Shown one piece after another: positions 1 through 64,000 of a stretch of DNA of 64,000 nt. The stretch is taken from assembly GCA_013112585.1 (NCBI GenBank), contig JABFGH010000006.1:1-64000 (forward strand). The letters run 5' to 3'. Numbering within the stretch: position 1 is the stretch's first letter; every line of letters starts with the position of its first letter. The translations under genes and the position numbers were made by a program. The notes beneath the pieces are model-generated. The model worked only from the letters and a program-made list of their open reading frames with translations, was not told the DNA's origin and searched no databases. The stretch comes from Ignavibacteriota bacterium (GTDB taxonomy: Bacteria > Bacteroidota > Ignavibacteria > Ignavibacteriales > Melioribacteraceae).

Positions 1-2
1 TT

Positions 3-146
3 AACGGTAAAACCTGGAAGAGTCTTCGCGGAAGTATAAACTCCTCGGAAACGGGAAGATTAACAAAAGTAGCATACGATGGTAAAACATGTTGTATAGT
101 TGGATCGAATGACGGAAAAGCAATACTGTATTTAGGAAAAAGATAG
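3..146 (+). CDS. 3' end of a BNR/Ycf48-like beta-propeller protein (partial)
   Basis: An open frame enters from the left edge and ends at TAG 144-146, giving 47 residues. It begins NGKTW and contains two short GK/GKA turns (YDGKTCCIVGSNDGKAIL), the pattern of BNR/sialidase-like or Ycf48-like propeller blades in which NGKTW is a recurring motif. Only the last one or two blades are visible, so function and localisation cannot be given. The minus-strand frame over the same bases is a shadow with no homology-like features. Confidence is moderate because so little of the protein is present. Confidence 0.5.
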   Translation, partial: NGKTWKSLRGSINSSETGRLTKVAYDGKTCCIVGSNDGKAILYLGKR

Positions 147-181
147 GAGGAAAAACAGCTAAAGAAAATTTCAATTCAAGG

Positions 182-204
182 CAGTCACGGTCGCACCGTG
201 ACTG
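182..204. repeat. perfect 10-bp inverted repeat hairpin
   Basis: CAGTCACGGT, a 3-base loop CGC, then ACCGTGACTG: a perfect 10-bp stem. It lies 36 bases after the partial upstream gene. No T-run follows on either strand, so it is not a classical terminator. It may be a palindromic repeat or a structured 3' end of the upstream transcript. Confidence 0.6.
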
Positions 205-282
205 TAAAAACAAATATGCAACATCAATAACAAATAATGTATACCGAATTTTGAATATCGATTTAATCGAAGAATCGTTAAT

Positions 283-323
283 CCTGCCTACCGGTACCAT
301 AGGTATCCCTTTGGACAGGCAGG
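283..323. repeat. 41-bp palindromic element, copy 1 of the CTGCCT family
   Basis: The ends are CCTGCC (283-288) and GGCAGG (318-323), an exact inverted pair, with GGTACC and GGTATCCCTTTGG inside. Its reverse complement matches the element at 30823-30862 almost base for base (shared core AGGGATACCTATGGT), so this is a dispersed family. The rest of the 147-583 interval holds no convincing gene. Confidence 0.7.
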
Positions 324-580
324 CGGTGTTCTTAAATCAAAATCACTAATCCCTATTCAGGCGTGGTCAATTTGCCAATCATCAATAACAAATAATAAAT
401 TCCCAAAGATCCTATCTTCAAAAAGCGAAGATATGATCTTGTTTAGTTTAAGATGGAATCTCTGGAAGAGATTAGATCTTTGGAAATCATTGGCGGCAGC
501 GTTGGAAAGGGAAAGAAGAGTGCAAAGGTAATATTGAATAATGAACACCGAATTAGAAGATTCATAATAAATAATAAATT

Positions 581-612
581 AAAAAAGCCTCTCAAAAAAA
601 ATGAGAGGCTTT
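581..612 (-). terminator. rho-independent terminator of the 648-3895 operon
   Basis: AGCCTCTCA (586-594) pairs with TGAGAGGCT (602-610). Read on the minus strand, the hairpin is followed by T-residues from the A-tract 581-586. It lies about 35 bases beyond the stop codon of the last gene of the minus-strand operon. Confidence 0.85.
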
Positions 613-647
613 AGCAACAGATATGAGAGGTGTTAATGAGAAAAAAA

Positions 648-1871
648 TTATAGTGATGTTCCGAGTTTTAATCGGAAGTTTGCAAATACTTGTGCGGCTC
701 CAAATGAACCATCATCAAGCGTAGTAAGCACGAGTGAAGGACCGAAAGCCATTGCACTTGATGCCCACATATCAAAAATTTTAGATACTATTAAATCTAT
801 TGCAACTTGATTGTTGCGTCTTTTGCTTCCAACCATCGCATCTAAGCGAAAATCAAAAGTACTGCCTGCCAGTGACATCTCGCGCGCAATAAATCCTGTA
901 TGCCATTCATCAAGGTATTGGGCAACATAAACTTTACCTCGTGTGGAACCGAGAATACTTACCGGGTAACGGAATTCCCAGTTAAGGTAGGAGTCGCGCA
1001 GAACAAATGGCGCTTCGTTTTCAAGCATTGCCATTTTATCTTCATAAGTATCATAGTTGCTATCATATACTTCGTTATAAATCTGTTCAAAACCTTTTGT
1101 GTCGCCAAATTCATCAAGGTTTGTTGTATAGCTTATTTCCAAAAAATTACCAAATGGAATTACATAGCCGACTTCAACACCGTAAAAAACGTATAAGTTA
1201 TTTCTAATATTATCAGTTTTTGATACTCTGAATATCTCATCGAGTTTTGTAAAAAATCCTACTCTTGCACCTATTAAATGAAAACTTGCCATTACCATAC
1301 TTGTTTCCAGCGGACCTGAATAAGGGGTTCCGGTTCCGATTGAAATACCTATATCGCGGTGAATAGCAAACCCGAATCTTTCACCGCCCAGCAATTGGAA
1401 GAAGGGGTTAATGTAATTCATTGTAGATGAAATTTGGTATTTAGTAGGCGGAGCTACAATTTTCTTTAATTTGATTTTATCAATTACATCTGTAAATACA
1501 CTTGCAAATGTTACACCTTTTGATAAATCAATTTTAAAAGGATAAGTAAAAATACGTGCCCGGGTTTCGGGAGTAAAAGCTAAATAGGGGTATAGTACGC
1601 CGCCTATTGCAACAGTTTGATTTGTTACTTCTCTAAGATCAACAATAATCTCTGCCTTCGGGTCAGGGGGATCAATAAAAACTTCTGATTGAATTTGAAT
1701 AAATAAGCTGTCATCTAACGGTTCCATCTGAAAGTAGTTTATTACTTCCTGATCATCCTGCTGTGCGCTTAAATTTGAAGTAAAAATAAATCCGATTAAA
1801 AAGGCAAATAGTATTAAAATCTTGTAAATATAATTTTGGTTTTGGGGTACCTTAGCATTTTTTGTGGTCAT
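648..1871 (-). CDS. predicted outer-membrane beta-barrel protein, third gene of a minus-strand envelope operon
   Basis: About 407 residues from the ATG at 1871. A longer frame begins with TTG at 1895, but the ATG gives a cleaner export signal. After a basic N-terminus comes a hydrophobic segment (ILILFAFLIGFIF) and a likely signal peptidase site NLSA|Q. The rest is polar with alternating aromatic and glycine-rich stretches (e.g. FGFAIHRDIGISIGTGTPYSG, FYGVEVGYVIPFG) and ends in FANFRLKLGTSL, consistent with a beta-barrel. I do not recognise a named family. The gene follows the 1908-2849 gene by a few tens of bases and is closed by a terminator, so it is the distal gene of a three-gene operon. 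A PorP/SprF-like partner of a T9SS-type motor is possible but unproven. Confidence 0.6.
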   Translation of the reverse strand: MTTKNAKVPQNQNYIYKILILFAFLIGFIFTSNLSAQQDDQEVINYFQMEPLDDSLFIQIQSEVFIDPPDPKAEIIVDLREVTNQTVAIGGVLYPYLAFTPETRARIFTYPFKIDLSKGVTFASVFTDVIDKIKLKKIVAPPTKYQISSTMNYINPFFQLLGGERFGFAIHRDIGISIGTGTPYSGPLETSMVMASFHLIGARVGFFTKLDEIFRVSKTDNIRNNLYVFYGVEVGYVIPFGNFLEISYTTNLDEFGDTKGFEQIYNEVYDSNYDTYEDKMAMLENEAPFVLRDSYLNWEFRYPVSILGSTRGKVYVAQYLDEWHTGFIAREMSLAGSTFDFRLDAMVGSKRRNNQVAIDLIVSKIFDMWASSAMAFGPSLVLTTLDDGSFGAAQVFANFRLKLGTSL

Positions 1872-1907
1872 AATTTGCTCTGAATATTTCTCCAAAAAAT
1901 TAGTCTG

Positions 1908-2849
1908 TTATTTATCGTATTCAGTAAAGTAGAATGAATCACCTACATTTACTTTGTGTTTAGTTTTGTCGTCATAAGCATCAAAAAAGAAATTTGCTTT
2001 GTACCTGCCGTCAGCTTCCTCTAAGTTTTCATTTCGATCTACCCATTCATCAAACTTAATCTCGTTGCGCGCAATGTTTAATGATACATTATAAACAAGG
2101 TTTCCTTTTTTATCTTTTGTTGGTCCGCTTACAGAAATAGGACCGGTATAATTAACTTTAATCTGGTCTATTCTTTCATCACTAATTGTTACTCTAAAAG
2201 CTGTTATTCGCTGAAGTTCTTTAACATAAATATCTGCTTTACTCATTTTTGTGGTCACAGATTCGATATTTATTTTCGGGGGCTGGTTTTCAATTACTCT
2301 TACTCTTTCTTCCTGTGAACCGAAACTTACAATAACCTCTTTTTGATCTTCAAGATCAAAACGTTTTGTTGAGTTCGGAGGCACTACTGCTATTGGGTTA
2401 TTCTTATTGGCAGGGTCAAAAATCTTAACCGGAACTTTTCCTTTATTATCTGCTTCATTCCAAGCGTATTGTAAAAATGTTTTAGATTTAGAAAAAGGCG
2501 AGGGCAGTTTTACTTCGCTTTTCTTTTCTTTTTTAGGCGGTTTTGGAATTGCTTTAATCTTTTTAGTTAATGTATTTAGGTTTGTGCTTAAAGAAGCAAT
2601 CTGTTTTTTTAATTCAATATTCTGTTCAACAACATTTGTATCAATGTTAATTGAAAAACTCAACCCTTTTGCATTAAGCGAATCAATTACGATAAGCAGA
2701 GAATCGCGCACTTCCTTTTGAACTGTATCTTCTTTTTTAACAACTTCGCCTAAATCTAAACCGGCGCCTTTTAATGCAAGTACCGTAACTACAAATATGT
2801 ACAGTACCTGGTAAATTATAAATTTTGAATCTTTATTTTGTCTTGCCAT
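1908..2849 (-). CDS. single-pass inner-membrane protein with large periplasmic domain (possible GldM/PorM-like)
   Basis: 313 residues. ATG at 2849 is preceded by an AAAGGA ribosome-binding site. There is one N-terminal membrane segment (FIIYQVLYIFVVTVLAL, about 10-27), then a periplasmic region with a coiled-coil-like stretch (about 70-95, NIELKKQIASLSTNLNTLTKKI), a Pro/Lys linker (PKPPKKEKK) and probable beta-sandwich modules to the C-terminus. One N-terminal TM plus an extended periplasmic arm is the architecture of GldM/PorM, the T9SS motor rotor. The adjacent 2903-3895 gene has the multi-TM plus cytoplasmic coil layout expected of GldL/PorL. This is inference from architecture and order only; no signature motif was recognised. 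It could equally be an unrelated envelope protein. Confidence 0.55.
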   Translation of the reverse strand: MARQNKDSKFIIYQVLYIFVVTVLALKGAGLDLGEVVKKEDTVQKEVRDSLLIVIDSLNAKGLSFSINIDTNVVEQNIELKKQIASLSTNLNTLTKKIKAIPKPPKKEKKSEVKLPSPFSKSKTFLQYAWNEADNKGKVPVKIFDPANKNNPIAVVPPNSTKRFDLEDQKEVIVSFGSQEERVRVIENQPPKINIESVTTKMSKADIYVKELQRITAFRVTISDERIDQIKVNYTGPISVSGPTKDKKGNLVYNVSLNIARNEIKFDEWVDRNENLEEADGRYKANFFFDAYDDKTKHKVNVGDSFYFTEYDK

Positions 2850-2902
2850 TTCAAATCCTTTTACTGTTCATTTATTGAATAATAATTTGGAACAGAAAAC
2901 CT

Positions 2903-3895
2903 TTATGTTACTTTGCTAACAATTGATTTAAGGCTTTTTAATGAATCATTAGCATTTTCATTACTCATTTTATTAGCCATCTCGCCAACTTCTTTACTCA
3001 TATCATTAAATTTATCGAACATTGTATTGTTCTCGCTCATCAGTTTGGTAAGCTTTTCTAAAACTTGATATGTAGCGCCGAAGTTTCTGTAGGTAAGTTT
3101 GCTTATCTCGTTGATTTCTTTAAGTAAGGTTTTGTACTCAACCAATTCTTCTTTCGATGCATTCATGCCGGCAGTTGCAGGCAAGGATGCGGAATCTTCA
3201 ATTTTTTGTACCATTTGCTTAGTAAGTTCTACTTGCGCTTTAGCATAGTATGTTTCTTTCATTTCAATTGCTTGATCAACAACTTTTTGAAATCTAACGC
3301 TTAAGGTATCAAGCACGGGTTCGAACAATTTTCCAATCGCCAAAACAAGTAATGCTTTAATTTCAAACGGAACTGAAAAACCGAGAAATATTTCGGGTCC
3401 CATTTTAATACTAACAAGAAGTATAGCAGCACCAACAAGCGGCAGTGCAGTTGAAATCGCATCAATAACGCTTACAGAGGCACCAATTATTCTATCAACG
3501 TTTTCGCGGGAGTTAGAAGTTAAAACTTCGGAACGCAATTTTGAAAATGCTCTAAGAGTAAGCAATACAAATAGTGCAAATGTCCATGGAGTTAGCCACC
3601 AAAAATTTAATGGCTCAATACTTTTATTTATAGGTGTCCATTCCGGAAAAAGTGTTTGGGCAATTTTTGTTGTTACATCGCCAAGTATGGGCACTGAAGA
3701 TAAATCTATAAAAAATGAAATTAAAAGTGCAAATACTGAAAAGATTGCCGGTTTAAGTAACACAGCCAAAGATATTTTTTTTACATTCTCTTCTTTGAAT
3801 TTGGCAATCTTTTCATCTATGTGATTGTTTTGAATATCTAATATCAGTTGGTCATCGATATTGACATTTTTATCCTTTACCGGAGATTCTTGCAT
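2903..3895 (-). CDS. multi-pass inner-membrane protein with C-terminal coiled coil (possible GldL/PorL-like)
   Basis: 330 residues, first gene of the operon. ATG at 3895 has an AAAGGAG site nearby. Hydrophobic segments lie near residues 45-65, 98-115, 138-165 and 172-195, followed by a long charged helical tail (about 200-330) rich in KLMSEN-type heptads, probably cytoplasmic. The segment AAILLVSIKMGPEIFLGF places a glutamate next to membrane helices; GldL uses a membrane glutamate for proton coupling, but whether this residue is equivalent cannot be judged here. It is followed after 53 bases by the single-TM gene, so the two probably form a membrane complex. Identity remains open. Confidence 0.55.
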   Translation of the reverse strand: MQESPVKDKNVNIDDQLILDIQNNHIDEKIAKFKEENVKKISLAVLLKPAIFSVFALLISFFIDLSSVPILGDVTTKIAQTLFPEWTPINKSIEPLNFWWLTPWTFALFVLLTLRAFSKLRSEVLTSNSRENVDRIIGASVSVIDAISTALPLVGAAILLVSIKMGPEIFLGFSVPFEIKALLVLAIGKLFEPVLDTLSVRFQKVVDQAIEMKETYYAKAQVELTKQMVQKIEDSASLPATAGMNASKEELVEYKTLLKEINEISKLTYRNFGATYQVLEKLTKLMSENNTMFDKFNDMSKEVGEMANKMSNENANDSLKSLKSIVSKVT

Positions 3896-4992
3896 TTATT
3901 ACTCCTTTCATTATAAAAAAATTGGTATTGAACCTAATTTACATGTGATTATCAGCACAAACTTAATGCCATTAAAATACGCCATAATTTCTTTGAAAAT
4001 TATTGTTGATAGAAGAATAAAGGTTAACGGAATTTGGAGGAAAACTCTTATTTCAAAAAATCAATTTTTTGTTTCATTATCTATAAAAAATTAAACAAAT
4101 TTAGAATAAAAACGGTTCTAACATTATTATTTCAAATTTACTTTTTAGTTCTCAATTTATATTACTAATAGTTGATTATTTAGATGTTGAGAAATTTGTT
4201 TAAATAAACAATTTATAAAGATAAAGTGTCCAAGATAATAAAAAATATCTTTCTAAGAATTATAAAAATAAATTTTAATTATAAAATAATATTAAATTTT
4301 CACAATTAAATAGTCCGGATTAGATTCAACTTAGTTCTTATTATTTTAATTGATTATTATTTCAAAGCTAAACACAAAAATTTCAAATTCAGGAAATAGT
4401 TGCGTAACATTTACTGGTAATAATAACAATTTAGGCAATTTTCATTACCTCTGCCCTATATCGAAATTGTTTAATGAAAAGAAGCTTCTAAGCAGCATCG
4501 CGGTTTGTAGATTTATTAATAACGGAATTGTGCTCTACAACTCGCCATTCTAAATTATTAGTATGCCAATGTAGATTATATTTATTAATGTACCGGATAT
4601 TAAATAAGTGTAGTAAGTCATTGGCAGGGGGAGAATTTTCCCGAATAGAGACCCGTTGAGGAATCTCCAACCTTCCCTGTTCATATCGGGCAACTTTGTC
4701 GGACTGCGCTGCGGAGAAAAATTAGTGAAGATAAATAGATGAAAGTAAGAAATAAATAACGACGCCTTCGATATCAATATTAGTGCATAAATCCTCTTTC
4801 GTTTCCTCGATTTGTATCACAACCCCCTTAAACAATTGCTTTTTTGTGCCGATAATCAATATACAAACAATACTAAAAACTTAACTTTCAAACAGTTAAT
4901 GAATACATTACCGCATTTTAGAAAAACTAAAATTTGAATTTAATAACTTAAAGTATTTATATTAAAATAATCTGAAATTTTAAGGGGATAGA
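3896..4992. other. 1.1-kb AT-rich intergenic region
   Basis: This divergent spacer separates the minus-strand operon from the plus-strand OmpA gene. Frames of 60-77 codons occur, but their residue composition is unlike the neighbouring proteins and none has a convincing ribosome-binding site. A GC-richer patch at about 4620-4720 is compositionally distinct and may be a decayed repeat. I see no RNA gene. Confidence 0.4.
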
Positions 4993-6156
4993 ATGAAAAA
5001 GTTTCTCTTAGTAACAATGTTTTCCTGTTTAATATTTACATCTAATAATTCTGCACAAAAAAACGAAAGTGCATGGGCGTTAGGATTTGGATTTTCTTAT
5101 CCGCGGCTTGCGGCTGCTGACGTTGGTCCCAAAGACCCTAACTACGGCGGTTTTATTTCTATTCAAAGAAATTTTAATGAAAAGCTCGCAATTAGAGTTT
5201 TAGGGTTCTACAGAAGTATGCTGGGTAAAGTACCATCTGTGCTTTTCAAAGAGTCACCCGGCGGCGGTCCTTCAACAGTTCCGGCAAATTGGGAAGTTGA
5301 TGAAATGACTACAACTACTTTCGGCGGTGTTTTCGATGTTATCTATTATTTTACAGTTACTGAATCAATGGCGCCTTTTGTGCATTTTGGCGGGGGGTTT
5401 AACTACTACGATCCCGATTATTCAAAAGATGGAATTTATAATAAATCTGCACTGGCTGTAGGTACAGGTGTTTTTGATTTGGGTGTGGGAAGCGAATTTG
5501 GAATTAGCGATAACTGGAAATTAAAAGTTGATTTTAGCTTTAATCTTACCGATGGAGGTATTGACGGAATACAGCGAAAACCCGACGGCTACAATGATAG
5601 AAGCGGTATATTCGGTACAAGCGGCGATTCCTATATAGCTGTTGATTTTGGTTTGCTCTATTATTTTGGAAAAAAAGAAATACAAAGTAGAAATATGCCC
5701 ACAGGAATTATTCAAGGCGAACGAGTTGATTACGAAAAAATCAAAAACATTGTTAAAAGTTATATCCCTGCCGAAGTAGTTAGGGAAGTTATTGTTGAAA
5801 AACCTGTTACTCAAAAAAATAATTGGGTTTTAGTTGGAGTTAATTTTGCTTTTAATAGTGCAGAGTTAAAACCGGAATCTTATCCAATACTATTTCATGC
5901 AGTAAAAGTGTTAAAGGCTAACCCGGGTATAAATATTGAGATAGCCGGGCATAGCGATAATCTTGGTGATGAAAAATTCAATATCAAAGTTTCTGAGGAA
6001 AGAGCGGAAACTGTAAAAAACTATTTGGTTGGAAAAGGAATTGATTCAAGCAGATTATCTGTTGCGGGCAAAGGTTCTTCAGAACCAATTTCCGATAATT
6101 CAACTGCTTTAGGGAGAGCGATGAATAGAAGAATTGAGTTTAATGTAATTAAATAA
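4993..6156 (+). CDS. OmpA-family outer-membrane protein
   Basis: 387 residues with a signal peptide MKKFLLVTMFSCLIFTSNNSA|Q and an AAGGGGAT ribosome-binding site. Residues 25-230 look like a beta-barrel, with many Gly/aromatic repeats ending in a strand with LLYYFGKK. A linker precedes a C-terminal OmpA domain (about 275-387) containing FAFNSAELKPES, IEIAGHSDN, RAETVKNYL and NRRIEF, the residues that bind the diaminopimelate of peptidoglycan in this family. It likely anchors the outer membrane to the wall. Monocistronic: a strong terminator follows within 10 bases. Confidence 0.92.
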   Translation: MKKFLLVTMFSCLIFTSNNSAQKNESAWALGFGFSYPRLAAADVGPKDPNYGGFISIQRNFNEKLAIRVLGFYRSMLGKVPSVLFKESPGGGPSTVPANWEVDEMTTTTFGGVFDVIYYFTVTESMAPFVHFGGGFNYYDPDYSKDGIYNKSALAVGTGVFDLGVGSEFGISDNWKLKVDFSFNLTDGGIDGIQRKPDGYNDRSGIFGTSGDSYIAVDFGLLYYFGKKEIQSRNMPTGIIQGERVDYEKIKNIVKSYIPAEVVREVIVEKPVTQKNNWVLVGVNFAFNSAELKPESYPILFHAVKVLKANPGINIEIAGHSDNLGDEKFNIKVSEERAETVKNYLVGKGIDSSRLSVAGKGSSEPISDNSTALGRAMNRRIEFNVIK

Positions 6157-6164
6157 TTAGCTGC

Positions 6165-6193
6165 GGGGGTCAGTTTCGACCCCCTTTTTTTTT
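6165..6193 (+). terminator. rho-independent terminator of the OmpA gene
   Basis: GGGGGTC (6165-6171), loop AGTTTC, GACCCCC (6178-6184), then nine T residues. It starts 8 bases after the stop codon. Confidence 0.95.
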
Positions 6194-6338
6194 AAATTAA
6201 AAATTTATTTTAAACATTCCTCTTTACTTTAATTTCATTTAGTTATAATTTTTGATAAACAATTTCCTTTAAAATTATCCTGTGAGATAACTAAGGATTT
6301 AATAATGCAAAAACAAAATAATGCGAAATAAATGGAGA

Positions 6339-6369
6339 CCTCAGCGACGAAAGTCAATGAGGATTTTTT
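6339..6369 (+). promoter_or_regulatory. leader hairpin sequestering the pyrR ribosome-binding site, with U-run
   Basis: CCTCA (6339-6343) pairs with TGAGG (6358-6362). Inside is GAC-GAAA-GTC, a GNRA-type tetraloop on a 3-bp stem, separated by a small internal loop (GC/AA). A T6 run (6364-6369) follows. The GAGG of the 3' arm is also the only ribosome-binding site for the pyrR ATG at 6374. The structure could act as an intrinsic terminator, as a lid on translation, or both. PyrR proteins of other bacteria control their own operon at the RNA level by attenuation or by blocking the ribosome site. That this hairpin is the PyrR target is inference. Confidence 0.55.
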
Positions 6370-6373
6370 GTAT

Positions 6374-6925
6374 ATGGACATAAAAGCAAAAATAATTGAT
6401 GCGGAAGGATTGAACAGAACTGTTACGAGATTAGCTCACGAAGTAATTGAGCGGAATTCGGGTACATCAAATGTTGTGATAATCGGAATGAAAACACGCG
6501 GAGATTTTCTTGCGCAGCGAATTCATAAAAAAATTAAAGAGATTGATAATTCGGATCTTCCGTTAGGCTCATTGGATGTTACACTTTACAGGGATGATTT
6601 TAGAACAAGACTGAAGCAGCCCGAAATTGGTGTTACCCATATAACATTCGATATAAACGAGAAGGATATTTTATTAGTTGATGATGTGCTTTACACCGGA
6701 AGAACAGCAAGAGCCGCACTTGACGCACTAATGGATTTAGGAAGACCAAGTACAATTCAGTTTTGTGTATTAGTTGATAGAGGACACCGTGAACTCCCTA
6801 TCAAAGCTGATTTTGTGGGTAAAAATATTCCAACTTCAATAAATGAAGAAGTAAAAGTTAAAATGAACGAATTTGATGAAGAGGATGCAGTTTATCTAGT
6901 TGATGTTAAAAATGAAAATAATTAG
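6374..6925 (+). CDS. pyrR: PyrR, pyrimidine operon regulator / uracil phosphoribosyltransferase
   Basis: 183 residues from ATG 6374. A frame from 6332 would add 14 residues that run through the leader hairpin; the shorter start gives the usual family length of about 180 and begins like other PyrR proteins (KAKIIDAEGLNRTVTRLAHEVIERN). The PRPP-binding signature is ILLVDDVLYTGRTARAAL (about 118-135), and IGMKTRGDFLAQRI matches the PyrR core. It binds pyr mRNA in response to UMP/UTP and has weak uracil phosphoribosyltransferase activity in characterised members. It is the first gene of pyrR-pyrB-pyrC, 10 bases before pyrB, so it probably regulates this operon. Which biochemical role dominates here is not visible in sequence. 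Confidence 0.93.
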   Translation: MDIKAKIIDAEGLNRTVTRLAHEVIERNSGTSNVVIIGMKTRGDFLAQRIHKKIKEIDNSDLPLGSLDVTLYRDDFRTRLKQPEIGVTHITFDINEKDILLVDDVLYTGRTARAALDALMDLGRPSTIQFCVLVDRGHRELPIKADFVGKNIPTSINEEVKVKMNEFDEEDAVYLVDVKNENN

Positions 6926-6935
6926 GAAATAAAAT

Positions 6936-7856
6936 ATGTCCCTATCTAGCAGACATTTAATCGGCTTGCAAGGTGTTCCCGCTGAAGATATTCAATCTAT
7001 TTTAGATACAGCGGCTACATTTAGAGAAGTTTTAGAAAGACCGATTAAAAAAGTACCAACACTTCAAGGCAAAACAATTGTAAATTTATTCTACGAAAAT
7101 TCAACCCGTACCCGCATCTCGTTTGAACTGGCACAAAAAAGATTATCTGCCGATACGGTGAACTTTTCAACTTCAACAAGCAGTACAAAAAAAGGGGAAA
7201 CTTTTAAAGATACCGTACGGAATATTGAAGCAATGAAAGTGGATATGATAATTGTTCGTCATGAATCAGCCGGAGTACCTTACTTTTTAACACAAGTTTC
7301 AAAAGCAAATATTATTAATGCCGGAGACGGGCGGCATGAGCACCCGACCCAGGCATTATTGGATATGTATTCCATTAAAGAGAAAATAGGAAAAATTGAA
7401 GGTTTAAAAATTTGTATCATCGGCGATATTGCTCACAGCAGGGTTGCTCTCTCAAATATTTACGGATTAAAAGCATTAGGAGCGCAAGTTTCTGTATGCG
7501 GACCTTTAACAATGATTCCCAAAGGAATTGAATCGCTTGGCGTTAAGGTTTATCACAACATTAACGAAGTGATTAAAACACATGATGTACTTAATATTTT
7601 GAGAATTCAATTGGAGAGAAAAGCAGGTACAAATATTCCTTCCCTCAGAGAATATCATAATTATTTTGGTGTAACGGCAGAACGATTAGAAAAGTATAAC
7701 AAAGATATTTTAATTCTGCATCCCGGACCTATTAACCGCGGAGTAGAAATTTCATCAGAAGTTGCCGATGGACCATATCAGGTAATTTTAGATCAGGTTA
7801 CAAATGGTGTGGCTATAAGAATGGCAGTACTTTATTTACTTGGATCAATGAATTAA
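6936..7856 (+). CDS. pyrB: PyrB, aspartate carbamoyltransferase catalytic chain
   Basis: 306 residues, the normal length for the catalytic subunit. It carries the carbamoyl-phosphate motif FYENSTRTRISFELA (about 50-64), the GRHEHPTQALLDMYS motif (about 132-146) and HPGPINRGVEIS near the C-terminus, all hallmarks of ATCase rather than ornithine carbamoyltransferase. It condenses carbamoyl phosphate with aspartate, the committed step of cytosolic pyrimidine synthesis. pyrR is 10 bases upstream and pyrC 13 bases downstream. No pyrI regulatory-chain gene is next to it, so allosteric control may be absent and regulation may rest on PyrR. Confidence 0.97.
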   Translation: MSLSSRHLIGLQGVPAEDIQSILDTAATFREVLERPIKKVPTLQGKTIVNLFYENSTRTRISFELAQKRLSADTVNFSTSTSSTKKGETFKDTVRNIEAMKVDMIIVRHESAGVPYFLTQVSKANIINAGDGRHEHPTQALLDMYSIKEKIGKIEGLKICIIGDIAHSRVALSNIYGLKALGAQVSVCGPLTMIPKGIESLGVKVYHNINEVIKTHDVLNILRIQLERKAGTNIPSLREYHNYFGVTAERLEKYNKDILILHPGPINRGVEISSEVADGPYQVILDQVTNGVAIRMAVLYLLGSMN

Positions 7857-7869
7857 AAACAGGTTAAAA

Positions 7870-9159
7870 ATGCAGGTAATATTAAAAGGATTAAACATTG
7901 TTAATCCAATTCAAAACTTAATTGAAAAAAATGATCTTCTAATAAAAGATGGTATAATTGCAAAAGTAGGTTCAATATCCGATAAAGAGTTTAGTGATTC
8001 GAAGGTATATGATTTTGAAGGAAAGTATTGCTCCCCCGGTTTTTTTGATATGCATGTACATTTAAGAGAACCCGGCAGAGAAGATACGGAAACAATTAAA
8101 TCCGGATGTAATAGTGCAGCAGCCGGCGGCTTTACCGGAATAGCATCTATGCCCAACACTGAGCCAACAGTTGACACAGCAGAAATTGTGAAATCGATTA
8201 CTGAAAAATCAAAGGAACATTTAGTTGACGTTTTTCCTATTGCTGCCGTTAGTGTTAACCGGAAAGGGGAATCATTAGCACCGATGGCTGAACTTTTTGA
8301 AGCAGGAGCGGTTGCATTTTCCGATGACGGAGTTTCAGTTAAAACTGCTTCACTTTTAAGAAGCGCTTTTGAATATTCGAATATGTACGGCGCTCCTATT
8401 ATTGATCATTGCGAAGAAGAATCTTTAGCTGATGGGGTGATGAATGAAAGTATAGTCTCCACAATTTTGGGTCTTCCTTCAATTCCAACAATTGCTGAAG
8501 ATATTATTGTTCACCGTGATATTGCCGTTGCCGAATACACCGGCGGAAAACTTCACATCGCGCATATAAGTTCAAAAAAATCTATTGAAGCAGTTCGCGA
8601 AGCCAAGAAAAAAGGTGTAAAGGTGACCACCGAAGTAACTCCGCATCATTTTACTTTAACCGATGAAAGCTTAAAATCTTTTGATACAAACTTAAAGATG
8701 AATCCGCCGCTAAGAACGAGAGATGATATGAATGCAATTTTAGAAGGCTTAGCCGATGGAACTATTGACTGCATTGCAAGCGACCATGCACCCTATGCAA
8801 GTGAAGAAAAAGAAGTTGAGTTTATTTATTCACCCAATGGAATTATTGGTCTCGAAACTGAACTCGGTTTAGCTCTTTCTGAACTTTACCATAAAAAGGT
8901 ATTATCGATTGAACAAATTGTGGAGAAGTTTGCAGTAAATCCTCGTAAAATATTGAACATTGAGGTACCAAAAATTGAAGAGGGCGAAATTGCAAATCTT
9001 ACAATTTTTGATGCCGATTTAATTTGGACAGTTGATAAAACAAAATTCAAATCCAAATCAAAAAATACACCTTTCGATAAAAAATTATTAACAGGTAAAT
9101 CATTAGCAGTAATTAATAACAAACAAATTTTTATCGATGGCAAATTTTCTGAAATATAA
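7870..9159 (+). CDS. pyrC: PyrC, dihydroorotase (class I, amidohydrolase fold)
   Basis: 429 residues. Metal and substrate motifs are all present: DMHVHLREPG (HxH metal pair with the substrate arginine, about 60-69), HCEE (about 181-184), HIAHISS (about 230-236), TPHHFTL, NPPLR and IASDHAPY (catalytic aspartate, about 303-310). It cyclises carbamoyl aspartate to dihydroorotate. The full set argues that this is an active enzyme and not the inactive PyrC-like partner found beside PyrB in some bacteria. Last gene of the operon. I see no terminator in the 250-base spacer that follows. Confidence 0.96.
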   Translation: MQVILKGLNIVNPIQNLIEKNDLLIKDGIIAKVGSISDKEFSDSKVYDFEGKYCSPGFFDMHVHLREPGREDTETIKSGCNSAAAGGFTGIASMPNTEPTVDTAEIVKSITEKSKEHLVDVFPIAAVSVNRKGESLAPMAELFEAGAVAFSDDGVSVKTASLLRSAFEYSNMYGAPIIDHCEEESLADGVMNESIVSTILGLPSIPTIAEDIIVHRDIAVAEYTGGKLHIAHISSKKSIEAVREAKKKGVKVTTEVTPHHFTLTDESLKSFDTNLKMNPPLRTRDDMNAILEGLADGTIDCIASDHAPYASEEKEVEFIYSPNGIIGLETELGLALSELYHKKVLSIEQIVEKFAVNPRKILNIEVPKIEEGEIANLTIFDADLIWTVDKTKFKSKSKNTPFDKKLLTGKSLAVINNKQIFIDGKFSEI

Positions 9160-9410
9160 TTCCGTTTAACTTATTATTCATTGTGTATAATTTAAGCTAC
9201 ATTTTCCCCGGTTAAAAAACTTCGCACATTGGCTTTCTTAAACAAGTTGTGTAAATCCCCTGGCTGAAAATATCTGTGATTTTTGACTAAAATCAAAGGT
9301 TTATTCGTTTTTTATCAAATAAATTAAATAAAAAACATACTTCCGGTTTTCAATAAATTTAATGGCACTTCTCTTGAATAATCTATTTCAAATATTCATG
9401 GAGAAAGAAA

Positions 9411-10259
9411 ATGAAAACATTAAAAAAAATAATAAAATTAAGTTTGCTGCTATCGTTAGCAATTCTATTTACAAACTGTGATGAACATGATGACTATGCT
9501 TATGATAATACTCCTCCTTCACCGCCGACAAATGTAACGGTTTTACCCGGTGACGGTGAAATTGAAATCACATGGGATCATAACCCGGAAAGTGATGTAG
9601 CCGGTTATAATATTTATTATTCCGAAACTTACTGGGGTAAGTACACTAACTTAGGCAACACACCAAATAATATTTATTATGATGTAGAAGCAGGAAACGG
9701 TGACTTATATTATTACGGTGTAGCCGCATACGATTTTGACGGAAATGAAAGTGAACTAAGTTATGATGAAGTTTACGGCATTGCACGTCCGCAAGGTTTA
9801 AACCAGATATTATTTGATGCTCAAAGATTTCCCGAAACATCCGGTTATGACTTTAGTGAATTTACAGTCGTTGCTTTTGATGAATTGAGTGATACATATT
9901 CCTCGGACATGTTTTTTGATATTTTTAATGGTGTTTACTACCTGAATGTATTTGCTGATAGTGAAATACAAGACATGGGACCAACAAATGACATCTATGA
10001 TATTTTATACGCACCGGTTGGCGGATGGGTTCCTCTGCTGGATGGAGATAATGTAAAATATACTGAAGTGTTCGTCGGGCATACTTATGTAATTTCAACA
10101 TGGGATAACCATTATGCTAAAATAAGAGTTAAGGAAATCACCGGCGAAAGAATTGTGTTCGATTGGGCTTACCAATTGGTTGAGGGCGAAAGACAGATGA
10201 AAACTAAACCGGCTAATTCTGTTAGAGCTGAACTGCCGAGTAAAATTATTAGAAACTAA
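9411..10259 (+). CDS. lipoprotein with one fibronectin type III domain
   Basis: 282 residues with a lipoprotein signal ending in the lipobox LFTNC (Cys24). Residues 34-122 form an FN3 domain: PPSPPTNVTVLPGDGEIEITWDHN, DVAGYNIYY, and YYYGVAAYDFDGNES are the strands with the conserved Trp and Tyr residues. The C-terminal 150 residues (about 130-282) are not recognised. An envelope-anchored carbohydrate- or protein-binding role is plausible, but no catalytic motif is seen. It is monocistronic, with a GGAGAAAGAAA site before the ATG and a terminator after the stop. Confidence 0.85.
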   Translation: MKTLKKIIKLSLLLSLAILFTNCDEHDDYAYDNTPPSPPTNVTVLPGDGEIEITWDHNPESDVAGYNIYYSETYWGKYTNLGNTPNNIYYDVEAGNGDLYYYGVAAYDFDGNESELSYDEVYGIARPQGLNQILFDAQRFPETSGYDFSEFTVVAFDELSDTYSSDMFFDIFNGVYYLNVFADSEIQDMGPTNDIYDILYAPVGGWVPLLDGDNVKYTEVFVGHTYVISTWDNHYAKIRVKEITGERIVFDWAYQLVEGERQMKTKPANSVRAELPSKIIRN

Positions 10260-10292
10260 TAATTCCCAAAATCTCATTCCTTCTTTGTAGAT

Positions 10293-10328
10293 AAAAAGCA
10301 TATTACTTAGGTAGTATGCTTTTTTTTA
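10293..10328 (+). terminator. rho-independent terminator after the FN3 lipoprotein
   Basis: AGCATATTA (10298-10306) pairs with TAGTATGCT (10312-10320) with one G-T pair, followed by a run of T residues. An A-tract precedes the stem, so it could work in both directions. Confidence 0.85.
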
Positions 10329-10379
10329 TCTTTTTCTTGTTGTAGTTTTACTATTCACAAATTATTAATGCATTAGTAA

Positions 10380-13300
10380 ATGACTTTAAAGAATAGAAGA
10401 ATATTTGCCGCCATTGGAGTTGTACTTCTGCTGATTATAATTACCGGATTGGCTGAGCCTATTATTACTAACAATGCAAAGGAAGAATGGGAAATAAACA
10501 TTCAAAAAGAAGTTGATGAAATTGAAGAGGCTGTAGGTAATTATGTTAATCAAGAAATTGATAATCTTCTTAATAAAAACATCGCACTCCAAAAATATCT
10601 TTTAAAAATCAGCAGTCAGCCGAATTCAATTTCAAATCTCATTAAATTTATTAACTCCGATGAATACAATAATTTAAACATTCAGATTTACGAAAATGAT
10701 ACGAACTTAGTTGCATGGAATGGAATAACCTTTGGCAGCAACTACAATAAAACTGCCGGGCTTTACGAAACCGGTGAAATATTTTTATACTCCGATAAAA
10801 TTTTATCATTTATTGCTGTTGAAGATACACTTACTGCAGAAAGCATTTACAGACTTATTATTGCTAAGCCAATTGAAAAACATTATAAACTAAACAATAA
10901 ATATTTTGATCAGATAAGTATTTCTGAAAAATTTTCAAATCAGTTTTCAATCAAGTTTAAAGTTTATTTTAATCCCGCTGAAAAATATACCAAAGATGGG
11001 CGCTTTACCTCAATTGATATTAGAAATAATTTAGGCAACAAAATCGGACTGATAACTTTTCAGAAACCAACCTTAACAAATCATATACAATCAATAAGTA
11101 ATACTGCCAGTTCTATTCAGGCGGCATTATTTTTAATAGGCTACATTCTATTGTGGTTCACTATTTATTTAAATATAAAACAAATAAATCACCGGCTGAT
11201 CCGGTTATCGATTTATATTTTATATATCGCATTGTTCCGAATATTTCTTTTCGTTTTTGATTTGCCGAACAAAATATTAAGCGGAGGTTTGACAGACCCC
11301 GAATATTTTTCATCAACATTTGGTTATGGAATTGCGGGCTCGCCAATTGATTTTTTTATAACTGCAATTATGCTGCTGATTATCTGCCTGATAATTTACA
11401 AGTACTCTATTGAATATTTCCCATCGGAAAGATTTAATGATAGAAAAAATGCCGCTGCATTAATTACAGTTCTAATTTTAATATTTCTATTATTTCTGCG
11501 CGGATTTGGCGCTGCACTTAATAGCGTTGTTTTCGATTCCACCCTCCGATACTTTAGAGATGTTTCACTAATTCCAAATACTCCAATATTTTTAATGGAA
11601 ATAAATATTTTAATTTTGGGAATTTGTTCGGTAATTATTTCGATTGCGATAATTCAGCTTTGTTTAAAGATTGCTAAAAGAGCTGTTGAAAGAAGAATAG
11701 TTTTAATCTTTTTAGTATTATTTATAATATTTCAATTTGCCGGTGTTCTTTTTGACCTGATACAAAAGCAGCCGCAAGGCACACCGTTTATAAGAATATT
11801 ATATATTACTTCAATTTTCCTTTTCAGCTATTATGTTTATTTCAATAGTAAAGTATTTTTAAATTTTATTTATATAGCTTTCATCGGTTCCATACTTTCA
11901 ATTAGTCTGCTCAACTATTATAACTCCGAGCTTCAGCGGGAATCGCTAAAAACTACAGCCGTAAAATTAACCCGCCCCGGCGAGCCGTATATAAATAATT
12001 TGATTTCGGAAATGTTTAAGAAATGGCGGGTATCGGAAACAACTAAAAATATATTTACAGATGATGCTGATAATTATACCGCCGAAGCATTTAAATTATG
12101 GGTAAGCAGTGATTTATATAAGGAAGGCGTCAGTTCTGAAATTAACTTTTTAGATTCAAATAAAAATTACCTGGGCGGTTACGGGTTTAATTTTGATTCC
12201 TACTACAGAGCCGATTGGAGTAAGTTTTCTATCCCGAACGAGAGTGTATCAATATTTTCTGAGAGCTTACTTTTTAGCGATAGTAAAATAATTAGAAGCA
12301 TTGCACAAATTAGGGATAAAGATAACCTGATTGGTTACCTGGAAATATCAGTGCTTTACGATGTAGATATTTTTGAATTCAGAGAATCACCGGTGTTCCT
12401 TTCGGGTAATAATGATATTGTTAATCCAGAAGTTGAGCTTGAAGATTTAGCAGTATTTGATTTTCACGACGGCGAGTTGATTAATGAACTCTCAGATTTT
12501 ACACTGTCGGATGAAGAGAAGCAGCTATTGACTTCAGTAAATTTTTCTGATCAAGATGAAGCCTGGCTTACAATTCCGCTTAAAGGTGAAATGCATAGAG
12601 TGTATCTCATAAAAAATAATCAGCTGAATTTTGAACGAATACTGGCTGTGGCATTGAAAGAGAGAGAAGTTTCATGGAATTTATACGACTTTTTCAAAGT
12701 ATTTTTTATACACAGTTTAACAATTTTAGGCGTGCTTATTTTATTTGTAATGTGGGGTGTTGGTGAAAGAAGAATTATCAAACTTACATTTAGAACTCGA
12801 CTTCTTTTAGCATTCATTCTGGTGTCTATTGTCCCTCTTATTCTGCTTGCAAGTTATTTTAGACTTTTAACAGAAGAAAAAAATACAACAGCTAAAGAAT
12901 ACAAATTAGGCAAAAGAGCATTTAATGTTGAAAGCTATATTAACGATTACATTGCCAACTCCACCATAAACTCTGTTGAAATATTTAATAAAGCAAACCG
13001 CGATTTAGGAATAGACTTTTCAATATTTGAGGGAAAAAAATTAGTATTCAGCACAGTTAATAAATATTATCAAGTTGGCTTACTATCAGAAACCTTAAAC
13101 CCCATAGCATATAACCGGCTTGTTATACTTGGTGCAAAGGAGTATGTAGCAGAAGAAAATATCGAAGGTTATAAATTCAGTTCATTTTATTACAGGGGTA
13201 TAATTGGAAGCGAAGAATACATTTACAAAGTAAGCGGCGTTTTTAATCCCATAATGTTACCTTTATCTGATATTGAAATAAATATTTTTCTATTCGGAAG

Positions 13301-14183
13301 CTATTCGCTTGCGATAATTTTAATTGTAATACTAAGTACAATATTAGCAAATCAAATTGCTTCGCCCATACGCAAACTTACAAACGCTACAAAATCAGTT
13401 GCCAGCGGCGACCTAAACATTGAGCTTTACACTAACAGCAGAGGGGAAATTGGGCAGCTTGTAAATGGTTTTAATTTAATGGTGCGCGAGCTGAAGAAGA
13501 GTCAAGCTGAGCTTGCTGAAATTGAAAGAGAAACTGCGTGGAAAGAATTTGCAAGACAAGTGGCACACGAAATTAAAAATCCCTTAACACCAATGAAGCT
13601 TTCGGTTCAGCAATTATCTGCTGCCCATAAAGATAACTCTCCAAAATTTAATTCAATTTTTGAAAAAGTTACACAAACATTAATTAGTCAGATTGAAACA
13701 TTAAAAAATATTGCAACTGAATTTTCATCCTTTGCACGTATGCCCAAAATAAATGTAGAAAAAATTGATCTTACTGCTGCGCTGAATAATGCTGTTAATT
13801 TATTTGCCGAAGAAAATGTAAAAATTAAAATAGAGGGAGTCTTTTCAAACCCAAAAGTAGTAGCTGATATTGATCAGACAACAAGAACCATAATCAATCT
13901 AATCCGCAATTCTATTCAAGCGGGGGCTGATAGTGTAAAGTGTCTGCTGCTCGAGAATGAAAAATTCAACATAATAAAAATTGATGATAACGGGCACGGA
14001 ATACCGCAGGAAATTGCAGAGAAAGTTTTTGAGAATAACTTTACTACTAAAAAGGAAGGAATGGGAATTGGATTGAGTCTGGCGAAAAAATATTTAGAAA
14101 ATATAAATGGCACAATTGAAATAGAAAAAACCTCGGAGGCGGGAACAGTAATAATAATAAGCTTTCCCAAGGCTATAGAATAA
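10380..14183 (+). CDS. large NtrY-like membrane sensor histidine kinase
   Basis: 1267 residues, roughly twice the size of a typical sensor kinase. An N-terminal TM (9-27) and an extracytoplasmic region precede a cluster of about eight hydrophobic helices (240-510). A second extracytoplasmic block runs to about 770, followed by two TMs and another sensor segment to about 975. Then come a TM, a HAMP linker (PIRKLTNATKSVASGDL) and the kinase core. The phospho-acceptor is His1063 in QVAHEIKNPLTPM; the ATPase domain has NLIRNSIQAG, DDNGHGIP and GMGIGLSLAKKYL. HEIKNPLTPM and the HAMP arrangement resemble NtrY, a nitrogen/redox sensor. No response-regulator gene is adjacent, so the partner is encoded elsewhere. 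The stop codon abuts the ATG of the next gene, implying translational coupling with the helicase-nuclease. Confidence 0.88.
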   Translation: MTLKNRRIFAAIGVVLLLIIITGLAEPIITNNAKEEWEINIQKEVDEIEEAVGNYVNQEIDNLLNKNIALQKYLLKISSQPNSISNLIKFINSDEYNNLNIQIYENDTNLVAWNGITFGSNYNKTAGLYETGEIFLYSDKILSFIAVEDTLTAESIYRLIIAKPIEKHYKLNNKYFDQISISEKFSNQFSIKFKVYFNPAEKYTKDGRFTSIDIRNNLGNKIGLITFQKPTLTNHIQSISNTASSIQAALFLIGYILLWFTIYLNIKQINHRLIRLSIYILYIALFRIFLFVFDLPNKILSGGLTDPEYFSSTFGYGIAGSPIDFFITAIMLLIICLIIYKYSIEYFPSERFNDRKNAAALITVLILIFLLFLRGFGAALNSVVFDSTLRYFRDVSLIPNTPIFLMEINILILGICSVIISIAIIQLCLKIAKRAVERRIVLIFLVLFIIFQFAGVLFDLIQKQPQGTPFIRILYITSIFLFSYYVYFNSKVFLNFIYIAFIGSILSISLLNYYNSELQRESLKTTAVKLTRPGEPYINNLISEMFKKWRVSETTKNIFTDDADNYTAEAFKLWVSSDLYKEGVSSEINFLDSNKNYLGGYGFNFDSYYRADWSKFSIPNESVSIFSESLLFSDSKIIRSIAQIRDKDNLIGYLEISVLYDVDIFEFRESPVFLSGNNDIVNPEVELEDLAVFDFHDGELINELSDFTLSDEEKQLLTSVNFSDQDEAWLTIPLKGEMHRVYLIKNNQLNFERILAVALKEREVSWNLYDFFKVFFIHSLTILGVLILFVMWGVGERRIIKLTFRTRLLLAFILVSIVPLILLASYFRLLTEEKNTTAKEYKLGKRAFNVESYINDYIANSTINSVEIFNKANRDLGIDFSIFEGKKLVFSTVNKYYQVGLLSETLNPIAYNRLVILGAKEYVAEENIEGYKFSSFYYRGIIGSEEYIYKVSGVFNPIMLPLSDIEINIFLFGSYSLAIILIVILSTILANQIASPIRKLTNATKSVASGDLNIELYTNSRGEIGQLVNGFNLMVRELKKSQAELAEIERETAWKEFARQVAHEIKNPLTPMKLSVQQLSAAHKDNSPKFNSIFEKVTQTLISQIETLKNIATEFSSFARMPKINVEKIDLTAALNNAVNLFAEENVKIKIEGVFSNPKVVADIDQTTRTIINLIRNSIQAGADSVKCLLLENEKFNIIKIDDNGHGIPQEIAEKVFENNFTTKKEGMGIGLSLAKKYLENINGTIEIEKTSEAGTVIIISFPKAIE

Positions 14184-17100
14184 ATGGAAAAAATACTCAC
14201 ACCATATCAAAAAGATGCACTTCACTATAATAAGCACATTGCCTTAACTGCAAATGCGGGATCGGGTAAAACTTTTGTGTTGTCAAGAAGATATGTTGAT
14301 ATTGCTCAAAAAGAAAAAATCCCATTGCGCAAAATTGTAGCAATTACATTCACCGATAAAGCAGCCGGGGAATTAAATAAAAATATTGCTGAAGTAGTTG
14401 AAAAAAGACTAAATAATTCTACAAACCCAGGTGAAATTAAAACACTCGAAAAAATTAGAAGGCAGCTTGTATCGGCAAACATTTCAACAATCCACTCCTT
14501 CTGCATCGAGGTGCTTAAAGAATTTTCGCCCGAAGCAGGGTTGGATGCTAACTTTGTACCTGTTGACCAAACAACTGCGGATGAGTTAATTGAGTTAAGC
14601 ATTGAAGAAACGCTAAATCAATTATTGCTCAACGATTCCGAATTGGATGTGAAAAATTTAATTAGATTTTTCGGTTCCCAAAAAATATTGAGTATTGAGA
14701 TAAAAAAATTATTAAAAAATCGAAAAGCAATAACAGATTTATATGAAAAAGAATATTCAAAAGATGAAAGTGAAATTGCTGAATGGTTTAGAAATAATTT
14801 TCGAGAAAAGTTTAAGTATTTATTTATTGATAAAGCAGCAGATATAAAATCATTATTAGCTGAAATTAATAATTATGTATTAAGCCTTAAACCGGATAAC
14901 CCAATAGCAGCAATTGCATCAGAGCTTATTGAAAAGATCAATTCATCACTTTCGCCTTTCGAGTTTATAGAATTAACAAATCAAATTGCGGAGCAGATAT
15001 GTACAAAAGCCGGCGGCATAAAAGCCAGAAGTTATTTACCGAATGATGAGAGGGAAGATTTAACTTCACAAATAAATGAAGCTGAAAATTTAATAAGCGA
15101 TATTTTAAAAATTGAAATACCGGATAACTCCGAAGAAGTTGAAAAATTATTAGCAGTGTACGGAAAAGAAATCGCAAGTCTTTTTATTCTTGCGGCGGAT
15201 GAATATACATCTAAAAAAGAAGAACGCGGTTACCTGGATTTTGAAGATATACTCCATCACACGAAAAGAATAATAGGTAAACCTGAAGTACAGGAATACT
15301 TAAGCAGCAATTATGAATACGTGATGATTGATGAATATCAAGACACTAACGAAATTCAATACGAAATATTTATGCCCATATTGAACAATTTAAAATCAGG
15401 TAATCTTTTTGTGGTAGGTGATGAAAAGCAGAGTATATACATGTTCCGCGATGCTGATATAAAAGTTTTTATGCGAACCAAAAAGGAGATTGAGCAAGCG
15501 GTAAAAAAGGATGGGATTCTAAGTCTTCCGCATAGTTTCAGAGTGTCACCGCCAATTGCTGCATTCACAAACGAGGTGTTTAAAGAATTATTTAAAGAAC
15601 CTGATATTGAACTTAACGAGGTTGAACATAGTAATTTAGTTTGCGCTAGACCCGAGGAAACTATTGGCAGCGTGCAGATGATAATTTCAGATGAAGAGGG
15701 TGAACCGGAAGCTGAACTTGTTGCTAAAAAAATTATTACGCTAATGTCTGATCAAAACCCGGACTTTGGATTAAACGACATTGCCATTTTATGCAGAAAG
15801 AGAAGTGTGTTTGCCGAATTGGAAAAGGCGTTTTCAAATCATGGAATACCTCATACAGTAGTAGCCGGTAAGGGGTTTTATCAGAAGCAGATTGTGAATG
15901 ATATTTATAATTATCTCTCATTTTTGATTAATAGAGATGACAATACATCATTAGTTGGAATTTTACGGGCGCCCTTTTTTACATTATCGGATACTGAAGT
16001 ATTTGCCATTTCTTTAGAAAAAGGAAAAACATTTTTTGAAAAAATAATCAATTATTCTGCTGAGAATAATAAGTACAATAAAATAATTATTACACTGACA
16101 GACCATATCTCAATTGCACAAAGTTCCGAGTTCAGTTTTATATTAAGAAAAATAATTTCTGATACTGAATACCTACCCGTAATTGCTGCCCGTGAAAACT
16201 ATAAACAGGAATTAAGTAATCTCGAAAAATTATTTAAAGTAGCAAAATCTTTTGAGCAGCAAGGGTTCAAATCACTATATGATTTTGTTGACTACTTAAA
16301 AACATCAATTCAAAATTTAGTTGATGAAGGACAGGCGGCAATTAATGAAGATGAACAGTCCGTGAAAATTATGACAATACATCAAGCAAAGGGTTTAGAA
16401 TTTAACACAGTGTTTTTATTTAGATGCAATGATACTTCTGAGGAGGATAGAATAAAATCACGCAGTATTGTGGTTGATAAAGACTTTGGGATTTTAACAA
16501 AGGTACCCAATGCAAATAATTACTTTGAAGATTTTGTTTCCGCACCGATAAACGGAATTTACAATTATGTAAGTAATCGAAAAAATATTGGAGAGCTTAA
16601 AAGACTATTATACGTCGGCGTTACACGTGCTGTTCAAAATTTAATTATTACAGGTACAATTAAAAATGGTGCCGCAAAGAAAAAATCATTTTTAGATTTT
16701 TTAACCTCTGCTCTTGAAATAGATTTAGAAGCTGCCGATCATAAAATAAAAACTAATTTAGAGTTTATGAAACTGAAGGGGGAGGAGTATGAATTTTTTG
16801 ATAAGAAAATTGAATTTGATATTTCGATAGAACGAGTAATTGAAAGTAAAATAAACTCACTAAAAATAAGCGGCAAAGAAAAGTTGGGTAACAAAACCTA
16901 CTTACTAAATCATATTGAAGATAAATCAGAAGAGGAAATAATTTCCGCAACTAAGTTAGCTGTTTACACCCAATGTCCGCTTAAATATCAACTTACTTAT
17001 GAACTCGGCTATTCTGATATTAACAGCATTTTTGAATTAACAAAAAGCGAGAGTGAACCTGCTGATTTTGAATTTCAAATAAATGAAAATGATGATGATG

Positions 17101-17750
17101 ATTTTGTAGGCTACGCCGAATTTAAGGGTCGTGTGATACACAAAGTTTTGGATGAAGAAATTGATATACAGAACTTAAATAAGCGTGTAGATGAATTATT
17201 GGAAAAAGAATTTTATAACAGGAGTACATCAAAAAAAGTATTCGAGTCGGTTAAAAATTCCATATTAAATGATCTTCAGCAATTTTATAGATCTCAAACA
17301 TATAAAGAGCTTATTGAGTTTAGTAATTATAAAAATGAACACGAGATATATCTTAAACTAAATGATTTTTACCTTTATGGAATAATAGATAAACTGATAA
17401 TTGATAATAAAAAAATAATTATTGTTGATTACAAAACCGACAACATAAAAGAAGAGGAAATAAATTCCAGAGGCGAGCTTTACCTTTCGCAGCTTAAATT
17501 TTATGCGGTACTTATAAATGAAATTTATAATCCAAATGAAATTGAACTAAGAATTGTATTTACAAAATTTCCCGATATAAATTTTGCGAAGGGGATTACA
17601 GAAAAAGAAATAAATGAGTTTCGAGAATATATAAAGAGTGTTGTTCTCTCAATTCGTAATAACAATTATCCCCCAGATTTAAATCATTGTATTAAATGCC
17701 ACTATGCTGTTGATGGGAAGAAATGTGTGAAAGCAAATAGCAAAACATAA
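14184..17750 (+). CDS. AddA-like UvrD-family helicase with C-terminal PD-(D/E)XK nuclease
   Basis: 1188 residues. Superfamily 1A helicase motifs: Walker A ANAGSGKT (23-30), AITFTDKAAGEL, VMIDEYQDTNEIQYE (about 380), VVGDEKQSIYMFRDAD (about 410), TIHQAKGLEFNTVFLF (about 731) and LLYVGVTRA (about 808). The nuclease domain follows with GRVIH, GIIDKL, IVDYKTD and QLKFYA, the RecB/AddA catalytic set. Cys931 (TQCPLKYQL) together with Cys1169, Cys1172 and Cys1181 near the C-terminus form the C...CxxC...C arrangement that holds an Fe-S cluster in AddB and Cas4 nucleases. It should process double-strand breaks for RecA. No AddB gene is adjacent, although addB normally precedes addA. The last codons (ANSKT) lie within the flanking tandem repeat. 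Confidence 0.9.
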   Translation: MEKILTPYQKDALHYNKHIALTANAGSGKTFVLSRRYVDIAQKEKIPLRKIVAITFTDKAAGELNKNIAEVVEKRLNNSTNPGEIKTLEKIRRQLVSANISTIHSFCIEVLKEFSPEAGLDANFVPVDQTTADELIELSIEETLNQLLLNDSELDVKNLIRFFGSQKILSIEIKKLLKNRKAITDLYEKEYSKDESEIAEWFRNNFREKFKYLFIDKAADIKSLLAEINNYVLSLKPDNPIAAIASELIEKINSSLSPFEFIELTNQIAEQICTKAGGIKARSYLPNDEREDLTSQINEAENLISDILKIEIPDNSEEVEKLLAVYGKEIASLFILAADEYTSKKEERGYLDFEDILHHTKRIIGKPEVQEYLSSNYEYVMIDEYQDTNEIQYEIFMPILNNLKSGNLFVVGDEKQSIYMFRDADIKVFMRTKKEIEQAVKKDGILSLPHSFRVSPPIAAFTNEVFKELFKEPDIELNEVEHSNLVCARPEETIGSVQMIISDEEGEPEAELVAKKIITLMSDQNPDFGLNDIAILCRKRSVFAELEKAFSNHGIPHTVVAGKGFYQKQIVNDIYNYLSFLINRDDNTSLVGILRAPFFTLSDTEVFAISLEKGKTFFEKIINYSAENNKYNKIIITLTDHISIAQSSEFSFILRKIISDTEYLPVIAARENYKQELSNLEKLFKVAKSFEQQGFKSLYDFVDYLKTSIQNLVDEGQAAINEDEQSVKIMTIHQAKGLEFNTVFLFRCNDTSEEDRIKSRSIVVDKDFGILTKVPNANNYFEDFVSAPINGIYNYVSNRKNIGELKRLLYVGVTRAVQNLIITGTIKNGAAKKKSFLDFLTSALEIDLEAADHKIKTNLEFMKLKGEEYEFFDKKIEFDISIERVIESKINSLKISGKEKLGNKTYLLNHIEDKSEEEIISATKLAVYTQCPLKYQLTYELGYSDINSIFELTKSESEPADFEFQINENDDDDFVGYAEFKGRVIHKVLDEEIDIQNLNKRVDELLEKEFYNRSTSKKVFESVKNSILNDLQQFYRSQTYKELIEFSNYKNEHEIYLKLNDFYLYGIIDKLIIDNKKIIIVDYKTDNIKEEEINSRGELYLSQLKFYAVLINEIYNPNEIELRIVFTKFPDINFAKGITEKEINEFREYIKSVVLSIRNNNYPPDLNHCIKCHYAVDGKKCVKANSKT

Positions 17751-17880
17751 ATTTCAAAATCCAAATGACAAAGCCCAAATAGCAAATCACAAATTTCAAA
17801 ACCCAAATAACAAACTCCAAATAACAAACTTCAAATGACAATCTCAAAATTTCAAACTCCAAATTCAAAACTCAAGCCAT
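17733..17880. repeat. imperfect AAATTTCAAA/CCAAAT tandem array
   Basis: Short, variable units of the form CAAAT-RnCAAA-YYCCAAAT follow each other for about 150 bases. The array starts inside the last codons of the helicase-nuclease gene and supplies its stop. The units are too short and irregular for CRISPR, and there are no conserved repeats with spacers. Confidence 0.75.
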
Positions 17881-17965
17881 ATCATCCAGATACTAGCAAC
17901 CAGTAACCAGTATCTAGCCCTGCCCGCCGTTTTATTTGGCGGGATCAAGTATCAAGTATCCAGAA
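17881..17965. repeat. dispersed element with CCCGCC/GGCGGG palindrome
   Basis: A run of CCAG-type words (ATCCAGATACTAGCAACCAG) is followed by CCCGCC (17923-17928), a 9-base loop, GGCGGG (17938-17943), then AAGTATCCAG. The same arrangement, with CCCACC/GGTGGG instead, lies inside the RND pump gene at 43553-43630. Confidence 0.75.
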
Positions 17966-18174
17966 AAGGACATCACCTCTTAAACTCTGATATTTTGGAT
18001 TTGAATTTTTTACAATTATTATTAAATTAATCCAGCGGGTTTTTTACAGAGGATTAAAAGGAAAAAATTTTAGAGCAAAGAGAGGAGAATAATATGCACT
18101 ACCCCCCCCCAAGAAATACACAAGAAGATTTAAGATTAAGGATTAGCGATTTTCGATTTTTTAAGTTTTTATCT

Positions 18175-18235
18175 TTTATAAAATCTTTGCGTCTTTACAT
18201 TTACACGTCTTTACGCCTGCCCGCAGCGGTGGGCT
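18175..18235. repeat. GTCTTTAC short tandem words and a GCCTGCCCGC palindrome
   Basis: Repeated GTCTTTAC words lead into CTGCCCGCAGCGGTGGGC, another palindromic unit of the CCCGCC type. Similar GTCTCTAC arrays occur at 30897-30970. The surrounding 17966-18285 interval contains no gene that I can support. Confidence 0.6.
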
Positions 18236-18285
18236 AACGCGTTTCTCCATCTCACATTTGCACTTTGACTTTTTACCAGTATTAA

Positions 18286-20511
18286 AATATAAGTATTGAA
18301 AAAGGAGCAGAGTACGGTACAATCCTTGATTCTGTTTCTGCAGATACGGCAGATGTTTTTACAGATATTTATAAGAACTTTAAGTTTATTGCAAAAGACA
18401 GCATTGATGTTAGTTCAGCGGAAATATCAATTAGAGTTTCAACAATAATTGATAACGGCGGAATAATATTTTCAAAGTCGGTAAAGAATAAAGATAAACA
18501 ACACAAATTAAACATTGCCGATAGAGAAGAAACTAATGAAAGAATGAAAGTAATAAAAAAAATAGAAAGACTGAACAAGACGAAAGGAAGAATAGAAAAT
18601 CCGGCAATAGAGTTTATAATTATTCCATCAGAAGGCGGTGAGGAAATATTTGGTATTGGGAAGGCGGAAATAAAGAAACCTGCCGTGTTTTATATAAAGG
18701 CAAATTTTACCGAACCGGAATTTGAGGTGGGCGATACTTTGGATGTAATTGTAAAAAAAGTTGATGAGTTTGGAAATGAAAGCTCTTTTGCAGACAGTAC
18801 CGATTTTGAAGTAGGAATAGTAGAAGGCTGCGATATAGGCAATATACTTAAACCCGATGGAGAAGAGGGACAGTACTTTTTGAGCATGAAAATGCCCATT
18901 AAATTTATTGTTGCTGACTCACTAGAAACAGATAGTACAAAAGTAATACTTAGAGTTGGAATAGAAAGTACTGATGATACAACATATCTGCCTTATTCTG
19001 AATTTTTACAGAATAATAAAATGACTGAAAAAGCAAATAGTCAAAAAACTAAAAGTAATAAAAATGATGGGGCTAGTTTTGCTGAAGATGATATAACTTT
19101 TCAATCTTGCAGTATTCAAGATTTTATGACTGATGCCATTGATACGCCAGAAGCAGAATTAGTAGAGATCATAGAAATAATGCTGGGTGAAACAAAGTAC
19201 TTTGGATTACAAATGAAAGGTGAAGGAACAAGCGCTGAATACAAAATATGCGAAGTTGAAACTGAATATGGAAATGCACCGGTTTTCCCCGAGGATGCCG
19301 ATGGATGGATTTGGCAGAAAACTAAAACTGTTTGGGGAGATGATCCAGCTGAAGTCGTAGATGAAGGTGGAGCCTCAGGTGTCTATTGGGAGAAAAAGTA
19401 TCCACTTTTTAATGGAAAAAGTTTCAAAAAGATGGAAAACTTGAATGATGGTTTGATACGTGTAATCGGCAGATATTGGGAAGAAGGAAAAGAAGCTAAT
19501 TATAAGGTTAAATTAACTGCAAATGATGGAGCGCACTATAAAACAATAATTGTGAAAGTTGTTAAACCAAATGATTTATTAAGCGATGATGAATCTATCA
19601 GTTATAAATGGGCTAAGGATATAAGAAATGATGACTTGAATATAGATGATTTCCTAATTGAAAATGGCGGAAAACATGGAATTCTACCCCAACTATTAAA
19701 AGGTCAAATATTTCAAGAGGCAATAAGGGAAAATGATAAATTTTGGCCGTCATATCGGTATGAACCGTGGCAGGATATCAGGTTTAGGAATCAAAAAAAT
19801 CAAGATAATGTAGAATATTATTTGAAACAGCCATATTGGGTGGATGCAAATGGGATGGGGCTAGAATCTGGCGGGGAACCAGTTCCAATCGAACATCAAA
19901 ATATTCGTCCTATCTTAAATTATTCAACATCAACTCCATATCCAAATAATCCAATGAAAATCGGAGAGTATGTTTCTGATAATTGGGCGCAATATTATGT
20001 AGGGTCTTCTTCTAGTTTGAACAGAAAATTTTCGAAACACCCGCTTTATGGGCCAAATGAAGTTCAAGTTATTTGGAATTATCTTTCTAAGTACTATGGT
20101 AAAAGGGATAATAAGACAGACGCAATATTTCAATCAGAGTATTTTGTAAAACAGTTTTTAAAAGATAATTACATTGAATTTGCTCAAACAAGAAAAGCCT
20201 CATCCTACGGGTATTTTCAGATGTTATATACAACAGCTATAACCGGAAAATTTAAATATCCAAGAAGGTTAGGGAACTCTCCTGCTCCGGAAAAATTATC
20301 AGATCATGAAATTGCAAAAGAATATGTGATGAATCATCTTCTTCAAAATGTAAACATAAAGCTTAGAGGAAAGAATGAGAGTTATAGCGATAATGATTGG
20401 ACAGATGGTTTTGAAAAAATATGGTTGGAGAGTTATCGCTTATATAATGGTGCGGATGATTATGCAGAAAGCATAATCCGTAATTCTAAAAAGTTTTCGC
20501 CTAAACTATAG
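18286..20511 (+). CDS. lytic-transglycosylase-like protein with missing N-terminus (5' truncated)
   Basis: The frame is open from 18286 to TAG 20511, about 741 codons. The first ATG is only at 18544, yet the 86 codons before it read as normal protein (GTILDSVSADTADVFTDIY and onwards). No signal peptide or start with a ribosome site is present, so the gene appears to have lost its 5' end to the repeat-rich DNA upstream. The N-terminal half looks like beta-rich repeats. Residues near the C-terminus resemble a lysozyme/SLT fold: GQIFQEAIREN (candidate catalytic Glu), ASSYGYFQML and LYNGADDYAESIIRN correspond to the E, S-x-G-x-x-Q and YNxG...Y positions of soluble lytic transglycosylases. Whether it is still expressed, from 18544 or otherwise, is unclear. 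Confidence 0.6.
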   Translation, partial: NISIEKGAEYGTILDSVSADTADVFTDIYKNFKFIAKDSIDVSSAEISIRVSTIIDNGGIIFSKSVKNKDKQHKLNIADREETNERMKVIKKIERLNKTKGRIENPAIEFIIIPSEGGEEIFGIGKAEIKKPAVFYIKANFTEPEFEVGDTLDVIVKKVDEFGNESSFADSTDFEVGIVEGCDIGNILKPDGEEGQYFLSMKMPIKFIVADSLETDSTKVILRVGIESTDDTTYLPYSEFLQNNKMTEKANSQKTKSNKNDGASFAEDDITFQSCSIQDFMTDAIDTPEAELVEIIEIMLGETKYFGLQMKGEGTSAEYKICEVETEYGNAPVFPEDADGWIWQKTKTVWGDDPAEVVDEGGASGVYWEKKYPLFNGKSFKKMENLNDGLIRVIGRYWEEGKEANYKVKLTANDGAHYKTIIVKVVKPNDLLSDDESISYKWAKDIRNDDLNIDDFLIENGGKHGILPQLLKGQIFQEAIRENDKFWPSYRYEPWQDIRFRNQKNQDNVEYYLKQPYWVDANGMGLESGGEPVPIEHQNIRPILNYSTSTPYPNNPMKIGEYVSDNWAQYYVGSSSSLNRKFSKHPLYGPNEVQVIWNYLSKYYGKRDNKTDAIFQSEYFVKQFLKDNYIEFAQTRKASSYGYFQMLYTTAITGKFKYPRRLGNSPAPEKLSDHEIAKEYVMNHLLQNVNIKLRGKNESYSDNDWTDGFEKIWLESYRLYNGADDYAESIIRNSKKFSPKL

Positions 20512-20522
20512 TGGAGTGTAAA

Positions 20523-22829
20523 ATGAAATATATAAAATTTATAATAATTTTATTGGTTACAAATTTTACTATTAACAGTTATGCCCAGTCGAATGAGGAA
20601 ACTATAATTGCTGACTTAGAAAGTTCTTTTATGCAATACAATGAGTTTTACAGCTGTTATGTATTTTTCCTTGATTCCCTAATGGGCAGCTATGATAACA
20701 TTGGGTTATATAAATTTGAAGATATAAATAAATCGTTGGAAAATTGTGTGTTCTTCGTGGCGGAAAAATTTGATCCGAAGGATAGCACTATTGTTGGAAT
20801 ATATAAAGATGGTAACATTCTATGGCAATCTGAACCTATAATTTTTGGGGGTTATGTTGAAATTATTCTGGTCAGAGATATTAACATGGATACAAAAACA
20901 GATATTGCCATAAAAGTCTGGGACGGCATGTACACAGAATGGGTTTGGATTTTTAGCTGGGATGGTGTACGTTGTGATATTATTAACGATATCACAGCAG
21001 ACGATTATTATCCGGGTGAAACAAAGTCTAAACTTATTGGCGATTTAAATTCATTTGGTTTTTGCGATTATGAGGGTGACGGAATTCTGGAAATCATATG
21101 TGGTAAAGCATCTATCACGAATGGATACGGTGTGTACAGTTGGAATGGCAATTTATATGGTGAGTGGGCATCTACACCTGAAATACCTGAAAATTTCTTA
21201 TTCCCGGCAAATAACTTGACGGCAAAATGTAATACTTATGTTACTAAAAATAATAATCAATTTGTGTATTATTATGAATTATCGAATGATTCAACAAGTG
21301 TACAAAATATTGCATCGTTCGATTTATATCCGACAGTATGCTTCGAATCTACCCAATCTCCTCCCGGATGGTTCGGCGGCTCTGGAAATGCTCAGCCATT
21401 AACTGGATGGACAACAATATTTCGCCCTGAAAGACTAATATTCCCAGGAGATACGCTTGATGGTTACATCATTAAATGTAGTAAATTACCCAAAATTGTT
21501 GATTATTATATTCAGGGACATACACGTGAAGCCAGTAATCCGATTGAAGGTCCTGAAATCACTCAAGTTGATTTATTGACTGATTTGTTCAACAATTCTT
21601 TTCATGGAAAAACAATTGCTCCGGGGGATTCAATAGTTTATTTTATCGCAACTGAATTTATCGACACCTTAAAAAGCTACAACAACCAATCATATGACCT
21701 TGGCTGGATACAAACTCAAGAAGAGAGAGACAAATACAATACATACTTTAACAACACAAGCAATTATTTATCACAAAACAACAACAATGCGGCAAAAAGT
21801 GAACTGCAAATAGTGCTTAATGAATGCAATACAGACAGCTCAACAGTACTTACAAGTGAAGCTTACGCATTGCTCTACTTCAACACAGAGTATTTAATAG
21901 AACAAATACCGGATACTGAACCGGGCTTACCCGTTAAACTCCAGGACAGCCAGGGCAATTTACTCCAAGGCGGCTCCCTCCAATACTACGATGGAAGCTG
22001 GATGGATGCGGTAAATAACGGCAACGGTACATTTAATGTAATTACAGAACGCATAACAGTAAGCATACGCATGACGTATGAAGGAGGAAATCAACAGTTC
22101 AATAATGTTCCGGTCGGTCCTGATACGGTCACTTTTCAAACGGTAAATTCAACTGTTAAATTGTTAAATAGCCTAAACGAACCATTGGCGGATCCGTCAG
22201 CTGACGGAACAGTACAGTTTTACGCCGGAAGCTGGAGAGAGTTCGGTACGATAATAAACGGAGAGGTAACAAAAGAATTATTACCTAGACAATACAGTTT
22301 TAGAATGACATACGGCGGTGCAAATAATGATAAGCAGCAGAACATTGGAGATGATCCAGTTGTTGTGTTTCAAACGGTAAACTCAACTGTTCAATTGCTG
22401 GACAGTCAAGGAAACTTAATCCAAGAAGAAGGAATAGTGCAATACTATGCCGGAAGCTGGAGAACATTTGGAACAACTACAAGCGGTACAGTTTCAAATG
22501 AACTTCTTCCAAAAAGTTATAGTTTCCGTATGACCCATGAAGGTGTAAACAATGATAAACAGCAAGATATTGGAGTTGAAGACACAGTCAGCTTTTCAAC
22601 CGTGTTTTGTGTCGTTCAAGTAAAAGATTCCCAAAACCAGCCGGTTGATGGTGCAGAAGTAAAATACTATTCCGGCAGTTGGCGGGATATTGGACTGACA
22701 GCAAATGGAGAAGTGAACAAAGAATTGCTGCCGAAGAACTTAACATTCAGAGTAATACATAATGGAGTAGTTCAAAACAAACAGCAAGACATTGGTACTA
22801 ACAACATAGTTGAGTTTGTAGTTGAATAA
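20523..22829 (+). CDS. secreted protein with four C-terminal repeats
   Basis: 768 residues from ATG 20523, preceded by GTGGAG; a GTG at 20511 is less likely because it overlaps the ribosome site. A signal peptide ends at INSYA|Q. Residues 40-240 contain DINMDTKTDIAIKVWDG and DYEGDGILEIICG, like the FG-GAP/calcium-binding segments of secreted propellers. The C-terminus has four tandem repeats of about 75 residues, with consensus VxLLDSQGN, VQYYAGSWRxFG, ELLPxxYSFRMTY and KQQDIG. This repeat probably forms small beta domains; its function is unknown. No T9SS sorting tail is present, but the next gene has one. It follows the truncated transglycosylase-like gene directly and likely shares its transcript. 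Confidence 0.75.
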   Translation: MKYIKFIIILLVTNFTINSYAQSNEETIIADLESSFMQYNEFYSCYVFFLDSLMGSYDNIGLYKFEDINKSLENCVFFVAEKFDPKDSTIVGIYKDGNILWQSEPIIFGGYVEIILVRDINMDTKTDIAIKVWDGMYTEWVWIFSWDGVRCDIINDITADDYYPGETKSKLIGDLNSFGFCDYEGDGILEIICGKASITNGYGVYSWNGNLYGEWASTPEIPENFLFPANNLTAKCNTYVTKNNNQFVYYYELSNDSTSVQNIASFDLYPTVCFESTQSPPGWFGGSGNAQPLTGWTTIFRPERLIFPGDTLDGYIIKCSKLPKIVDYYIQGHTREASNPIEGPEITQVDLLTDLFNNSFHGKTIAPGDSIVYFIATEFIDTLKSYNNQSYDLGWIQTQEERDKYNTYFNNTSNYLSQNNNNAAKSELQIVLNECNTDSSTVLTSEAYALLYFNTEYLIEQIPDTEPGLPVKLQDSQGNLLQGGSLQYYDGSWMDAVNNGNGTFNVITERITVSIRMTYEGGNQQFNNVPVGPDTVTFQTVNSTVKLLNSLNEPLADPSADGTVQFYAGSWREFGTIINGEVTKELLPRQYSFRMTYGGANNDKQQNIGDDPVVVFQTVNSTVQLLDSQGNLIQEEGIVQYYAGSWRTFGTTTSGTVSNELLPKSYSFRMTHEGVNNDKQQDIGVEDTVSFSTVFCVVQVKDSQNQPVDGAEVKYYSGSWRDIGLTANGEVNKELLPKNLTFRVIHNGVVQNKQQDIGTNNIVEFVVE

Positions 22830-22835
22830 ACCTTT

Positions 22836-22896
22836 TGTGACTTCGTGTCTTAGTGGCAAAAACAAAACAGCCGCTAAGTCACCAAGACACTAAGAA
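22836..22896. repeat. inverted CTTAGTGGC / GCCGCTAAG repeat
   Basis: TGTCTTAGTGGC is followed after 12 bases by GCCGCTAAG and then AAGACACTAAG. Both arms belong to the dispersed words (protein-free) that recur at 23730, 35180 and 52130. Confidence 0.6.
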
Positions 22897-22916
22897 GAAA
22901 ATAATTGGAGAGGATT

Positions 22917-23555
22917 ATGAAAATTTTAGCAATGCTTTTAATAGCAGCAAGCATTATTCAAGCCCAGTCAGAAACCGCACATAAAATTCCGTTTGCATCG
23001 GAAGGCAACAGCATTGAGCTGGCAGTATTAAACAGTTCACTAATTGACATACAAGGTGTGCATGTAGAAGCTATCGATTTACCGGCTTGGGTAAAGTTTG
23101 CAGAAAAGAAAATTACACTAACAGAATTGGCTAGTGCACAAGAAGGAATAGCAACTTTTAATTTTAAGGTAGATAAAGAAGCACCGGTTGGTGAAATAAC
23201 AAATCTCAAATTCCAAATAACATCACTAAATGGTGAAGTGTGGACAAAGGAAATCTCTATCTCAGTATCACCGCCGGAAGATTTTGAATTATATCAAAAT
23301 TACCCGAATCCATTTAACCCAAGTACAACAATAGAATATCTGCTTCCGGTGGAATCAAACGTAACATTAAAAATTTATGATATACTTGGTGCCGAGGTTG
23401 ATGTACTTGTAAAAGAAAAACTATCAGCCGGTTTTCACAAAACAGAATGGACTGCAAATAACTATTCCAGCGGTATGTACATTTACCAATTGCAGATTGA
23501 AGGAGAAAATATTGAAACGAAATTCTTCAGGAAGAAGATGCTGTTGGTGAAGTGA
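22917..23555 (+). CDS. T9SS cargo protein with Ig-like domain and C-terminal sorting domain
   Basis: 212 residues from ATG 22917, which has GGAGAGG just upstream; the TTG at 22905 is part of that site. A signal peptide ends SIIQA|Q. Residues 20-120 look like an immunoglobulin-type fold (VKFAEKKITLTELASAQEGIATFNFKVDKEAPVGE). The last 85 residues form the type A sorting domain: YQNYPNPFNPSTTIEY, VTLKIYDILGAEV, GxHxxEW, SSGMYIYQLQ and a basic tail. This domain directs export through the T9SS and attachment or release at the cell surface. It may be co-transcribed with the repeat protein. The ligand of the Ig-like part is unknown. Confidence 0.85.
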   Translation: MKILAMLLIAASIIQAQSETAHKIPFASEGNSIELAVLNSSLIDIQGVHVEAIDLPAWVKFAEKKITLTELASAQEGIATFNFKVDKEAPVGEITNLKFQITSLNGEVWTKEISISVSPPEDFELYQNYPNPFNPSTTIEYLLPVESNVTLKIYDILGAEVDVLVKEKLSAGFHKTEWTANNYSSGMYIYQLQIEGENIETKFFRKKMLLVK

Positions 23556-23614
23556 GAGGAGCAGAATTAAGAAGTCAGAATTCAGAAATCAGAAGATAAG
23601 ATTTTTAGTTTTTA

Positions 23615-23644
23615 AAAGTGGGGAACTAAAAGCTCCCCTTTTTA
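23615..23644. terminator. hairpin terminator between convergent genes
   Basis: GGGGAACT and AGCTCCCC pair with one mismatch and are followed by TTTTT on the plus strand, with an AAAA tract on the other side. It sits between the convergent 23555 and 23811 gene ends, so bidirectional use is likely. Confidence 0.75.
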
Positions 23645-23810
23645 ACTAAGTCATATTACGCATTAATTTGAGGTATATAATTTTTTCTTAGCAAAATATA
23701 GTGCCATCGAGTCTTCGTTGCTTAATTTGTTTTTTTCGCCACTAAGGTTCGAAGTCACAAAGAAATAGCAAAGTGCGTAACATTAGTATTAAGATTCTAT
23801 CATATAAAAA

Positions 23811-25160
23811 TTAACTTTTCTGCTCAGCTTTTTTCGCATCTCTTTTTTCAGTAACAAATTTAAAAATTATAAGCGCCGTTGCGGAAACTAATCCAACCCC
23901 AATAAAGTAATACCAGATAACATGTGCATCTGCATACACTGCGGCTCTTTGTATTTCTGTTAATCCGGCAGGTAAAGTTTTTGGGTCCGGGCAGTAAGCA
24001 TCAAGTAAAAATCCCGATGATATAAACCCAAGCACCGCTGAAATAAATGAGTGAAGATGACTGAACCCTAAGTAAAGTCCTTCCTCACCTTTTGGCGCCT
24101 GAAAGGAAAAATATTCTAAAAATCTTGGTGAAATAAAACACTCCGCCAAACCTTGTATTGCGATGCCGGTTATCATCATAACGGTTAGGGGATAGACTGT
24201 AAATAAATCGAACACATTAATAAGGGGACCTGTAATTTTTTCCAACTCCTGGCTCATTGCCATAGCCAGAGCAGAGAAGGGCATAAGTATCATCCCGATA
24301 ATCATTGCAGTAACTGCTTTTTTCTTTTTAGTTAATTGCGTAATCAGCACCACAAAAAGTACAACTACCGCGGGATTAACATTCGCAAGCCACTCCGGTT
24401 TAGCTTCTTCGCCCAGCAGACGAATTACATATTTCGGCATTGTTGCATAAAGCTGTCCCTGGATAATCCAAAATCCGGCGATGATAACTGTTAAAATTAT
24501 TAAACGAGGTTTTAATAATATTCCTTTTAGGGATCTAATAATATCATCAATGCTTTTGCTTTCGTATTCTTTATCAGATTCCGTGTAAAAGAAAATTGCA
24601 AACAGCAGAGCAATGAATGCCATTGCTGCTGAAAAGAAATTAACATATTCAAGTCCCAAACCTTGACGAATATAAGGCACAAATGTTTTACCGCCGAACG
24701 CACCAATATTTACAACCCAATAGAAGAGAGAAAATCCACGTGCTCTATTTTTTTCGGTTGTTGATTTTGCTATTGTGCCGGAAATTAGTGGTTTAATTAA
24801 AGATGCACCAACCATTGTAACAAAAAGAAAAAACAGCACGGAAGGCTTATTAACAAAAGCTCCAAGAAAAAAGTAGCCAATGGTCAATAATCCAAATGCT
24901 AAAATTAGTCCTTTCTTAAATCCAATTTTATCAACATAAGCTCCTGCAAACGTTGGCAGCAAATAAAGTCCGCCGTAAAAAAAGGCTACTATTATACCTG
25001 TTTCAATATCAGTAAAACCGACAATATCAGTTAAGAACAAAGTTAGAACAATAAAAAAACCATAGTAAGCAGCTCGCTCACACAGTTCCATAAAATTAGC
25101 ATACCAAAATGCCTTCGGAAATTTCCAACTTTCTTTTTCGGCTGTATTTTCTGTGCTCAT
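23811..25160 (-). CDS. POT/PTR2-family proton-dependent peptide transporter
   Basis: 449 residues with about 12 hydrophobic segments. The N-terminal FMELCERAAYYGFF matches the POT proton-coupling motif ExxER-x-x-YYG in the first helix, and FYGGLYLLPTFAGAYVDKIGFKKG is the family's second signature. FSLFYWVVNIGAFGGK resembles the FYxxxNxG motif, with VVNIG in the usual place. Members import di- and tripeptides or related compounds with protons. Substrate range cannot be read from sequence. It is a single-gene unit; GGGAAGAAT before the ATG is the ribosome site. Confidence 0.85.
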   Translation of the reverse strand: MSTENTAEKESWKFPKAFWYANFMELCERAAYYGFFIVLTLFLTDIVGFTDIETGIIVAFFYGGLYLLPTFAGAYVDKIGFKKGLILAFGLLTIGYFFLGAFVNKPSVLFFLFVTMVGASLIKPLISGTIAKSTTEKNRARGFSLFYWVVNIGAFGGKTFVPYIRQGLGLEYVNFFSAAMAFIALLFAIFFYTESDKEYESKSIDDIIRSLKGILLKPRLIILTVIIAGFWIIQGQLYATMPKYVIRLLGEEAKPEWLANVNPAVVVLFVVLITQLTKKKKAVTAMIIGMILMPFSALAMAMSQELEKITGPLINVFDLFTVYPLTVMMITGIAIQGLAECFISPRFLEYFSFQAPKGEEGLYLGFSHLHSFISAVLGFISSGFLLDAYCPDPKTLPAGLTEIQRAAVYADAHVIWYYFIGVGLVSATALIIFKFVTEKRDAKKAEQKS

Positions 25161-25344
25161 ATTCTTCCCATTTGTTTTTGAATGCTATTTTGAAAAGCAA
25201 AAATTACAGAATTATTTCTAAATCTAAAAGGTTAATAAAGTCTTAATTGAGGATTTATTTTATTAGAATTTATTGGACTTATTTTTAATAATAATTTTGA
25301 TTAAATTTTTTTCATAACAAAAATTAACTATCGGCAAATTATTT

Positions 25345-26469
25345 ATGTTCAAAAACATTATACTAATTTCAATTTTTATTATATCGGCTGTGATAATTAA
25401 TGCACAAAATGCTGCTGACTATTTCCCATCGGAGCCCGGCAAAGTGTGGAGATTTATAACAACTCCGCTTGACTCACTAAACAATCCCGTAAATGATTTG
25501 GCGGTTACAACAATCGATTCTTTTGCTGCCAAAGGAAATTATTTTGGGAGAGAGGCAAATTTAATTCTTTCTAAAACCGGTACGGAATCAACGGTGAATT
25601 TATTACCCTTCATTGATAGTTCTTATGTAAGCACTAATGGTGCAGTTGCTTCGCAATATCTATCCTTCGGCAGTTTCTTAGATTCGATTGGAGGAACAAA
25701 TTTATCGTTTCTTACATTTCTAAATTCTTTAACAGACTGGTATGATGTTTACAAATTAGATGCGGCAGTTAATGATGAATATTCACTTTTTAGAATTGAT
25801 ACAACTGTAACAATAGACTCGATAGATTATCCAATACGTTTTGAAGTATTGGTGAAGAGATTAAATGATGAAAGTATTTCTACCGCCATTGGTTCATTTA
25901 CCGCTAAAAAATTTGATGTGATTTCAAAGCTAAGTTTGATTGTTACAATTTTTCCATTCCCGCCTGCAGCTGTGCCAATATTGACATTACCAAGTACAAA
26001 CTGGATTGCACCGGGCAATTGGATAGTTAAAAATTATCGTAAATCAATTAATGTGGATCTCAGTCTTTTCTCAGGACCATCATTTTACATCCCCGGTTCT
26101 GAAACAATAATTCAGCAGCCGGTTACTTCTGTGAGAGAAGAAAATGCCATGCCCACAGCTTTTGAATTATTTCAAAATTATCCTAATCCGTTTAATCCAT
26201 CTACAAAAATCAGATTTGCTGTTCCGTTTTTGACACACCCCTCAATCCCCTCTCAAGAGGGGAAGGAGAAAAGCGAAAGGGGAGTGTTAGTAACTTTAAT
26301 AGTGTACGACATACTCGGCAGCGAAATTGCAACATTGGTTGATGAACAAAAAGCACTTGGGATTTATGAAGTAGAATTTAACGGAAAGGGTCTTTCAAGC
26401 GGAGTCTATTTTTATGAATTAAAATCATTTGGGCAGGCACAAACTAAAAAAATGATACTTTCAAAATAA
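25345..26469 (+). CDS. T9SS cargo protein whose sorting domain carries a palindromic insertion
   Basis: 374 residues. Signal peptide ends IINA|Q. The middle (about 25-250) is an unrecognised beta-rich domain that opens with PSEPGKVWRF. The C-terminus is a type A sorting domain with FQNYPNPFNPSTKIRFAVP, then VTLIVYDILGSEIATLV and SSGVYFYELKS. Between these two blocks about 20 extra residues (FLTHPSIPSQEGKEKSERGV) interrupt the strand where the neighbouring 22917 protein has only four or five. They are encoded by an inverted-repeat DNA segment at 26229-26288. The frame is preserved, so the product is probably still exported. Upstream is the divergent POT transporter gene; no operon partner. Confidence 0.8.
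   Translation: MFKNIILISIFIISAVIINAQNAADYFPSEPGKVWRFITTPLDSLNNPVNDLAVTTIDSFAAKGNYFGREANLILSKTGTESTVNLLPFIDSSYVSTNGAVASQYLSFGSFLDSIGGTNLSFLTFLNSLTDWYDVYKLDAAVNDEYSLFRIDTTVTIDSIDYPIRFEVLVKRLNDESISTAIGSFTAKKFDVISKLSLIVTIFPFPPAAVPILTLPSTNWIAPGNWIVKNYRKSINVDLSLFSGPSFYIPGSETIIQQPVTSVREENAMPTAFELFQNYPNPFNPSTKIRFAVPFLTHPSIPSQEGKEKSERGVLVTLIVYDILGSEIATLVDEQKALGIYEVEFNGKGLSSGVYFYELKSFGQAQTKKMILSK
26229..26288. repeat. inverted-repeat element inserted in frame in the T9SS sorting domain
   Basis: CCCCTCT (26247-26253) and AGAGGGG (26256-26262) form the core. The outer words CACCCCTC (26236-26243) and GGGGAGTG (26279-26285 region) are near inverted copies. About 60 bases, a multiple of three, without stop codons in the reading frame. 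Confidence 0.65.
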
Positions 26470-26563
26470 TATTTTTTTAATTTGCAATGTTGTGTAAAAT
26501 TTAATTGTGTTCCAATTACTATTCTATCTAATTAACAAATTAAAAATATTACGGGGACACGTA

Positions 26564-28474
26564 ATGAATATAAGATTAAACAGAAACAAAATAATGAGGA
26601 AAGTTTTGGCTTTACTATTCGCATCATCACTAATCGGAATTACAAGTTCAGCCGATGCCCAAGAAGGAAGCGGCGAACTAATGAAACGCAAAGACATCGA
26701 TCCCAAATACACCTGGAATTTAACTGATATTTATGCATCGGAAGATTTATGGGAAGCTGATTTTAAGTGGCTTGAAGAAAATGTTTCAAATTACGAAAAA
26801 TTTGAAGGCAAGCTCGGTAACTCCGCCGAGGATATGCTCGCATGCTTAAAGTTTGATGAAGAAGTTGGAATTAAACTCGGCACACTTCATTTATACGCAT
26901 CTCTTTCAAAGGATTTAGATTTAGCAGATGAAAAATATCAGGGGCTTTACGATAGAACAATGGGATTGGTAGCTAAACTTTCTGCGGCAAGTTCTTTCAT
27001 GACTCCGGAAATATTGGAGATACCTGAAGATAAACTTTGGGGATTTGTTGAGGCAAAAGAAGAATTAAAAATCTACAAACATTTTTTTAATGAAATACTT
27101 AGAACCAAAGAACATATTTTAAGCAAGGAACAGGAAGAACTGCTAGCTATGGCTGGTCCGGTTAATCAAGTGGCTTATAATATTTTCAGTCTGTTCAAAA
27201 ATGCTGATATACAATACCCGAAAGTTGCCGATGAAACCGGAAAAGAAATTGAAATTTCAGACGGCAGATATTATGCGGCACTTTATTCAAATGATAGGGA
27301 CTATAGGGAACGAGTTTACCGCGGATATTATCAGCCCTTTAAAGATTACAAAAATACTTTGGGTGCAATGTTTAATGGAAATCTTAAAACTATAAACTTT
27401 AATGCGAAAGCCCGAAAATACAAAACCGATAGGGCTGCGGCACTTGATGCAAACAATATACCTCTAAGTGTTTATGATAACTTGGTTAAAACAGCTTCAG
27501 AAAATGCCGAACCCTTACATAGATGGAATGCATTAAAGAAAAAAGTTTTAGGCTATAAAGAAATGCATGCCTACGATACTTACGTAACACTATTTCCATC
27601 AGTTAAAAAAGATTACACCTATGATGCAGGAGTTGAAATTACATTAGAAGCTTTAAAACCCTTAGGTGAAGATTATATAAAATCATTAAACCTCGCTTTC
27701 AATAACCGGTGGATTGACGTGTACGAAACTAAGGGAAAACGAGGAGGAGCTTATTCATCCGGTACAACCTACGGCATGCATCCTTATGTTTTGCTTAACT
27801 GGAATGATCAATTAAATGATGTATTTACGCTTGTTCATGAGATGGGGCATAATATGCACTCATACTATACCGGCTTAAACCAGCCTTACCCTTATGCAGA
27901 TTATTCAATATTTGTCGCTGAAGTTGCATCAACAATGAATGAAGCTTTGCTGCTTGATTACATGATTGAAAACGCAAAATCAAAAGAAGAGAAACTTGCG
28001 CTGATTGAAAAGAACTTAAATAATATTACTACTACATTTTATCGTCAAACAAGATTTGCTCAGTTTGAACAGATGGTACATGAAATGAATGAAAAGGGCG
28101 AGCCGCTTACACCGGATAAACTTTGTAAAATGTATGGTGAACTTTATCAAACATATTGGGGACCCGACATGGTTGTTGATGAAGAGGAAACCTATACCTG
28201 GGCTCGCATTCCACATTTCTATTATGATTTTTATGTATATCAATATGCTACCAGCTTTGCAGCTTCGCAGGCGCTTGCTGCTAAAATTAAAGAAGAAGGG
28301 CAGTCGGCAATTGACAGATATTTAGAATTTTTGAAAGCCGGTAATTCCGTTTACCCAATTGATATCTTAAAGTATGCCGGTGTAGATATGAATTCACCCG
28401 AAACTATTTTAGCCGTTACTAATAAGATGACCAAATTACTTGACCAGATGGAAGAGTTATTAGCTGAAAAATAA
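26564..28474 (+). CDS. pepF: oligoendopeptidase F (M3B), exported form
   Basis: 636 residues from ATG 26564, which has ACGGGGA before it; the frame extends to GTG 26507 without a ribosome site. The zinc site HEMGHNMH (about residue 425) with a downstream glutamate (EVASTMNEALL) is the M3 signature, and YTWNLTDIYASEDLWEADF is the typical PepF start. It cleaves oligopeptides of roughly 7-17 residues. Unusually for PepF, a signal peptide precedes the domain (RKVLALLFASSLIGITSSADA), so this copy probably works in the periplasm, where it could feed peptides to the POT transporter encoded nearby. That link is inference from proximity. Confidence 0.92.
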   Translation: MNIRLNRNKIMRKVLALLFASSLIGITSSADAQEGSGELMKRKDIDPKYTWNLTDIYASEDLWEADFKWLEENVSNYEKFEGKLGNSAEDMLACLKFDEEVGIKLGTLHLYASLSKDLDLADEKYQGLYDRTMGLVAKLSAASSFMTPEILEIPEDKLWGFVEAKEELKIYKHFFNEILRTKEHILSKEQEELLAMAGPVNQVAYNIFSLFKNADIQYPKVADETGKEIEISDGRYYAALYSNDRDYRERVYRGYYQPFKDYKNTLGAMFNGNLKTINFNAKARKYKTDRAAALDANNIPLSVYDNLVKTASENAEPLHRWNALKKKVLGYKEMHAYDTYVTLFPSVKKDYTYDAGVEITLEALKPLGEDYIKSLNLAFNNRWIDVYETKGKRGGAYSSGTTYGMHPYVLLNWNDQLNDVFTLVHEMGHNMHSYYTGLNQPYPYADYSIFVAEVASTMNEALLLDYMIENAKSKEEKLALIEKNLNNITTTFYRQTRFAQFEQMVHEMNEKGEPLTPDKLCKMYGELYQTYWGPDMVVDEEETYTWARIPHFYYDFYVYQYATSFAASQALAAKIKEEGQSAIDRYLEFLKAGNSVYPIDILKYAGVDMNSPETILAVTNKMTKLLDQMEELLAEK

Positions 28475-28503
28475 TTATTTATTGGCTGTTCAAAACCCCT
28501 TGT

Positions 28504-28591
28504 GTCATTGCGAATTCCGATGTTTTCTATCGGAGTGAAGCAATCTCACCATAGTGGCAGATTGCTTCGGGAGAAAACTCCTCGCAATGTC
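28504..28591. repeat. GTCATTGCGA palindromic repeat, copy 1
   Basis: Terminal GTCATTGCGA and TCGCAATGTC plus the inner pair GAAGCAATCT / AGATTGCTTC make a nested inverted repeat of 88 bases. Copy 2 lies at 35600-35690 with perfect ends. The family is REP/MITE-like and carries no gene. The remainder of the 28475-28702 spacer shows nothing else. Confidence 0.8.
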
Positions 28592-28702
28592 AATTTATTG
28601 TCTCTGACATAAGTTATGCAAAGGCTTTTATTTATTAAAATTAGTAAATAATGGGCAGGTTATCTCGCCCTATTTTTTGTATGAAACTTAAAAGGATTTA
28701 GT

Positions 28703-29719
28703 ATGAAGATTTTCTCAAAAAATGAATTGAACAATTATCAATTATCATTAACCTATGACGACATCAGTCTTGTTCCCACAGATATTTCAAGAATTAAATC
28801 AAGAGCCGAGGCAAGTACAAAAGTAAAATTTTTAGATAAAGATTTTAACCTGCCTGTTCTATCAAGCCCAATGGATTCGGTAACCGGAATTGAAATGGCG
28901 GAAGCATTAAGTGATTTAGGCTGTCTGGGAATTCTGAATAGATTTAATATGACTTTGGATGAATTTATTAAACGGCAAAATGAATTTAAAAAAGTTAATG
29001 CAGTTTCAATAAGTTTGACTGCGGACGAAAGCTCAATTGCAGAATTGGCTGAGCACGTTGATATTATTTGTATCGATACCGCAAATGCAAATAACTTATC
29101 AGTATTAAAAAAATGTGAGGAAGTAAAAACTAAGTTTAAAGTGAAAGTGATAGTCGGAAACATTGCACACGGAAAATCATTAAAAGATTTGGTAAATGCG
29201 GGAGCCGATGCAGTTAGAATTGGAATCGGCGGCGGAAGTGTTTGTACAACATCAGTTCAAACGGGCATTGGTATCGGACAAGTATCATCTTTACTTAATG
29301 TGTTGTTTATTCGTGATGATGAAAAATTAGATATTGAACTTATTGCCGACGGCGGCATTAAAAATCCGGGCGATGTTGCTAAAGCTATTGCTCTCGGTGC
29401 TGATTCTGTAATGCTGGGCAGAATGCTTGCCGGTACAAGGGAAACGCCGGGTGAAGTAATTAAATACAACGACCAATTATGGAAAAAATATCGCGGCTCT
29501 GCTTCGTTTGGTGTTAAACTTAAAAACGAGTTTATTGAAGGTGAGGAAACAATGGTACCTTACAAAGGCACGGTAAAAAATGTAATAGATGCAATATCAG
29601 ATGGATTGAAAAGTGCAATGAGCTATATGAACTGCTTAAATATTGATGAGCTGAGAAACACGGAAACCTTTGCTGCACTAAGTAACAGCTCTTTTCTTGA
29701 ACGGCTTCCTAAAAAATAA
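28703..29719 (+). CDS. IMP dehydrogenase / GMP reductase family enzyme without CBS domains
   Basis: 338 residues of TIM-barrel only. [12 protein letters not shown] near the N-terminus, [11 protein letters not shown], the catalytic loop [15 protein letters not shown] (Cys181), [26 protein letters not shown] and [13 protein letters not shown] are all family signatures. IMPDH normally has about 490 residues with two CBS domains inserted after strand 2; this protein is at GMP-reductase length (about 345) and has the compact GVCTT..TGIGIGQ loop. A purine interconversion role (GMP to IMP, or IMP to XMP) is therefore sure at family level but not at reaction level. Stand-alone gene with AAAGGATT before the ATG. 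Confidence 0.88.
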
Positions 29720-29858
29720 ATTTGTGATTGGGAGTTCAATGCGGACTCCCATTCCTCCTCAATTTATTTATTGACAACATATCTTTAATTATCTACTTTT
29801 GTTCGAATTTACTTCTCGGAACTTTCCTCTTCACATTCAATTAATTTGGAGTTCAGTT

Positions 29859-30539
29859 ATGATTAACAATAGAATAGCAAAAATTGCCGTACTAATTATT
29901 TTGGTTTTCCCATTTTCATTAATAGCTCAAGATTATTCAAAAGGAATTTATGAATTTGAAACGGCAGTGATTAAGCTCGTTAAAACTACTTCCAATCAAA
30001 TGGTTGAAACAATATCTACAGAAACTATTTATGTTGATAAGCATGGAGCTAAGGAAGCTAGATATGTGAACGAAGTAACTAATAATAAAATTGCGAATAT
30101 GAAAACTGAGAAAAATTCTCTTATCATTTCCGATGGTGAATGGATGTACAATATTGATTTAGACAAAAAAACCGGTAAGAAAATGAAGAATTTGAAGAAC
30201 CAATTTTTAGAGGGGATGGACAAAAGTAATATGGAAAAATTTGCTAAAGAAATGACAGGCTCGATGAATGCTGATGTTGAAAAGGTTGGTGAAAAAGAAA
30301 TTGCCGGTGTTGTTTGCAAAGGAACAGAAACTACCACAAACTTTGCCGGAATGAAATCAAAAACTACAACTTACATTTACAAAAATTTTGTATTCCTAAA
30401 TCAATCAGAAACGATGGGTAATAAAATTGAAGATAAAGTTATAGAGTTTAATGAAGGAGCGAATGTTGATGCTGAAAAATTTAAAGTGCCGAACGATGTA
30501 AAACTTCAAACAATTGATTTACCGATTGGGAGGGATTGA
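29859..30539 (+). CDS. secreted protein of unknown function (LolA- or DUF4412-like layout)
   Basis: 226 residues from ATG 29859, chosen because TTGGAG lies 8 bases upstream and a signal peptide follows at once (IAVLIILVFPFSLIA|Q). The frame begins at 29799 without a ribosome site. The mature part alternates strands and charged turns, e.g. KTEKNSLIISDGEWMYNIDLDKKTGKKM and VEKVGEKEIAGVVCKGTETT, which resembles periplasmic one-domain proteins that wrap a lipid or hydrophobic ligand. The function is not recognised. It ends directly before a tandem repeat block and has no obvious partner. Confidence 0.7.
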   Translation: MINNRIAKIAVLIILVFPFSLIAQDYSKGIYEFETAVIKLVKTTSNQMVETISTETIYVDKHGAKEARYVNEVTNNKIANMKTEKNSLIISDGEWMYNIDLDKKTGKKMKNLKNQFLEGMDKSNMEKFAKEMTGSMNADVEKVGEKEIAGVVCKGTETTTNFAGMKSKTTTYIYKNFVFLNQSETMGNKIEDKVIEFNEGANVDAEKFKVPNDVKLQTIDLPIGRD

Positions 30540-30540
30540 A

Positions 30541-30680
30541 TTATTGGTTGCAGGTTTCAAGTTTGCAGGTTGCAGGTTTCAAGTTTGCAGGTTGCAGGTT
30601 GAAAAGATTGAATGGTTGCATGGTTGAATGGTTGCATGGTTGAATGGTTGCATGGTTGAATGGTTGAATGGTTGCAAGGA
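30541..30680. repeat. tandem repeats GGTTGCAGGTTTCAAGTTTGCA and GGTTGAATGGTTGCAT
   Basis: Two neighbouring arrays: units of CAGGTTTCAAGTTTGCAGGTTG, then 15-16-base units of ATGGTTGAATGGTTGC, at least six in a row. Units touch without spacers, which excludes CRISPR. The array starts one base after the stop of the upstream gene. Confidence 0.85.
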
Positions 30681-30822
30681 AACCCACATATATATTATCG
30701 ATTATACGATTATTCGATTATCGAACGTCAGTAAGATTACAAGCAAACCAAGTTTGCATGATTGAATGGATGAATGGAAACCCGCATTTATATTATCGAT
30801 TATACGATTATTCGATTTTCGA
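30677..30822. repeat. direct repeat pair around ATTATCGATTATACGATTATTCGATT
   Basis: GGAAACCCACAT followed by ATTATCGATTATACGATTA at 30678-30724 recurs at 30777-30822 with few changes. Between them is a GTTTGCATGATTGAATGGATG unit related to the neighbouring tandem array. Confidence 0.75.
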
Positions 30823-30862
30823 CTGCCTGTCCCGAAGGGATACCTATGGTGCCGGTAGGCAG
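30823..30862. repeat. 40-bp palindromic element, copy 2 of the CTGCCT family
   Basis: CTGCCT (30823-30828) and AGGCAG (30857-30862) are exact inverted ends around CCCGAAGGGATACCTATGGT. It is the inverted counterpart of the element at 283-323. Confidence 0.75.
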
Positions 30863-30896
30863 AATTACCACCGGTTAATACTCACATTTTCCATTT

Positions 30897-30970
30897 CACG
30901 TCTCTACGTCTCTATGTCTCTACGTTTTTACGTCTCTACATTTTCACGTCTCTACATCTTCACGTCTTTA
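30897..30970. repeat. CACGTCTCTACGTCTCTATGTC tandem array
   Basis: 11-13-base units CGTCTCTA / CGTTTTTA repeated about six times, ending eight bases from the stop codon of the copper ATPase gene on the opposite strand. Related words occur at 18186-18212. Confidence 0.8.
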
Positions 30971-30977
30971 CTACCTG

Positions 30978-33200
30978 CTAAATTTTTGCTCGTTTTAATC
31001 TAAGTGAATTTGCTACAACAGAAACTGAACTGAAAGACATTGCAAGCGCGGCAAACATAGGGTTCAATATTCCCAATGCAGCAAGGGGTATTCCGATTAT
31101 ATTATAAATGAAAGCCCAGAATAAGTTTTGCTTAATAGCATTTAATATTTTTTTAGATAGGTTAAATGATTTTACAACATCCATCAAACTGCCGTGAACT
31201 AAAATAACATCAGCAGTTTCAATTGCCACATCGGTTCCTGTTCCAATTGCAATTCCAATATCAGCTTTTGCCAGCGCGGGTGAATCATTTATTCCGTCTC
31301 CAACCATAGCAACTAATTGATTTTCATTTTGGTAATTAGCAACTGCGTCAGCCTTTGCTTCGGGTAATACTTCGGCAATATAATTATCAATATCAACACG
31401 CTTTGCAATTGATGCAGCGGTTTTTTCATTATCTCCCGTTACCATTACCACTTTAAATCCTATCGCTTTAAGTAAATTTACCGCCCCTCGTGAATCAGAT
31501 TTAATAGGGTCTTCAACAGCAATTAATCCCTTTACTTTATTGTTGATACTTGCAAAAATAATTGTCTTTCCTTCATCGCTTAATTTATTTAATTCATTTT
31601 CAAAAAAGGAAATATCAATATTATACTCATTCATTAAATTAGGACTGCCTACAAGAATATCATCACCACTTATCACTGCCTTTAAACCAAAACCGGTAAT
31701 GCTCTCAAAGTGGTCTAACTTTTCAAACTGAATTTCTTTATCGCGTATGTAATTAACCACAGCATTGGCAATCGGGTGTTCAGATTTATTTTCAACTGAA
31801 CCGATAATTTTCAGCAGGTAATTTTCATCCACCTCATTTTTATAAATATCCGTTACCGAAGGCTCGCCTTTTGTAATCGTTCCGGTTTTATCTAAAAGAA
31901 TAGTATTTATCTTCTGCATTCTTTCAAGACTCTCACCTTTTTTGAAAAGAATGCCGTTTGATGCTCCTAATCCTGTACCAACCATTATTGCAGTAGGAGT
32001 TGCTAACCCAAGAGCACACGGGCAGGCAATAATCAGCACCCCAACAAAATTAATAAGTGCGGTTGCAAAAGGATTTGCATCTGCTAAAAAGTACCATGCA
32101 ACAAAAGTTATTACAGCAATTAAAATAACTATAGGAACAAAAACGCTCGCTACCTTATCAGCCAATTTTTGAATGGGTGCTTTTGAAGCTTGCGCTTCTT
32201 CCACCAATTTAATTATTTGTCCTAAAACAGAGTTGTCACCAATTTCGGTAATTTCAAAATTGAATGAACCTGTTTTGTTTATTGTACCGCCAATAACTTT
32301 ATCACCGATTTTCTTTTCTACCGGAATGCTTTCCCCGGTAATCATTGACTCATCAATCGTGGAATAACCTTCTGAAATTGTACCATCTGCGGGAATTATG
32401 CTGCCGGGTTTAATAATAACTGTATGTCCGGTACGCAGCTCACTGAACTCAACAACATACTCTTTACCCCCTTTTAGTACCGTAGCACTTTTGGGTCTAA
32501 GTTCTAATAATTTTTTTATTGAGCTTCCGGTTTTTAACTTTGCCCGGTTTTCTAAAAGTCTGCCGAATAAAATTAAAGTGATAATTACTGCGGCGGTTTC
32601 AAAATAAACATGAGGTGTTTGACCTGAAGAAGAAATAATTTCCGGAAACAATGTACTTACCAAACTATACCCGTAAGCAGCACCGGAACCAATAGCGATA
32701 AGTGAATTCATTTCAGCGGAAAAGACTTTTAAGTTTTTCCAAAATATTTTATAAAACCTTTTGCCCGAAATAAAAACTACAGGCGTTGTAAGCAGCATTA
32801 ATATTTTGTTTGTGTAATCTTGATTTATTGTCCAAATACTTTTGAAAAAATCAAAGTCCATTAACATGCTGATTACAAAGACCGGCAGGGTAAAAACCAG
32901 GGCAATAATAAAATCACTTTTTAACTTTAGATAAAAATCAGAATGATCTGTATCAGTTTTTTCATTGCTTTCATTAATATCTGCGGATTCTATTGTTAAT
33001 TCATAGCCGGCATCGGAGACAACATTTTTTATATCATCAATATTTATATTTTCATCTTCTGCTTCAAAGCTTAGTTTTTCTGTTGCGTAGTTTACAGCTA
33101 CATTTTTTAAACCGGGAATTTTCTTAACAGTTTTCTCTACCCGGGCAACACAAGCTGCGCAAGTCATACCCTCAACAGGAAAATTATAATTCTTACTCAT
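30978..33200 (-). CDS. copA: CopA-type copper-exporting P1B-ATPase
   Basis: 740 residues. One N-terminal heavy-metal domain with GMTCAAC (metal Cys pair, residues 10-16), then membrane helices. The transmembrane ion site is CPC in IIACPCALGLATPT (about 393), which with the downstream YN and MxxSS residues in the last helices (AFIYNIIG, AMSFSSVSVV) indicates Cu(I) rather than zinc specificity. Also present are the A-domain TGES (MITGESIPV), the phosphorylated aspartate DKTGTIT (about 435), HPIA and GDGINDSPAL. It pumps copper out of the cytoplasm. The chaperone gene lies 8 bases upstream, and both are read leftward. No CueR or CsoR regulator gene is seen nearby. Confidence 0.96.
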   Translation of the reverse strand: MSKNYNFPVEGMTCAACVARVEKTVKKIPGLKNVAVNYATEKLSFEAEDENINIDDIKNVVSDAGYELTIESADINESNEKTDTDHSDFYLKLKSDFIIALVFTLPVFVISMLMDFDFFKSIWTINQDYTNKILMLLTTPVVFISGKRFYKIFWKNLKVFSAEMNSLIAIGSGAAYGYSLVSTLFPEIISSSGQTPHVYFETAAVIITLILFGRLLENRAKLKTGSSIKKLLELRPKSATVLKGGKEYVVEFSELRTGHTVIIKPGSIIPADGTISEGYSTIDESMITGESIPVEKKIGDKVIGGTINKTGSFNFEITEIGDNSVLGQIIKLVEEAQASKAPIQKLADKVASVFVPIVILIAVITFVAWYFLADANPFATALINFVGVLIIACPCALGLATPTAIMVGTGLGASNGILFKKGESLERMQKINTILLDKTGTITKGEPSVTDIYKNEVDENYLLKIIGSVENKSEHPIANAVVNYIRDKEIQFEKLDHFESITGFGLKAVISGDDILVGSPNLMNEYNIDISFFENELNKLSDEGKTIIFASINNKVKGLIAVEDPIKSDSRGAVNLLKAIGFKVVMVTGDNEKTAASIAKRVDIDNYIAEVLPEAKADAVANYQNENQLVAMVGDGINDSPALAKADIGIAIGTGTDVAIETADVILVHGSLMDVVKSFNLSKKILNAIKQNLFWAFIYNIIGIPLAALGILNPMFAALAMSFSSVSVVANSLRLKRAKI

Positions 33201-33208
33201 AAAGTTCT

Positions 33209-33409
33209 CTATCTCACCACTTCAAATCCGGCTTCATGAATAGCACGGACAATATCTTCATCTTCGTAACGCTGAACATCATATTTTACTTTAGCCAAAC
33301 CAATTTCAACTTCGTAATGATCAATATTTAATTCAGCCAATTCTTTTTCAACAGCTCTAACACAATGATCACATGACATTCCATCAATTTTAAAACTTTT
33401 TTCTTCCAT
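33209..33409 (-). CDS. copZ: CopZ-like copper chaperone (single HMA domain)
   Basis: 66 residues from the ATG at 33409, preceded by TTGGAG; an apparent longer start at 33421 is a TTG inside that site. The metal-binding loop is GMSCDHC, the rest a ferredoxin-like beta-alpha-beta fold of normal CopZ length (VEKELAELNIDHYEVEIG, IVRAIHEAGFEVVR). It would carry Cu(I) to the ATPase encoded 8 bases downstream. Upstream of it is a divergent 220-base promoter region shared with the HU-like gene. Confidence 0.9.
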   Translation of the reverse strand: MEEKSFKIDGMSCDHCVRAVEKELAELNIDHYEVEIGLAKVKYDVQRYEDEDIVRAIHEAGFEVVR

Positions 33410-33631
33410 AAAAATCTCCAAATAAATGAATATTCAAAATTTCGGTATAAATATACAATAATTAAAATTTAAATATATTTTACACAATCGAGAAGCAAAT
33501 GTTCCGTAACTCTTTATTATTGTTGATATTAGAGAAATGTTTATTAGATTTGTAAGTTTGAAAATTAGCTAAATTTTAATATCTTTTGAAGCTCTATTTA
33601 ACAATTTTTTATACTAATAAAGGTACAGTTA

Positions 33632-33952
33632 ATGACCAAAGCCGACATTGTGGAAAAAGTTGCAGCAGGTACCGGTTTAACAAAATTAGAAACCGAAGCT
33701 ATCATAGAAGGATTTTTAACCACTGTTATTCATGCATTGAAAGATGGTAAGGGAATTGAGATACGCGGTTTTGGAAGCTACAGAGTAAAAAAGAAAAACG
33801 GCAGATTTGCGCGTAACCCCCGTACCGGCGAAAAGGTTTATGTTGAAGAGCATTTTGTCCCCTCGTTCAAATTCTCAAAAGACTTTAAGTCAACTGTGGA
33901 TAGGGGAATGAAAGAATTATTAGAAAAAGAAAATAAAAATACGATTGAGTAG
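33632..33952 (+). CDS. HU/IHF-family DNA-bending protein
   Basis: 106 residues, slightly longer than HU (90). MTKADIVEKVAAGTGLTKLETEAIIEGFL is the N-terminal dimer helix pair, GKGIEIRGFGSYRVKKK the saddle, and GRFARNPRTGEKV the DNA-intercalating arm (with the proline of RNP). The tail is acidic-basic and unique. It compacts DNA in the nucleoid. The stop codon is followed after 7 bases by the start of the zinc-ribbon gene, so they probably share a transcript. Confidence 0.93.
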   Translation: MTKADIVEKVAAGTGLTKLETEAIIEGFLTTVIHALKDGKGIEIRGFGSYRVKKKNGRFARNPRTGEKVYVEEHFVPSFKFSKDFKSTVDRGMKELLEKENKNTIE

Positions 33953-33959
33953 GTGAACT

Positions 33960-34751
33960 ATTAACGAAAAAAATATAAATAAAATTGAATGTAAGAATTG
34001 CGGCGAACTTAATGATTTAAGTGAAGAGGCATGCACTACTTGCGGAGTAAAATTAGATAAATCTGATATTGCATCTGAAACTGTTGACACAGAATTTGTG
34101 GCGGAACAAAAAACTAAGCCGGAAGGTAAAAAGAAAAAAGTTAAATCAAGCGGCGGCTCACCTAATAAGCAATTAGAATTAAAACCTGTTGCAATGATTT
34201 ATTTGGTGATTGCATTAGTTTCAATTTCGCTGATCATTTTATTTTCTGCGGGCACTTTTGATTCTCCGAGAGTACCTACCGGAAATTTTTCATCAGGAAA
34301 TCAATCAGGGCTTAATCAGGGTAATCCCCATTCAGCTGATGAGATGAAAGCCTTTAAGGAGATTGAAGAACTGCAGAAACAAGTTGATGCTAACCCGAAG
34401 GATATGGATAAGCTGTTAAGGTTAAGCCATTTACTTAATGATAACGGGATGTATGATAAGGCAATTGAAAATTATACTAGATACTTAGAGAATAAACCTA
34501 ACGTGCCTGATGTACTGGTTGACCTGGGGGTTTGTTATTATAATATAAAAGATTATGATAGCGCAGTAAAAAGAATGAAGCAGGCAATAAGCATTGAACC
34601 GCAACATCAGATTGGACATTTTAATTTGGGCATCGTAAACTTTGCTCAAAATAATATTAACGAAGCAAAAGACTGGTGGGAAAAAACTGTAGAAATTGAT
34701 GCATCAACACCGGTTGGAAAAAAAGCACAAGAATTATTAAATACTAAATAA
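33960..34751 (+). CDS. zinc-ribbon, single-TM, TPR protein with an apparent ATT start codon
   Basis: Read from 33960 the protein is 263 residues: M-NEKNINKIECKNCGELN, a CxxC...CxxC zinc ribbon (Cys11, 14, 25, 28), a Lys-rich linker, one membrane segment (about 103-120, MIYLVIALVSISLIILF), then TPR repeats (about 160-260, LRLSHLLNDNGMYDKAIENY; VLVDLGVCYYNIKDYDSAV; FNLGIVNFAQNNINEAK). The frame is closed by TGA at 33954-33956, and no ATG, GTG or TTG lies between it and the zinc ribbon. ATT at 33960 lies 4 bases after TAGGTG. The first GTG (34098) would delete the ribbon. Cytoplasmic zinc ribbon plus periplasmic TPR suggests a membrane scaffold; partner unknown. Confidence 0.75.
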   Translation: MNEKNINKIECKNCGELNDLSEEACTTCGVKLDKSDIASETVDTEFVAEQKTKPEGKKKKVKSSGGSPNKQLELKPVAMIYLVIALVSISLIILFSAGTFDSPRVPTGNFSSGNQSGLNQGNPHSADEMKAFKEIEELQKQVDANPKDMDKLLRLSHLLNDNGMYDKAIENYTRYLENKPNVPDVLVDLGVCYYNIKDYDSAVKRMKQAISIEPQHQIGHFNLGIVNFAQNNINEAKDWWEKTVEIDASTPVGKKAQELLNTK

Positions 34752-34762
34752 ACGGAGTAATT

Positions 34763-34858
34763 ATGCCCTGTGGTAAAAAACGTAAGCGCCATAAAATGGC
34801 AACGCACAAAAGAAAAAAACGTCTGAGAAAAAACAGACATAAAAAGAAAGGTAAATAA
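34763..34858 (+). CDS. COX24/AURKAIP1-type 31-residue basic protein
   Basis: MPCGKKRKRHKMATHKRKKR and a further basic tail, 31 residues, with more than half Lys or Arg. A GGAG site precedes the ATG. This composition and the first ten residues match the short AURKAIP1/COX24-domain protein found in Bacteroidota, whose mitochondrial relative is a small ribosomal subunit component (mS38). It probably binds ribosomal RNA. It is 11 bases after the zinc-ribbon/TPR gene and 7 bases before tRNA-Thr, an arrangement consistent with one transcript. Too short to be picked up by most gene finders. Confidence 0.88.
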   Translation: MPCGKKRKRHKMATHKRKKRLRKNRHKKKGK

Positions 34859-34865
34859 TTGATAA

Positions 34866-34938
34866 GCCATCTTAGCTCAGTTGGCAGAGCAATTCATTCG
34901 TAATGAATAGGTCAGCGGTTCGACTCCGCTAGATGGCT
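34866..34938 (+). tRNA. tRNA-Thr (anticodon CGT)
   Basis: Full cloverleaf: acceptor GCCATCT / AGATGGC, D arm GCTC-GAGC, anticodon arm ATTCA-TTCGTAA-TGAAT with CGT at the expected loop positions (reads ACG), T arm AGCGG-TTCGACT-CCGCT. Discriminator base T; CCA is not encoded. Confidence 0.95.
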
Positions 34939-34980
34939 CGGTAAATTATGAATGGGCAAAGCAGAAAAATTATTAGCATT

Positions 34981-35042
34981 AGGTCAGCGGTTCTGCCAAA
35001 GGCATCCCCTTGGGAGACTCCGCTAGATGGCTCGGTAAATTA
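34981..35042 (+). pseudogene. duplicated 3' fragment of tRNA-Thr with a 22-bp palindromic insertion
   Basis: The 40 bases of 34909-34948 (variable loop, T arm, acceptor 3' strand and flank) are repeated here. The copy is exact except that 22 bases (34994-35015) are inserted within the T loop after AGCGGTTC. The insert contains CCAAAGG-CATCC-CCTTGG, which matches the CTGCCT family element at 283-323 in its CCAAAGGGATACC core. The 5' half of the tRNA is absent, so no functional tRNA results. Confidence 0.85.
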
Positions 35043-35599
35043 ACCTCTGTCTTCGTCATCGAGACACCTTAGAAATTATTTTTAGTAGGGCAGTGATAAA
35101 GGAAAACAAACACTTCTGCTGTTAATAAAGCATTAAAGAAAAAACTGCAAACGGTAAATTAGTTCATTCTTAGTGTGCTTTGAGTATTTCTGCTTAGCGG
35201 TCTTAGCGTGAAAGGCTTTTTCACGCAGAGGACGCAGAGATAAAAAACGCAAAGACCGCAGAGAGAAGATTGTATTAACCCCAACATAACCGGCACACCC
35301 ATTTCTAACTCACCTGTTTTCTTCAACTGGGCACAGAAATTAAAAGCTTACTAGTTGCTTTCTAATTGCTTAGTGAGCCGTTTTCAGAATATGATGAAAA
35401 CACGATAAACTGTGCAGTAGGTGTCCGGATATCTGCTGTTGAGTAAAATAGCAGCTTATAGAACAATGTTGATTAGATTTTAATAAAACTAAACATAACG
35501 TTTGCTTAACTTTTCAAATTTCCTTCTACTTATATTAAAATTATTATTATTTTTAATATATACTAAAGATGATTTGATTTTCGGAAAATAAAATTTACC
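35043..35599. other. intergenic region with dispersed repeat words
   Basis: No gene is supportable. About 35176-35264 holds GCGGTCTTAGCGTGAAAGGC and ACGCAGAGGACGCAGAG words, the same family as 22840-22893 and 51995-52210. Nothing else was recognised. Confidence 0.5.
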
Positions 35600-35690
35600 G
35601 TCATTGCGAGGAATGTTTTTTATGACGAAGCAATCTGCTGAAAAGAGCGGCAAATTAACAGATTGCTTCGAAAAAATCTCTCGCAATGAC
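35600..35690. repeat. GTCATTGCGA palindromic repeat, copy 2
   Basis: 91 bases with perfect ends GTCATTGCGA and TCGCAATGAC and inner arms GAAGCAATCTG / CAGATTGCTTC. It is a REP-like copy of 28504-28591 with a different central loop. Confidence 0.85.
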
Positions 35691-35765
35691 ATCCATATTC
35701 TGAATATAATTACGAAAACCACTTTGTGTTCGGTATAACACGTTTAATTTATAGAAGGATATTCT

Positions 35766-35828
35766 ATGAAATATTTTATACTTGCCTTACTACTCACAAG
35801 TTCAATTAGTGCACAACATGAAAAATAA
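35766..35828 (+). CDS. 20-residue signal-peptide-only ORF (remnant or leader)
   Basis: ATG 35766 has AGAAGG seven bases upstream. The product MKYFILALLLTSSISAQHEK reads as a complete Sec signal peptide with an SA|Q cleavage site, then stops. The next gene starts inside it at 35818 in another frame. It is either the 5' end of a lost secreted protein or an overlapping leader that helps translate the lipoprotein. Confidence 0.5.
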   Translation: MKYFILALLLTSSISAQHEK

Positions 35829-36972
35829 AAATATGCAGCGAATATTTATTTTGTACTTATTATCAATACTCACCTTAAACTGTACTGAAAATGATGAAGG
35901 TCAAAAAGAAGGGGCACCGCTAATAGGCAGAGAAAATGAAAAAATAATTGTAAGTTTTGGCAAGAGCAAAAAGGAATTACATTTTGCATTTAATAAAATT
36001 GATGTAGAACAGCAGGATAGGATTTGGAAAAATATAAAACTGGATTCAAAATTTAAAATTGGCGGAATTGAGAGTGAAATTTTTCTATATCCCTCGCGAA
36101 TAAGAGTTGATAACAGTGATAATTTTTACGTGTTGGATAACATGGATTGTTCAGTAAGTAAATTTGATAAAAAAGGAAATTTCATTATCAAGTATGGTAA
36201 AAAAGGCAGGGGTCCGGGTGAATTTCAAAATCCTTTTGATTTCGATGTTTTGGGGGACGGAACTGTTGCAATGTGCAGCCCTAATGATTATAAGTTTGTG
36301 GTGTTTAAAGAAGATGAAATTTTTGAATTTAAAGGTGAGTTTAGTTTTATGAAAATATGCTTCGTATCTCCAAATGAAGTAGCCTACTTTCAAATGATGG
36401 ACCCTGTTTATAGTTCTCCATTTGGTAAAGCAAATTATAAAACCGATAAAGCTGTGGAATACGATAATATATTCCAACAAGAAAGTTTTAGCGGGGAAGA
36501 TTTTGGGATGCTTCCCTTTTTGATAGGTGATATACATAGTTATAATTTAAATAGACTCGTTTACATATCTTCAATTATGGGCTATGTGATTCTATTTAAA
36601 GAAAACGGAAAAATTGACAAAGTATTTAAATTAATTGATGAAGTAAATGACTCCGGCATCTCAAAAAGCGAAGAAAGAATAAAATCAAAAGAATTGCAGT
36701 TAGTTAGATTTCCCAAATTAGAGGAATACTTATTTTTATCTTCAAATATTTATGGGGATAAATTGTACTTACTTAATAATCAGGTTCAAAAGGATCAGGG
36801 CGAATTTGTTATTGATATTTATTCATTGAATGAAGGCAGCTATGAATGTTCCGTTACACTGAAAGGTATTGGTGATATTAAATCAGTCTATTTTACTGAT
36901 AATAATTTATTTGTTGTAAAAGAAACTACTGAGGTTGAAGTCTTTAATTATGCATTGCTTGAAGAAAGCTGA
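35818..36972 (+). CDS. six-bladed beta-propeller lipoprotein A
   Basis: 384 residues from ATG 35818. Lipobox LTLNC (Cys21 region) after a hydrophobic helix. The propeller is of the NHL/6-bladed type common in Bacteroidota: DNFYVLDNMDCSVSKFDKKGNFIIKYGKKGRGPGEF is the typical blade, with GRGPGEFQNP as its hallmark. It is probably surface- or periplasm-anchored. The sequence is nearly the same as the gene at 41281-42435; only the first 30 residues and scattered positions differ, so the two come from a recent duplication. The function of this family is unknown; members often lie beside small exported peptide genes. Confidence 0.85.
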   Translation: MKNKNMQRIFILYLLSILTLNCTENDEGQKEGAPLIGRENEKIIVSFGKSKKELHFAFNKIDVEQQDRIWKNIKLDSKFKIGGIESEIFLYPSRIRVDNSDNFYVLDNMDCSVSKFDKKGNFIIKYGKKGRGPGEFQNPFDFDVLGDGTVAMCSPNDYKFVVFKEDEIFEFKGEFSFMKICFVSPNEVAYFQMMDPVYSSPFGKANYKTDKAVEYDNIFQQESFSGEDFGMLPFLIGDIHSYNLNRLVYISSIMGYVILFKENGKIDKVFKLIDEVNDSGISKSEERIKSKELQLVRFPKLEEYLFLSSNIYGDKLYLLNNQVQKDQGEFVIDIYSLNEGSYECSVTLKGIGDIKSVYFTDNNLFVVKETTEVEVFNYALLEES

Positions 36973-36974
36973 TT

Positions 36975-37037
36975 ATGAAAAATGTTTTTGAGTATATTTT
37001 TAAGCAGATACTTTTTTTAATTAGGAGAAAAAAGTGA
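36975..37037 (+). pseudogene. 20-codon remnant at the position of the thioredoxin-like gene
   Basis: ATG AAA AAT follows the propeller A stop with the same GATTATGAAAAA context that begins the 42438 gene after propeller D. The frame ends after MKNVFEYIFKQILFLIRRKK. It may be the stub of a deleted copy of the CxxC gene. Similarity is limited to the first bases, so the call is tentative. Confidence 0.3.
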
Positions 37038-38110
37038 GTAAATATACTTTTATGTTTTTAACCTTTTTACTTTTAGGCTGTAAAGATGAAATAAATATTG
37101 ATAGTTATCAATCAGTATTAAAAGAGAATATTGAATTGATAAAAATCGATAGTATATTGATTAAGGATAGTACAAATTTTAATGTCGGCTCAATTAAAGA
37201 TGGGGTAATTTGGCAGGATAAATTATTAATCGCTGATAATATTAATAACTGCATATGGGTATTTGAAGGTAATAAGTTAATAAAAAAAATTGGAAGAAAA
37301 GGAAGAGGACCGGAGGAGTTTGCTTCTGGTCCTTATATTGTGAATGATAAAAGGAATATTTATCTACCTGATTATTCCGGTAAAAAAATAGAAATTTATA
37401 ATGATAAGTTTGCTCATGCTAAAACAGTTATGTTTCCTAAAAATGTAATTATTCAACCCGGAGATTGGATTTGCGTTGGAGACAAGTTTGTACTTTGGGG
37501 TGTAAAACCTAGCGGGGGTAATAAAATTAGCGAAATGGAAAGCACACTTATTCTTTCAAAAGATTTTGAGTTTGTAGATAATATTATTCCCTGGCCTGAT
37601 TACTTAAAATCCCGTTCAACGCATGCAGTTTATACAAGAAATTTAAAACTGTCAATTGGAATAGGTGAATCCTTTTTTTTAATGCAGGGTACGCAATTTA
37701 ATGACATTATGCATCTAAATAATAAAAATAAAATTATTAAAAAATTCGGACGGTACCCTAAATATTATAAAACCCCTCCTGATGTTCCACTGCAGAGTGT
37801 TATGAAATCATTACAAGCAACTGCCGCATACGTCGCGCAAATAACTAAAATTTATAAACTAGATTATGATACGAAAGATAACTACCTGCTCTGTAATTAT
37901 GTCAATTATTATGAGGAAGCAAATTTTTTACGCACTGCTCTGCTTGGCGATCATTATCTACAAATTTATAATAATGAGTATGATGTAATATTTGATGAAC
38001 CTATCGAAGGAAATTTATTATCTGTTCATCAAGGTAAAATATATATATTAGTTTCGGATGAACCGGATAATGTATTGATTAAGATTTTTAAAATTGAAAA
38101 TATAAAATGA
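37034..38110 (+). CDS. six-bladed beta-propeller lipoprotein B
   Basis: 358 residues starting with GTG, after AGGAGAAAAAA. Short lipoprotein signal with LLLGC (Cys16). Propeller blades are recognisable from IGRKGRGPEEF and LLIADNINNCIWVFEGNKL. It is more diverged from A and D than they are from each other. Likely in one transcript with propeller A. Ligand unknown. Confidence 0.8.
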   Translation: MSKYTFMFLTFLLLGCKDEINIDSYQSVLKENIELIKIDSILIKDSTNFNVGSIKDGVIWQDKLLIADNINNCIWVFEGNKLIKKIGRKGRGPEEFASGPYIVNDKRNIYLPDYSGKKIEIYNDKFAHAKTVMFPKNVIIQPGDWICVGDKFVLWGVKPSGGNKISEMESTLILSKDFEFVDNIIPWPDYLKSRSTHAVYTRNLKLSIGIGESFFLMQGTQFNDIMHLNNKNKIIKKFGRYPKYYKTPPDVPLQSVMKSLQATAAYVAQITKIYKLDYDTKDNYLLCNYVNYYEEANFLRTALLGDHYLQIYNNEYDVIFDEPIEGNLLSVHQGKIYILVSDEPDNVLIKIFKIENIK

Positions 38111-38180
38111 AAATAGAATGAATTAGACCGAATGAGATAATAATTATAAGAAGTAAAAATTAAGCTAAAAAGGAAAAGCC

Positions 38181-38212
38181 AAAAAAAACTTGACTGTCAA
38201 TTTTTTTTTTTT
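38181..38212 (+). terminator. weak hairpin with T-run after propeller B
   Basis: AAAAAAAA-CTTGACTGTCAA-TTTTTTTTTTTT: TTGA/TCAA with a 3-base loop, extended by A-T pairs. The stem is short, so termination is plausible but unproven. Confidence 0.4.
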
Positions 38213-38248
38213 ACAATATTTATTCCAGGAAATAGTGGGTGTGACTAA

Positions 38249-38707
38249 GTGAATACTTTAGTAAAAAAAAATAAAGTTTTAACAGCCGAAAAAACAAAAA
38301 TACTCCTCTCCGGAATTGTTTACTACTCCCTTGCCTTAATACTCCTCTTTACAGGCATAACAAAAATAATAGATCCATTACCGCTAATAAGTACATTAAA
38401 GTTATTACCCATAATAAATGAACAGGCTGCGATATTTACTGCAACTTTATTACCGGTTATTGAAATTGGTCTTGCGATACTAATGCTGCTGAAAATAAAA
38501 ACAAAGGTAATATTAACTGCTGTAACAGTTTTATTTGGTGCTTTTTTTCTGTTTAGTATCTATGGTACATTAGCGGGTATTGATAATGACTGCGGATGTT
38601 TTGGAGATATTATTAAAAGTGAATTTGGAGTAGGGATGATAGTTAGGAATGCTGTTTTCCTTTTTTGTTCTATAATTTTATTGCGAAATGAATTAAATAA
38701 TAATTAG
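38249..38707 (+). CDS. MauE/DoxX-like redox-associated membrane protein
   Basis: 152 residues, GTG start. Four hydrophobic helices (about 20-40, 62-80, 88-108, 125-145). The loop GTLAGIDNDCGCFGD carries the CGCFG motif that marks MauE-type proteins, which in methylotrophs help form disulfides and interact with thioredoxin-like partners. In this locus it may serve the four-cysteine peptide at 40608 with the CxxC protein at 42438. That role is inference. It is followed after 19 bases by the O-antigen-ligase-like gene. Confidence 0.82.
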   Translation: MNTLVKKNKVLTAEKTKILLSGIVYYSLALILLFTGITKIIDPLPLISTLKLLPIINEQAAIFTATLLPVIEIGLAILMLLKIKTKVILTAVTVLFGAFFLFSIYGTLAGIDNDCGCFGDIIKSEFGVGMIVRNAVFLFCSIILLRNELNNN

Positions 38708-38726
38708 GAAGCTAAAGCTTCTAGTT

Positions 38727-40553
38727 ATGTTAAAATACAATAAAATAATAATAAGCATTTGTTTAATACTTCTATTGGGCACTGCTTTTGTTACGTCAAA
38801 CAAACTGATTAGTAATGAGGCTGCAAGAACATTTTACGTAGAATTTGTATCGGTTATTACTATAATTTTTATTTCAATAAATTTTATTGCTAGGAAAAAA
38901 CCCTTTCTACTTAAGCTTAATATATTGGATATATTAATTTTAGGATACGTTGCATATAGTATTATCAGGTTGTTCTTTACCCCTTATGTACCGATTATAA
39001 ATGACCGAATAATAGTTCTCGTTTTCCTGACGTTATTTTATTTTTGTATAAAGTTTGTATCTTTAAAACCAAACCTAAAAAGCATCACACCTATTTCAAT
39101 ATTAATTATTAGCTTTTTTATTATTGGAACACTGCAAGCAATTATAGGAATATTTCAGGCGCATAATTTATTTGGCTTTTACTCACATTATTTCTTAACA
39201 ACAGGAACATTTGGTAATCCATCTTACTATTCGGGATTTTTAACTCCAATATTTCCTTTAGCATTTGGGTTATATATTTTTACAGAACCAAAATCTTTAA
39301 ATGAAAAGATTATTAAATACACCAGCCTAATCTGCTTCCTTTCTATATTGTTTGCACTACCGCTTACTAAAATTAGGGGCGATTGGGTTGCTATTCTTAT
39401 AGCAACGGTATTTATATTATTTTATAAATATAATCTCAAAAAGTATTTTCATTCCTTTACTAAAAAGTTCGTCTTGGTTATTGTCTCATTCATATTAGTT
39501 CTTTCACTGTTTTACGGTCTTTATAATATTCGTCCGGACTCAGCATTTGGAAGACTATTGATTTGGAAAGTTTCTTCAGAAATGGTTAAGGAAAACCCGG
39601 TATTTGGTATCGGTTTCGGCAGATACTCTCAAGTTTATAATAATTATCAAGCAAATTACTTTGCAGAAAAAGAGAGGACAGAGTATGAAAAGTATGTTGC
39701 GGACAACGTAAGACATGCGCATAATGAATATATACAGCATTTTGCTGAACTGGGAATTGTCGGTTTATTACTTTTAATAGCAATTATTTACACATCAATT
39801 TTTAAAAGTAAAATTATTATAAATAAAAATTATTCCCCTTCGGTACAATCCGGTTTTCTAATACCTCTAAAAGCAGCGGCTATTGCAATATCAATCTCTG
39901 CCTTTTTCGCGTTTCCTTTTCAAATAATTTCGAATCAAATTAATTTTATTTTACTGCTTGGTATTATAAGTGCTCTGGGATTTAAACATAATATTACCAC
40001 ATCCTCAATAAATGTACGTGCTGCAAAAATTATTGGAGCTTTAGGGCTCATCATTACTAGTTGGTTTACAGTTGAATTATATGAAAAATTTGAAGCAAAT
40101 AAAAAGTGGGGCATCGCGTATTATTTCTCTTCTATTAGGATATACGAAAACGCAATTGAAAATTATGAAAGTATTTATTCTGTACTTCAGCACGATCCTG
40201 AATATCTCTTGAATTATGGCGGAACATTATCATTGGCGGGTAGAAATACTGAAGCAATAGATATATTAGAGAAGTGTAAAAAAAAATCTTCAGCATCTAA
40301 CTTATATATTTTACTTGCAAACAGTTATAAAGAATTGAAAAATTTCAAACTCGCTGAAATAAACTATTTACATGCCTCCACAATTTTGCCAAGCAGACTA
40401 TACCCAAAATATTTATTAGCTAAATTGTATAAAGTGAGTAATGATGAAGTAAAATTTAGTAGAATAGCTTTCGATATAATAAACTCAGATGCTAAATTTC
40501 ACTCTATTGCTGAAAAGCAAATTAAAAATGAAATTAAATCTTTATTGAAATAA
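38727..40553 (+). CDS. O-antigen ligase (Wzy_C) family membrane protein with C-terminal TPRs
   Basis: 608 residues with about ten TM helices. The region GFGRYSQVYNNYQANYF ... RHAHNEYIQHFAELGIVGLLLL (about 295-350) is the Wzy_C/WaaL/PglL periplasmic loop with its conserved histidine. The last 170 residues are TPR-like (YENAIENYESIYSVLQHDPEYLLNYGGTL; FKLAEINYLHASTI). Members ligate O-antigen to lipid A or glycans to proteins. With no polysaccharide synthesis genes around, a protein or peptide acceptor is worth considering. Its last codons are part of the 40484-41185 duplication. Confidence 0.82.
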   Translation: MLKYNKIIISICLILLLGTAFVTSNKLISNEAARTFYVEFVSVITIIFISINFIARKKPFLLKLNILDILILGYVAYSIIRLFFTPYVPIINDRIIVLVFLTLFYFCIKFVSLKPNLKSITPISILIISFFIIGTLQAIIGIFQAHNLFGFYSHYFLTTGTFGNPSYYSGFLTPIFPLAFGLYIFTEPKSLNEKIIKYTSLICFLSILFALPLTKIRGDWVAILIATVFILFYKYNLKKYFHSFTKKFVLVIVSFILVLSLFYGLYNIRPDSAFGRLLIWKVSSEMVKENPVFGIGFGRYSQVYNNYQANYFAEKERTEYEKYVADNVRHAHNEYIQHFAELGIVGLLLLIAIIYTSIFKSKIIINKNYSPSVQSGFLIPLKAAAIAISISAFFAFPFQIISNQINFILLLGIISALGFKHNITTSSINVRAAKIIGALGLIITSWFTVELYEKFEANKKWGIAYYFSSIRIYENAIENYESIYSVLQHDPEYLLNYGGTLSLAGRNTEAIDILEKCKKKSSASNLYILLANSYKELKNFKLAEINYLHASTILPSRLYPKYLLAKLYKVSNDEVKFSRIAFDIINSDAKFHSIAEKQIKNEIKSLLK

Positions 40554-40607
40554 TTAAAACCCTGCAGGGTAATTTACTATATAAAATCTAAATTATCGAG
40601 GTATATG

Positions 40608-40880
40608 ATGGCACTAAAAACAAGGAAAAGAATAAAAAATCTTGGGAAATTTATAGGAATTGCTTTATTTGCAATTCTGACTTTTACAAATATTAAAGTA
40701 GGACTAATGGATAATCCTCAGCTTAATAAAGGTGATATTTCATTGTTAGGACTTAAAGTAACACTATTTGAAGGTACTTATGCAACTCAATACTTGTGCG
40801 ATGACATTTGCACAAGTGTACCTGATGTTATTTGCACTTATCTTGTCGAAACTGGATTTTGCTTTGGATATTGGAAATAA
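40608..40880 (+). CDS. small exported peptide with four C-terminal cysteines (NVEALA-like)
   Basis: 90 residues from ATG 40608, seven bases after GAGG (ATG 40605 is too close). A basic N-terminus KTRKRIKNLGKF is followed by a hydrophobic stretch IGIALFAILTF, then DNPQLNKGDISLLGLKVTLFEGTYA, which resembles the DISLANVEALA leader motif of Bacteroidota NVEALA peptides. The rest has four cysteines (YLCDDIC...DVIC...GFC) suited to two disulfides and ends in FGYWK. It is flanked by MauE-like and CxxC genes. No function is known. A degenerate copy follows at 40981-41181. The NVEALA assignment is by eye and uncertain. Confidence 0.65.
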   Translation: MALKTRKRIKNLGKFIGIALFAILTFTNIKVGLMDNPQLNKGDISLLGLKVTLFEGTYATQYLCDDICTSVPDVICTYLVETGFCFGYWK

Positions 40881-40881
40881 T

Positions 40882-41185
40882 AGGCTCAGCCGCTAAATTT
40901 CATTCTATTGCTGAAAAGTAATTAAAAATGAAACTAGATCTTAATTAAATAATTCAAACCCTGCAGGGAATTTTAATTTAAATAATCTTAGAAAATTCAT
41001 TGGAATAACTTGGTGTGTAATTCAAATTAATAAAAATATCAATGTTAAATTAAAGGATTACCACAGCTTAAAAAGGTAATATTTTATAAGAACTTTATGT
41101 TGATTATTTAAGGTTCCTTCTGTTATGAAGTATTTGTGTGATGATAAACGCACTTTTGAATCAGACGACATTTGCACGTAGTTAG
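40882..41185 (+). pseudogene. decayed tandem copy of the O-ligase end and peptide gene
   Basis: Positions 40892-40970 repeat 40491-40570 (the O-antigen-ligase 3' end and the CCCTGCAGGG palindrome). 40981-41181 parallel the peptide gene with many changes and indels; AATCTTAGAAAATTCATTGG, GGATTACCACAGCTTAA and GACGACATTTGCAC align with their counterparts. There are multiple stops, so it is not translated. The unit spacing is about 400 bases. Confidence 0.75.
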
Positions 41186-41280
41186 TTTGAAATAAATATT
41201 ACTGGAAATTTTGTTAATAATTATTTGATTCGATAATGATAGAATCAAATATAAGATACTTTTAAAAAAAGGTGAACAAA

Positions 41281-42435
41281 ATGAAATATAACAATATGCT
41301 GCTATATTTTTTTGTATATGTATTTTCTATTCTTACTTTTAGCTGTTCTGAAAATAGTAAACGTCAAAAGGAAGGCTCGCCGATAATAGGCAGAGAAAAT
41401 GAAAAAATAACTGTAAGTTTTGGCAAGAGCAAAAAGGAATTACAATTTGCATTTAATAAAATTGATGTAGAACAGCAGGATAGGATTTGGAAAAATATAA
41501 AACTGGATTCAAAATTTAAAGTTGGCGGAATAGAGAGTGAAATTTTTCTATATCCCTCGCGAATAAGAGTTGATTACAGCGATAATTTTTACGTGTTGGA
41601 TAACATGGATTGTTCAGTGAGTAAATTTGATAAAAAAGGAAATTTCATTATTAAGTATGGTAAAAAAGGTAGGGGACCGGGTGAATTTCAAAATCCTTTT
41701 GATTTTGATGTCTTTGGGGACGGAACTGTTGCAATGTGCAGCCCGAATGACTATAAGTTCGTAGTGTTTAAAGAGGATGAAATTTTTGAATTTATAGGTG
41801 AGTTTAGTTTTATGAGAATATGCTTTGTTTCTCCAAATGAAGTAGCGTACTTTCAAATGATGGACCCTATTTATAGTTCTCCATTTGGTAAAGCAAATTA
41901 TAAAACCGATAAAGCTGTGGAATACGATAATATATTTCAACAAGAAAGATTTAGCGGGGAAGATTTTGGAATGCTTCCCTTTTTGATAGGTGATATACAT
42001 AGTTATAATTCAAATACACTCGTTTACATATCTTCAATTATGGGCTATGTGATTCTATTTAAAGAAAACGGAAAAATTGACAAAGTATTTAAATTAATTG
42101 ACGAAGTAAATGACTCCGGCATCTCAAAAAGAGAAGAAAGAATAAAATCAAAAGATTTGCAGTTAATTAGATTTCCCAGATTAGATGAATATTTATTTTT
42201 GTCTTCAAATATTTATGGGGATAAATTGTACTTACTTAATAATCAAGTTCAAAGGGATCAAAGTGAATTTGTCATTGATATTTATTCATTGAATAAAGGC
42301 AGCTATGAATGTTCGATTATGCTGAAAGGAATTGATGATATTAAATCAGTCTATTTTACAGATAATAATTTATTTGTTGTAAAAGAAACTACTGAGGTTG
42401 AAGTTTTTAATTATGTAATTCCTGAAGAAAGTTGA
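41281..42435 (+). CDS. six-bladed beta-propeller lipoprotein D (duplicate of A)
   Basis: 384 residues from ATG 41281, spaced six bases from AAAGGTG; GTG 41272 lies within that site. The lipoprotein signal ends TFSC. From residue 30 on it follows propeller A position by position, with GRGPGEFQNPFDFDVFGDGT and SPNDYKFVVFKEDEIFEF shared. The first 30 residues are not related, so the N-terminal region was replaced or has diverged fast. It overlaps the next gene's leader and is probably co-translated with it. Confidence 0.85.
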   Translation: MKYNNMLLYFFVYVFSILTFSCSENSKRQKEGSPIIGRENEKITVSFGKSKKELQFAFNKIDVEQQDRIWKNIKLDSKFKVGGIESEIFLYPSRIRVDYSDNFYVLDNMDCSVSKFDKKGNFIIKYGKKGRGPGEFQNPFDFDVFGDGTVAMCSPNDYKFVVFKEDEIFEFIGEFSFMRICFVSPNEVAYFQMMDPIYSSPFGKANYKTDKAVEYDNIFQQERFSGEDFGMLPFLIGDIHSYNSNTLVYISSIMGYVILFKENGKIDKVFKLIDEVNDSGISKREERIKSKDLQLIRFPRLDEYLFLSSNIYGDKLYLLNNQVQRDQSEFVIDIYSLNKGSYECSIMLKGIDDIKSVYFTDNNLFVVKETTEVEVFNYVIPEES

Positions 42436-42437
42436 TT

Positions 42438-43037
42438 ATGAAAAAACTTTACAAATTTGGATTTTGGATATTGTTATTAGTTATTGCCTCATTATTTAAT
42501 TTATGGCGTATTTCAATTACTAGTTGTGAGAATAGGCAGCGTAATTTGGAAGAATTAAACAATAAAAGAATTTTATCAATTTTAAATACTAATACAATCT
42601 TGGATAGAAGGCTTGATCCAATTAGAGGAAAAAATATTGTTACGGATGAAATTTCCGAAATACAATTCAGGGATAAAACCATTGCAATTTTATTATCCGA
42701 TTTTGAATGTAACCTTTGTCAGGAAAAGGAACTTAAAAGATTGTATAAATTAAAAGAAAATATCAAAAGAAGAGGAATAAAAATAATTGGAATTACAACG
42801 AGGGATAAAAAAAATATTACAGCCAGGCAAATAAAAATTACTAAGATTGAATTTCCAATATATTGGGTAGATGATAATTATTTTTTTGAACAGCTTTCAT
42901 CAAGCTCTTCATACCCACAAGTAATCTATATAGTCAACAGTATTGTTGTTTCCGCATTTATTCCTATTCCAAAAGACGATAGATTTTCGGAAATGTTTTA
43001 TTCTGATTTACTAAAAAAGCTTGAATATATTAATTGA
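42438..43037 (+). CDS. membrane-anchored thioredoxin-like protein with CxxC
   Basis: 199 residues from ATG 42438, three bases after the propeller D stop. N-terminal membrane anchor FWILLLVIASLFNLW. The extracytoplasmic part has IAILLSDFECNLCQEKELKRL with the CxxC pair, followed by GIKIIGITTRD and IEFPIYWVDDNYFF, an AhpC/TlpA-type fold. The cis-proline is represented by SSYPQVIYIV. It probably reduces or isomerises disulfides outside the cytoplasm. The gene arrangement with MauE-like and peptide genes suggests a shared task. Last gene of the locus. Confidence 0.8.
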   Translation: MKKLYKFGFWILLLVIASLFNLWRISITSCENRQRNLEELNNKRILSILNTNTILDRRLDPIRGKNIVTDEISEIQFRDKTIAILLSDFECNLCQEKELKRLYKLKENIKRRGIKIIGITTRDKKNITARQIKITKIEFPIYWVDDNYFFEQLSSSSSYPQVIYIVNSIVVSAFIPIPKDDRFSEMFYSDLLKKLEYIN

Positions 43038-43116
43038 TTTTTAATTCTACTTTTGGATTGGAAAACAATTAATTAATTATTAAATAGTTTGTTAATCTTA
43101 ACATTTCGTATTTAAT

Positions 43117-46100
43117 TTGTCAATAACATCAATTTCTATATCGCGCCCGGTAACAGTAACAATGTTCTTCCTCGGCATTGGGTTACTTGGCATATTCTCC
43201 TTCAGCCAATTAGGCATTGACCTTTTGCCAAATGTAAACCTACCCCATTTAATAGTTCAAACAACATACCCGAATGCAAGTCCGGAAGAAGTAGAAAAAT
43301 TAGTTTCAGAGCCGTTAGAGTCCGCAGTAGGAACAGTTCCCGGTGTTAAGAAGATAGCGTCTGTATCAAAAGAAGGTATATCGGTTATATCAGTTGACTT
43401 TATTTGGGGCAGCAATATGGATATAGCATTACTTACACTGCGTGAGAAGTTAGATAATATAAGATTTGTATTGCCTGAAGAAGCTGGACGCCCGGTAATA
43501 ATAAGAGCAGACCCCTCGGCATCACCAATAATTAGCATAGCATTAACGTTTGAAAGACAGAATTCAGAAGACAGACCTGCCCACCGTCCTTTTGGTGGGA
43601 TTCAGAATCCAGAAACCAGCATCCAGTATGTTGATCACGATTCGCCTTACGGAGAAATTAAAAGATTAATTGATTTGAAAGAAGCCGCAAGAGTAATTTT
43701 TAAGCGCAGATTAGAACAATTAGATGGAGTTGCACAAACGGTAGTTACCGGCGGATTGGAACGTGAAATTTTGGTTGAAGCTGAACCGGAAAAGCTGGAT
43801 GCCTACAATATTACCTTTAATGAAATTGAAAGCTCTTTAAAATCTTCAAATATAAGTATGCCCGCAGGTTCAATAATGAAAGGGCTATTCCGTTATTCAC
43901 TTAGAATACTTGGTGAGTATGACAATATAAATGAAATTAAAAACACTGTAGTAAAATATAATAAAAACGGTAATGCAATTTTACTTTCGGATGTAGCAAT
44001 TGTTACGGAAAATTTTAAGGAAAGAGAAGGCTTAACCCGGTTAAATGGTTCTGAAACAGTTGGTCTTTTAGTTTATAAAGAATCCGATGCTAATACAGTT
44101 TCAATTTCAAAAACTATTAAAGAAACAATTGAAATTTTACAAACAGAATATCCTGAGTTTAATTTAATAGTTGTTTCGGATCAATCCGGTTTTATTGAAG
44201 ATGCAATAGAAAATGTAAAACAAGAAATTTTATACGGCGGTTTACTTGCTGTATTTGTCTTGTTCTTCTTTCTCGGTAACTTAAGGAATGTTTTTATAAT
44301 CGGTATTACAATTCCGGCTTCTTTTGTTCTTACTATACTTTTAATGTATCTGTTCAAAATAAATTTCAATATTATTTCATTGGGTGGAATTGCCGTAGGC
44401 GTTGGAATGCTGCTTGACAATGCAATTATTGTTATTGAAAATATTGTAAGGTACAGAGAGCAGGGTTTAACTATAAGGCAGGCTGCGTTAAAAGGTTCCG
44501 GTGAAGTAACAATGCCGATAGTTGCAGCAACATTAACTACTATTGCAGTTTTTTTACCTTTAATTTTTGTTAAAGGAATTGCGGGCGAATTATTTAAAGA
44601 TCAATCGTATGCAATAGCTTTTTCATTGGGCGCTTCAATAATTACTGCGGTAACTTTAGTGCCAATGCTTGCCGGACGTGAGAAATTTTTTACAATAAAA
44701 AATAAAGCAAGGTATCAAAAAGATTATCTTTTCATTAAACGCCCGGTGAATAAAAACATATTTAAGAGAATACTATTTTGGCTCGGTTTTCCTTTCGTTC
44801 TTATTGTAAGAACTATAACATTTTTATTCTTTAAAATTAGTATTTCAATCTCAAAATATTTTTCTACTTACTTTAAAAAATTTTATAAAATTGCAAATAA
44901 ATTGTTAGACAAACTAATAGATAAGTATGAGTTATTACTCGAATGGTCATTAAATAATAAAAAAACCGTACTTGTAATTACCTTGCTGCTATTGGCTTTA
45001 ACAATTTTTGCAGCAATAGATATTAAGAAAGAATTTATTCCGCCAACAGACCAAGAAGAATTTATTATCGAATTAAATTACCCTAAAGGAACATCGCTAA
45101 AAGGTAATTCAGAGTTAACTTCTGAAATCGAAAAATCGATTTTGAAAATAGAGCATGTTAAAAATGTAGTTTCAAATATTGGGCGGGTAAATGAATTTGA
45201 TTTTCTTAACAAAGAGCAGCATTCTGTTAATAAAACTAATTTAATCATTAAGTTAGATTCATATAAAAGTTATAATAAAGTAGAGGCAAAGTTAAAACAG
45301 GTATTTACAAATCTCGGCACTATCTCATACTCAATAAAACAGGTCAAAACAACTTATTCCGAGTTATTACAGCCATCTGAAAATGATGTAGTTATAAAAA
45401 TAAAAAATAATAATCTCGATAAAGCATTTGCCGCAGCAAGTACTTTAATAGATAAAATTAATAGAAGTAATATCGAAGGTATATCAAATTTAAGAATTGG
45501 CGTTGATAAAGGTTCGCCGGAATTTAGAATTACAATTGACAATTATAAATGCAATGCCTACGGTGTAAGTATTGGTAAGGTGGCAGAAAGATTAGCCTAT
45601 TTAGTAAAAGGAAAAGAAGCAACATTTTTTTCAGATTTTGATAAGAAAGTTGCTATCAATTTAAGAACCTTAAGTACTGCACGCGATGATATTGATGATA
45701 TTTTAGACCAGTATTTAATTGTAGGCGATACTGAAATTCCAATTAAAAATTTAATTAGATTTGAAAAAACAGAAAGCTATAATGAAATTTGGCGCGAAGA
45801 ACAATCCAGAACAATATATGTTTTTGCAGATACAAAGGGTATTGGCGTAGATGAAGCTGTTGATAATATTGATAGAGTGATCAGCAAAATGCCGGCGGCA
45901 AGTGGTCAAATAATTAGTGTTGGCGGTGCTAATGAAGAAATTCGCGATTCATTTAAGCAATTGTACACTGCATTGTTAATATCGGTATTTTTAATGTATA
46001 TGATTCTTGCTATGGAATTTGAATCATTTTTATTTCCGTTTATAATTATTTTTTCTGTTCCTTTAGGATTGGTAGGCGGAATTCTTACGTTGTATTTATT

Positions 46101-46455
46101 GGGTGAAAGTATTAGTATTATTTCAATTATGGGTTTAATAATATTGGTTGGTATTGCCGATAATGATGCCGTGGTTAAAGTGGAATTTATTTTACGAAAA
46201 CGGAGGGAAGGGTTAAATATTCATGATGCAATTGTGCAGGCAGGTAAAGACCGGTTCCGCCCAATTGTTATGAACTCATTAACGGTTATGTTTGCATTAA
46301 TACCAATGATAGTAGGCATTGGAGCGGGAACACAATTAAGAATATCACTTTCGCTGGCTATTGCAGGCGGGCTTTTTTCAGCTACTTTTTTAACGTTAAT
46401 AATTATCCCGGTATTATATACTTATTTAGAAGGATGGTCAAAAAAAGAATTTTAG
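43117..46455 (+). CDS. RND efflux pump inner-membrane protein (AcrB-type) with in-frame repeat insertion
   Basis: 1112 residues, TTG start, 12 TM helices in two halves. The N-terminal ISISRPVTVTMFFLGI, PNVNLPHLIVQTTYPNASPEEVE and GVGMLLDNAIIVIENI (TM4 with the proton-relay Asp) are RND/HAE1 features. The second half has ILVGIADNDAVVKVEFIL. It exports hydrophobic compounds or lipids with the adaptor at 46478. About 27 residues between IALTFE and YGEIKRLIDLKEA (RQNSEDRPAHRPFGGIQNPE and on) do not fit the family and are encoded by a dispersed repeat. No TolC gene is adjacent. Confidence 0.92.
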   Translation: MSITSISISRPVTVTMFFLGIGLLGIFSFSQLGIDLLPNVNLPHLIVQTTYPNASPEEVEKLVSEPLESAVGTVPGVKKIASVSKEGISVISVDFIWGSNMDIALLTLREKLDNIRFVLPEEAGRPVIIRADPSASPIISIALTFERQNSEDRPAHRPFGGIQNPETSIQYVDHDSPYGEIKRLIDLKEAARVIFKRRLEQLDGVAQTVVTGGLEREILVEAEPEKLDAYNITFNEIESSLKSSNISMPAGSIMKGLFRYSLRILGEYDNINEIKNTVVKYNKNGNAILLSDVAIVTENFKEREGLTRLNGSETVGLLVYKESDANTVSISKTIKETIEILQTEYPEFNLIVVSDQSGFIEDAIENVKQEILYGGLLAVFVLFFFLGNLRNVFIIGITIPASFVLTILLMYLFKINFNIISLGGIAVGVGMLLDNAIIVIENIVRYREQGLTIRQAALKGSGEVTMPIVAATLTTIAVFLPLIFVKGIAGELFKDQSYAIAFSLGASIITAVTLVPMLAGREKFFTIKNKARYQKDYLFIKRPVNKNIFKRILFWLGFPFVLIVRTITFLFFKISISISKYFSTYFKKFYKIANKLLDKLIDKYELLLEWSLNNKKTVLVITLLLLALTIFAAIDIKKEFIPPTDQEEFIIELNYPKGTSLKGNSELTSEIEKSILKIEHVKNVVSNIGRVNEFDFLNKEQHSVNKTNLIIKLDSYKSYNKVEAKLKQVFTNLGTISYSIKQVKTTYSELLQPSENDVVIKIKNNNLDKAFAAASTLIDKINRSNIEGISNLRIGVDKGSPEFRITIDNYKCNAYGVSIGKVAERLAYLVKGKEATFFSDFDKKVAINLRTLSTARDDIDDILDQYLIVGDTEIPIKNLIRFEKTESYNEIWREEQSRTIYVFADTKGIGVDEAVDNIDRVISKMPAASGQIISVGGANEEIRDSFKQLYTALLISVFLMYMILAMEFESFLFPFIIIFSVPLGLVGGILTLYLLGESISIISIMGLIILVGIADNDAVVKVEFILRKRREGLNIHDAIVQAGKDRFRPIVMNSLTVMFALIPMIVGIGAGTQLRISLSLAIAGGLFSATFLTLIIIPVLYTYLEGWSKKEF
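43553..43630. repeat. dispersed palindromic element inserted in frame in the RND pump gene
   Basis: CAGAATTCAGAAGACAGA words, the palindrome CCCACC (43580-43585) / GGTGGG (43594-43599), then ATTCAGAATCCAGAAACCAG words. Same layout as 17881-17965. The core differs by a paired change (CCCACC/GGTGGG against CCCGCC/GGCGGG). CCGTCCTTTTGG of the loop is the reverse complement of CCAAAAGGACGG at 52289-52300. Confidence 0.8.
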
Positions 46456-46477
46456 TTTTTGAAACAGTGAGAAAATT

Positions 46478-47692
46478 ATGAAGATACCAATTAAAGTTAT
46501 CTATTTAATTGCGGCAGTAATTGCCTTAACAATTATAATACTGGCGTTTTTACCCGATAAAAAAGAGACAGAGAATAACGGCAGGCAGGGTAATGTAGAT
46601 TATGATAAACTTGATGAAATTGTTTTTAAGGTTAAAATAGATACTATCAAAAAGGGAAGCCTTGTTCAAAAAATAACTGCAAATGGAATTGTACGAGCTG
46701 ATAAAGACTTGGATATTTCTGCAAGTATAAGCGGAGTAATTAGCGAGGTAAATATTTATGACGGCAAGTTTGTTAATAAAAATGATGTGCTGATTAAATT
46801 GGATGATAGAGAATACCGGATAAATTTAAGGGAAGCAGAAGAAAGATTAATTGAAGCAAAAGTCAATTATGGCTTTTTAATAAAAGATGTTCCCACAGAT
46901 TCGACAAAGAGTGAAGAAAAAGAAATAATTAGTAAACAGCTTAAAGAGTTAGAAAAGAAATATGAAAATAGTCTCATTTCTGAAAAAGAATACCTGGAGA
47001 AAAAAGATGAATTGGATTTGAAATTAATTTTTACCGGGGCAAAAAGAGAGGAATTAATTCTTAATAAAAGCGGTTATAATGCTGCAATAAATCAAATTGA
47101 TAAAGCAAAATTGAAGTTAGATTATACTGTTATCAAAGCGCCGTTCAGCGGAGTTATAGGTAATTTTGATTTAGTTGTAGGGGAAAGGATTGAAGCAGGA
47201 AATAAATTATTCAAACTCTTTAGTACCAAAACTATGAAAATAGATATCAATATTTTAGAAAGTGAACTTAACAAAATTAGTATTGGCAACAATGTTGAGA
47301 TCGAAATACCTGCTTTACCCGGTGAAGCATTTACGGGTGAGGTTAGTCAAATTAGCCCCTATATCGATACAGAAAATAGAACGGGCAAAATTGTTATCTC
47401 TATTAAAAATATTGATTCAAAAATTAAACCCGGTATGTTTGCTAAAGTATTAATTGCCTCAAAAATATTTAATGAAAGAATATTGATACCAAAAGAAGCT
47501 TTGCTGGCGCGGGATAAACGGAATTTAGTTTTTACTGTTGAAGATAGTTTGGCTAAGTGGAAGTATGTTGATATAGGTAAACAAAATGATAAGTATATTG
47601 AAATACTAACCGGAGTAAATGCCGGTGATGTTATAATTGTGGAAGGTCATTTTAATTTAGCGCATGATTCTAAAGTAAAAATTCTAAATTAA
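46478..47692 (+). CDS. RND periplasmic adaptor (membrane fusion protein)
   Basis: 404 residues. N-terminal anchor VIYLIAAVIALTIIILAFL, then a biotinyl-lipoyl-like half-domain (ITANGIVRADKDLDISASISGVISEVN), a coiled-coil hairpin (about 105-195), a second lipoyl half (LDYTVIKAPFSGVIGNFDL) and beta-barrel domains ending in VEDSLAKWKYVDIG and TGVNAGDVIIVEG. It connects the pump at 43117 to an outer-membrane channel. The gap to the pump gene is 22 bases. Confidence 0.92.
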   Translation: MKIPIKVIYLIAAVIALTIIILAFLPDKKETENNGRQGNVDYDKLDEIVFKVKIDTIKKGSLVQKITANGIVRADKDLDISASISGVISEVNIYDGKFVNKNDVLIKLDDREYRINLREAEERLIEAKVNYGFLIKDVPTDSTKSEEKEIISKQLKELEKKYENSLISEKEYLEKKDELDLKLIFTGAKREELILNKSGYNAAINQIDKAKLKLDYTVIKAPFSGVIGNFDLVVGERIEAGNKLFKLFSTKTMKIDINILESELNKISIGNNVEIEIPALPGEAFTGEVSQISPYIDTENRTGKIVISIKNIDSKIKPGMFAKVLIASKIFNERILIPKEALLARDKRNLVFTVEDSLAKWKYVDIGKQNDKYIEILTGVNAGDVIIVEGHFNLAHDSKVKILN

Positions 47693-47735
47693 ATACCGGC
47701 AGTAATAAGAGCTTAAAATATTGAGTGATTTTATT

Positions 47736-48764
47736 ATGAAAAAAAATATAAAAACCAATGAATACAGGTTATTTCTAAAAAGCCTTAAAGAACGAATACA
47801 TTCAGCCCAGTATGAAGCATTAAAAGCAGTAAATAAAGAACTGATAAATCTCTATTGGGATATTGGAAAAATGATTGTTGAGCAGCAGGAAAAATTTAGC
47901 TGGGGCAAAGCAGTCGTAGATAATATTGCAGAAGATTTACAGATCGACTTCCCTGGTATCTCAGGCTTTTCTTCAAGAAATCTTTGGTATATGCGTAACT
48001 TTTATCTCAATTATAAAGACAATGAAATTCTGCAACCAATGGTTGCAGAAATAAGCTGGACAAAAAATGTTGTGATTTTTGAAAAATGTAAAGACGATTT
48101 AGAAAGAGAATTTTATATAAAGATGACTAAAAAATTTGGCTGGTCTAAAAATGTTTTAATTCATCAGATTGAAAATCAATCATACGAAAAGTATTTAACT
48201 AACCAGACAAACTTTAATGAAGCATTACCCGATAAGTATAAAAACCAGGCTAAATTAGCAGTTAAAGATGAATATACATTTGATTTTTTAGAGCTATCGG
48301 AAGAACACACAGAGCATGAACTTGAGTTGGAGTTAGTGAATAATGTTAGAAAGTTTTTAATTGAAATGGGCGGTCATTTTGCTTTCATCGGTAATCAGTA
48401 TAGGTTAGAGGTTGGTGATGAAGAATACTTTATCGATTTATTATTATTCCATAGAAAACTAAAATGTTTAGTAGCCGTTGAATTAAAGATAGGTAAGTTT
48501 ATACCGGAATATACCGGCAAAATGCAATTCTATTTATCTGTGCTTAATGATAAGGTAAAACTTGATGATGAAAATCCATCAATAGGAATAATTATTTGTA
48601 AGGAGAAAAACAGACTTATTGTTGATTACGCATTAAAGGATACTAAACAGCCGATTGGAATAACGGAGTATAAAATTACCAATCGTTTACCTAAGGACTT
48701 AAAAAAATATCTGCCCTCTATAAGTGAAATAAAAGAAAAGATAAAACAGTTAGAATTGAATTAA
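47736..48764 (+). CDS. YhcG/DUF1016-family protein with PD-(D/E)XK nuclease domain
   Basis: 342 residues from ATG 47736; a TTG at 47721 is in frame but less likely. The N-terminal DUF1016 domain reads NKELINLYWDIGKMI, WGKAVVDNIAEDL, GFSSRNLWYMRNFY and EISWTKNVVIFEK. The C-terminal half has FIDLLLFHRKLKCLVAVELKIGKF, the D...ExK catalytic core, and YTGKMQFYLSVL. The family is linked to restriction-like and Holliday-junction-type nucleases and is frequently mobile. It sits between the adaptor and second pump of an efflux operon, where it has no obvious job; it probably arrived by insertion. Confidence 0.9.
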   Translation: MKKNIKTNEYRLFLKSLKERIHSAQYEALKAVNKELINLYWDIGKMIVEQQEKFSWGKAVVDNIAEDLQIDFPGISGFSSRNLWYMRNFYLNYKDNEILQPMVAEISWTKNVVIFEKCKDDLEREFYIKMTKKFGWSKNVLIHQIENQSYEKYLTNQTNFNEALPDKYKNQAKLAVKDEYTFDFLELSEEHTEHELELELVNNVRKFLIEMGGHFAFIGNQYRLEVGDEEYFIDLLLFHRKLKCLVAVELKIGKFIPEYTGKMQFYLSVLNDKVKLDDENPSIGIIICKEKNRLIVDYALKDTKQPIGITEYKITNRLPKDLKKYLPSISEIKEKIKQLELN

Positions 48765-48813
48765 TAATTGGTTTTAGATTTAATAGAAATTTTATACCCG
48801 GCTGCAATTAAAA

Positions 48814-51800
48814 TTGAAAAAGATATTTTACATATTTTTAACACGCCCTGTTACGGCGGCAATGTTTTTTTTTACAATAGTTGTTTTAGGCATAGCCGCT
48901 TTTTTTAATCTCCCGCTCGAACTTTCACCTCATGTAGAATTTCCGAAGTTGACAGTTAGTATTTATTGGCATAACGTTTCGCCCGAGGCAGTTGAGTCAT
49001 TTGTGACTTCCCCGATAGAATCAGAACTGGCAGGTATAAGGGGCGTTAAGGAAATCAAATCACGCTCTTCCGAAGGGTCGGCTTGGGTAAGTATTGAGTT
49101 TTATCCTGATGTAGATATTGATTTTGCGAGGATAGAAATTAATGAAAAAATATCTGCCTTAAAAGATGAACTGCCCTATGGTGTTTCGCCGCCGAGAGTT
49201 TCCTCCTATGTACCGGAAGACCTGCGCGATTTGCAGGGCTTTATAACTTACACACTTTCGAGTAATGTGAGCGCAAATAAAATACGTAAGTATATTCAAG
49301 AAAATATGCTCTACTCAATTATGTCGTTAAACGGAATTCAGGATGTTTCTATTAGCGGCGGTAATGAACGAGAAATAAGTTTTATCATTGATTATGAAAA
49401 AGCTAAAAATCTTAATATCACTAATGAGGAAATCACTAAAAGTATAGCTGACCTGCAGTATGCGGCATCATTAGGAAATGTATCAAAAAACGGCAGGGTG
49501 TTTATTCTAAAATTAAGCAGTAAAATTGAAAGTATAGATCATTTTAAAGATCATGCATTAAAAATAAATGAGAACGGCACAGTTATTAAACTAAGTGATA
49601 TTGGAATTGTGATTGATGATTATAAGGAACCGAACAGCTATTATAGAATAAATGGAAAAGAAACAGTTTCGTTAATTATTAGTAAAGAACCAGGTACTAA
49701 TACGCTTAAAGTTGCCGAAAGCGTTTATGAAAAAATAAATGAACTTGAAAAAAAACTGCCTGCCGGCTACTCAATTATTAAAGAGATAGATAAAAGTGAA
49801 TCAATACGAGCGGAGTTAAGCGACCTTTCCCAAAATGCTGTTTTTTCTTTAATAATTATTCTTGTAGTGTTACTGCTGATTTTCCGTTCTTTAAAAGTAT
49901 CTATAATTATAGTTGCCTCAATTATTTTTTCGTTATTGTTTTCATTTCTGCTCTTCTTCTTATTTAACATTCCGCTTAACATTTTAACTATTTCGGCATT
50001 TATACTTGGCTTTGGTTTTATGGTGGATAATTCAATTGTTGTGATTGATTTTATTGAACAAAATTATTCTAATGACGGAATCAACAGATTAACTGTAATT
50101 TTAAAAAATATATTCAAACCGGTTTTTGTTTCAACGCTTACAACCATTGCAGTATTTATTCCATTACTTTTTTTAACCGGCGAACTCAGGCTTTATTTTG
50201 AGCAGTTTGCTTTGGGAATTGTGTTTACTTTATTTGCTTCGCTTATAGTCTCCTTCACTATAATACCTATGCTCTATATTCGTTTTATTAAAATAGAAAA
50301 ACAAAAAGTTCTTAAACCTAAAATTAGTTTCCACGAAAAATTCTATTTATTTATTACGTCTAAAATATTCAGATGGAAAAAAGTAAGTATTTTTATTTTA
50401 GTAATGATAATAGGATTACCTGTTTGGCTGCTACCTGCAAGAATAGAAACACCGGTAATTGGACCGGTTTATAATTTCATTTTTGATTCCGATACGTTTG
50501 CAGAAATTAAACCATACTTCAATTATATCGCCGGAGGTAGTTTAAATCTTTTCTTTAATCATATAAACAGAGGTGAAGTTTGGAAGTTCGGTGAAGAGAC
50601 CTACATTTATATAAGACTGGAATTACCCAACGGAAATACAATTAATAGAATAAACGAATTGACAAAAGATTTTGAACGTGAAATTTTAAGGTATAGAGAT
50701 AACATAAAAAATTTAACAGCAAATGTACGCAGCGAAGAAAGTGCAAACTTAAGAGTAGAGTTTACTGCTAAACAAAGTGAAGCGGCATTCCCATATATAC
50801 TTAAAAATTATTTAACGTCTTATGCGGCAAGACTTGGCGGGTTGAATGTTTCGGTAATTGGTTTTGGTCCCGGCTTTTCAAATTCAGGCTATACCTCGGG
50901 TAACTTTGCTGTAAAAATAAAAGGATTTAATTATAAAAAAGTTAGGCAGCTTGCAGAAGAATTTAGAAACAGAATTGTACGAAACCCGAGGATTGACGAT
51001 GTGGATATTGATAAATCGGAATTTTATTGGGCAAAAGATATTTATGAAGTTATTGCCGCAATAGATAGAAAAAAACTTCAGCAGTATAATATTTCACCTC
51101 AGGAAATTATTTTAAATATCTCTAAAAACACTCAAGGCAATTTAAGCTGGAATTCTTTTAATATCGATAACGATGAAGTTAGGTATAATATTAAATTTTC
51201 AAATTATAAAAATATACAGCTTGATGAATTGGAAAATATTATTCTTGGAACAGCTAACGGGGTTGTGCTTAAAGTAAAGGACTTAATAAATTTTGATGTA
51301 CAAAAAGTGCTCTCAACTATCAATAGAGAAAACCAGCAATATGTTAGGTATGTAACTTTTGATTACAAAGGTCCCTACAAGTATGGGAATGAATTTGTTA
51401 ACTCTTCAATTAATAATATGAATATTGCTGAAGGTTATTCAATCGAAAAGAGGGGATTTAGGTTTATGTTTGGTGCAGAAGAGGAGATTGATGTTTGGAA
51501 TATTATGTTCTTTGCTCTCGTATTAATTTTTATGATAACAGCAAGTTTGTTTGAATCTTTTAGAAAACCAATTATAATTATTACGGCTGTACCATTCGCA
51601 ATTATTGGTACTTTTTTCCTTTTTTATTTCGGGGAGTTTAATCTTGATAGAGGCGCTTACGCCGGGTTATTATTGCTGATAGGGTTGGTTGTAAATAATT
51701 CAATTATTCTTGTTGATCATATTTCTAATAGTGTGAATAGTATTGATTATAAAAAAATATCAGAACAGAGTACACAAAGACTGCGCCCAATTTTTACAAC

Positions 51801-51963
51801 TAGTTTAACTACTATTGCAGCTTTAATACCTTTATTGCTGGGTGTGGAATCTACATTTTGGAAAAGTTTAAGCTTAAGTGTTGTGGGCGGTATATTTTTA
51901 TCATCCGTTATTGTAATTCTCTTTGTGCCTCTATTTTATTACCTCCTTTTTAAGAGGGACTAA
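48814..51963 (+). CDS. second RND-family efflux pump protein
   Basis: 1049 residues, TTG start. FLTRPVTAAMFFFTIVVLG, FNLPLELSPHVEFPKLTVSI, FGFMVDNSIVVIDFIEQ (TM4 Asp) and IGLVVNNSIILVDHI mark an RND pump. The two pumps of the operon share family features but are distinct, as in MdtBC-type pairs in which two pump proteins form one trimer. The second half lacks the usual acidic residue (VVNNS instead of VxxDN/A), which would fit a non-proton-carrying partner. That is inference. No repeat insertion is seen in this copy. Confidence 0.9.
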   Translation: MKKIFYIFLTRPVTAAMFFFTIVVLGIAAFFNLPLELSPHVEFPKLTVSIYWHNVSPEAVESFVTSPIESELAGIRGVKEIKSRSSEGSAWVSIEFYPDVDIDFARIEINEKISALKDELPYGVSPPRVSSYVPEDLRDLQGFITYTLSSNVSANKIRKYIQENMLYSIMSLNGIQDVSISGGNEREISFIIDYEKAKNLNITNEEITKSIADLQYAASLGNVSKNGRVFILKLSSKIESIDHFKDHALKINENGTVIKLSDIGIVIDDYKEPNSYYRINGKETVSLIISKEPGTNTLKVAESVYEKINELEKKLPAGYSIIKEIDKSESIRAELSDLSQNAVFSLIIILVVLLLIFRSLKVSIIIVASIIFSLLFSFLLFFLFNIPLNILTISAFILGFGFMVDNSIVVIDFIEQNYSNDGINRLTVILKNIFKPVFVSTLTTIAVFIPLLFLTGELRLYFEQFALGIVFTLFASLIVSFTIIPMLYIRFIKIEKQKVLKPKISFHEKFYLFITSKIFRWKKVSIFILVMIIGLPVWLLPARIETPVIGPVYNFIFDSDTFAEIKPYFNYIAGGSLNLFFNHINRGEVWKFGEETYIYIRLELPNGNTINRINELTKDFEREILRYRDNIKNLTANVRSEESANLRVEFTAKQSEAAFPYILKNYLTSYAARLGGLNVSVIGFGPGFSNSGYTSGNFAVKIKGFNYKKVRQLAEEFRNRIVRNPRIDDVDIDKSEFYWAKDIYEVIAAIDRKKLQQYNISPQEIILNISKNTQGNLSWNSFNIDNDEVRYNIKFSNYKNIQLDELENIILGTANGVVLKVKDLINFDVQKVLSTINRENQQYVRYVTFDYKGPYKYGNEFVNSSINNMNIAEGYSIEKRGFRFMFGAEEEIDVWNIMFFALVLIFMITASLFESFRKPIIIITAVPFAIIGTFFLFYFGEFNLDRGAYAGLLLLIGLVVNNSIILVDHISNSVNSIDYKKISEQSTQRLRPIFTTSLTTIAALIPLLLGVESTFWKSLSLSVVGGIFLSSVIVILFVPLFYYLLFKRD

Positions 51964-51989
51964 GTTTTTATCACTTCCTACTCTGCAAC

Positions 51990-52255
51990 AAAAACTTTTC
52001 ACGCAAAGCCCGCAAAGAAAGCACTGATTTGCTTTCCCTAAAAATAGATGCTAATTAATTGAGATTACTTGATAATAATTAAAACTAAACTTTAGAAAAC
52101 AGAAAGAATAATTTTAAAACTTTGCGTCTTAGCGTCTTGGCGTGCAAGGCTTTTAAAAAACTTTTCACGCAAAGTCCGCAAAGAAAGCACTGATCTGCTT
52201 ATCCTAAAATGGATAATAATTAATTGAGATTAATAATTATTAATTAATAATAAAC
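51990..52255. repeat. direct repeat of CTTTTCACGCAAAGYCCGCAAAG segment
   Basis: About 75 bases beginning CTTTTCACGCAAAG at 51995 recur at 52160 with few changes, each ending in AATTAATTGAGATTA. Between them is GCGTCTTAGCGTCTTGGCGTG. Dispersed words of the same type lie at 22840 and 35180. Confidence 0.8.
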
Positions 52256-52283
52256 TCTGGGGTGAGGCGATGTATGCTTGATG

Positions 52284-52381
52284 CCTGCCAAAAGGACGGC
52301 GAGAAGTCCGGATATTTAATTCTAAATTCTAACTTCTATCTTAAAACTTCTGGCTACTAAATTCTAACTCCTAACTCCTAA
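52284..52381. repeat. CCAAAAGGACGG element and TAAATTCTAACTTCT array
   Basis: GCCTGCCAAAAGGACGGCGAG is an inverted relative of the RND insertion core. It is followed by short words TAAATTCTAACT / CTCCTAACTCCTAAC up to the stop of the STAS gene, which is read from the other strand. Confidence 0.65.
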
Positions 52382-52723
52382 CTAATTATAACTCTCAATC
52401 GCCTCATCAAGATCATTGTAAAGCTTAAATGTTTTTGCGATGCTGTTTAATTCAAACAACGACCAGACCGGGGAATATTTTGATCTCACCAATCTAATAT
52501 CTCCGCCGCATGATGTACACTCACGTAAGGATTTAACCAACTCCGCTAAAAATGAATAATCCATCCAAACCAAAGCCCGGCAGTCAATTACAAAATTGTA
52601 CATACCTAATGATAACTGCTCATTCAGGCTTTCTCGAAATATATTTGCTTGTTCTCTTGTTGCTTTGCCCAGGTTTAGTGTTAGTAGTGTTGCTTTTTCT
52701 AAGGATTTTGTTTGAAGCATCAT
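52382..52723 (-). CDS. STAS-domain protein (anti-sigma antagonist-like)
   Basis: 113 residues from the ATG at 52723, after AAAGG; the frame extends to a TTG at 52738. It is a single STAS domain: VIDCRALVWMDYSFLAELVKSLREC, and GGDIRLVRSK. In SpoIIAA-type antagonists the regulated serine follows Asp (DSSG); here the sequence is DYSF, so the residue next to Asp is tyrosine and only the second serine remains. Phospho-control by a cognate kinase may therefore be altered. No kinase or sigma gene is adjacent. Confidence 0.82.
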   Translation of the reverse strand: MMLQTKSLEKATLLTLNLGKATREQANIFRESLNEQLSLGMYNFVIDCRALVWMDYSFLAELVKSLRECTSCGGDIRLVRSKYSPVWSLFELNSIAKTFKLYNDLDEAIESYN

Positions 52724-52738
52724 AATAAAACCTTTCAA

Positions 52739-53062
52739 TTAAATTCAGTTGAAAATAATAAGACAATCGGTATGCCAATATTTAAAACAGTGTAAATACG
52801 ACCAATTTTCAAATTAAAAAATATTCTGTTTGTAACATTTTGAGAAAAACATAAATCTGATACATATAATTATCGAACATTTTTATCAATATTTTAATTA
52901 GAAAAACTTGATCTTTCCACATTTTGACCCACCAATAAATTTTATCAAAAATTGCATAAAAATATTATTTTCAACAAAAAATTCTTGACATTGATATCTA
53001 AAAGCATTTAATTGCTATGCGAGTGGGATAAAGTGGGACAAATTGAAATATTGGATTAAATT
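52739..53062 (+). promoter_or_regulatory. mraZ upstream region with MraZ box
   Basis: Two GTGGG words, 53023-53027 and 53033-53037, spaced exactly 10 bases apart, match the direct repeats that MraZ binds to repress its own operon. TTGACA at 52985-52990 is a possible -35 element 38 bases before the box. The remaining bases are AT-rich with no gene. Confidence 0.75.
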
Positions 53063-53503
53063 ATGTTTAAAGGCAGTTTTACATTTTCATTAGACGCGAA
53101 AGGCAGACTTAATATTCCTGCTAAAATAAGACGCGATATTAACCCCGAAGCTAACGGGGCTTTTGTGTTTACACGCGGTCCGCTTCAGAATATCGATCTA
53201 TATCCTTACGATCAGTGGAAGATGTTTGAAACCAAATTAAAATCCTTAAATATTTTTGATCCTAAGCAGGGCATGGTGATGAGAAGATTTTTGGAGACAG
53301 CGGTAGAAGATAAAATTGACGGACAAAATAGAGTACTGCTGCCAAAACCATTAATGGAATTTGCCGGAATTGAAAAGGAAGTATTTATACTCGGCACCCT
53401 AAACAAAATTGAATTATGGAATCCTGCGAAATACAAAGAGTATATTAATAAAGAAGATATGGCTTTTGAAGATATAGCCCAACAAGTGATGATCAATAAC
53501 TAA
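53063..53503 (+). CDS. mraZ: MraZ, transcriptional repressor of the dcw cluster
   Basis: 146 residues: two AbrB-like swapped-hairpin repeats with LDAKGRLNIPAKIR (10-23) and IDGQNRVLLPKPLMEF (about 86-101), each containing the DxxGR-type DNA-binding loop. It forms a ring and binds the GTGGG repeats just upstream. First gene of a tightly packed division and wall operon that runs to the end of the window. Confidence 0.96.
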   Translation: MFKGSFTFSLDAKGRLNIPAKIRRDINPEANGAFVFTRGPLQNIDLYPYDQWKMFETKLKSLNIFDPKQGMVMRRFLETAVEDKIDGQNRVLLPKPLMEFAGIEKEVFILGTLNKIELWNPAKYKEYINKEDMAFEDIAQQVMINN

Positions 53504-53504
53504 A

Positions 53505-54422
53505 ATGCAGCACGTACCTGTTTTACTTGAGGAAAGTTTAAAATATTTAGTTACAGAAGAAGATGGAAAATATTTTGATGGAACGATGGGTTTCGGCGGG
53601 CATTCTTCAGCACTATTAAATAAAGTTTCACCTAACGCAGTTCTTATTGGTACTGATAAAGATAAACAAGCTTTTCAATATTTGAAAAATAAGTTTATCG
53701 ATGATAAAAGAGTGAAGCTGTACAATACAGGTTTCACCGATATCGATATAATTTCTAAAATTGAGTTCATTGATAATTTTGACGGCATACTGGTTGACTT
53801 AGGGGTTTCCTCATTTCAACTGGATGATCCAAATTCGGGATTTACATACCGCGAAGATGCACCGCTTGATTTAAGGATGGATAAGGAAAAAGGAATTTCG
53901 GCAGCAGTTGTGCTCACTAAATTTGCACCTGAAGAGTTAACGGAAATTCTTTTCAAGTACGGTGAAGAAAAAAATGCAAGAAAAATTGTGCGGGCTATTG
54001 TGGAATCGAGAAATTCAAAAACAATTTCTACTACAAAAGATTTACGAGAAATTATTGAGCCGATTGTTCCGCAAAGGTTTTTGAATAAAAGTCTTTCACG
54101 AGTTTTTCAGGCATTACGAATTTATGTAAATGATGAACTTGAGGAATTAAAAATTTTTCTTAAAAAGGCGGTTGATTTGTTAAGCACTGATGGAAGAATT
54201 GTAGTTATCTCTTTTCATTCCTTGGAAGATAGAATTGTGAAGGAAGTTTTTAAGTACGAGAGTCTATCATGTGTGTGTCCGCCCGAAGCACCAATTTGTG
54301 TTTGCGATAAAGAACAGAGATTGAAAATTTTAACAAGAAAACCTGTAGTGCCGACAGACATTGAAATTAAAAATAATAAAAGATCGAGGAGTGCAAAATT
54401 AAGAGCAGCCCAAAAAATATAA
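53505..54422 (+). CDS. rsmH: RsmH, 16S rRNA m4C1402 methyltransferase
   Basis: 305 residues. SAM site FDGTMGFGGHSSALL (about 24-38), DGILVDLGVSSFQLDD and FHSLEDRIVK, plus the inserted helical domain (about 110-210) typical of MraW. It methylates C1402 of 16S rRNA in the P-site. It begins two bases after mraZ. The ribosome site of ftsL lies inside its last codons. Confidence 0.96.
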   Translation: MQHVPVLLEESLKYLVTEEDGKYFDGTMGFGGHSSALLNKVSPNAVLIGTDKDKQAFQYLKNKFIDDKRVKLYNTGFTDIDIISKIEFIDNFDGILVDLGVSSFQLDDPNSGFTYREDAPLDLRMDKEKGISAAVVLTKFAPEELTEILFKYGEEKNARKIVRAIVESRNSKTISTTKDLREIIEPIVPQRFLNKSLSRVFQALRIYVNDELEELKIFLKKAVDLLSTDGRIVVISFHSLEDRIVKEVFKYESLSCVCPPEAPICVCDKEQRLKILTRKPVVPTDIEIKNNKRSRSAKLRAAQKI

Positions 54423-54748
54423 ATAAAAAGAATACATCATTCTTTCTTTCATTAATTGGGTTTACGCTGTTTTTAACGGTAACACTTTTCAGTTATGTTT
54501 TTCTTGTTGAACAAAATAAATCATTAAAAAAAATAAAGGTTAATAAGGAAGAAGTTCTTTTGGAACGCACCAATAAATTAAGCGCTCAGTTAGTTGAGGT
54601 TCAAAAATTATCTTCGAAAGAACGCATAACAAAAATTGCTAAAGAAAAGCTGGGATTAATTAATCCCTTAGGTCCGTTTGAAGTTTTAAAAATTAATAAT
54701 AACACGGTTAATACTGTAGATGAAGTTGTGAGAGAGTTAGATGAGTAG
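54398..54748 (+). CDS. ftsL: FtsL-like division protein with an apparent ATT start
   Basis: Read from 54398 it is 116 residues: M-KSSPKNINKKNT, one TM (FFLSLIGFTLFLTVTLFSYVFL, about 15-36), a coiled coil (NKSLKKIKVNKEEVLLERTNKLSAQLVEVQKL) and ERITKIAKEKLGLINP, the FtsL/DivIC layout and the usual position between rsmH and ftsI. No ATG, GTG or TTG precedes the TM. ATT at 54398 has a strong GAGGAG (54386-54391) six bases upstream. The first TTG (54560) would delete the membrane segment. Rare AUU initiation is known in other bacteria. It overlaps ftsI by eight bases. Confidence 0.8.
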   Translation: MKSSPKNINKKNTSFFLSLIGFTLFLTVTLFSYVFLVEQNKSLKKIKVNKEEVLLERTNKLSAQLVEVQKLSSKERITKIAKEKLGLINPLGPFEVLKINNNTVNTVDEVVRELDE

Positions 54749-56756
54749 AACGAGAGTGCTGATAATATTACTTGTAATATTTATCTCGTTTGGGGCATTA
54801 GCCGCTAAGCTTTTCGAAATACAAATTGTAAACCACAATAAGTTTGTTTATTCAGCTAAACGCCAGCAGGATAAGCCATCCAGTGTTAAGGCTGAACGCG
54901 GATTGATTAAAGATAGAGACGGGATGGTGCTCTCATACACTCGTGATGATTATTCCTACTATGCTCATCTGAATCAAATTAAAAGTGAAAAAGCAAAAAC
55001 AAAAGTTGCCGAAAAATTTTCGGAAGTATTCGGTAAATCAAAAAAACATTATTTGAGATTATTAAACTCAAAGAAAAAAGTCGTCTGCTTGGAAAAAAAA
55101 GCATCGAAGGAAAAAGCAATAATGCTTAGAGAGTTTATAGTGGAAGGACTTAAAGAAATAACTGACTTCACCAGAATTTACCCATATAAAAATTTAGCTG
55201 CGCATACAATAGGTTATGTTGATAAAAACAATAAGAATGGTGTTGACGGTATTGAAAAATATTTTGATGCTGAACTGCAAGGCGAAGACGGATTTTTATT
55301 TATCGAGCGTGATGTTATTGGTCGTACGGTAACTATCAATGATGAAAAATCTTATCCATCAATTCCCGGTAATGATATTTATCTTACAATCAAAAAAAAT
55401 TATCAACTAATTTTAGATGATGAGTTATCGAAGGGCATTAAGGAGTATGAAGCAAATTCGGCAATCGGGGTAATGATGGACCCAAACACGGGCGAAATCC
55501 TTGCCATATCAAATGTTCCTTCATTCGACCCGAATAAGTATAACAATTTTACTAGTTGGCAGAGAAAAAACAGGGCTTTAACGGATACATACGAACCCGG
55601 CTCAACTATAAAATCAATAGTTATTGCTATGCTGCTCGAAGAAAAATTAGCACGAAGCGGCGAATGGATAGATACTGAAAATGGAGTATTCCGCCGTAGG
55701 GGAGCGCTGATTAGAGACACACATAAATTCGAGCGGCTAACAGTTAGAGGAGTACTTGAGCAGTCGAGCAATGTTGGTATCTCAAAGTTGAGTGATAGAA
55801 TTCCGGAAGATACATTTTATAAGTATTTACGAAACTTCGGGTTTGGGAATAAAACAGAAATTGAACTCCTGGGCGAAGCATCGGGCAGACTTAAGAAGCC
55901 AAATGATTATTCCAGGGTAAGTAAGTCTTCAATGTCCTACGGTTACGAGATTAGTGTAACACCAATTCAGCTTGCTGCAGCTTATGCAGCATTAATAAAC
56001 GGCGGCAATTTACTGCGACCATATATTGTTAAAAAGATAACCGACAGAGAGAATAACACAATTTTAGAAAATTCAGCTTTTAAATTACGAAGTGTTATAA
56101 GTAATGCTACATCAGAAAAGTTAAAGCAATTTATGGTAGGTGTGGTTGAAGAGGGAACAGGCAGAAATGCAAGGCTGGATGATATTTTAATCGGCGGTAA
56201 AACAGGTACCACTAAAAAATTAGTTGACGGTAAATATTCCAGTAAAAATTATAACTCATCTTTTATCGGGTTCTTCCCGGCGGAAAATCCGCAGTTAGTT
56301 TGCCTGATATTATTTGATTCCCCTAAAATAGGTAAATACGGAAGCCAGGTTGCAGCACCCGTTTTCAAAAATATTGTCAGCAGAATTGTTGAAAGTGATG
56401 TACAGATTTTAAAATCGAAAAAGAATAAAGAAACTAAAACAAAATTACTTGATGAATTATTCACAGAAATGAATAAAGATCAAACTGAACAAAGCCTCCT
56501 CAAAACCTCAAATATAAATAGTGCTACCGGCGATGATCGTATTGCCCACAACGGTGATCATCGCCTCCCTCTTTCTATGCCTAATCTGAAAAACAAATCA
56601 AAAAGGTATGCGCTTAATTTACTTTATGAGTTGGGGTTGAAAGCAGATATTGAGGGAAGCGGAAGAGTTGTTAGTCAAAGTATTAAACCCGGCACAAAGA
56701 TAAAAGCAGGAGCTTTATGTAGAATAGAGTGCAGTTCTACTATAAATATAAACTAA
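54741..56756 (+). CDS. ftsI: FtsI/PBP class B transpeptidase with PASTA domain and a palindromic insert
   Basis: 671 residues. N-terminal TM, pedestal domain with KAERGLIKDRDGMVLS, transpeptidase with catalytic Ser288 (PGSTIKS), SSN (342-344) and KTGT (487-490). The C-terminus has one PASTA domain (MPNLKNKSKRYALNLLYELGL). It cross-links septal peptidoglycan. Between them the linker contains SATGDDRIAHNGDHRLPLS, encoded by an inverted repeat at 56529-56565. The insert lies in a flexible part, so the enzyme is probably active. Confidence 0.93.
   Translation: MSRTRVLIILLVIFISFGALAAKLFEIQIVNHNKFVYSAKRQQDKPSSVKAERGLIKDRDGMVLSYTRDDYSYYAHLNQIKSEKAKTKVAEKFSEVFGKSKKHYLRLLNSKKKVVCLEKKASKEKAIMLREFIVEGLKEITDFTRIYPYKNLAAHTIGYVDKNNKNGVDGIEKYFDAELQGEDGFLFIERDVIGRTVTINDEKSYPSIPGNDIYLTIKKNYQLILDDELSKGIKEYEANSAIGVMMDPNTGEILAISNVPSFDPNKYNNFTSWQRKNRALTDTYEPGSTIKSIVIAMLLEEKLARSGEWIDTENGVFRRRGALIRDTHKFERLTVRGVLEQSSNVGISKLSDRIPEDTFYKYLRNFGFGNKTEIELLGEASGRLKKPNDYSRVSKSSMSYGYEISVTPIQLAAAYAALINGGNLLRPYIVKKITDRENNTILENSAFKLRSVISNATSEKLKQFMVGVVEEGTGRNARLDDILIGGKTGTTKKLVDGKYSSKNYNSSFIGFFPAENPQLVCLILFDSPKIGKYGSQVAAPVFKNIVSRIVESDVQILKSKKNKETKTKLLDELFTEMNKDQTEQSLLKTSNINSATGDDRIAHNGDHRLPLSMPNLKNKSKRYALNLLYELGLKADIEGSGRVVSQSIKPGTKIKAGALCRIECSSTININ
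56529..56565. repeat. perfect 10-bp inverted repeat inserted in frame in the PBP gene
   Basis: GGCGATGATC (56529-56538) and GATCATCGCC (56556-56565) are exact reverse complements around a 17-base loop. It encodes part of the linker and preserves the frame. Confidence 0.75.
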
Positions 56757-56773
56757 ATTAATTAAGATTTCGG

Positions 56774-58252
56774 ATGAGGATTTCTAAGTTATTAAATAAT
56801 TTGCAGGCTATTCAGGTAGTCGGTAACGCGCGTGATAATGATATAAGCGATATCACTATTGATTCACGCGAGGTGCGAAGTGGGTCACTTTTTGTGGCTA
56901 TTAAAGGTTTCGTTACCGATGGGCATAAATTCATCGATGATGTAATTTCGAAAAATGCCGCTGCAATTGTTATCGACGATCCAAATGCAGTTCCCGAACA
57001 CTTACTTCATACAGTTGACTGCACAAAAATATTGGTTAAGGACAGCCGCGAAGCCCTAGCACAATTATCAAATACTTTCTGGAACGAGCCTTCCAAAAAA
57101 TTAACCTTAATTGGAATTACCGGAACGAAAGGCAAAACAACTACTTCCTACTATCTCAAAAATTTATTAGAAACGGCAGGGTGTAAAACCGGGCTTATCG
57201 GTACAATATCCAATTTCATCGGCGATGAAGAGATTAAAACAAAATTAACAACTCCGGAATCGAACAGAATAAACAAGTTGATGAATGAAATGGTGCGGGC
57301 AGGATGCACACACTGCATTATGGAGGTATCATCACACTCGCTGGAATTGAATAGAGTGCAAGGGCTGGATTTTGACTTTGCGCTGTTCACTAATATTACT
57401 TCAGATCATTTAGATTTTCATGAAAATTTTGGAAGGTATTTAGCCGCAAAAAAAACTCTGTTTGATTTAATTGAAGAAGGTTCAAAGGCTATTGTTAATA
57501 TTGATGATAAAAGTTTTAGTGAATTAATTAGACATACAAAAGCCGATGTTATAAAATACGGATTTGATAAATCATCTGAGTACAGCATTGCAGATGTAAG
57601 TTATGATTTAAGCGGGACAAGATTTTCTGTCAACGCTGATGGTGAAGAGTACAATTTCTCAACAACATTGATAGGTAAGTTTAATGCTTACAATGCAGCG
57701 GCGGCTTTTGCTGTCGGGCATCAATTAGGAATTGAAAAACAGAAATTAATTGACGGCATAAATTCCACTCCTCAAATTCCGGGCAGATTTGAAGTAGTTA
57801 AGCGGGGAAGTAAAACAGTTGTAGTTGATTACTCACATACTGCCGGAAGTTTGGAAGAAGCACTTACCGCAATTCAAAAAATAGTTGACGGAAAAAATAA
57901 AATTCATACTGTTTTTGGATGCGGCGGAGATAGGGATAAAACTAAGCGACCAATAATGGGTGAAGTAGCAAGCCGTTTGAGCGATAAAGTTTATGTTACC
58001 TCGGATAACCCGCGTACAGAAGAACCTATGAAAATTATAGAAGATATTTTACCGGGAATAAAAAATAAAAATTACGTGGTTCTCGAAAGCCGGGATGAAG
58101 CGATTAAAACTGCAATCAAAACTTCGGAAGAAAACGCAGTTATTTTGATTGCCGGAAAAGGTCATGAGACTTATCAGGAAATAAATGGAGTAAGAAATTA
58201 TTTTTCTGATAAAGAAACAGCAAAAAAATACTTGGAAGAATATTGCAATTAA
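56774..58252 (+). CDS. murE: MurE, UDP-MurNAc-tripeptide synthetase (meso-DAP type)
   Basis: 492 residues. Mur ligase ATP loop GITGTKGKTTTS (about 115), HSLELNRVQG, FTNITSDHLDFH, and the specificity motif SDNPRTEEP (about 408); DNPR indicates that meso-diaminopimelate is added rather than lysine. The C-terminal GKGHETYQE is conserved too. Cytosolic wall precursor step 3. It follows ftsI by 17 bases and overlaps murF by ten. Confidence 0.97.
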   Translation: MRISKLLNNLQAIQVVGNARDNDISDITIDSREVRSGSLFVAIKGFVTDGHKFIDDVISKNAAAIVIDDPNAVPEHLLHTVDCTKILVKDSREALAQLSNTFWNEPSKKLTLIGITGTKGKTTTSYYLKNLLETAGCKTGLIGTISNFIGDEEIKTKLTTPESNRINKLMNEMVRAGCTHCIMEVSSHSLELNRVQGLDFDFALFTNITSDHLDFHENFGRYLAAKKTLFDLIEEGSKAIVNIDDKSFSELIRHTKADVIKYGFDKSSEYSIADVSYDLSGTRFSVNADGEEYNFSTTLIGKFNAYNAAAAFAVGHQLGIEKQKLIDGINSTPQIPGRFEVVKRGSKTVVVDYSHTAGSLEEALTAIQKIVDGKNKIHTVFGCGGDRDKTKRPIMGEVASRLSDKVYVTSDNPRTEEPMKIIEDILPGIKNKNYVVLESRDEAIKTAIKTSEENAVILIAGKGHETYQEINGVRNYFSDKETAKKYLEEYCN

Positions 58253-59625
58253 AATTTACCATTGAAGATTTATTTGATATGCCGACTTCGGAAATTTTTA
58301 ATCCGGATAGTTACCGTGCGGCAGTTTCAGTTACCATTGATTCGAGAAGGGTAAAAAAGAATTCAATTTTTGTTGCAATAAAAGGTGAAATTTTCGATGG
58401 TCATAAATTTGTTAAAGAAGCCGTAAAATCCGGAGCCGGTGCAGTTGTAATAAATAAAAGAAAGTTGAAAGAATTCGATTCCTTGAATGTGCCTATTATA
58501 ACTGTTGCTAATACAGTTGAAGCATTTGGATATCTCGCAAATTTATGGCGTAAAAAATTAGGAATTAAAGTTATATCAATTACAGGCAGCAGCGGCAAAA
58601 CTTCCGTTAAAGAAATGCTCTATCAATTGCTCTCGGCAAAATATTCGGTTTGTAAAACTGAAGCGAATAACAATAATCATTTAGGCGTACCGCTAACAAT
58701 TTTATCGGCAAATAAAAATAATGATATGCTTTTGCTGGAACATGGTACAAATCATTTTGGCGAAATTGAATACACAGCTAAAATTGCCGAGCCTGATTAT
58801 GCATTGATAACAAATATCGGCAGCTCGCATATTGAATACTTGAAGAATAAAAACGGAGTTCTTAAAGAGAAAAAATCTTTACTTGATGAAACTGACGGCA
58901 ACGGCGGAAAAGTATTTTTAAACATTGACGATAAAATGCTTGCCCGAATAACCGGAAAATATAAAAATGAAATTAAGTTCGGTTTTAATGATGAGGCTGA
59001 TGTAAAAGGGAAAATTTTAAGTTTCGACAAATATGGTTATCCAAGAGTTGAAGTGACCGGTAAGAGAAAAAAACTAGAAGTGACTTTACCGCTGCTTGGC
59101 GAAGCTTCGGCTAAAAATTTTATTGCGGCATCTGCTGCTGCTTTTAGTTTATCAATTACAAAACAGCAAATCATCAATGCAGTTAAGAAATTGAAACCAT
59201 TTGATAAACGATTAAATGTTAAGCGGTATAAAAATTATACATTGATTGATGATACTTACAATTCCAACCCCGACTCATTGAAGTCTTCGATTGAAGCTGT
59301 AAGTGAAATAAGCGATAGAGGAAGAAAAATTTTAATTCTCGGTGATATGTTTGAACTTGGCGAAAATGCAATTGCATTACACGAAGGAATTTCTAAATCA
59401 ATAAATAAAAAAAATATTGATGCCGTTTATACAATCGGTAAAAACATGAAAAACCTTAACGTCAGGTTAGATGTTAAGAAAATAACCAACAGACATTTTA
59501 GAACTAGAAAAAGTCTGGGGGCTTTTCTTAAAACGATGCAACTGAATGATTCCGCAGTCCTGGTAAAGGGTTCACGCGGAATGAAGATGGAAAAATTTGT
59601 AAAAATTTTAGCAGGTAAAAAATAA
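58243..59625 (+). CDS. murF: MurF, UDP-MurNAc-tripeptide-D-Ala-D-Ala ligase
   Basis: 460 residues, TTG start inside the 3' end of murE (GGAAG upstream). ITGSSGKTSVKEML (about 113-126) is the ATP loop; NNNNHLGVPLTIL, EHGTNHFGEI and DDTYNSNPDSL are MurF-specific. It attaches D-Ala-D-Ala to the tripeptide. It ends one base into mraY. Confidence 0.96.
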   Translation: MQLKFTIEDLFDMPTSEIFNPDSYRAAVSVTIDSRRVKKNSIFVAIKGEIFDGHKFVKEAVKSGAGAVVINKRKLKEFDSLNVPIITVANTVEAFGYLANLWRKKLGIKVISITGSSGKTSVKEMLYQLLSAKYSVCKTEANNNNHLGVPLTILSANKNNDMLLLEHGTNHFGEIEYTAKIAEPDYALITNIGSSHIEYLKNKNGVLKEKKSLLDETDGNGGKVFLNIDDKMLARITGKYKNEIKFGFNDEADVKGKILSFDKYGYPRVEVTGKRKKLEVTLPLLGEASAKNFIAASAAAFSLSITKQQIINAVKKLKPFDKRLNVKRYKNYTLIDDTYNSNPDSLKSSIEAVSEISDRGRKILILGDMFELGENAIALHEGISKSINKKNIDAVYTIGKNMKNLNVRLDVKKITNRHFRTRKSLGAFLKTMQLNDSAVLVKGSRGMKMEKFVKILAGKK

Positions 59626-60734
59626 TGTTCTACTATCTTTTTGAATATATTAATAAAGTATTTTCACCTCCGGGATTCGATATCTTCCGCTTCCTGTCAT
59701 TCCGTTCAATTTTATCCGCAATAACTGCTCTCTTTTTATCTGTTTACTTCGGACCAAAAGTAATTGACTATTTAAAGAAAAAACAAGTTGGCGAAACTAT
59801 AAAAGAGATTGGACCGAAATCTCATTTTTCAAAAGCCGGTACACCAACTATGGGCGGAGTAATAATAATTTTTTCCGTAGTAATACCGGTATTACTTTGG
59901 GGAGATATTAAAAGCGGCTATATAATTATAGTTTTAGCCGGTACAGTTTGGTTAAGCGCAGTAGGCTTTTTAGATGATTACTTGAAAGTGATAAAAAAAT
60001 ATTCACATGGATTAATTGCGCGGTATAAGCTGTTAGGACAAGTATTATTGGGCATTGCCGTAGGAACTGCAATTTATTTTATGCCCGAATTTCAGGAGTA
60101 CACAACCGAAACGACACTGCCCTTTTTTAAAAATCTAAATTTTGATTTCTCATATCTTTACATTCCGGCGGTAGTATTTTTTATAACGGCAACTTCAAAC
60201 GCTGTAAACTTAACAGACGGACTGGATGGTCTGGCTATCGGCACTACCATTATTGTTATGCTTGCGCTGGCAGTAATGAGTTATGTTAGCGGGAACGTTA
60301 TTTATTCTGATTACTTAAACATTATTTATCTGCCCGGTTCAGGTGAGCTGACAGTTTTTATTGCCGCTTTAATAGGTGCAGGACTCGGATTTCTCTGGTT
60401 TAATTTTTATCCCGCGCAAGTATTTATGGGTGATACCGGCTCGCTTGCTATCGGCGGGGCTTTTGGTATAATAATGATTTTAATAAAAAAGGAATTACTA
60501 ATTCCGATAGTGGGCGGAATATTTTTTCTTGAAACTGTTTCTGTAATCATTCAACGCCTTTATTTCAAATACACTAAAAAGAAATATGGTGAAGGCAGAA
60601 GAATATTTAAAATGGCTCCGCTTCATCATCACTTTGAATTACTCGGCTGGTCGGAACCGAAAATTGTAATTAGGTTTTACATCATAACAATAATTTTAGC
60701 AATTGTAAGCCTGGCTTCATTTAAGATTAGATAA
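59625..60734 (+). CDS. mraY: MraY, phospho-MurNAc-pentapeptide translocase
   Basis: 369 residues with ten TM helices. GTPTMGG, FLDDYLKV (catalytic Asp pair), NLTDGLDGLA and MGDTGSLAIGG are the family signatures, and PLHHHFELLGWSE marks the C-terminal loop. It makes lipid I at the inner face of the membrane. It overlaps both neighbours by one base. Confidence 0.97.
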   Translation: MFYYLFEYINKVFSPPGFDIFRFLSFRSILSAITALFLSVYFGPKVIDYLKKKQVGETIKEIGPKSHFSKAGTPTMGGVIIIFSVVIPVLLWGDIKSGYIIIVLAGTVWLSAVGFLDDYLKVIKKYSHGLIARYKLLGQVLLGIAVGTAIYFMPEFQEYTTETTLPFFKNLNFDFSYLYIPAVVFFITATSNAVNLTDGLDGLAIGTTIIVMLALAVMSYVSGNVIYSDYLNIIYLPGSGELTVFIAALIGAGLGFLWFNFYPAQVFMGDTGSLAIGGAFGIIMILIKKELLIPIVGGIFFLETVSVIIQRLYFKYTKKKYGEGRRIFKMAPLHHHFELLGWSEPKIVIRFYIITIILAIVSLASFKIR

Positions 60735-62083
60735 TGAATATACGAGATAAAAAAATATCGATACTTGGTGCAGTAAGAAGCGGAATCGGTGCTGCAAAAT
60801 TAGCTGCCTCTCAAGGTGCAGTGCCTTTCGTTAGTGATATGTCTGCCGATGAAAATGTAATTGAAAATTGTAAAGAACTAGAAAAGTTAAATATAGCTTT
60901 TGAATATGGCGGTCATACCGATAGAGTTTTTGATTGTGATTTTGTAATTACAAGTCCGGGTGTTCCGAACAACTCGACTGTGCTGCAAAAATGCAGGGAG
61001 AAAAATATTAAAGTTGTAAGCGAAATAGAATTTGCATCTTGGTTTTGCAAAGGTAGAATAATTTCGATAACCGGTACAAACGGTAAAACTACAACTACCG
61101 CATTATGCGCACATGCACTAAATACCTGCGGATTAAAAACTTACTCCGCCGGTAATATTGGAACTGCTTTCTCCGAGGTAGTTTTGGATGTAAAGGAAAA
61201 TGAAATTGTTGCACTTGAAACTTCAAGCTTTCAATTGGATTATATCGATAAGTTTAAGCCGATGATCACAATCATATTAAACATTACGCCGGATCATCTT
61301 GACAGGTATGAAAACGCATTCAAAAAATATATCGATTCAAAATTGGGTGTTACTAAAAATCAAACTGCCGAAGATTATTTTATATTTAATGCCGATGACA
61401 AAAACACTCCCGCTGAAATTGATAATAATCTCGTTAACCGTTATTCCTTTTCACTAATGGCTGAGCAAAAATATGGTGCATACATTAGTGAGAATAATTT
61501 TGTTTTTGCCGAAGATTTGAATCTAGAAGAAGTTTGTTCAATAGATGATTTATTTATTAAAGGTGAACATAATATTGCTAACGCACTTGCAGTTTTAATT
61601 ACTGCAAAAATATTAAAACTCAGTAACGATAAAATAAAATTAGGATTCAGTTCATTTAAAGGTGTTGAACACCGGTTAGAATTTGTGCGCGAATTAAACG
61701 GTGTAAAGTATTTTAATGATTCTAAAGCTACAAACATCGATTCAGTCTGGTATGCGCTCAGAACATTCGATAGTCCAATTCATCTTATTCTTGGCGGTAT
61801 AGATAAAGGTAATGACTATTCAATAATTGAAAGCCTGGTTAGTGAACGAGTTAAAAAAATATATGCAATCGGTACTTCGGCTGAAAAGATTTTTAGTTAC
61901 TTCAGTAAAAAAGTTGAAGTAGAAAAAATGGAAAGTTTAGAAGCAGCGATCGAAAAAGCGAAAATAGAAGCGGTTCAAAATGAAATTGTTTTACTATCCC
62001 CGGCTTGCGCAAGTTTTGATATGTTCAAAAATTATGAACATAGGGGAAACGTATTTAAAGAAAAGGTGAACTCACTTAACTGA
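60734..62083 (+). CDS. murD: MurD, UDP-MurNAc-L-Ala-D-Glu ligase
   Basis: 449 residues. ITSPGVPNNS, the ATP loop SITGTNGKTTTTAL (about 110-123), ETSSFQLDYI and ILNITPDHLDRY, YFNDSKATNIDSV and ILGGIDKGNDY are typical MurD blocks. Adds D-glutamate to UDP-MurNAc-L-Ala. Confidence 0.96.
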   Translation: MNIRDKKISILGAVRSGIGAAKLAASQGAVPFVSDMSADENVIENCKELEKLNIAFEYGGHTDRVFDCDFVITSPGVPNNSTVLQKCREKNIKVVSEIEFASWFCKGRIISITGTNGKTTTTALCAHALNTCGLKTYSAGNIGTAFSEVVLDVKENEIVALETSSFQLDYIDKFKPMITIILNITPDHLDRYENAFKKYIDSKLGVTKNQTAEDYFIFNADDKNTPAEIDNNLVNRYSFSLMAEQKYGAYISENNFVFAEDLNLEEVCSIDDLFIKGEHNIANALAVLITAKILKLSNDKIKLGFSSFKGVEHRLEFVRELNGVKYFNDSKATNIDSVWYALRTFDSPIHLILGGIDKGNDYSIIESLVSERVKKIYAIGTSAEKIFSYFSKKVEVEKMESLEAAIEKAKIEAVQNEIVLLSPACASFDMFKNYEHRGNVFKEKVNSLN

Positions 62084-63147
62084 TGAAAATATTAACCAAA
62101 ATATTAATTGCAACCGTTCTTCTGCTTATAGTGGTAGGCTCAATTTTAGTTTACAGTGCAAGCGGGGATATGACTCTATTCCGTTCGCATATTGCAAATG
62201 TGGTTTTTGCGCTTATAGCATTTTTTGTTTTTCTGGTAATGCCCTACGAATATTACCGGGGTGTAACTAAGTATGCGTTAATGGGTGTGATTGTTCTGCT
62301 GGCTGCAACTCTATTTATTGGAATTGAAAAAAACGGAGCAACACGCTGGATAAGTCTCGGCTTCTTCTCATTTCAGCCTTCCGAGATTGCAAAGTTTTTA
62401 TTAGTCATCCATCTGGCAAACTTAATTGAAAGTAAAGGCGAATTGATTGGAGACTTTAAAAAAGGTTACGTGTTTGCAATTACATGGATTGTAATGGTTG
62501 CGTTCTTCGTTGTCATTCAGCCGAATGTTAGTACCACTATTATAATTACGATAGTTTCATTTACAATTTTATATGTAGGCGGTGCAAAGCTTAAACACTT
62601 ATTTGTAACTGCAGGTTCGGCTGCTGCTTTAGTAGCAATTGCAGCGGCATTACTGCCCCATGCACGCTACAGGTTAGATAAATTTTTATTTGGTGAAACT
62701 CTGCAGGTAACTCAAGCTAAAATTGCACTCGGCAGCGGAGGCTTAACAGGATTGGGGTTTGGGCATAGCAGGCAAAGTGATTTGTTTGTGCCTTATCCCT
62801 ACGGCGACTTTATCTATTCAATTCTTGGTGAAGAGTTGGGCTTTATCGGTGCGTTAACTGTATTGTTTCTTTATCTAACAATATTTGTTATTTGTTTAAT
62901 AATTGCCAAACGATCCACTGATACATTTGGGCAGTTAACAGCATTTGGTTTGGGATTTATGATTGTGATAAGCGCATTTATCAATGCAGGTGTGGTTATG
63001 GGAGTATTGCCAACAACAGGTATAACTCTGCCGTTCATAAGTTTCGGAGGTACTTCGTTAATTGTTTTCAGCGTTTCAATTGCTGTGGTATTAAACATAG
63101 CAGTACGCAATAATAAAAGAAGGGAATTAAATTTAGCGCGAGCATGA
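62083..63147 (+). CDS. ftsW: FtsW, septal peptidoglycan polymerase (SEDS family)
   Basis: 354 residues, about ten TM helices. GATRWISLGFFSFQPSEIAKF, PYPYGDFIYSILGEELGFIG and GVLPTTGITLPFISFGGTSL are the SEDS signatures, including the conserved extracellular loop with the catalytic Asp. It polymerises lipid II together with the class B PBP encoded upstream. Confidence 0.95.
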   Translation: MKILTKILIATVLLLIVVGSILVYSASGDMTLFRSHIANVVFALIAFFVFLVMPYEYYRGVTKYALMGVIVLLAATLFIGIEKNGATRWISLGFFSFQPSEIAKFLLVIHLANLIESKGELIGDFKKGYVFAITWIVMVAFFVVIQPNVSTTIIITIVSFTILYVGGAKLKHLFVTAGSAAALVAIAAALLPHARYRLDKFLFGETLQVTQAKIALGSGGLTGLGFGHSRQSDLFVPYPYGDFIYSILGEELGFIGALTVLFLYLTIFVICLIIAKRSTDTFGQLTAFGLGFMIVISAFINAGVVMGVLPTTGITLPFISFGGTSLIVFSVSIAVVLNIAVRNNKRRELNLARA

Positions 63148-64000
63148 GTAAACGAAAAAACATATATCGCTTTATTTTTGCCGGCGGCGGAACAGGCGGG
63201 CATCTTTATCCCGCAATTGCTGTGGCTGAACAGATAAGATTATTAAAGCCCGAAGCTGAAATTTTATTCGTTGGAACAAAGCATAAAATTGAAGCCCGTG
63301 TTGTGCCCCAATATAAATTTGATTTTAAAACTATTTGGATAAGCGGATTCGCGAGAAAATTAAATCTTAAAAATTTATTATTCCCTATTAAATTATTTGT
63401 TGCTCTCATTCAATCATTGATAATTAATATTAAGTTCAAGCCGAGAACAGCAATAGGAACAGGAGCTTATGTTGCCGGTCCAATTATATGGGCAGCCTCG
63501 GTGTTAGGTTCAAAAATAATTTTGCTTGAACAGAACTCCTACCCGGGAGTTACAAATAGATTATTAGAAAAGCGAGCTGATGAAATTCACATTTCTTTTG
63601 AAGACTCAAGAGAATATTTCCGTGAAAAAGATAAACTTATGCTTACAGGTAATCCGTTAAGAATAAATTTAAAATTGACTGATAAAAAAGTAAGCCGCGA
63701 ATCATTAGGATTGCAGGCAGATAAAAAAACACTGCTGGTCTTCGGCGGCAGTCTTGGTGCCCGCTCATTAAATGAAGCACTAAAAAATAATTACGAAAAA
63801 TTACTCCGTGCCGATATTCAAATTGTATGGCAGGCAGGTGAGTTATACTTTGATGAATATCGTTCTTTTAATTCGAGCAAGGTAAAGGTGGTACCGTTTT
63901 TTGATAACATGTCCGAAGCGTTATCGGCGGCAGACCTTATTGTTGCGCGAGCCGGAGCTACTTCAATTGCAGAGCTTAGTTATTTGGGATTGCCCGTTGT
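63144..64000 (+). CDS. murG: MurG, lipid II-forming GlcNAc transferase (3' end missing)
   Basis: 285 residues visible; the frame runs off the window, where about 80 more are expected. ATG 63144 overlaps the ftsW stop. The first lipid-binding loop is FAGGGTGGHLYPAIAVAEQ, then GTGAYVAGPI and LLEQNSYPGVTNR, and the donor site begins LLVFGGSLGARSLN and SAADLIVARAGATSIAELSYLGLP. It converts lipid I to lipid II. Confidence 0.96.
   Translation, partial: MSKRKNIYRFIFAGGGTGGHLYPAIAVAEQIRLLKPEAEILFVGTKHKIEARVVPQYKFDFKTIWISGFARKLNLKNLLFPIKLFVALIQSLIINIKFKPRTAIGTGAYVAGPIIWAASVLGSKIILLEQNSYPGVTNRLLEKRADEIHISFEDSREYFREKDKLMLTGNPLRINLKLTDKKVSRESLGLQADKKTLLVFGGSLGARSLNEALKNNYEKLLRADIQIVWQAGELYFDEYRSFNSSKVKVVPFFDNMSEALSAADLIVARAGATSIAELSYLGLPV

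Follow-up and report, generated by a model that had tools for sequence, protein, structure and literature searches.

An in-frame repeat array in an RND pump

The question raised by this locus is how a palindromic repeat came to be read in frame within an intact efflux pump gene. The locus lies in a stretch of 64,000 nucleotides from an Ignavibacteriota bacterium (contig JABFGH010000006.1), hereafter the window, and the features concerned are the following:

43117-46455, forward strand: RND (AcrB/AcrD/AcrF, PF00873) efflux pump gene, 1,112 aa, intact frame
43557-43629, forward strand: heptamer array and hairpin within the pump linker
43576-43599, forward strand: palindrome CCTGCCCACC GTCCTTTT GGTGGG, stem 43580-43585 / 43594-43599
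17881-17965, forward strand: intergenic copy of the pump-array unit, hairpin 17919-17943, CCCGCC/GGCGGG
48814-51963, forward strand: second RND pump gene, in-window control, judged by eye from its translation

The pump frame matched PF00873 with an E-value of 6e-211 and had no internal stop. Within it, the array of 73 nt encoded about 24 residues and presented, from 5′ to 3′, the order ACAGAAT TCAGAAG ACAGA CCTGCCCACC GTCCTTTT GGTGGG AT TCAGAAT CCAGAAA CCAGCAT CCAGTAT. Words of 7 bases flanked a six-pair palindrome on either side, its core (43580-43599) having the arms CCCACC and GGTGGG and an 8-nt loop, with CCAG/TCAG words around it, and the final TAT of the array doubled as the conserved aromatic codon preceding VDH. 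The palindrome that the first-pass annotation had placed in frame within an RND pump was therefore confirmed in an uninterrupted ORF.

The same annotation had stated that about 78 bases sat where RND pumps have no insert. This was true of solved pumps, MdtB having about 16 residues at the position where the host pump has 49, and also held for the other RND pump of the window, whose corresponding loop, judged by eye, had no insert, but not of the orthologues: in all the Ignavibacteria orthologues of the pump, a linker of 12-53 residues was found at the array position. As regards size, the array (73 nt) was longer than the 48 nt by which the host linker exceeds the shortest orthologous ones, so that clean insertion into the shortest form cannot account for it and some of an older linker must have given way to it. 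Moreover, the residues at the linker differed among orthologues, with identities of 8-33% vs. 60-78% for the remainder of the pump in the pairs compared, and the nearest orthologue (66% identity) had heptamers of its own in the linker. Since all the orthologues carry this hypervariable linker, the array sits in a pre-existing one and did not create it. Every orthologous pump frame was open. The AlphaFold model had a pLDDT of 36, too poor to judge linker disorder or exposure. A 347-residue protein resembling YhcG/DUF1016-type nucleases, as judged by eye, is encoded at 47721-48764, with the pump adaptor gene on one side and the second RND pump gene on the other.

A dispersed repeat family in the host genome

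The layout that had been noticed between genes at 17881-17965 was present, with the CCCGCC/GGCGGG stem, between the ORFs ending at 17750 and starting at 18544. Furthermore, in the host genome (G000, 4.94 Mb), the unit [CT]TGCCC[GA]CC...TTGG[CT]GGG within CCAG/TCAG words was found at about 10 further sites besides the pump copy, none of them in a recognisable gene; apart from the two copies in the window, these were on contigs C3, C9, C13 (two), C18, C31, C35, C38 and C54. The junctions were near-constant among the host copies (CAG[AC][CT]TGCCC ... GGCGGGA[AT]), with the pattern CAG[AC][CT]TGCCC...GGCGGGAT[CT]CAG common to the other genomic copies, and a longer-loop variant with an additional stem (TCCGTC-GATT-GACGGA) appeared on C13 and C18. 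The pump copy matches the intergenic units in the hairpin core and in the words alike. Rfam gave no match above a curated threshold.

Every orthologue has a linker and low-complexity linkers can appear repetitive, as would be expected if the stretch were ordinary coding sequence resembling intergenic repeats by chance. However, in the 21-nt core, the sole difference between the pump hairpin and the C13:15894 copy (GCCCGCCGTCCTTTTGGCGGG) was one compensating pair, with CCAG words following on the 3′ side, and the pattern CCAGNAWCCAG had 76 matches in the host genome vs. 3 for its reversed form. Because the unit recurs at about 10 places and the word pattern is this enriched, the pump array is not due to chance, a reading that the genome-wide copies refute and that retains a negligible probability.

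The host arrays were nearly all outside genes, and the pump was the only convincing array-bearing gene among the CCAG matches. Matches in an IS110-like and a PilB-like gene (both named by eye) looked like ordinary codons and were set aside, as were the remaining CCAG-bearing open frames, which were unconvincing as genes and repeat-derived. An element of the form GGTTGTTTCGATACAT..CCGC..ACTCAACCACC was seen repeatedly adjoining CCAG arrays (L076, L079, L081, L134, L142 and L143).

Pairing and folding of the hairpin

The first-pass annotation had read a paired change in the stem as the mark of a preserved hairpin. The change itself is real, the pump stem CCCACC/GGTGGG differing from the intergenic CCCGCC/GGCGGG by an A-T to G-C double change, but preservation of the hairpin was not borne out. 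Among 22 hairpin copies from four genomes, one of the six pairs showed double changes, one a one-sided change and four were invariant. The covariation score was reached by 9 out of 500 shuffles, a weak test, as these copies were gathered by patterns that fix most stem bases. Moreover, the 78-nt pump strand folded no better than its shuffles (z of −0.76). A compensatory change in one pair out of six is thus weak evidence that a hairpin may have been preserved. The stronger result, missed by the first-pass annotation, is a periodicity of 7 bases that recurs in the orthologues.

Seven-base periodicity in orthologous linkers

The self-similarity of the linker DNA was scored at lags 4-16 in 16 orthologues, with 2,000 dinucleotide shuffles for each. 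Lag 7 was significant (each P ≤ 0.002) in six of the 16 linkers, those of the host genome, G017, G217, G238, G296 and G094, and the only other lag reaching 0.002 was 14, a multiple of 7. In the host pump, the lag-7 score of the linker was reached by none of the 2,000 shuffles and surpassed that of all remaining windows of the gene, which further opposes chance resemblance. The other five linkers likewise scored higher at lag 7 than any window in the rest of their genes. Since 7 is not divisible by 3, the period is an effect at the DNA level and cannot be caused by selection for a repeated peptide. The words varied among the six (CCAGNAW, AAGTCGA, ACTCTAC, GAGRYGA and CAACATT, TCAAGAA, TTCAGAA). 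On a protein tree, the six pumps fell into about three groups, although the deep forks were weakly supported. G238 and G296 belong to one genus and have unrelated linker words, which indicates fast turnover.

A unit of 7 bases would also suit a contingency locus, in which adding or dropping a single word moves the reading frame and thereby turns the pump off or on, and slippage on bacterial heptamer repeats is a topic in passages of PMC4679880. Nevertheless, the words were degenerate, with few perfect repeats, and along with the open frames of all the orthologues, no length variants were seen. A switch of this kind is therefore regarded as very unlikely.

Heptamer arrays are a general feature of the sampled genomes. 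A sample of about 1.28 Mb drawn from five genomes contained 28 arrays at lag 7 vs. 0-9 at lags 5, 6 and 8-11; in the window, at the same threshold, there were 7 at lag 7 and 0-3 at other lags. Inside genes, repeat units whose length is not divisible by three should be less frequent. The 28 arrays comprised 23 intergenic ones and five in ORFs, two of the latter being the pump linker and another lying in a type IX secretion C-terminal domain (assigned by eye). Other 7-nt-periodic stretches of the window were located at 17847-17875, 18124-18161, 23562-23598, 30546-30604 and 52227-52391, with words that included CAAANNN, TCAGAAT, GCAGGTT and TTCTAAC.

Linker words and genomic repeats

Whole-genome pattern searches, which replaced k-mer sampling, covered the words of the host, G017, G217 and G238 linkers. 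The k-mer counts, taken from samples of 3-10% of a genome, had shown no enrichment of the linkers, the samples being too small and composition-biased. Strict CCAG double words numbered 56 in the host genome (control, 0), 29 in G014 and 0-11 in 14 of the 15 relatives. The G017 linker holds AAGTCGA words, and AGTCGANAGTCG occurred 38 times in the G017 genome and in none of nine others. For G217, whose linker holds ACTCNAN words, six triples were found in its own genome and one across nine others, with a noisy reversed control. On these counts, the linker words are the genome's own repeats, clearly in the host and G017 and weakly in G217.

In the forms searched, neither the G238 linker words nor the CCTCTCC palindrome of the G022 linker had a second copy in their own genomes. 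Both were thus dropped as captured host repeats, and they may have arisen in place.

Comparison with known repeat systems

In-frame palindromes within genes are already known. In the passages of PMC3733652 that describe them, Rickettsia palindromic elements (RPEs) are mostly intergenic palindromic repeats, some of which lie in frame in protein genes; the host palindrome is likewise mostly intergenic, with one copy in frame in a protein gene and the frame kept. Unlike RPEs, here judged by description only, it has no CGTC end tag, is embedded in arrays of 7-nt words and lies in a linker that takes different repeats in different species. The same passages report intragenic GTAG/CGTC REPs from several species, in frame and with more than half encoding 20-30 residues, and different REPs at about the same recB site in two Xanthomonas species. 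The latter offer the closest parallel to repeats recurring at a single site. The host unit resembles REP elements in being a palindrome of 20-40 bp scattered through the spaces between genes. However, its stem has no GTAG/CGTC tag, the aligned ends being YTG and mostly AT (CGTC appeared in some aligned copies only across stem and loop), and the material recurring in the pump linker consists mainly of lineage-private heptamer words.

In most of the bacterial genomes surveyed, heptanucleotides form the most frequent class of longer simple repeats, and slippage is a mechanism proposed for them (Mrazek et al. 2007, cited in a passage of PMC4679880), an intergenic example in the same source being TAACTGA of Beggiatoaceae. 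The arrays described here share the period of 7, the mostly intergenic location and the lineage-specific words, but differ in their degenerate words, in having several word families per genome and in lying in frame within a gene. In the open-access literature, no description was found of a single protein loop being filled recurrently with heptamer arrays private to each lineage.

Origin of the repeat DNA in the linker

The pump stretch is probably a copy of the dispersed intergenic repeat, in a tolerant loop that repeatedly gains in-frame repeat DNA by ectopic copying and/or slippage. Repeat DNA would reach the linker through ectopic copying or recombination and/or polymerase slippage on 7-nt words, the latter being enough for some orthologous linkers. 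For the host copy, ectopic copying would be needed because the hairpin would not arise from slippage alone; since hairpin and words match the intergenic units together, the entire unit was most likely brought in at once, through ectopic recombination or template switching. Selection would remove frame-breaking versions and tolerate nearly any in-frame sequence. The loop would thus turn over fast and fill with repeat DNA, and a benefit to the pump is probably unneeded. Possible, though doubtful, is the reading in which the loop is a sink repeatedly filled in frame with lineage-private degenerate 7-nt DNA by an active, word-independent process that spreads arrays, coding loops included.

The first-pass annotation had proposed a mobile palindrome family, of which the repeat family with its palindrome stood, while the palindrome itself as the mobile unit was left unproven. 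Neither of the findings that it had named as refuting was obtained, since the orthologues differ in their linker residues and the genome holds further copies. Under that proposal, a dedicated REP- or RPE-like palindrome, mobilised by a tyrosine transposase or one of another type, would have inserted in the pump, with the CCAG words as flanks or target. The core [CT]TGCCCGCC-N8-GGCGGG was indeed found in other genera outside CCAG words, inside different heptamer arrays at L087 and L095 and without arrays at L085, L089 and L090-L093, and the host genome had eight Y1-transposase matches. In contrast, the in-gene copy arrives with heptamers and not as the palindrome alone, other orthologous linkers have heptamers without the host palindrome, and there were no GTAG/CGTC end tags; neither a target duplication nor, among orthologues of at most 66% identity, a clean empty site could be demonstrated. 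Furthermore, the RAYT-like genes of the host are flanked by other hairpins and not, as in REP systems, by the repeat of interest; the nearest of these hairpins, CCCCGCCATAAATGGCGGGG at L126, has stem bases in common with the pump palindrome but differs in loop and flanks. RAYT mobilisation of the pump palindrome was therefore rejected, and insertion of a dedicated mobile palindrome is considered unlikely. The Y1-transposase (RAYT-like) genes had matched hairpins of their own on both sides at L126 (1228-1248 and 2048-2068), L127, L128 and L133, as in the pair CCCCGCCATAAATGGCGGGG / CCCCGCCATTCATGGCGGGG.

Copying of intergenic repeat DNA into a tolerant loop would make this linker a natural, replicated case in which non-coding repeat DNA turns into protein sequence at a single fixed position, the repeats differing by species, so that comparison could test how repeats give rise to new protein segments. 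It also draws attention to the abundant degenerate 7-nt arrays of Ignavibacteria, for whose generating mechanism no explanation was found.

Other palindromic repeats

Palindromes were also seen in frame elsewhere. In a distant RND paralogue (L169, genome G299), GGGTTAAAACCC and CCACGCCCTGAAGGGCGTGG are read in frame in the equivalent linker. In the host genome, the palindrome GCCCCGCCACGGCGGGCAGGC, with a GTAG...CTAC-like sequence, is read in frame around position 1501 of L001 (G000:C5:79996-80013), where a frame of 313 residues has its C-terminal (T9SS-type) domain, and is likely a second in-frame palindrome of this genome. Finally, a separate composite palindromic repeat with the parts CACGGTGCTTCAGCGCCGTG, TTGGGTTTTAACCCAA, CCTGCCCACCGGCAAAGGCGGGC and GACGGTG was present in at least seven copies, near position 1501 of L004, L005, L006 and L009-L012.
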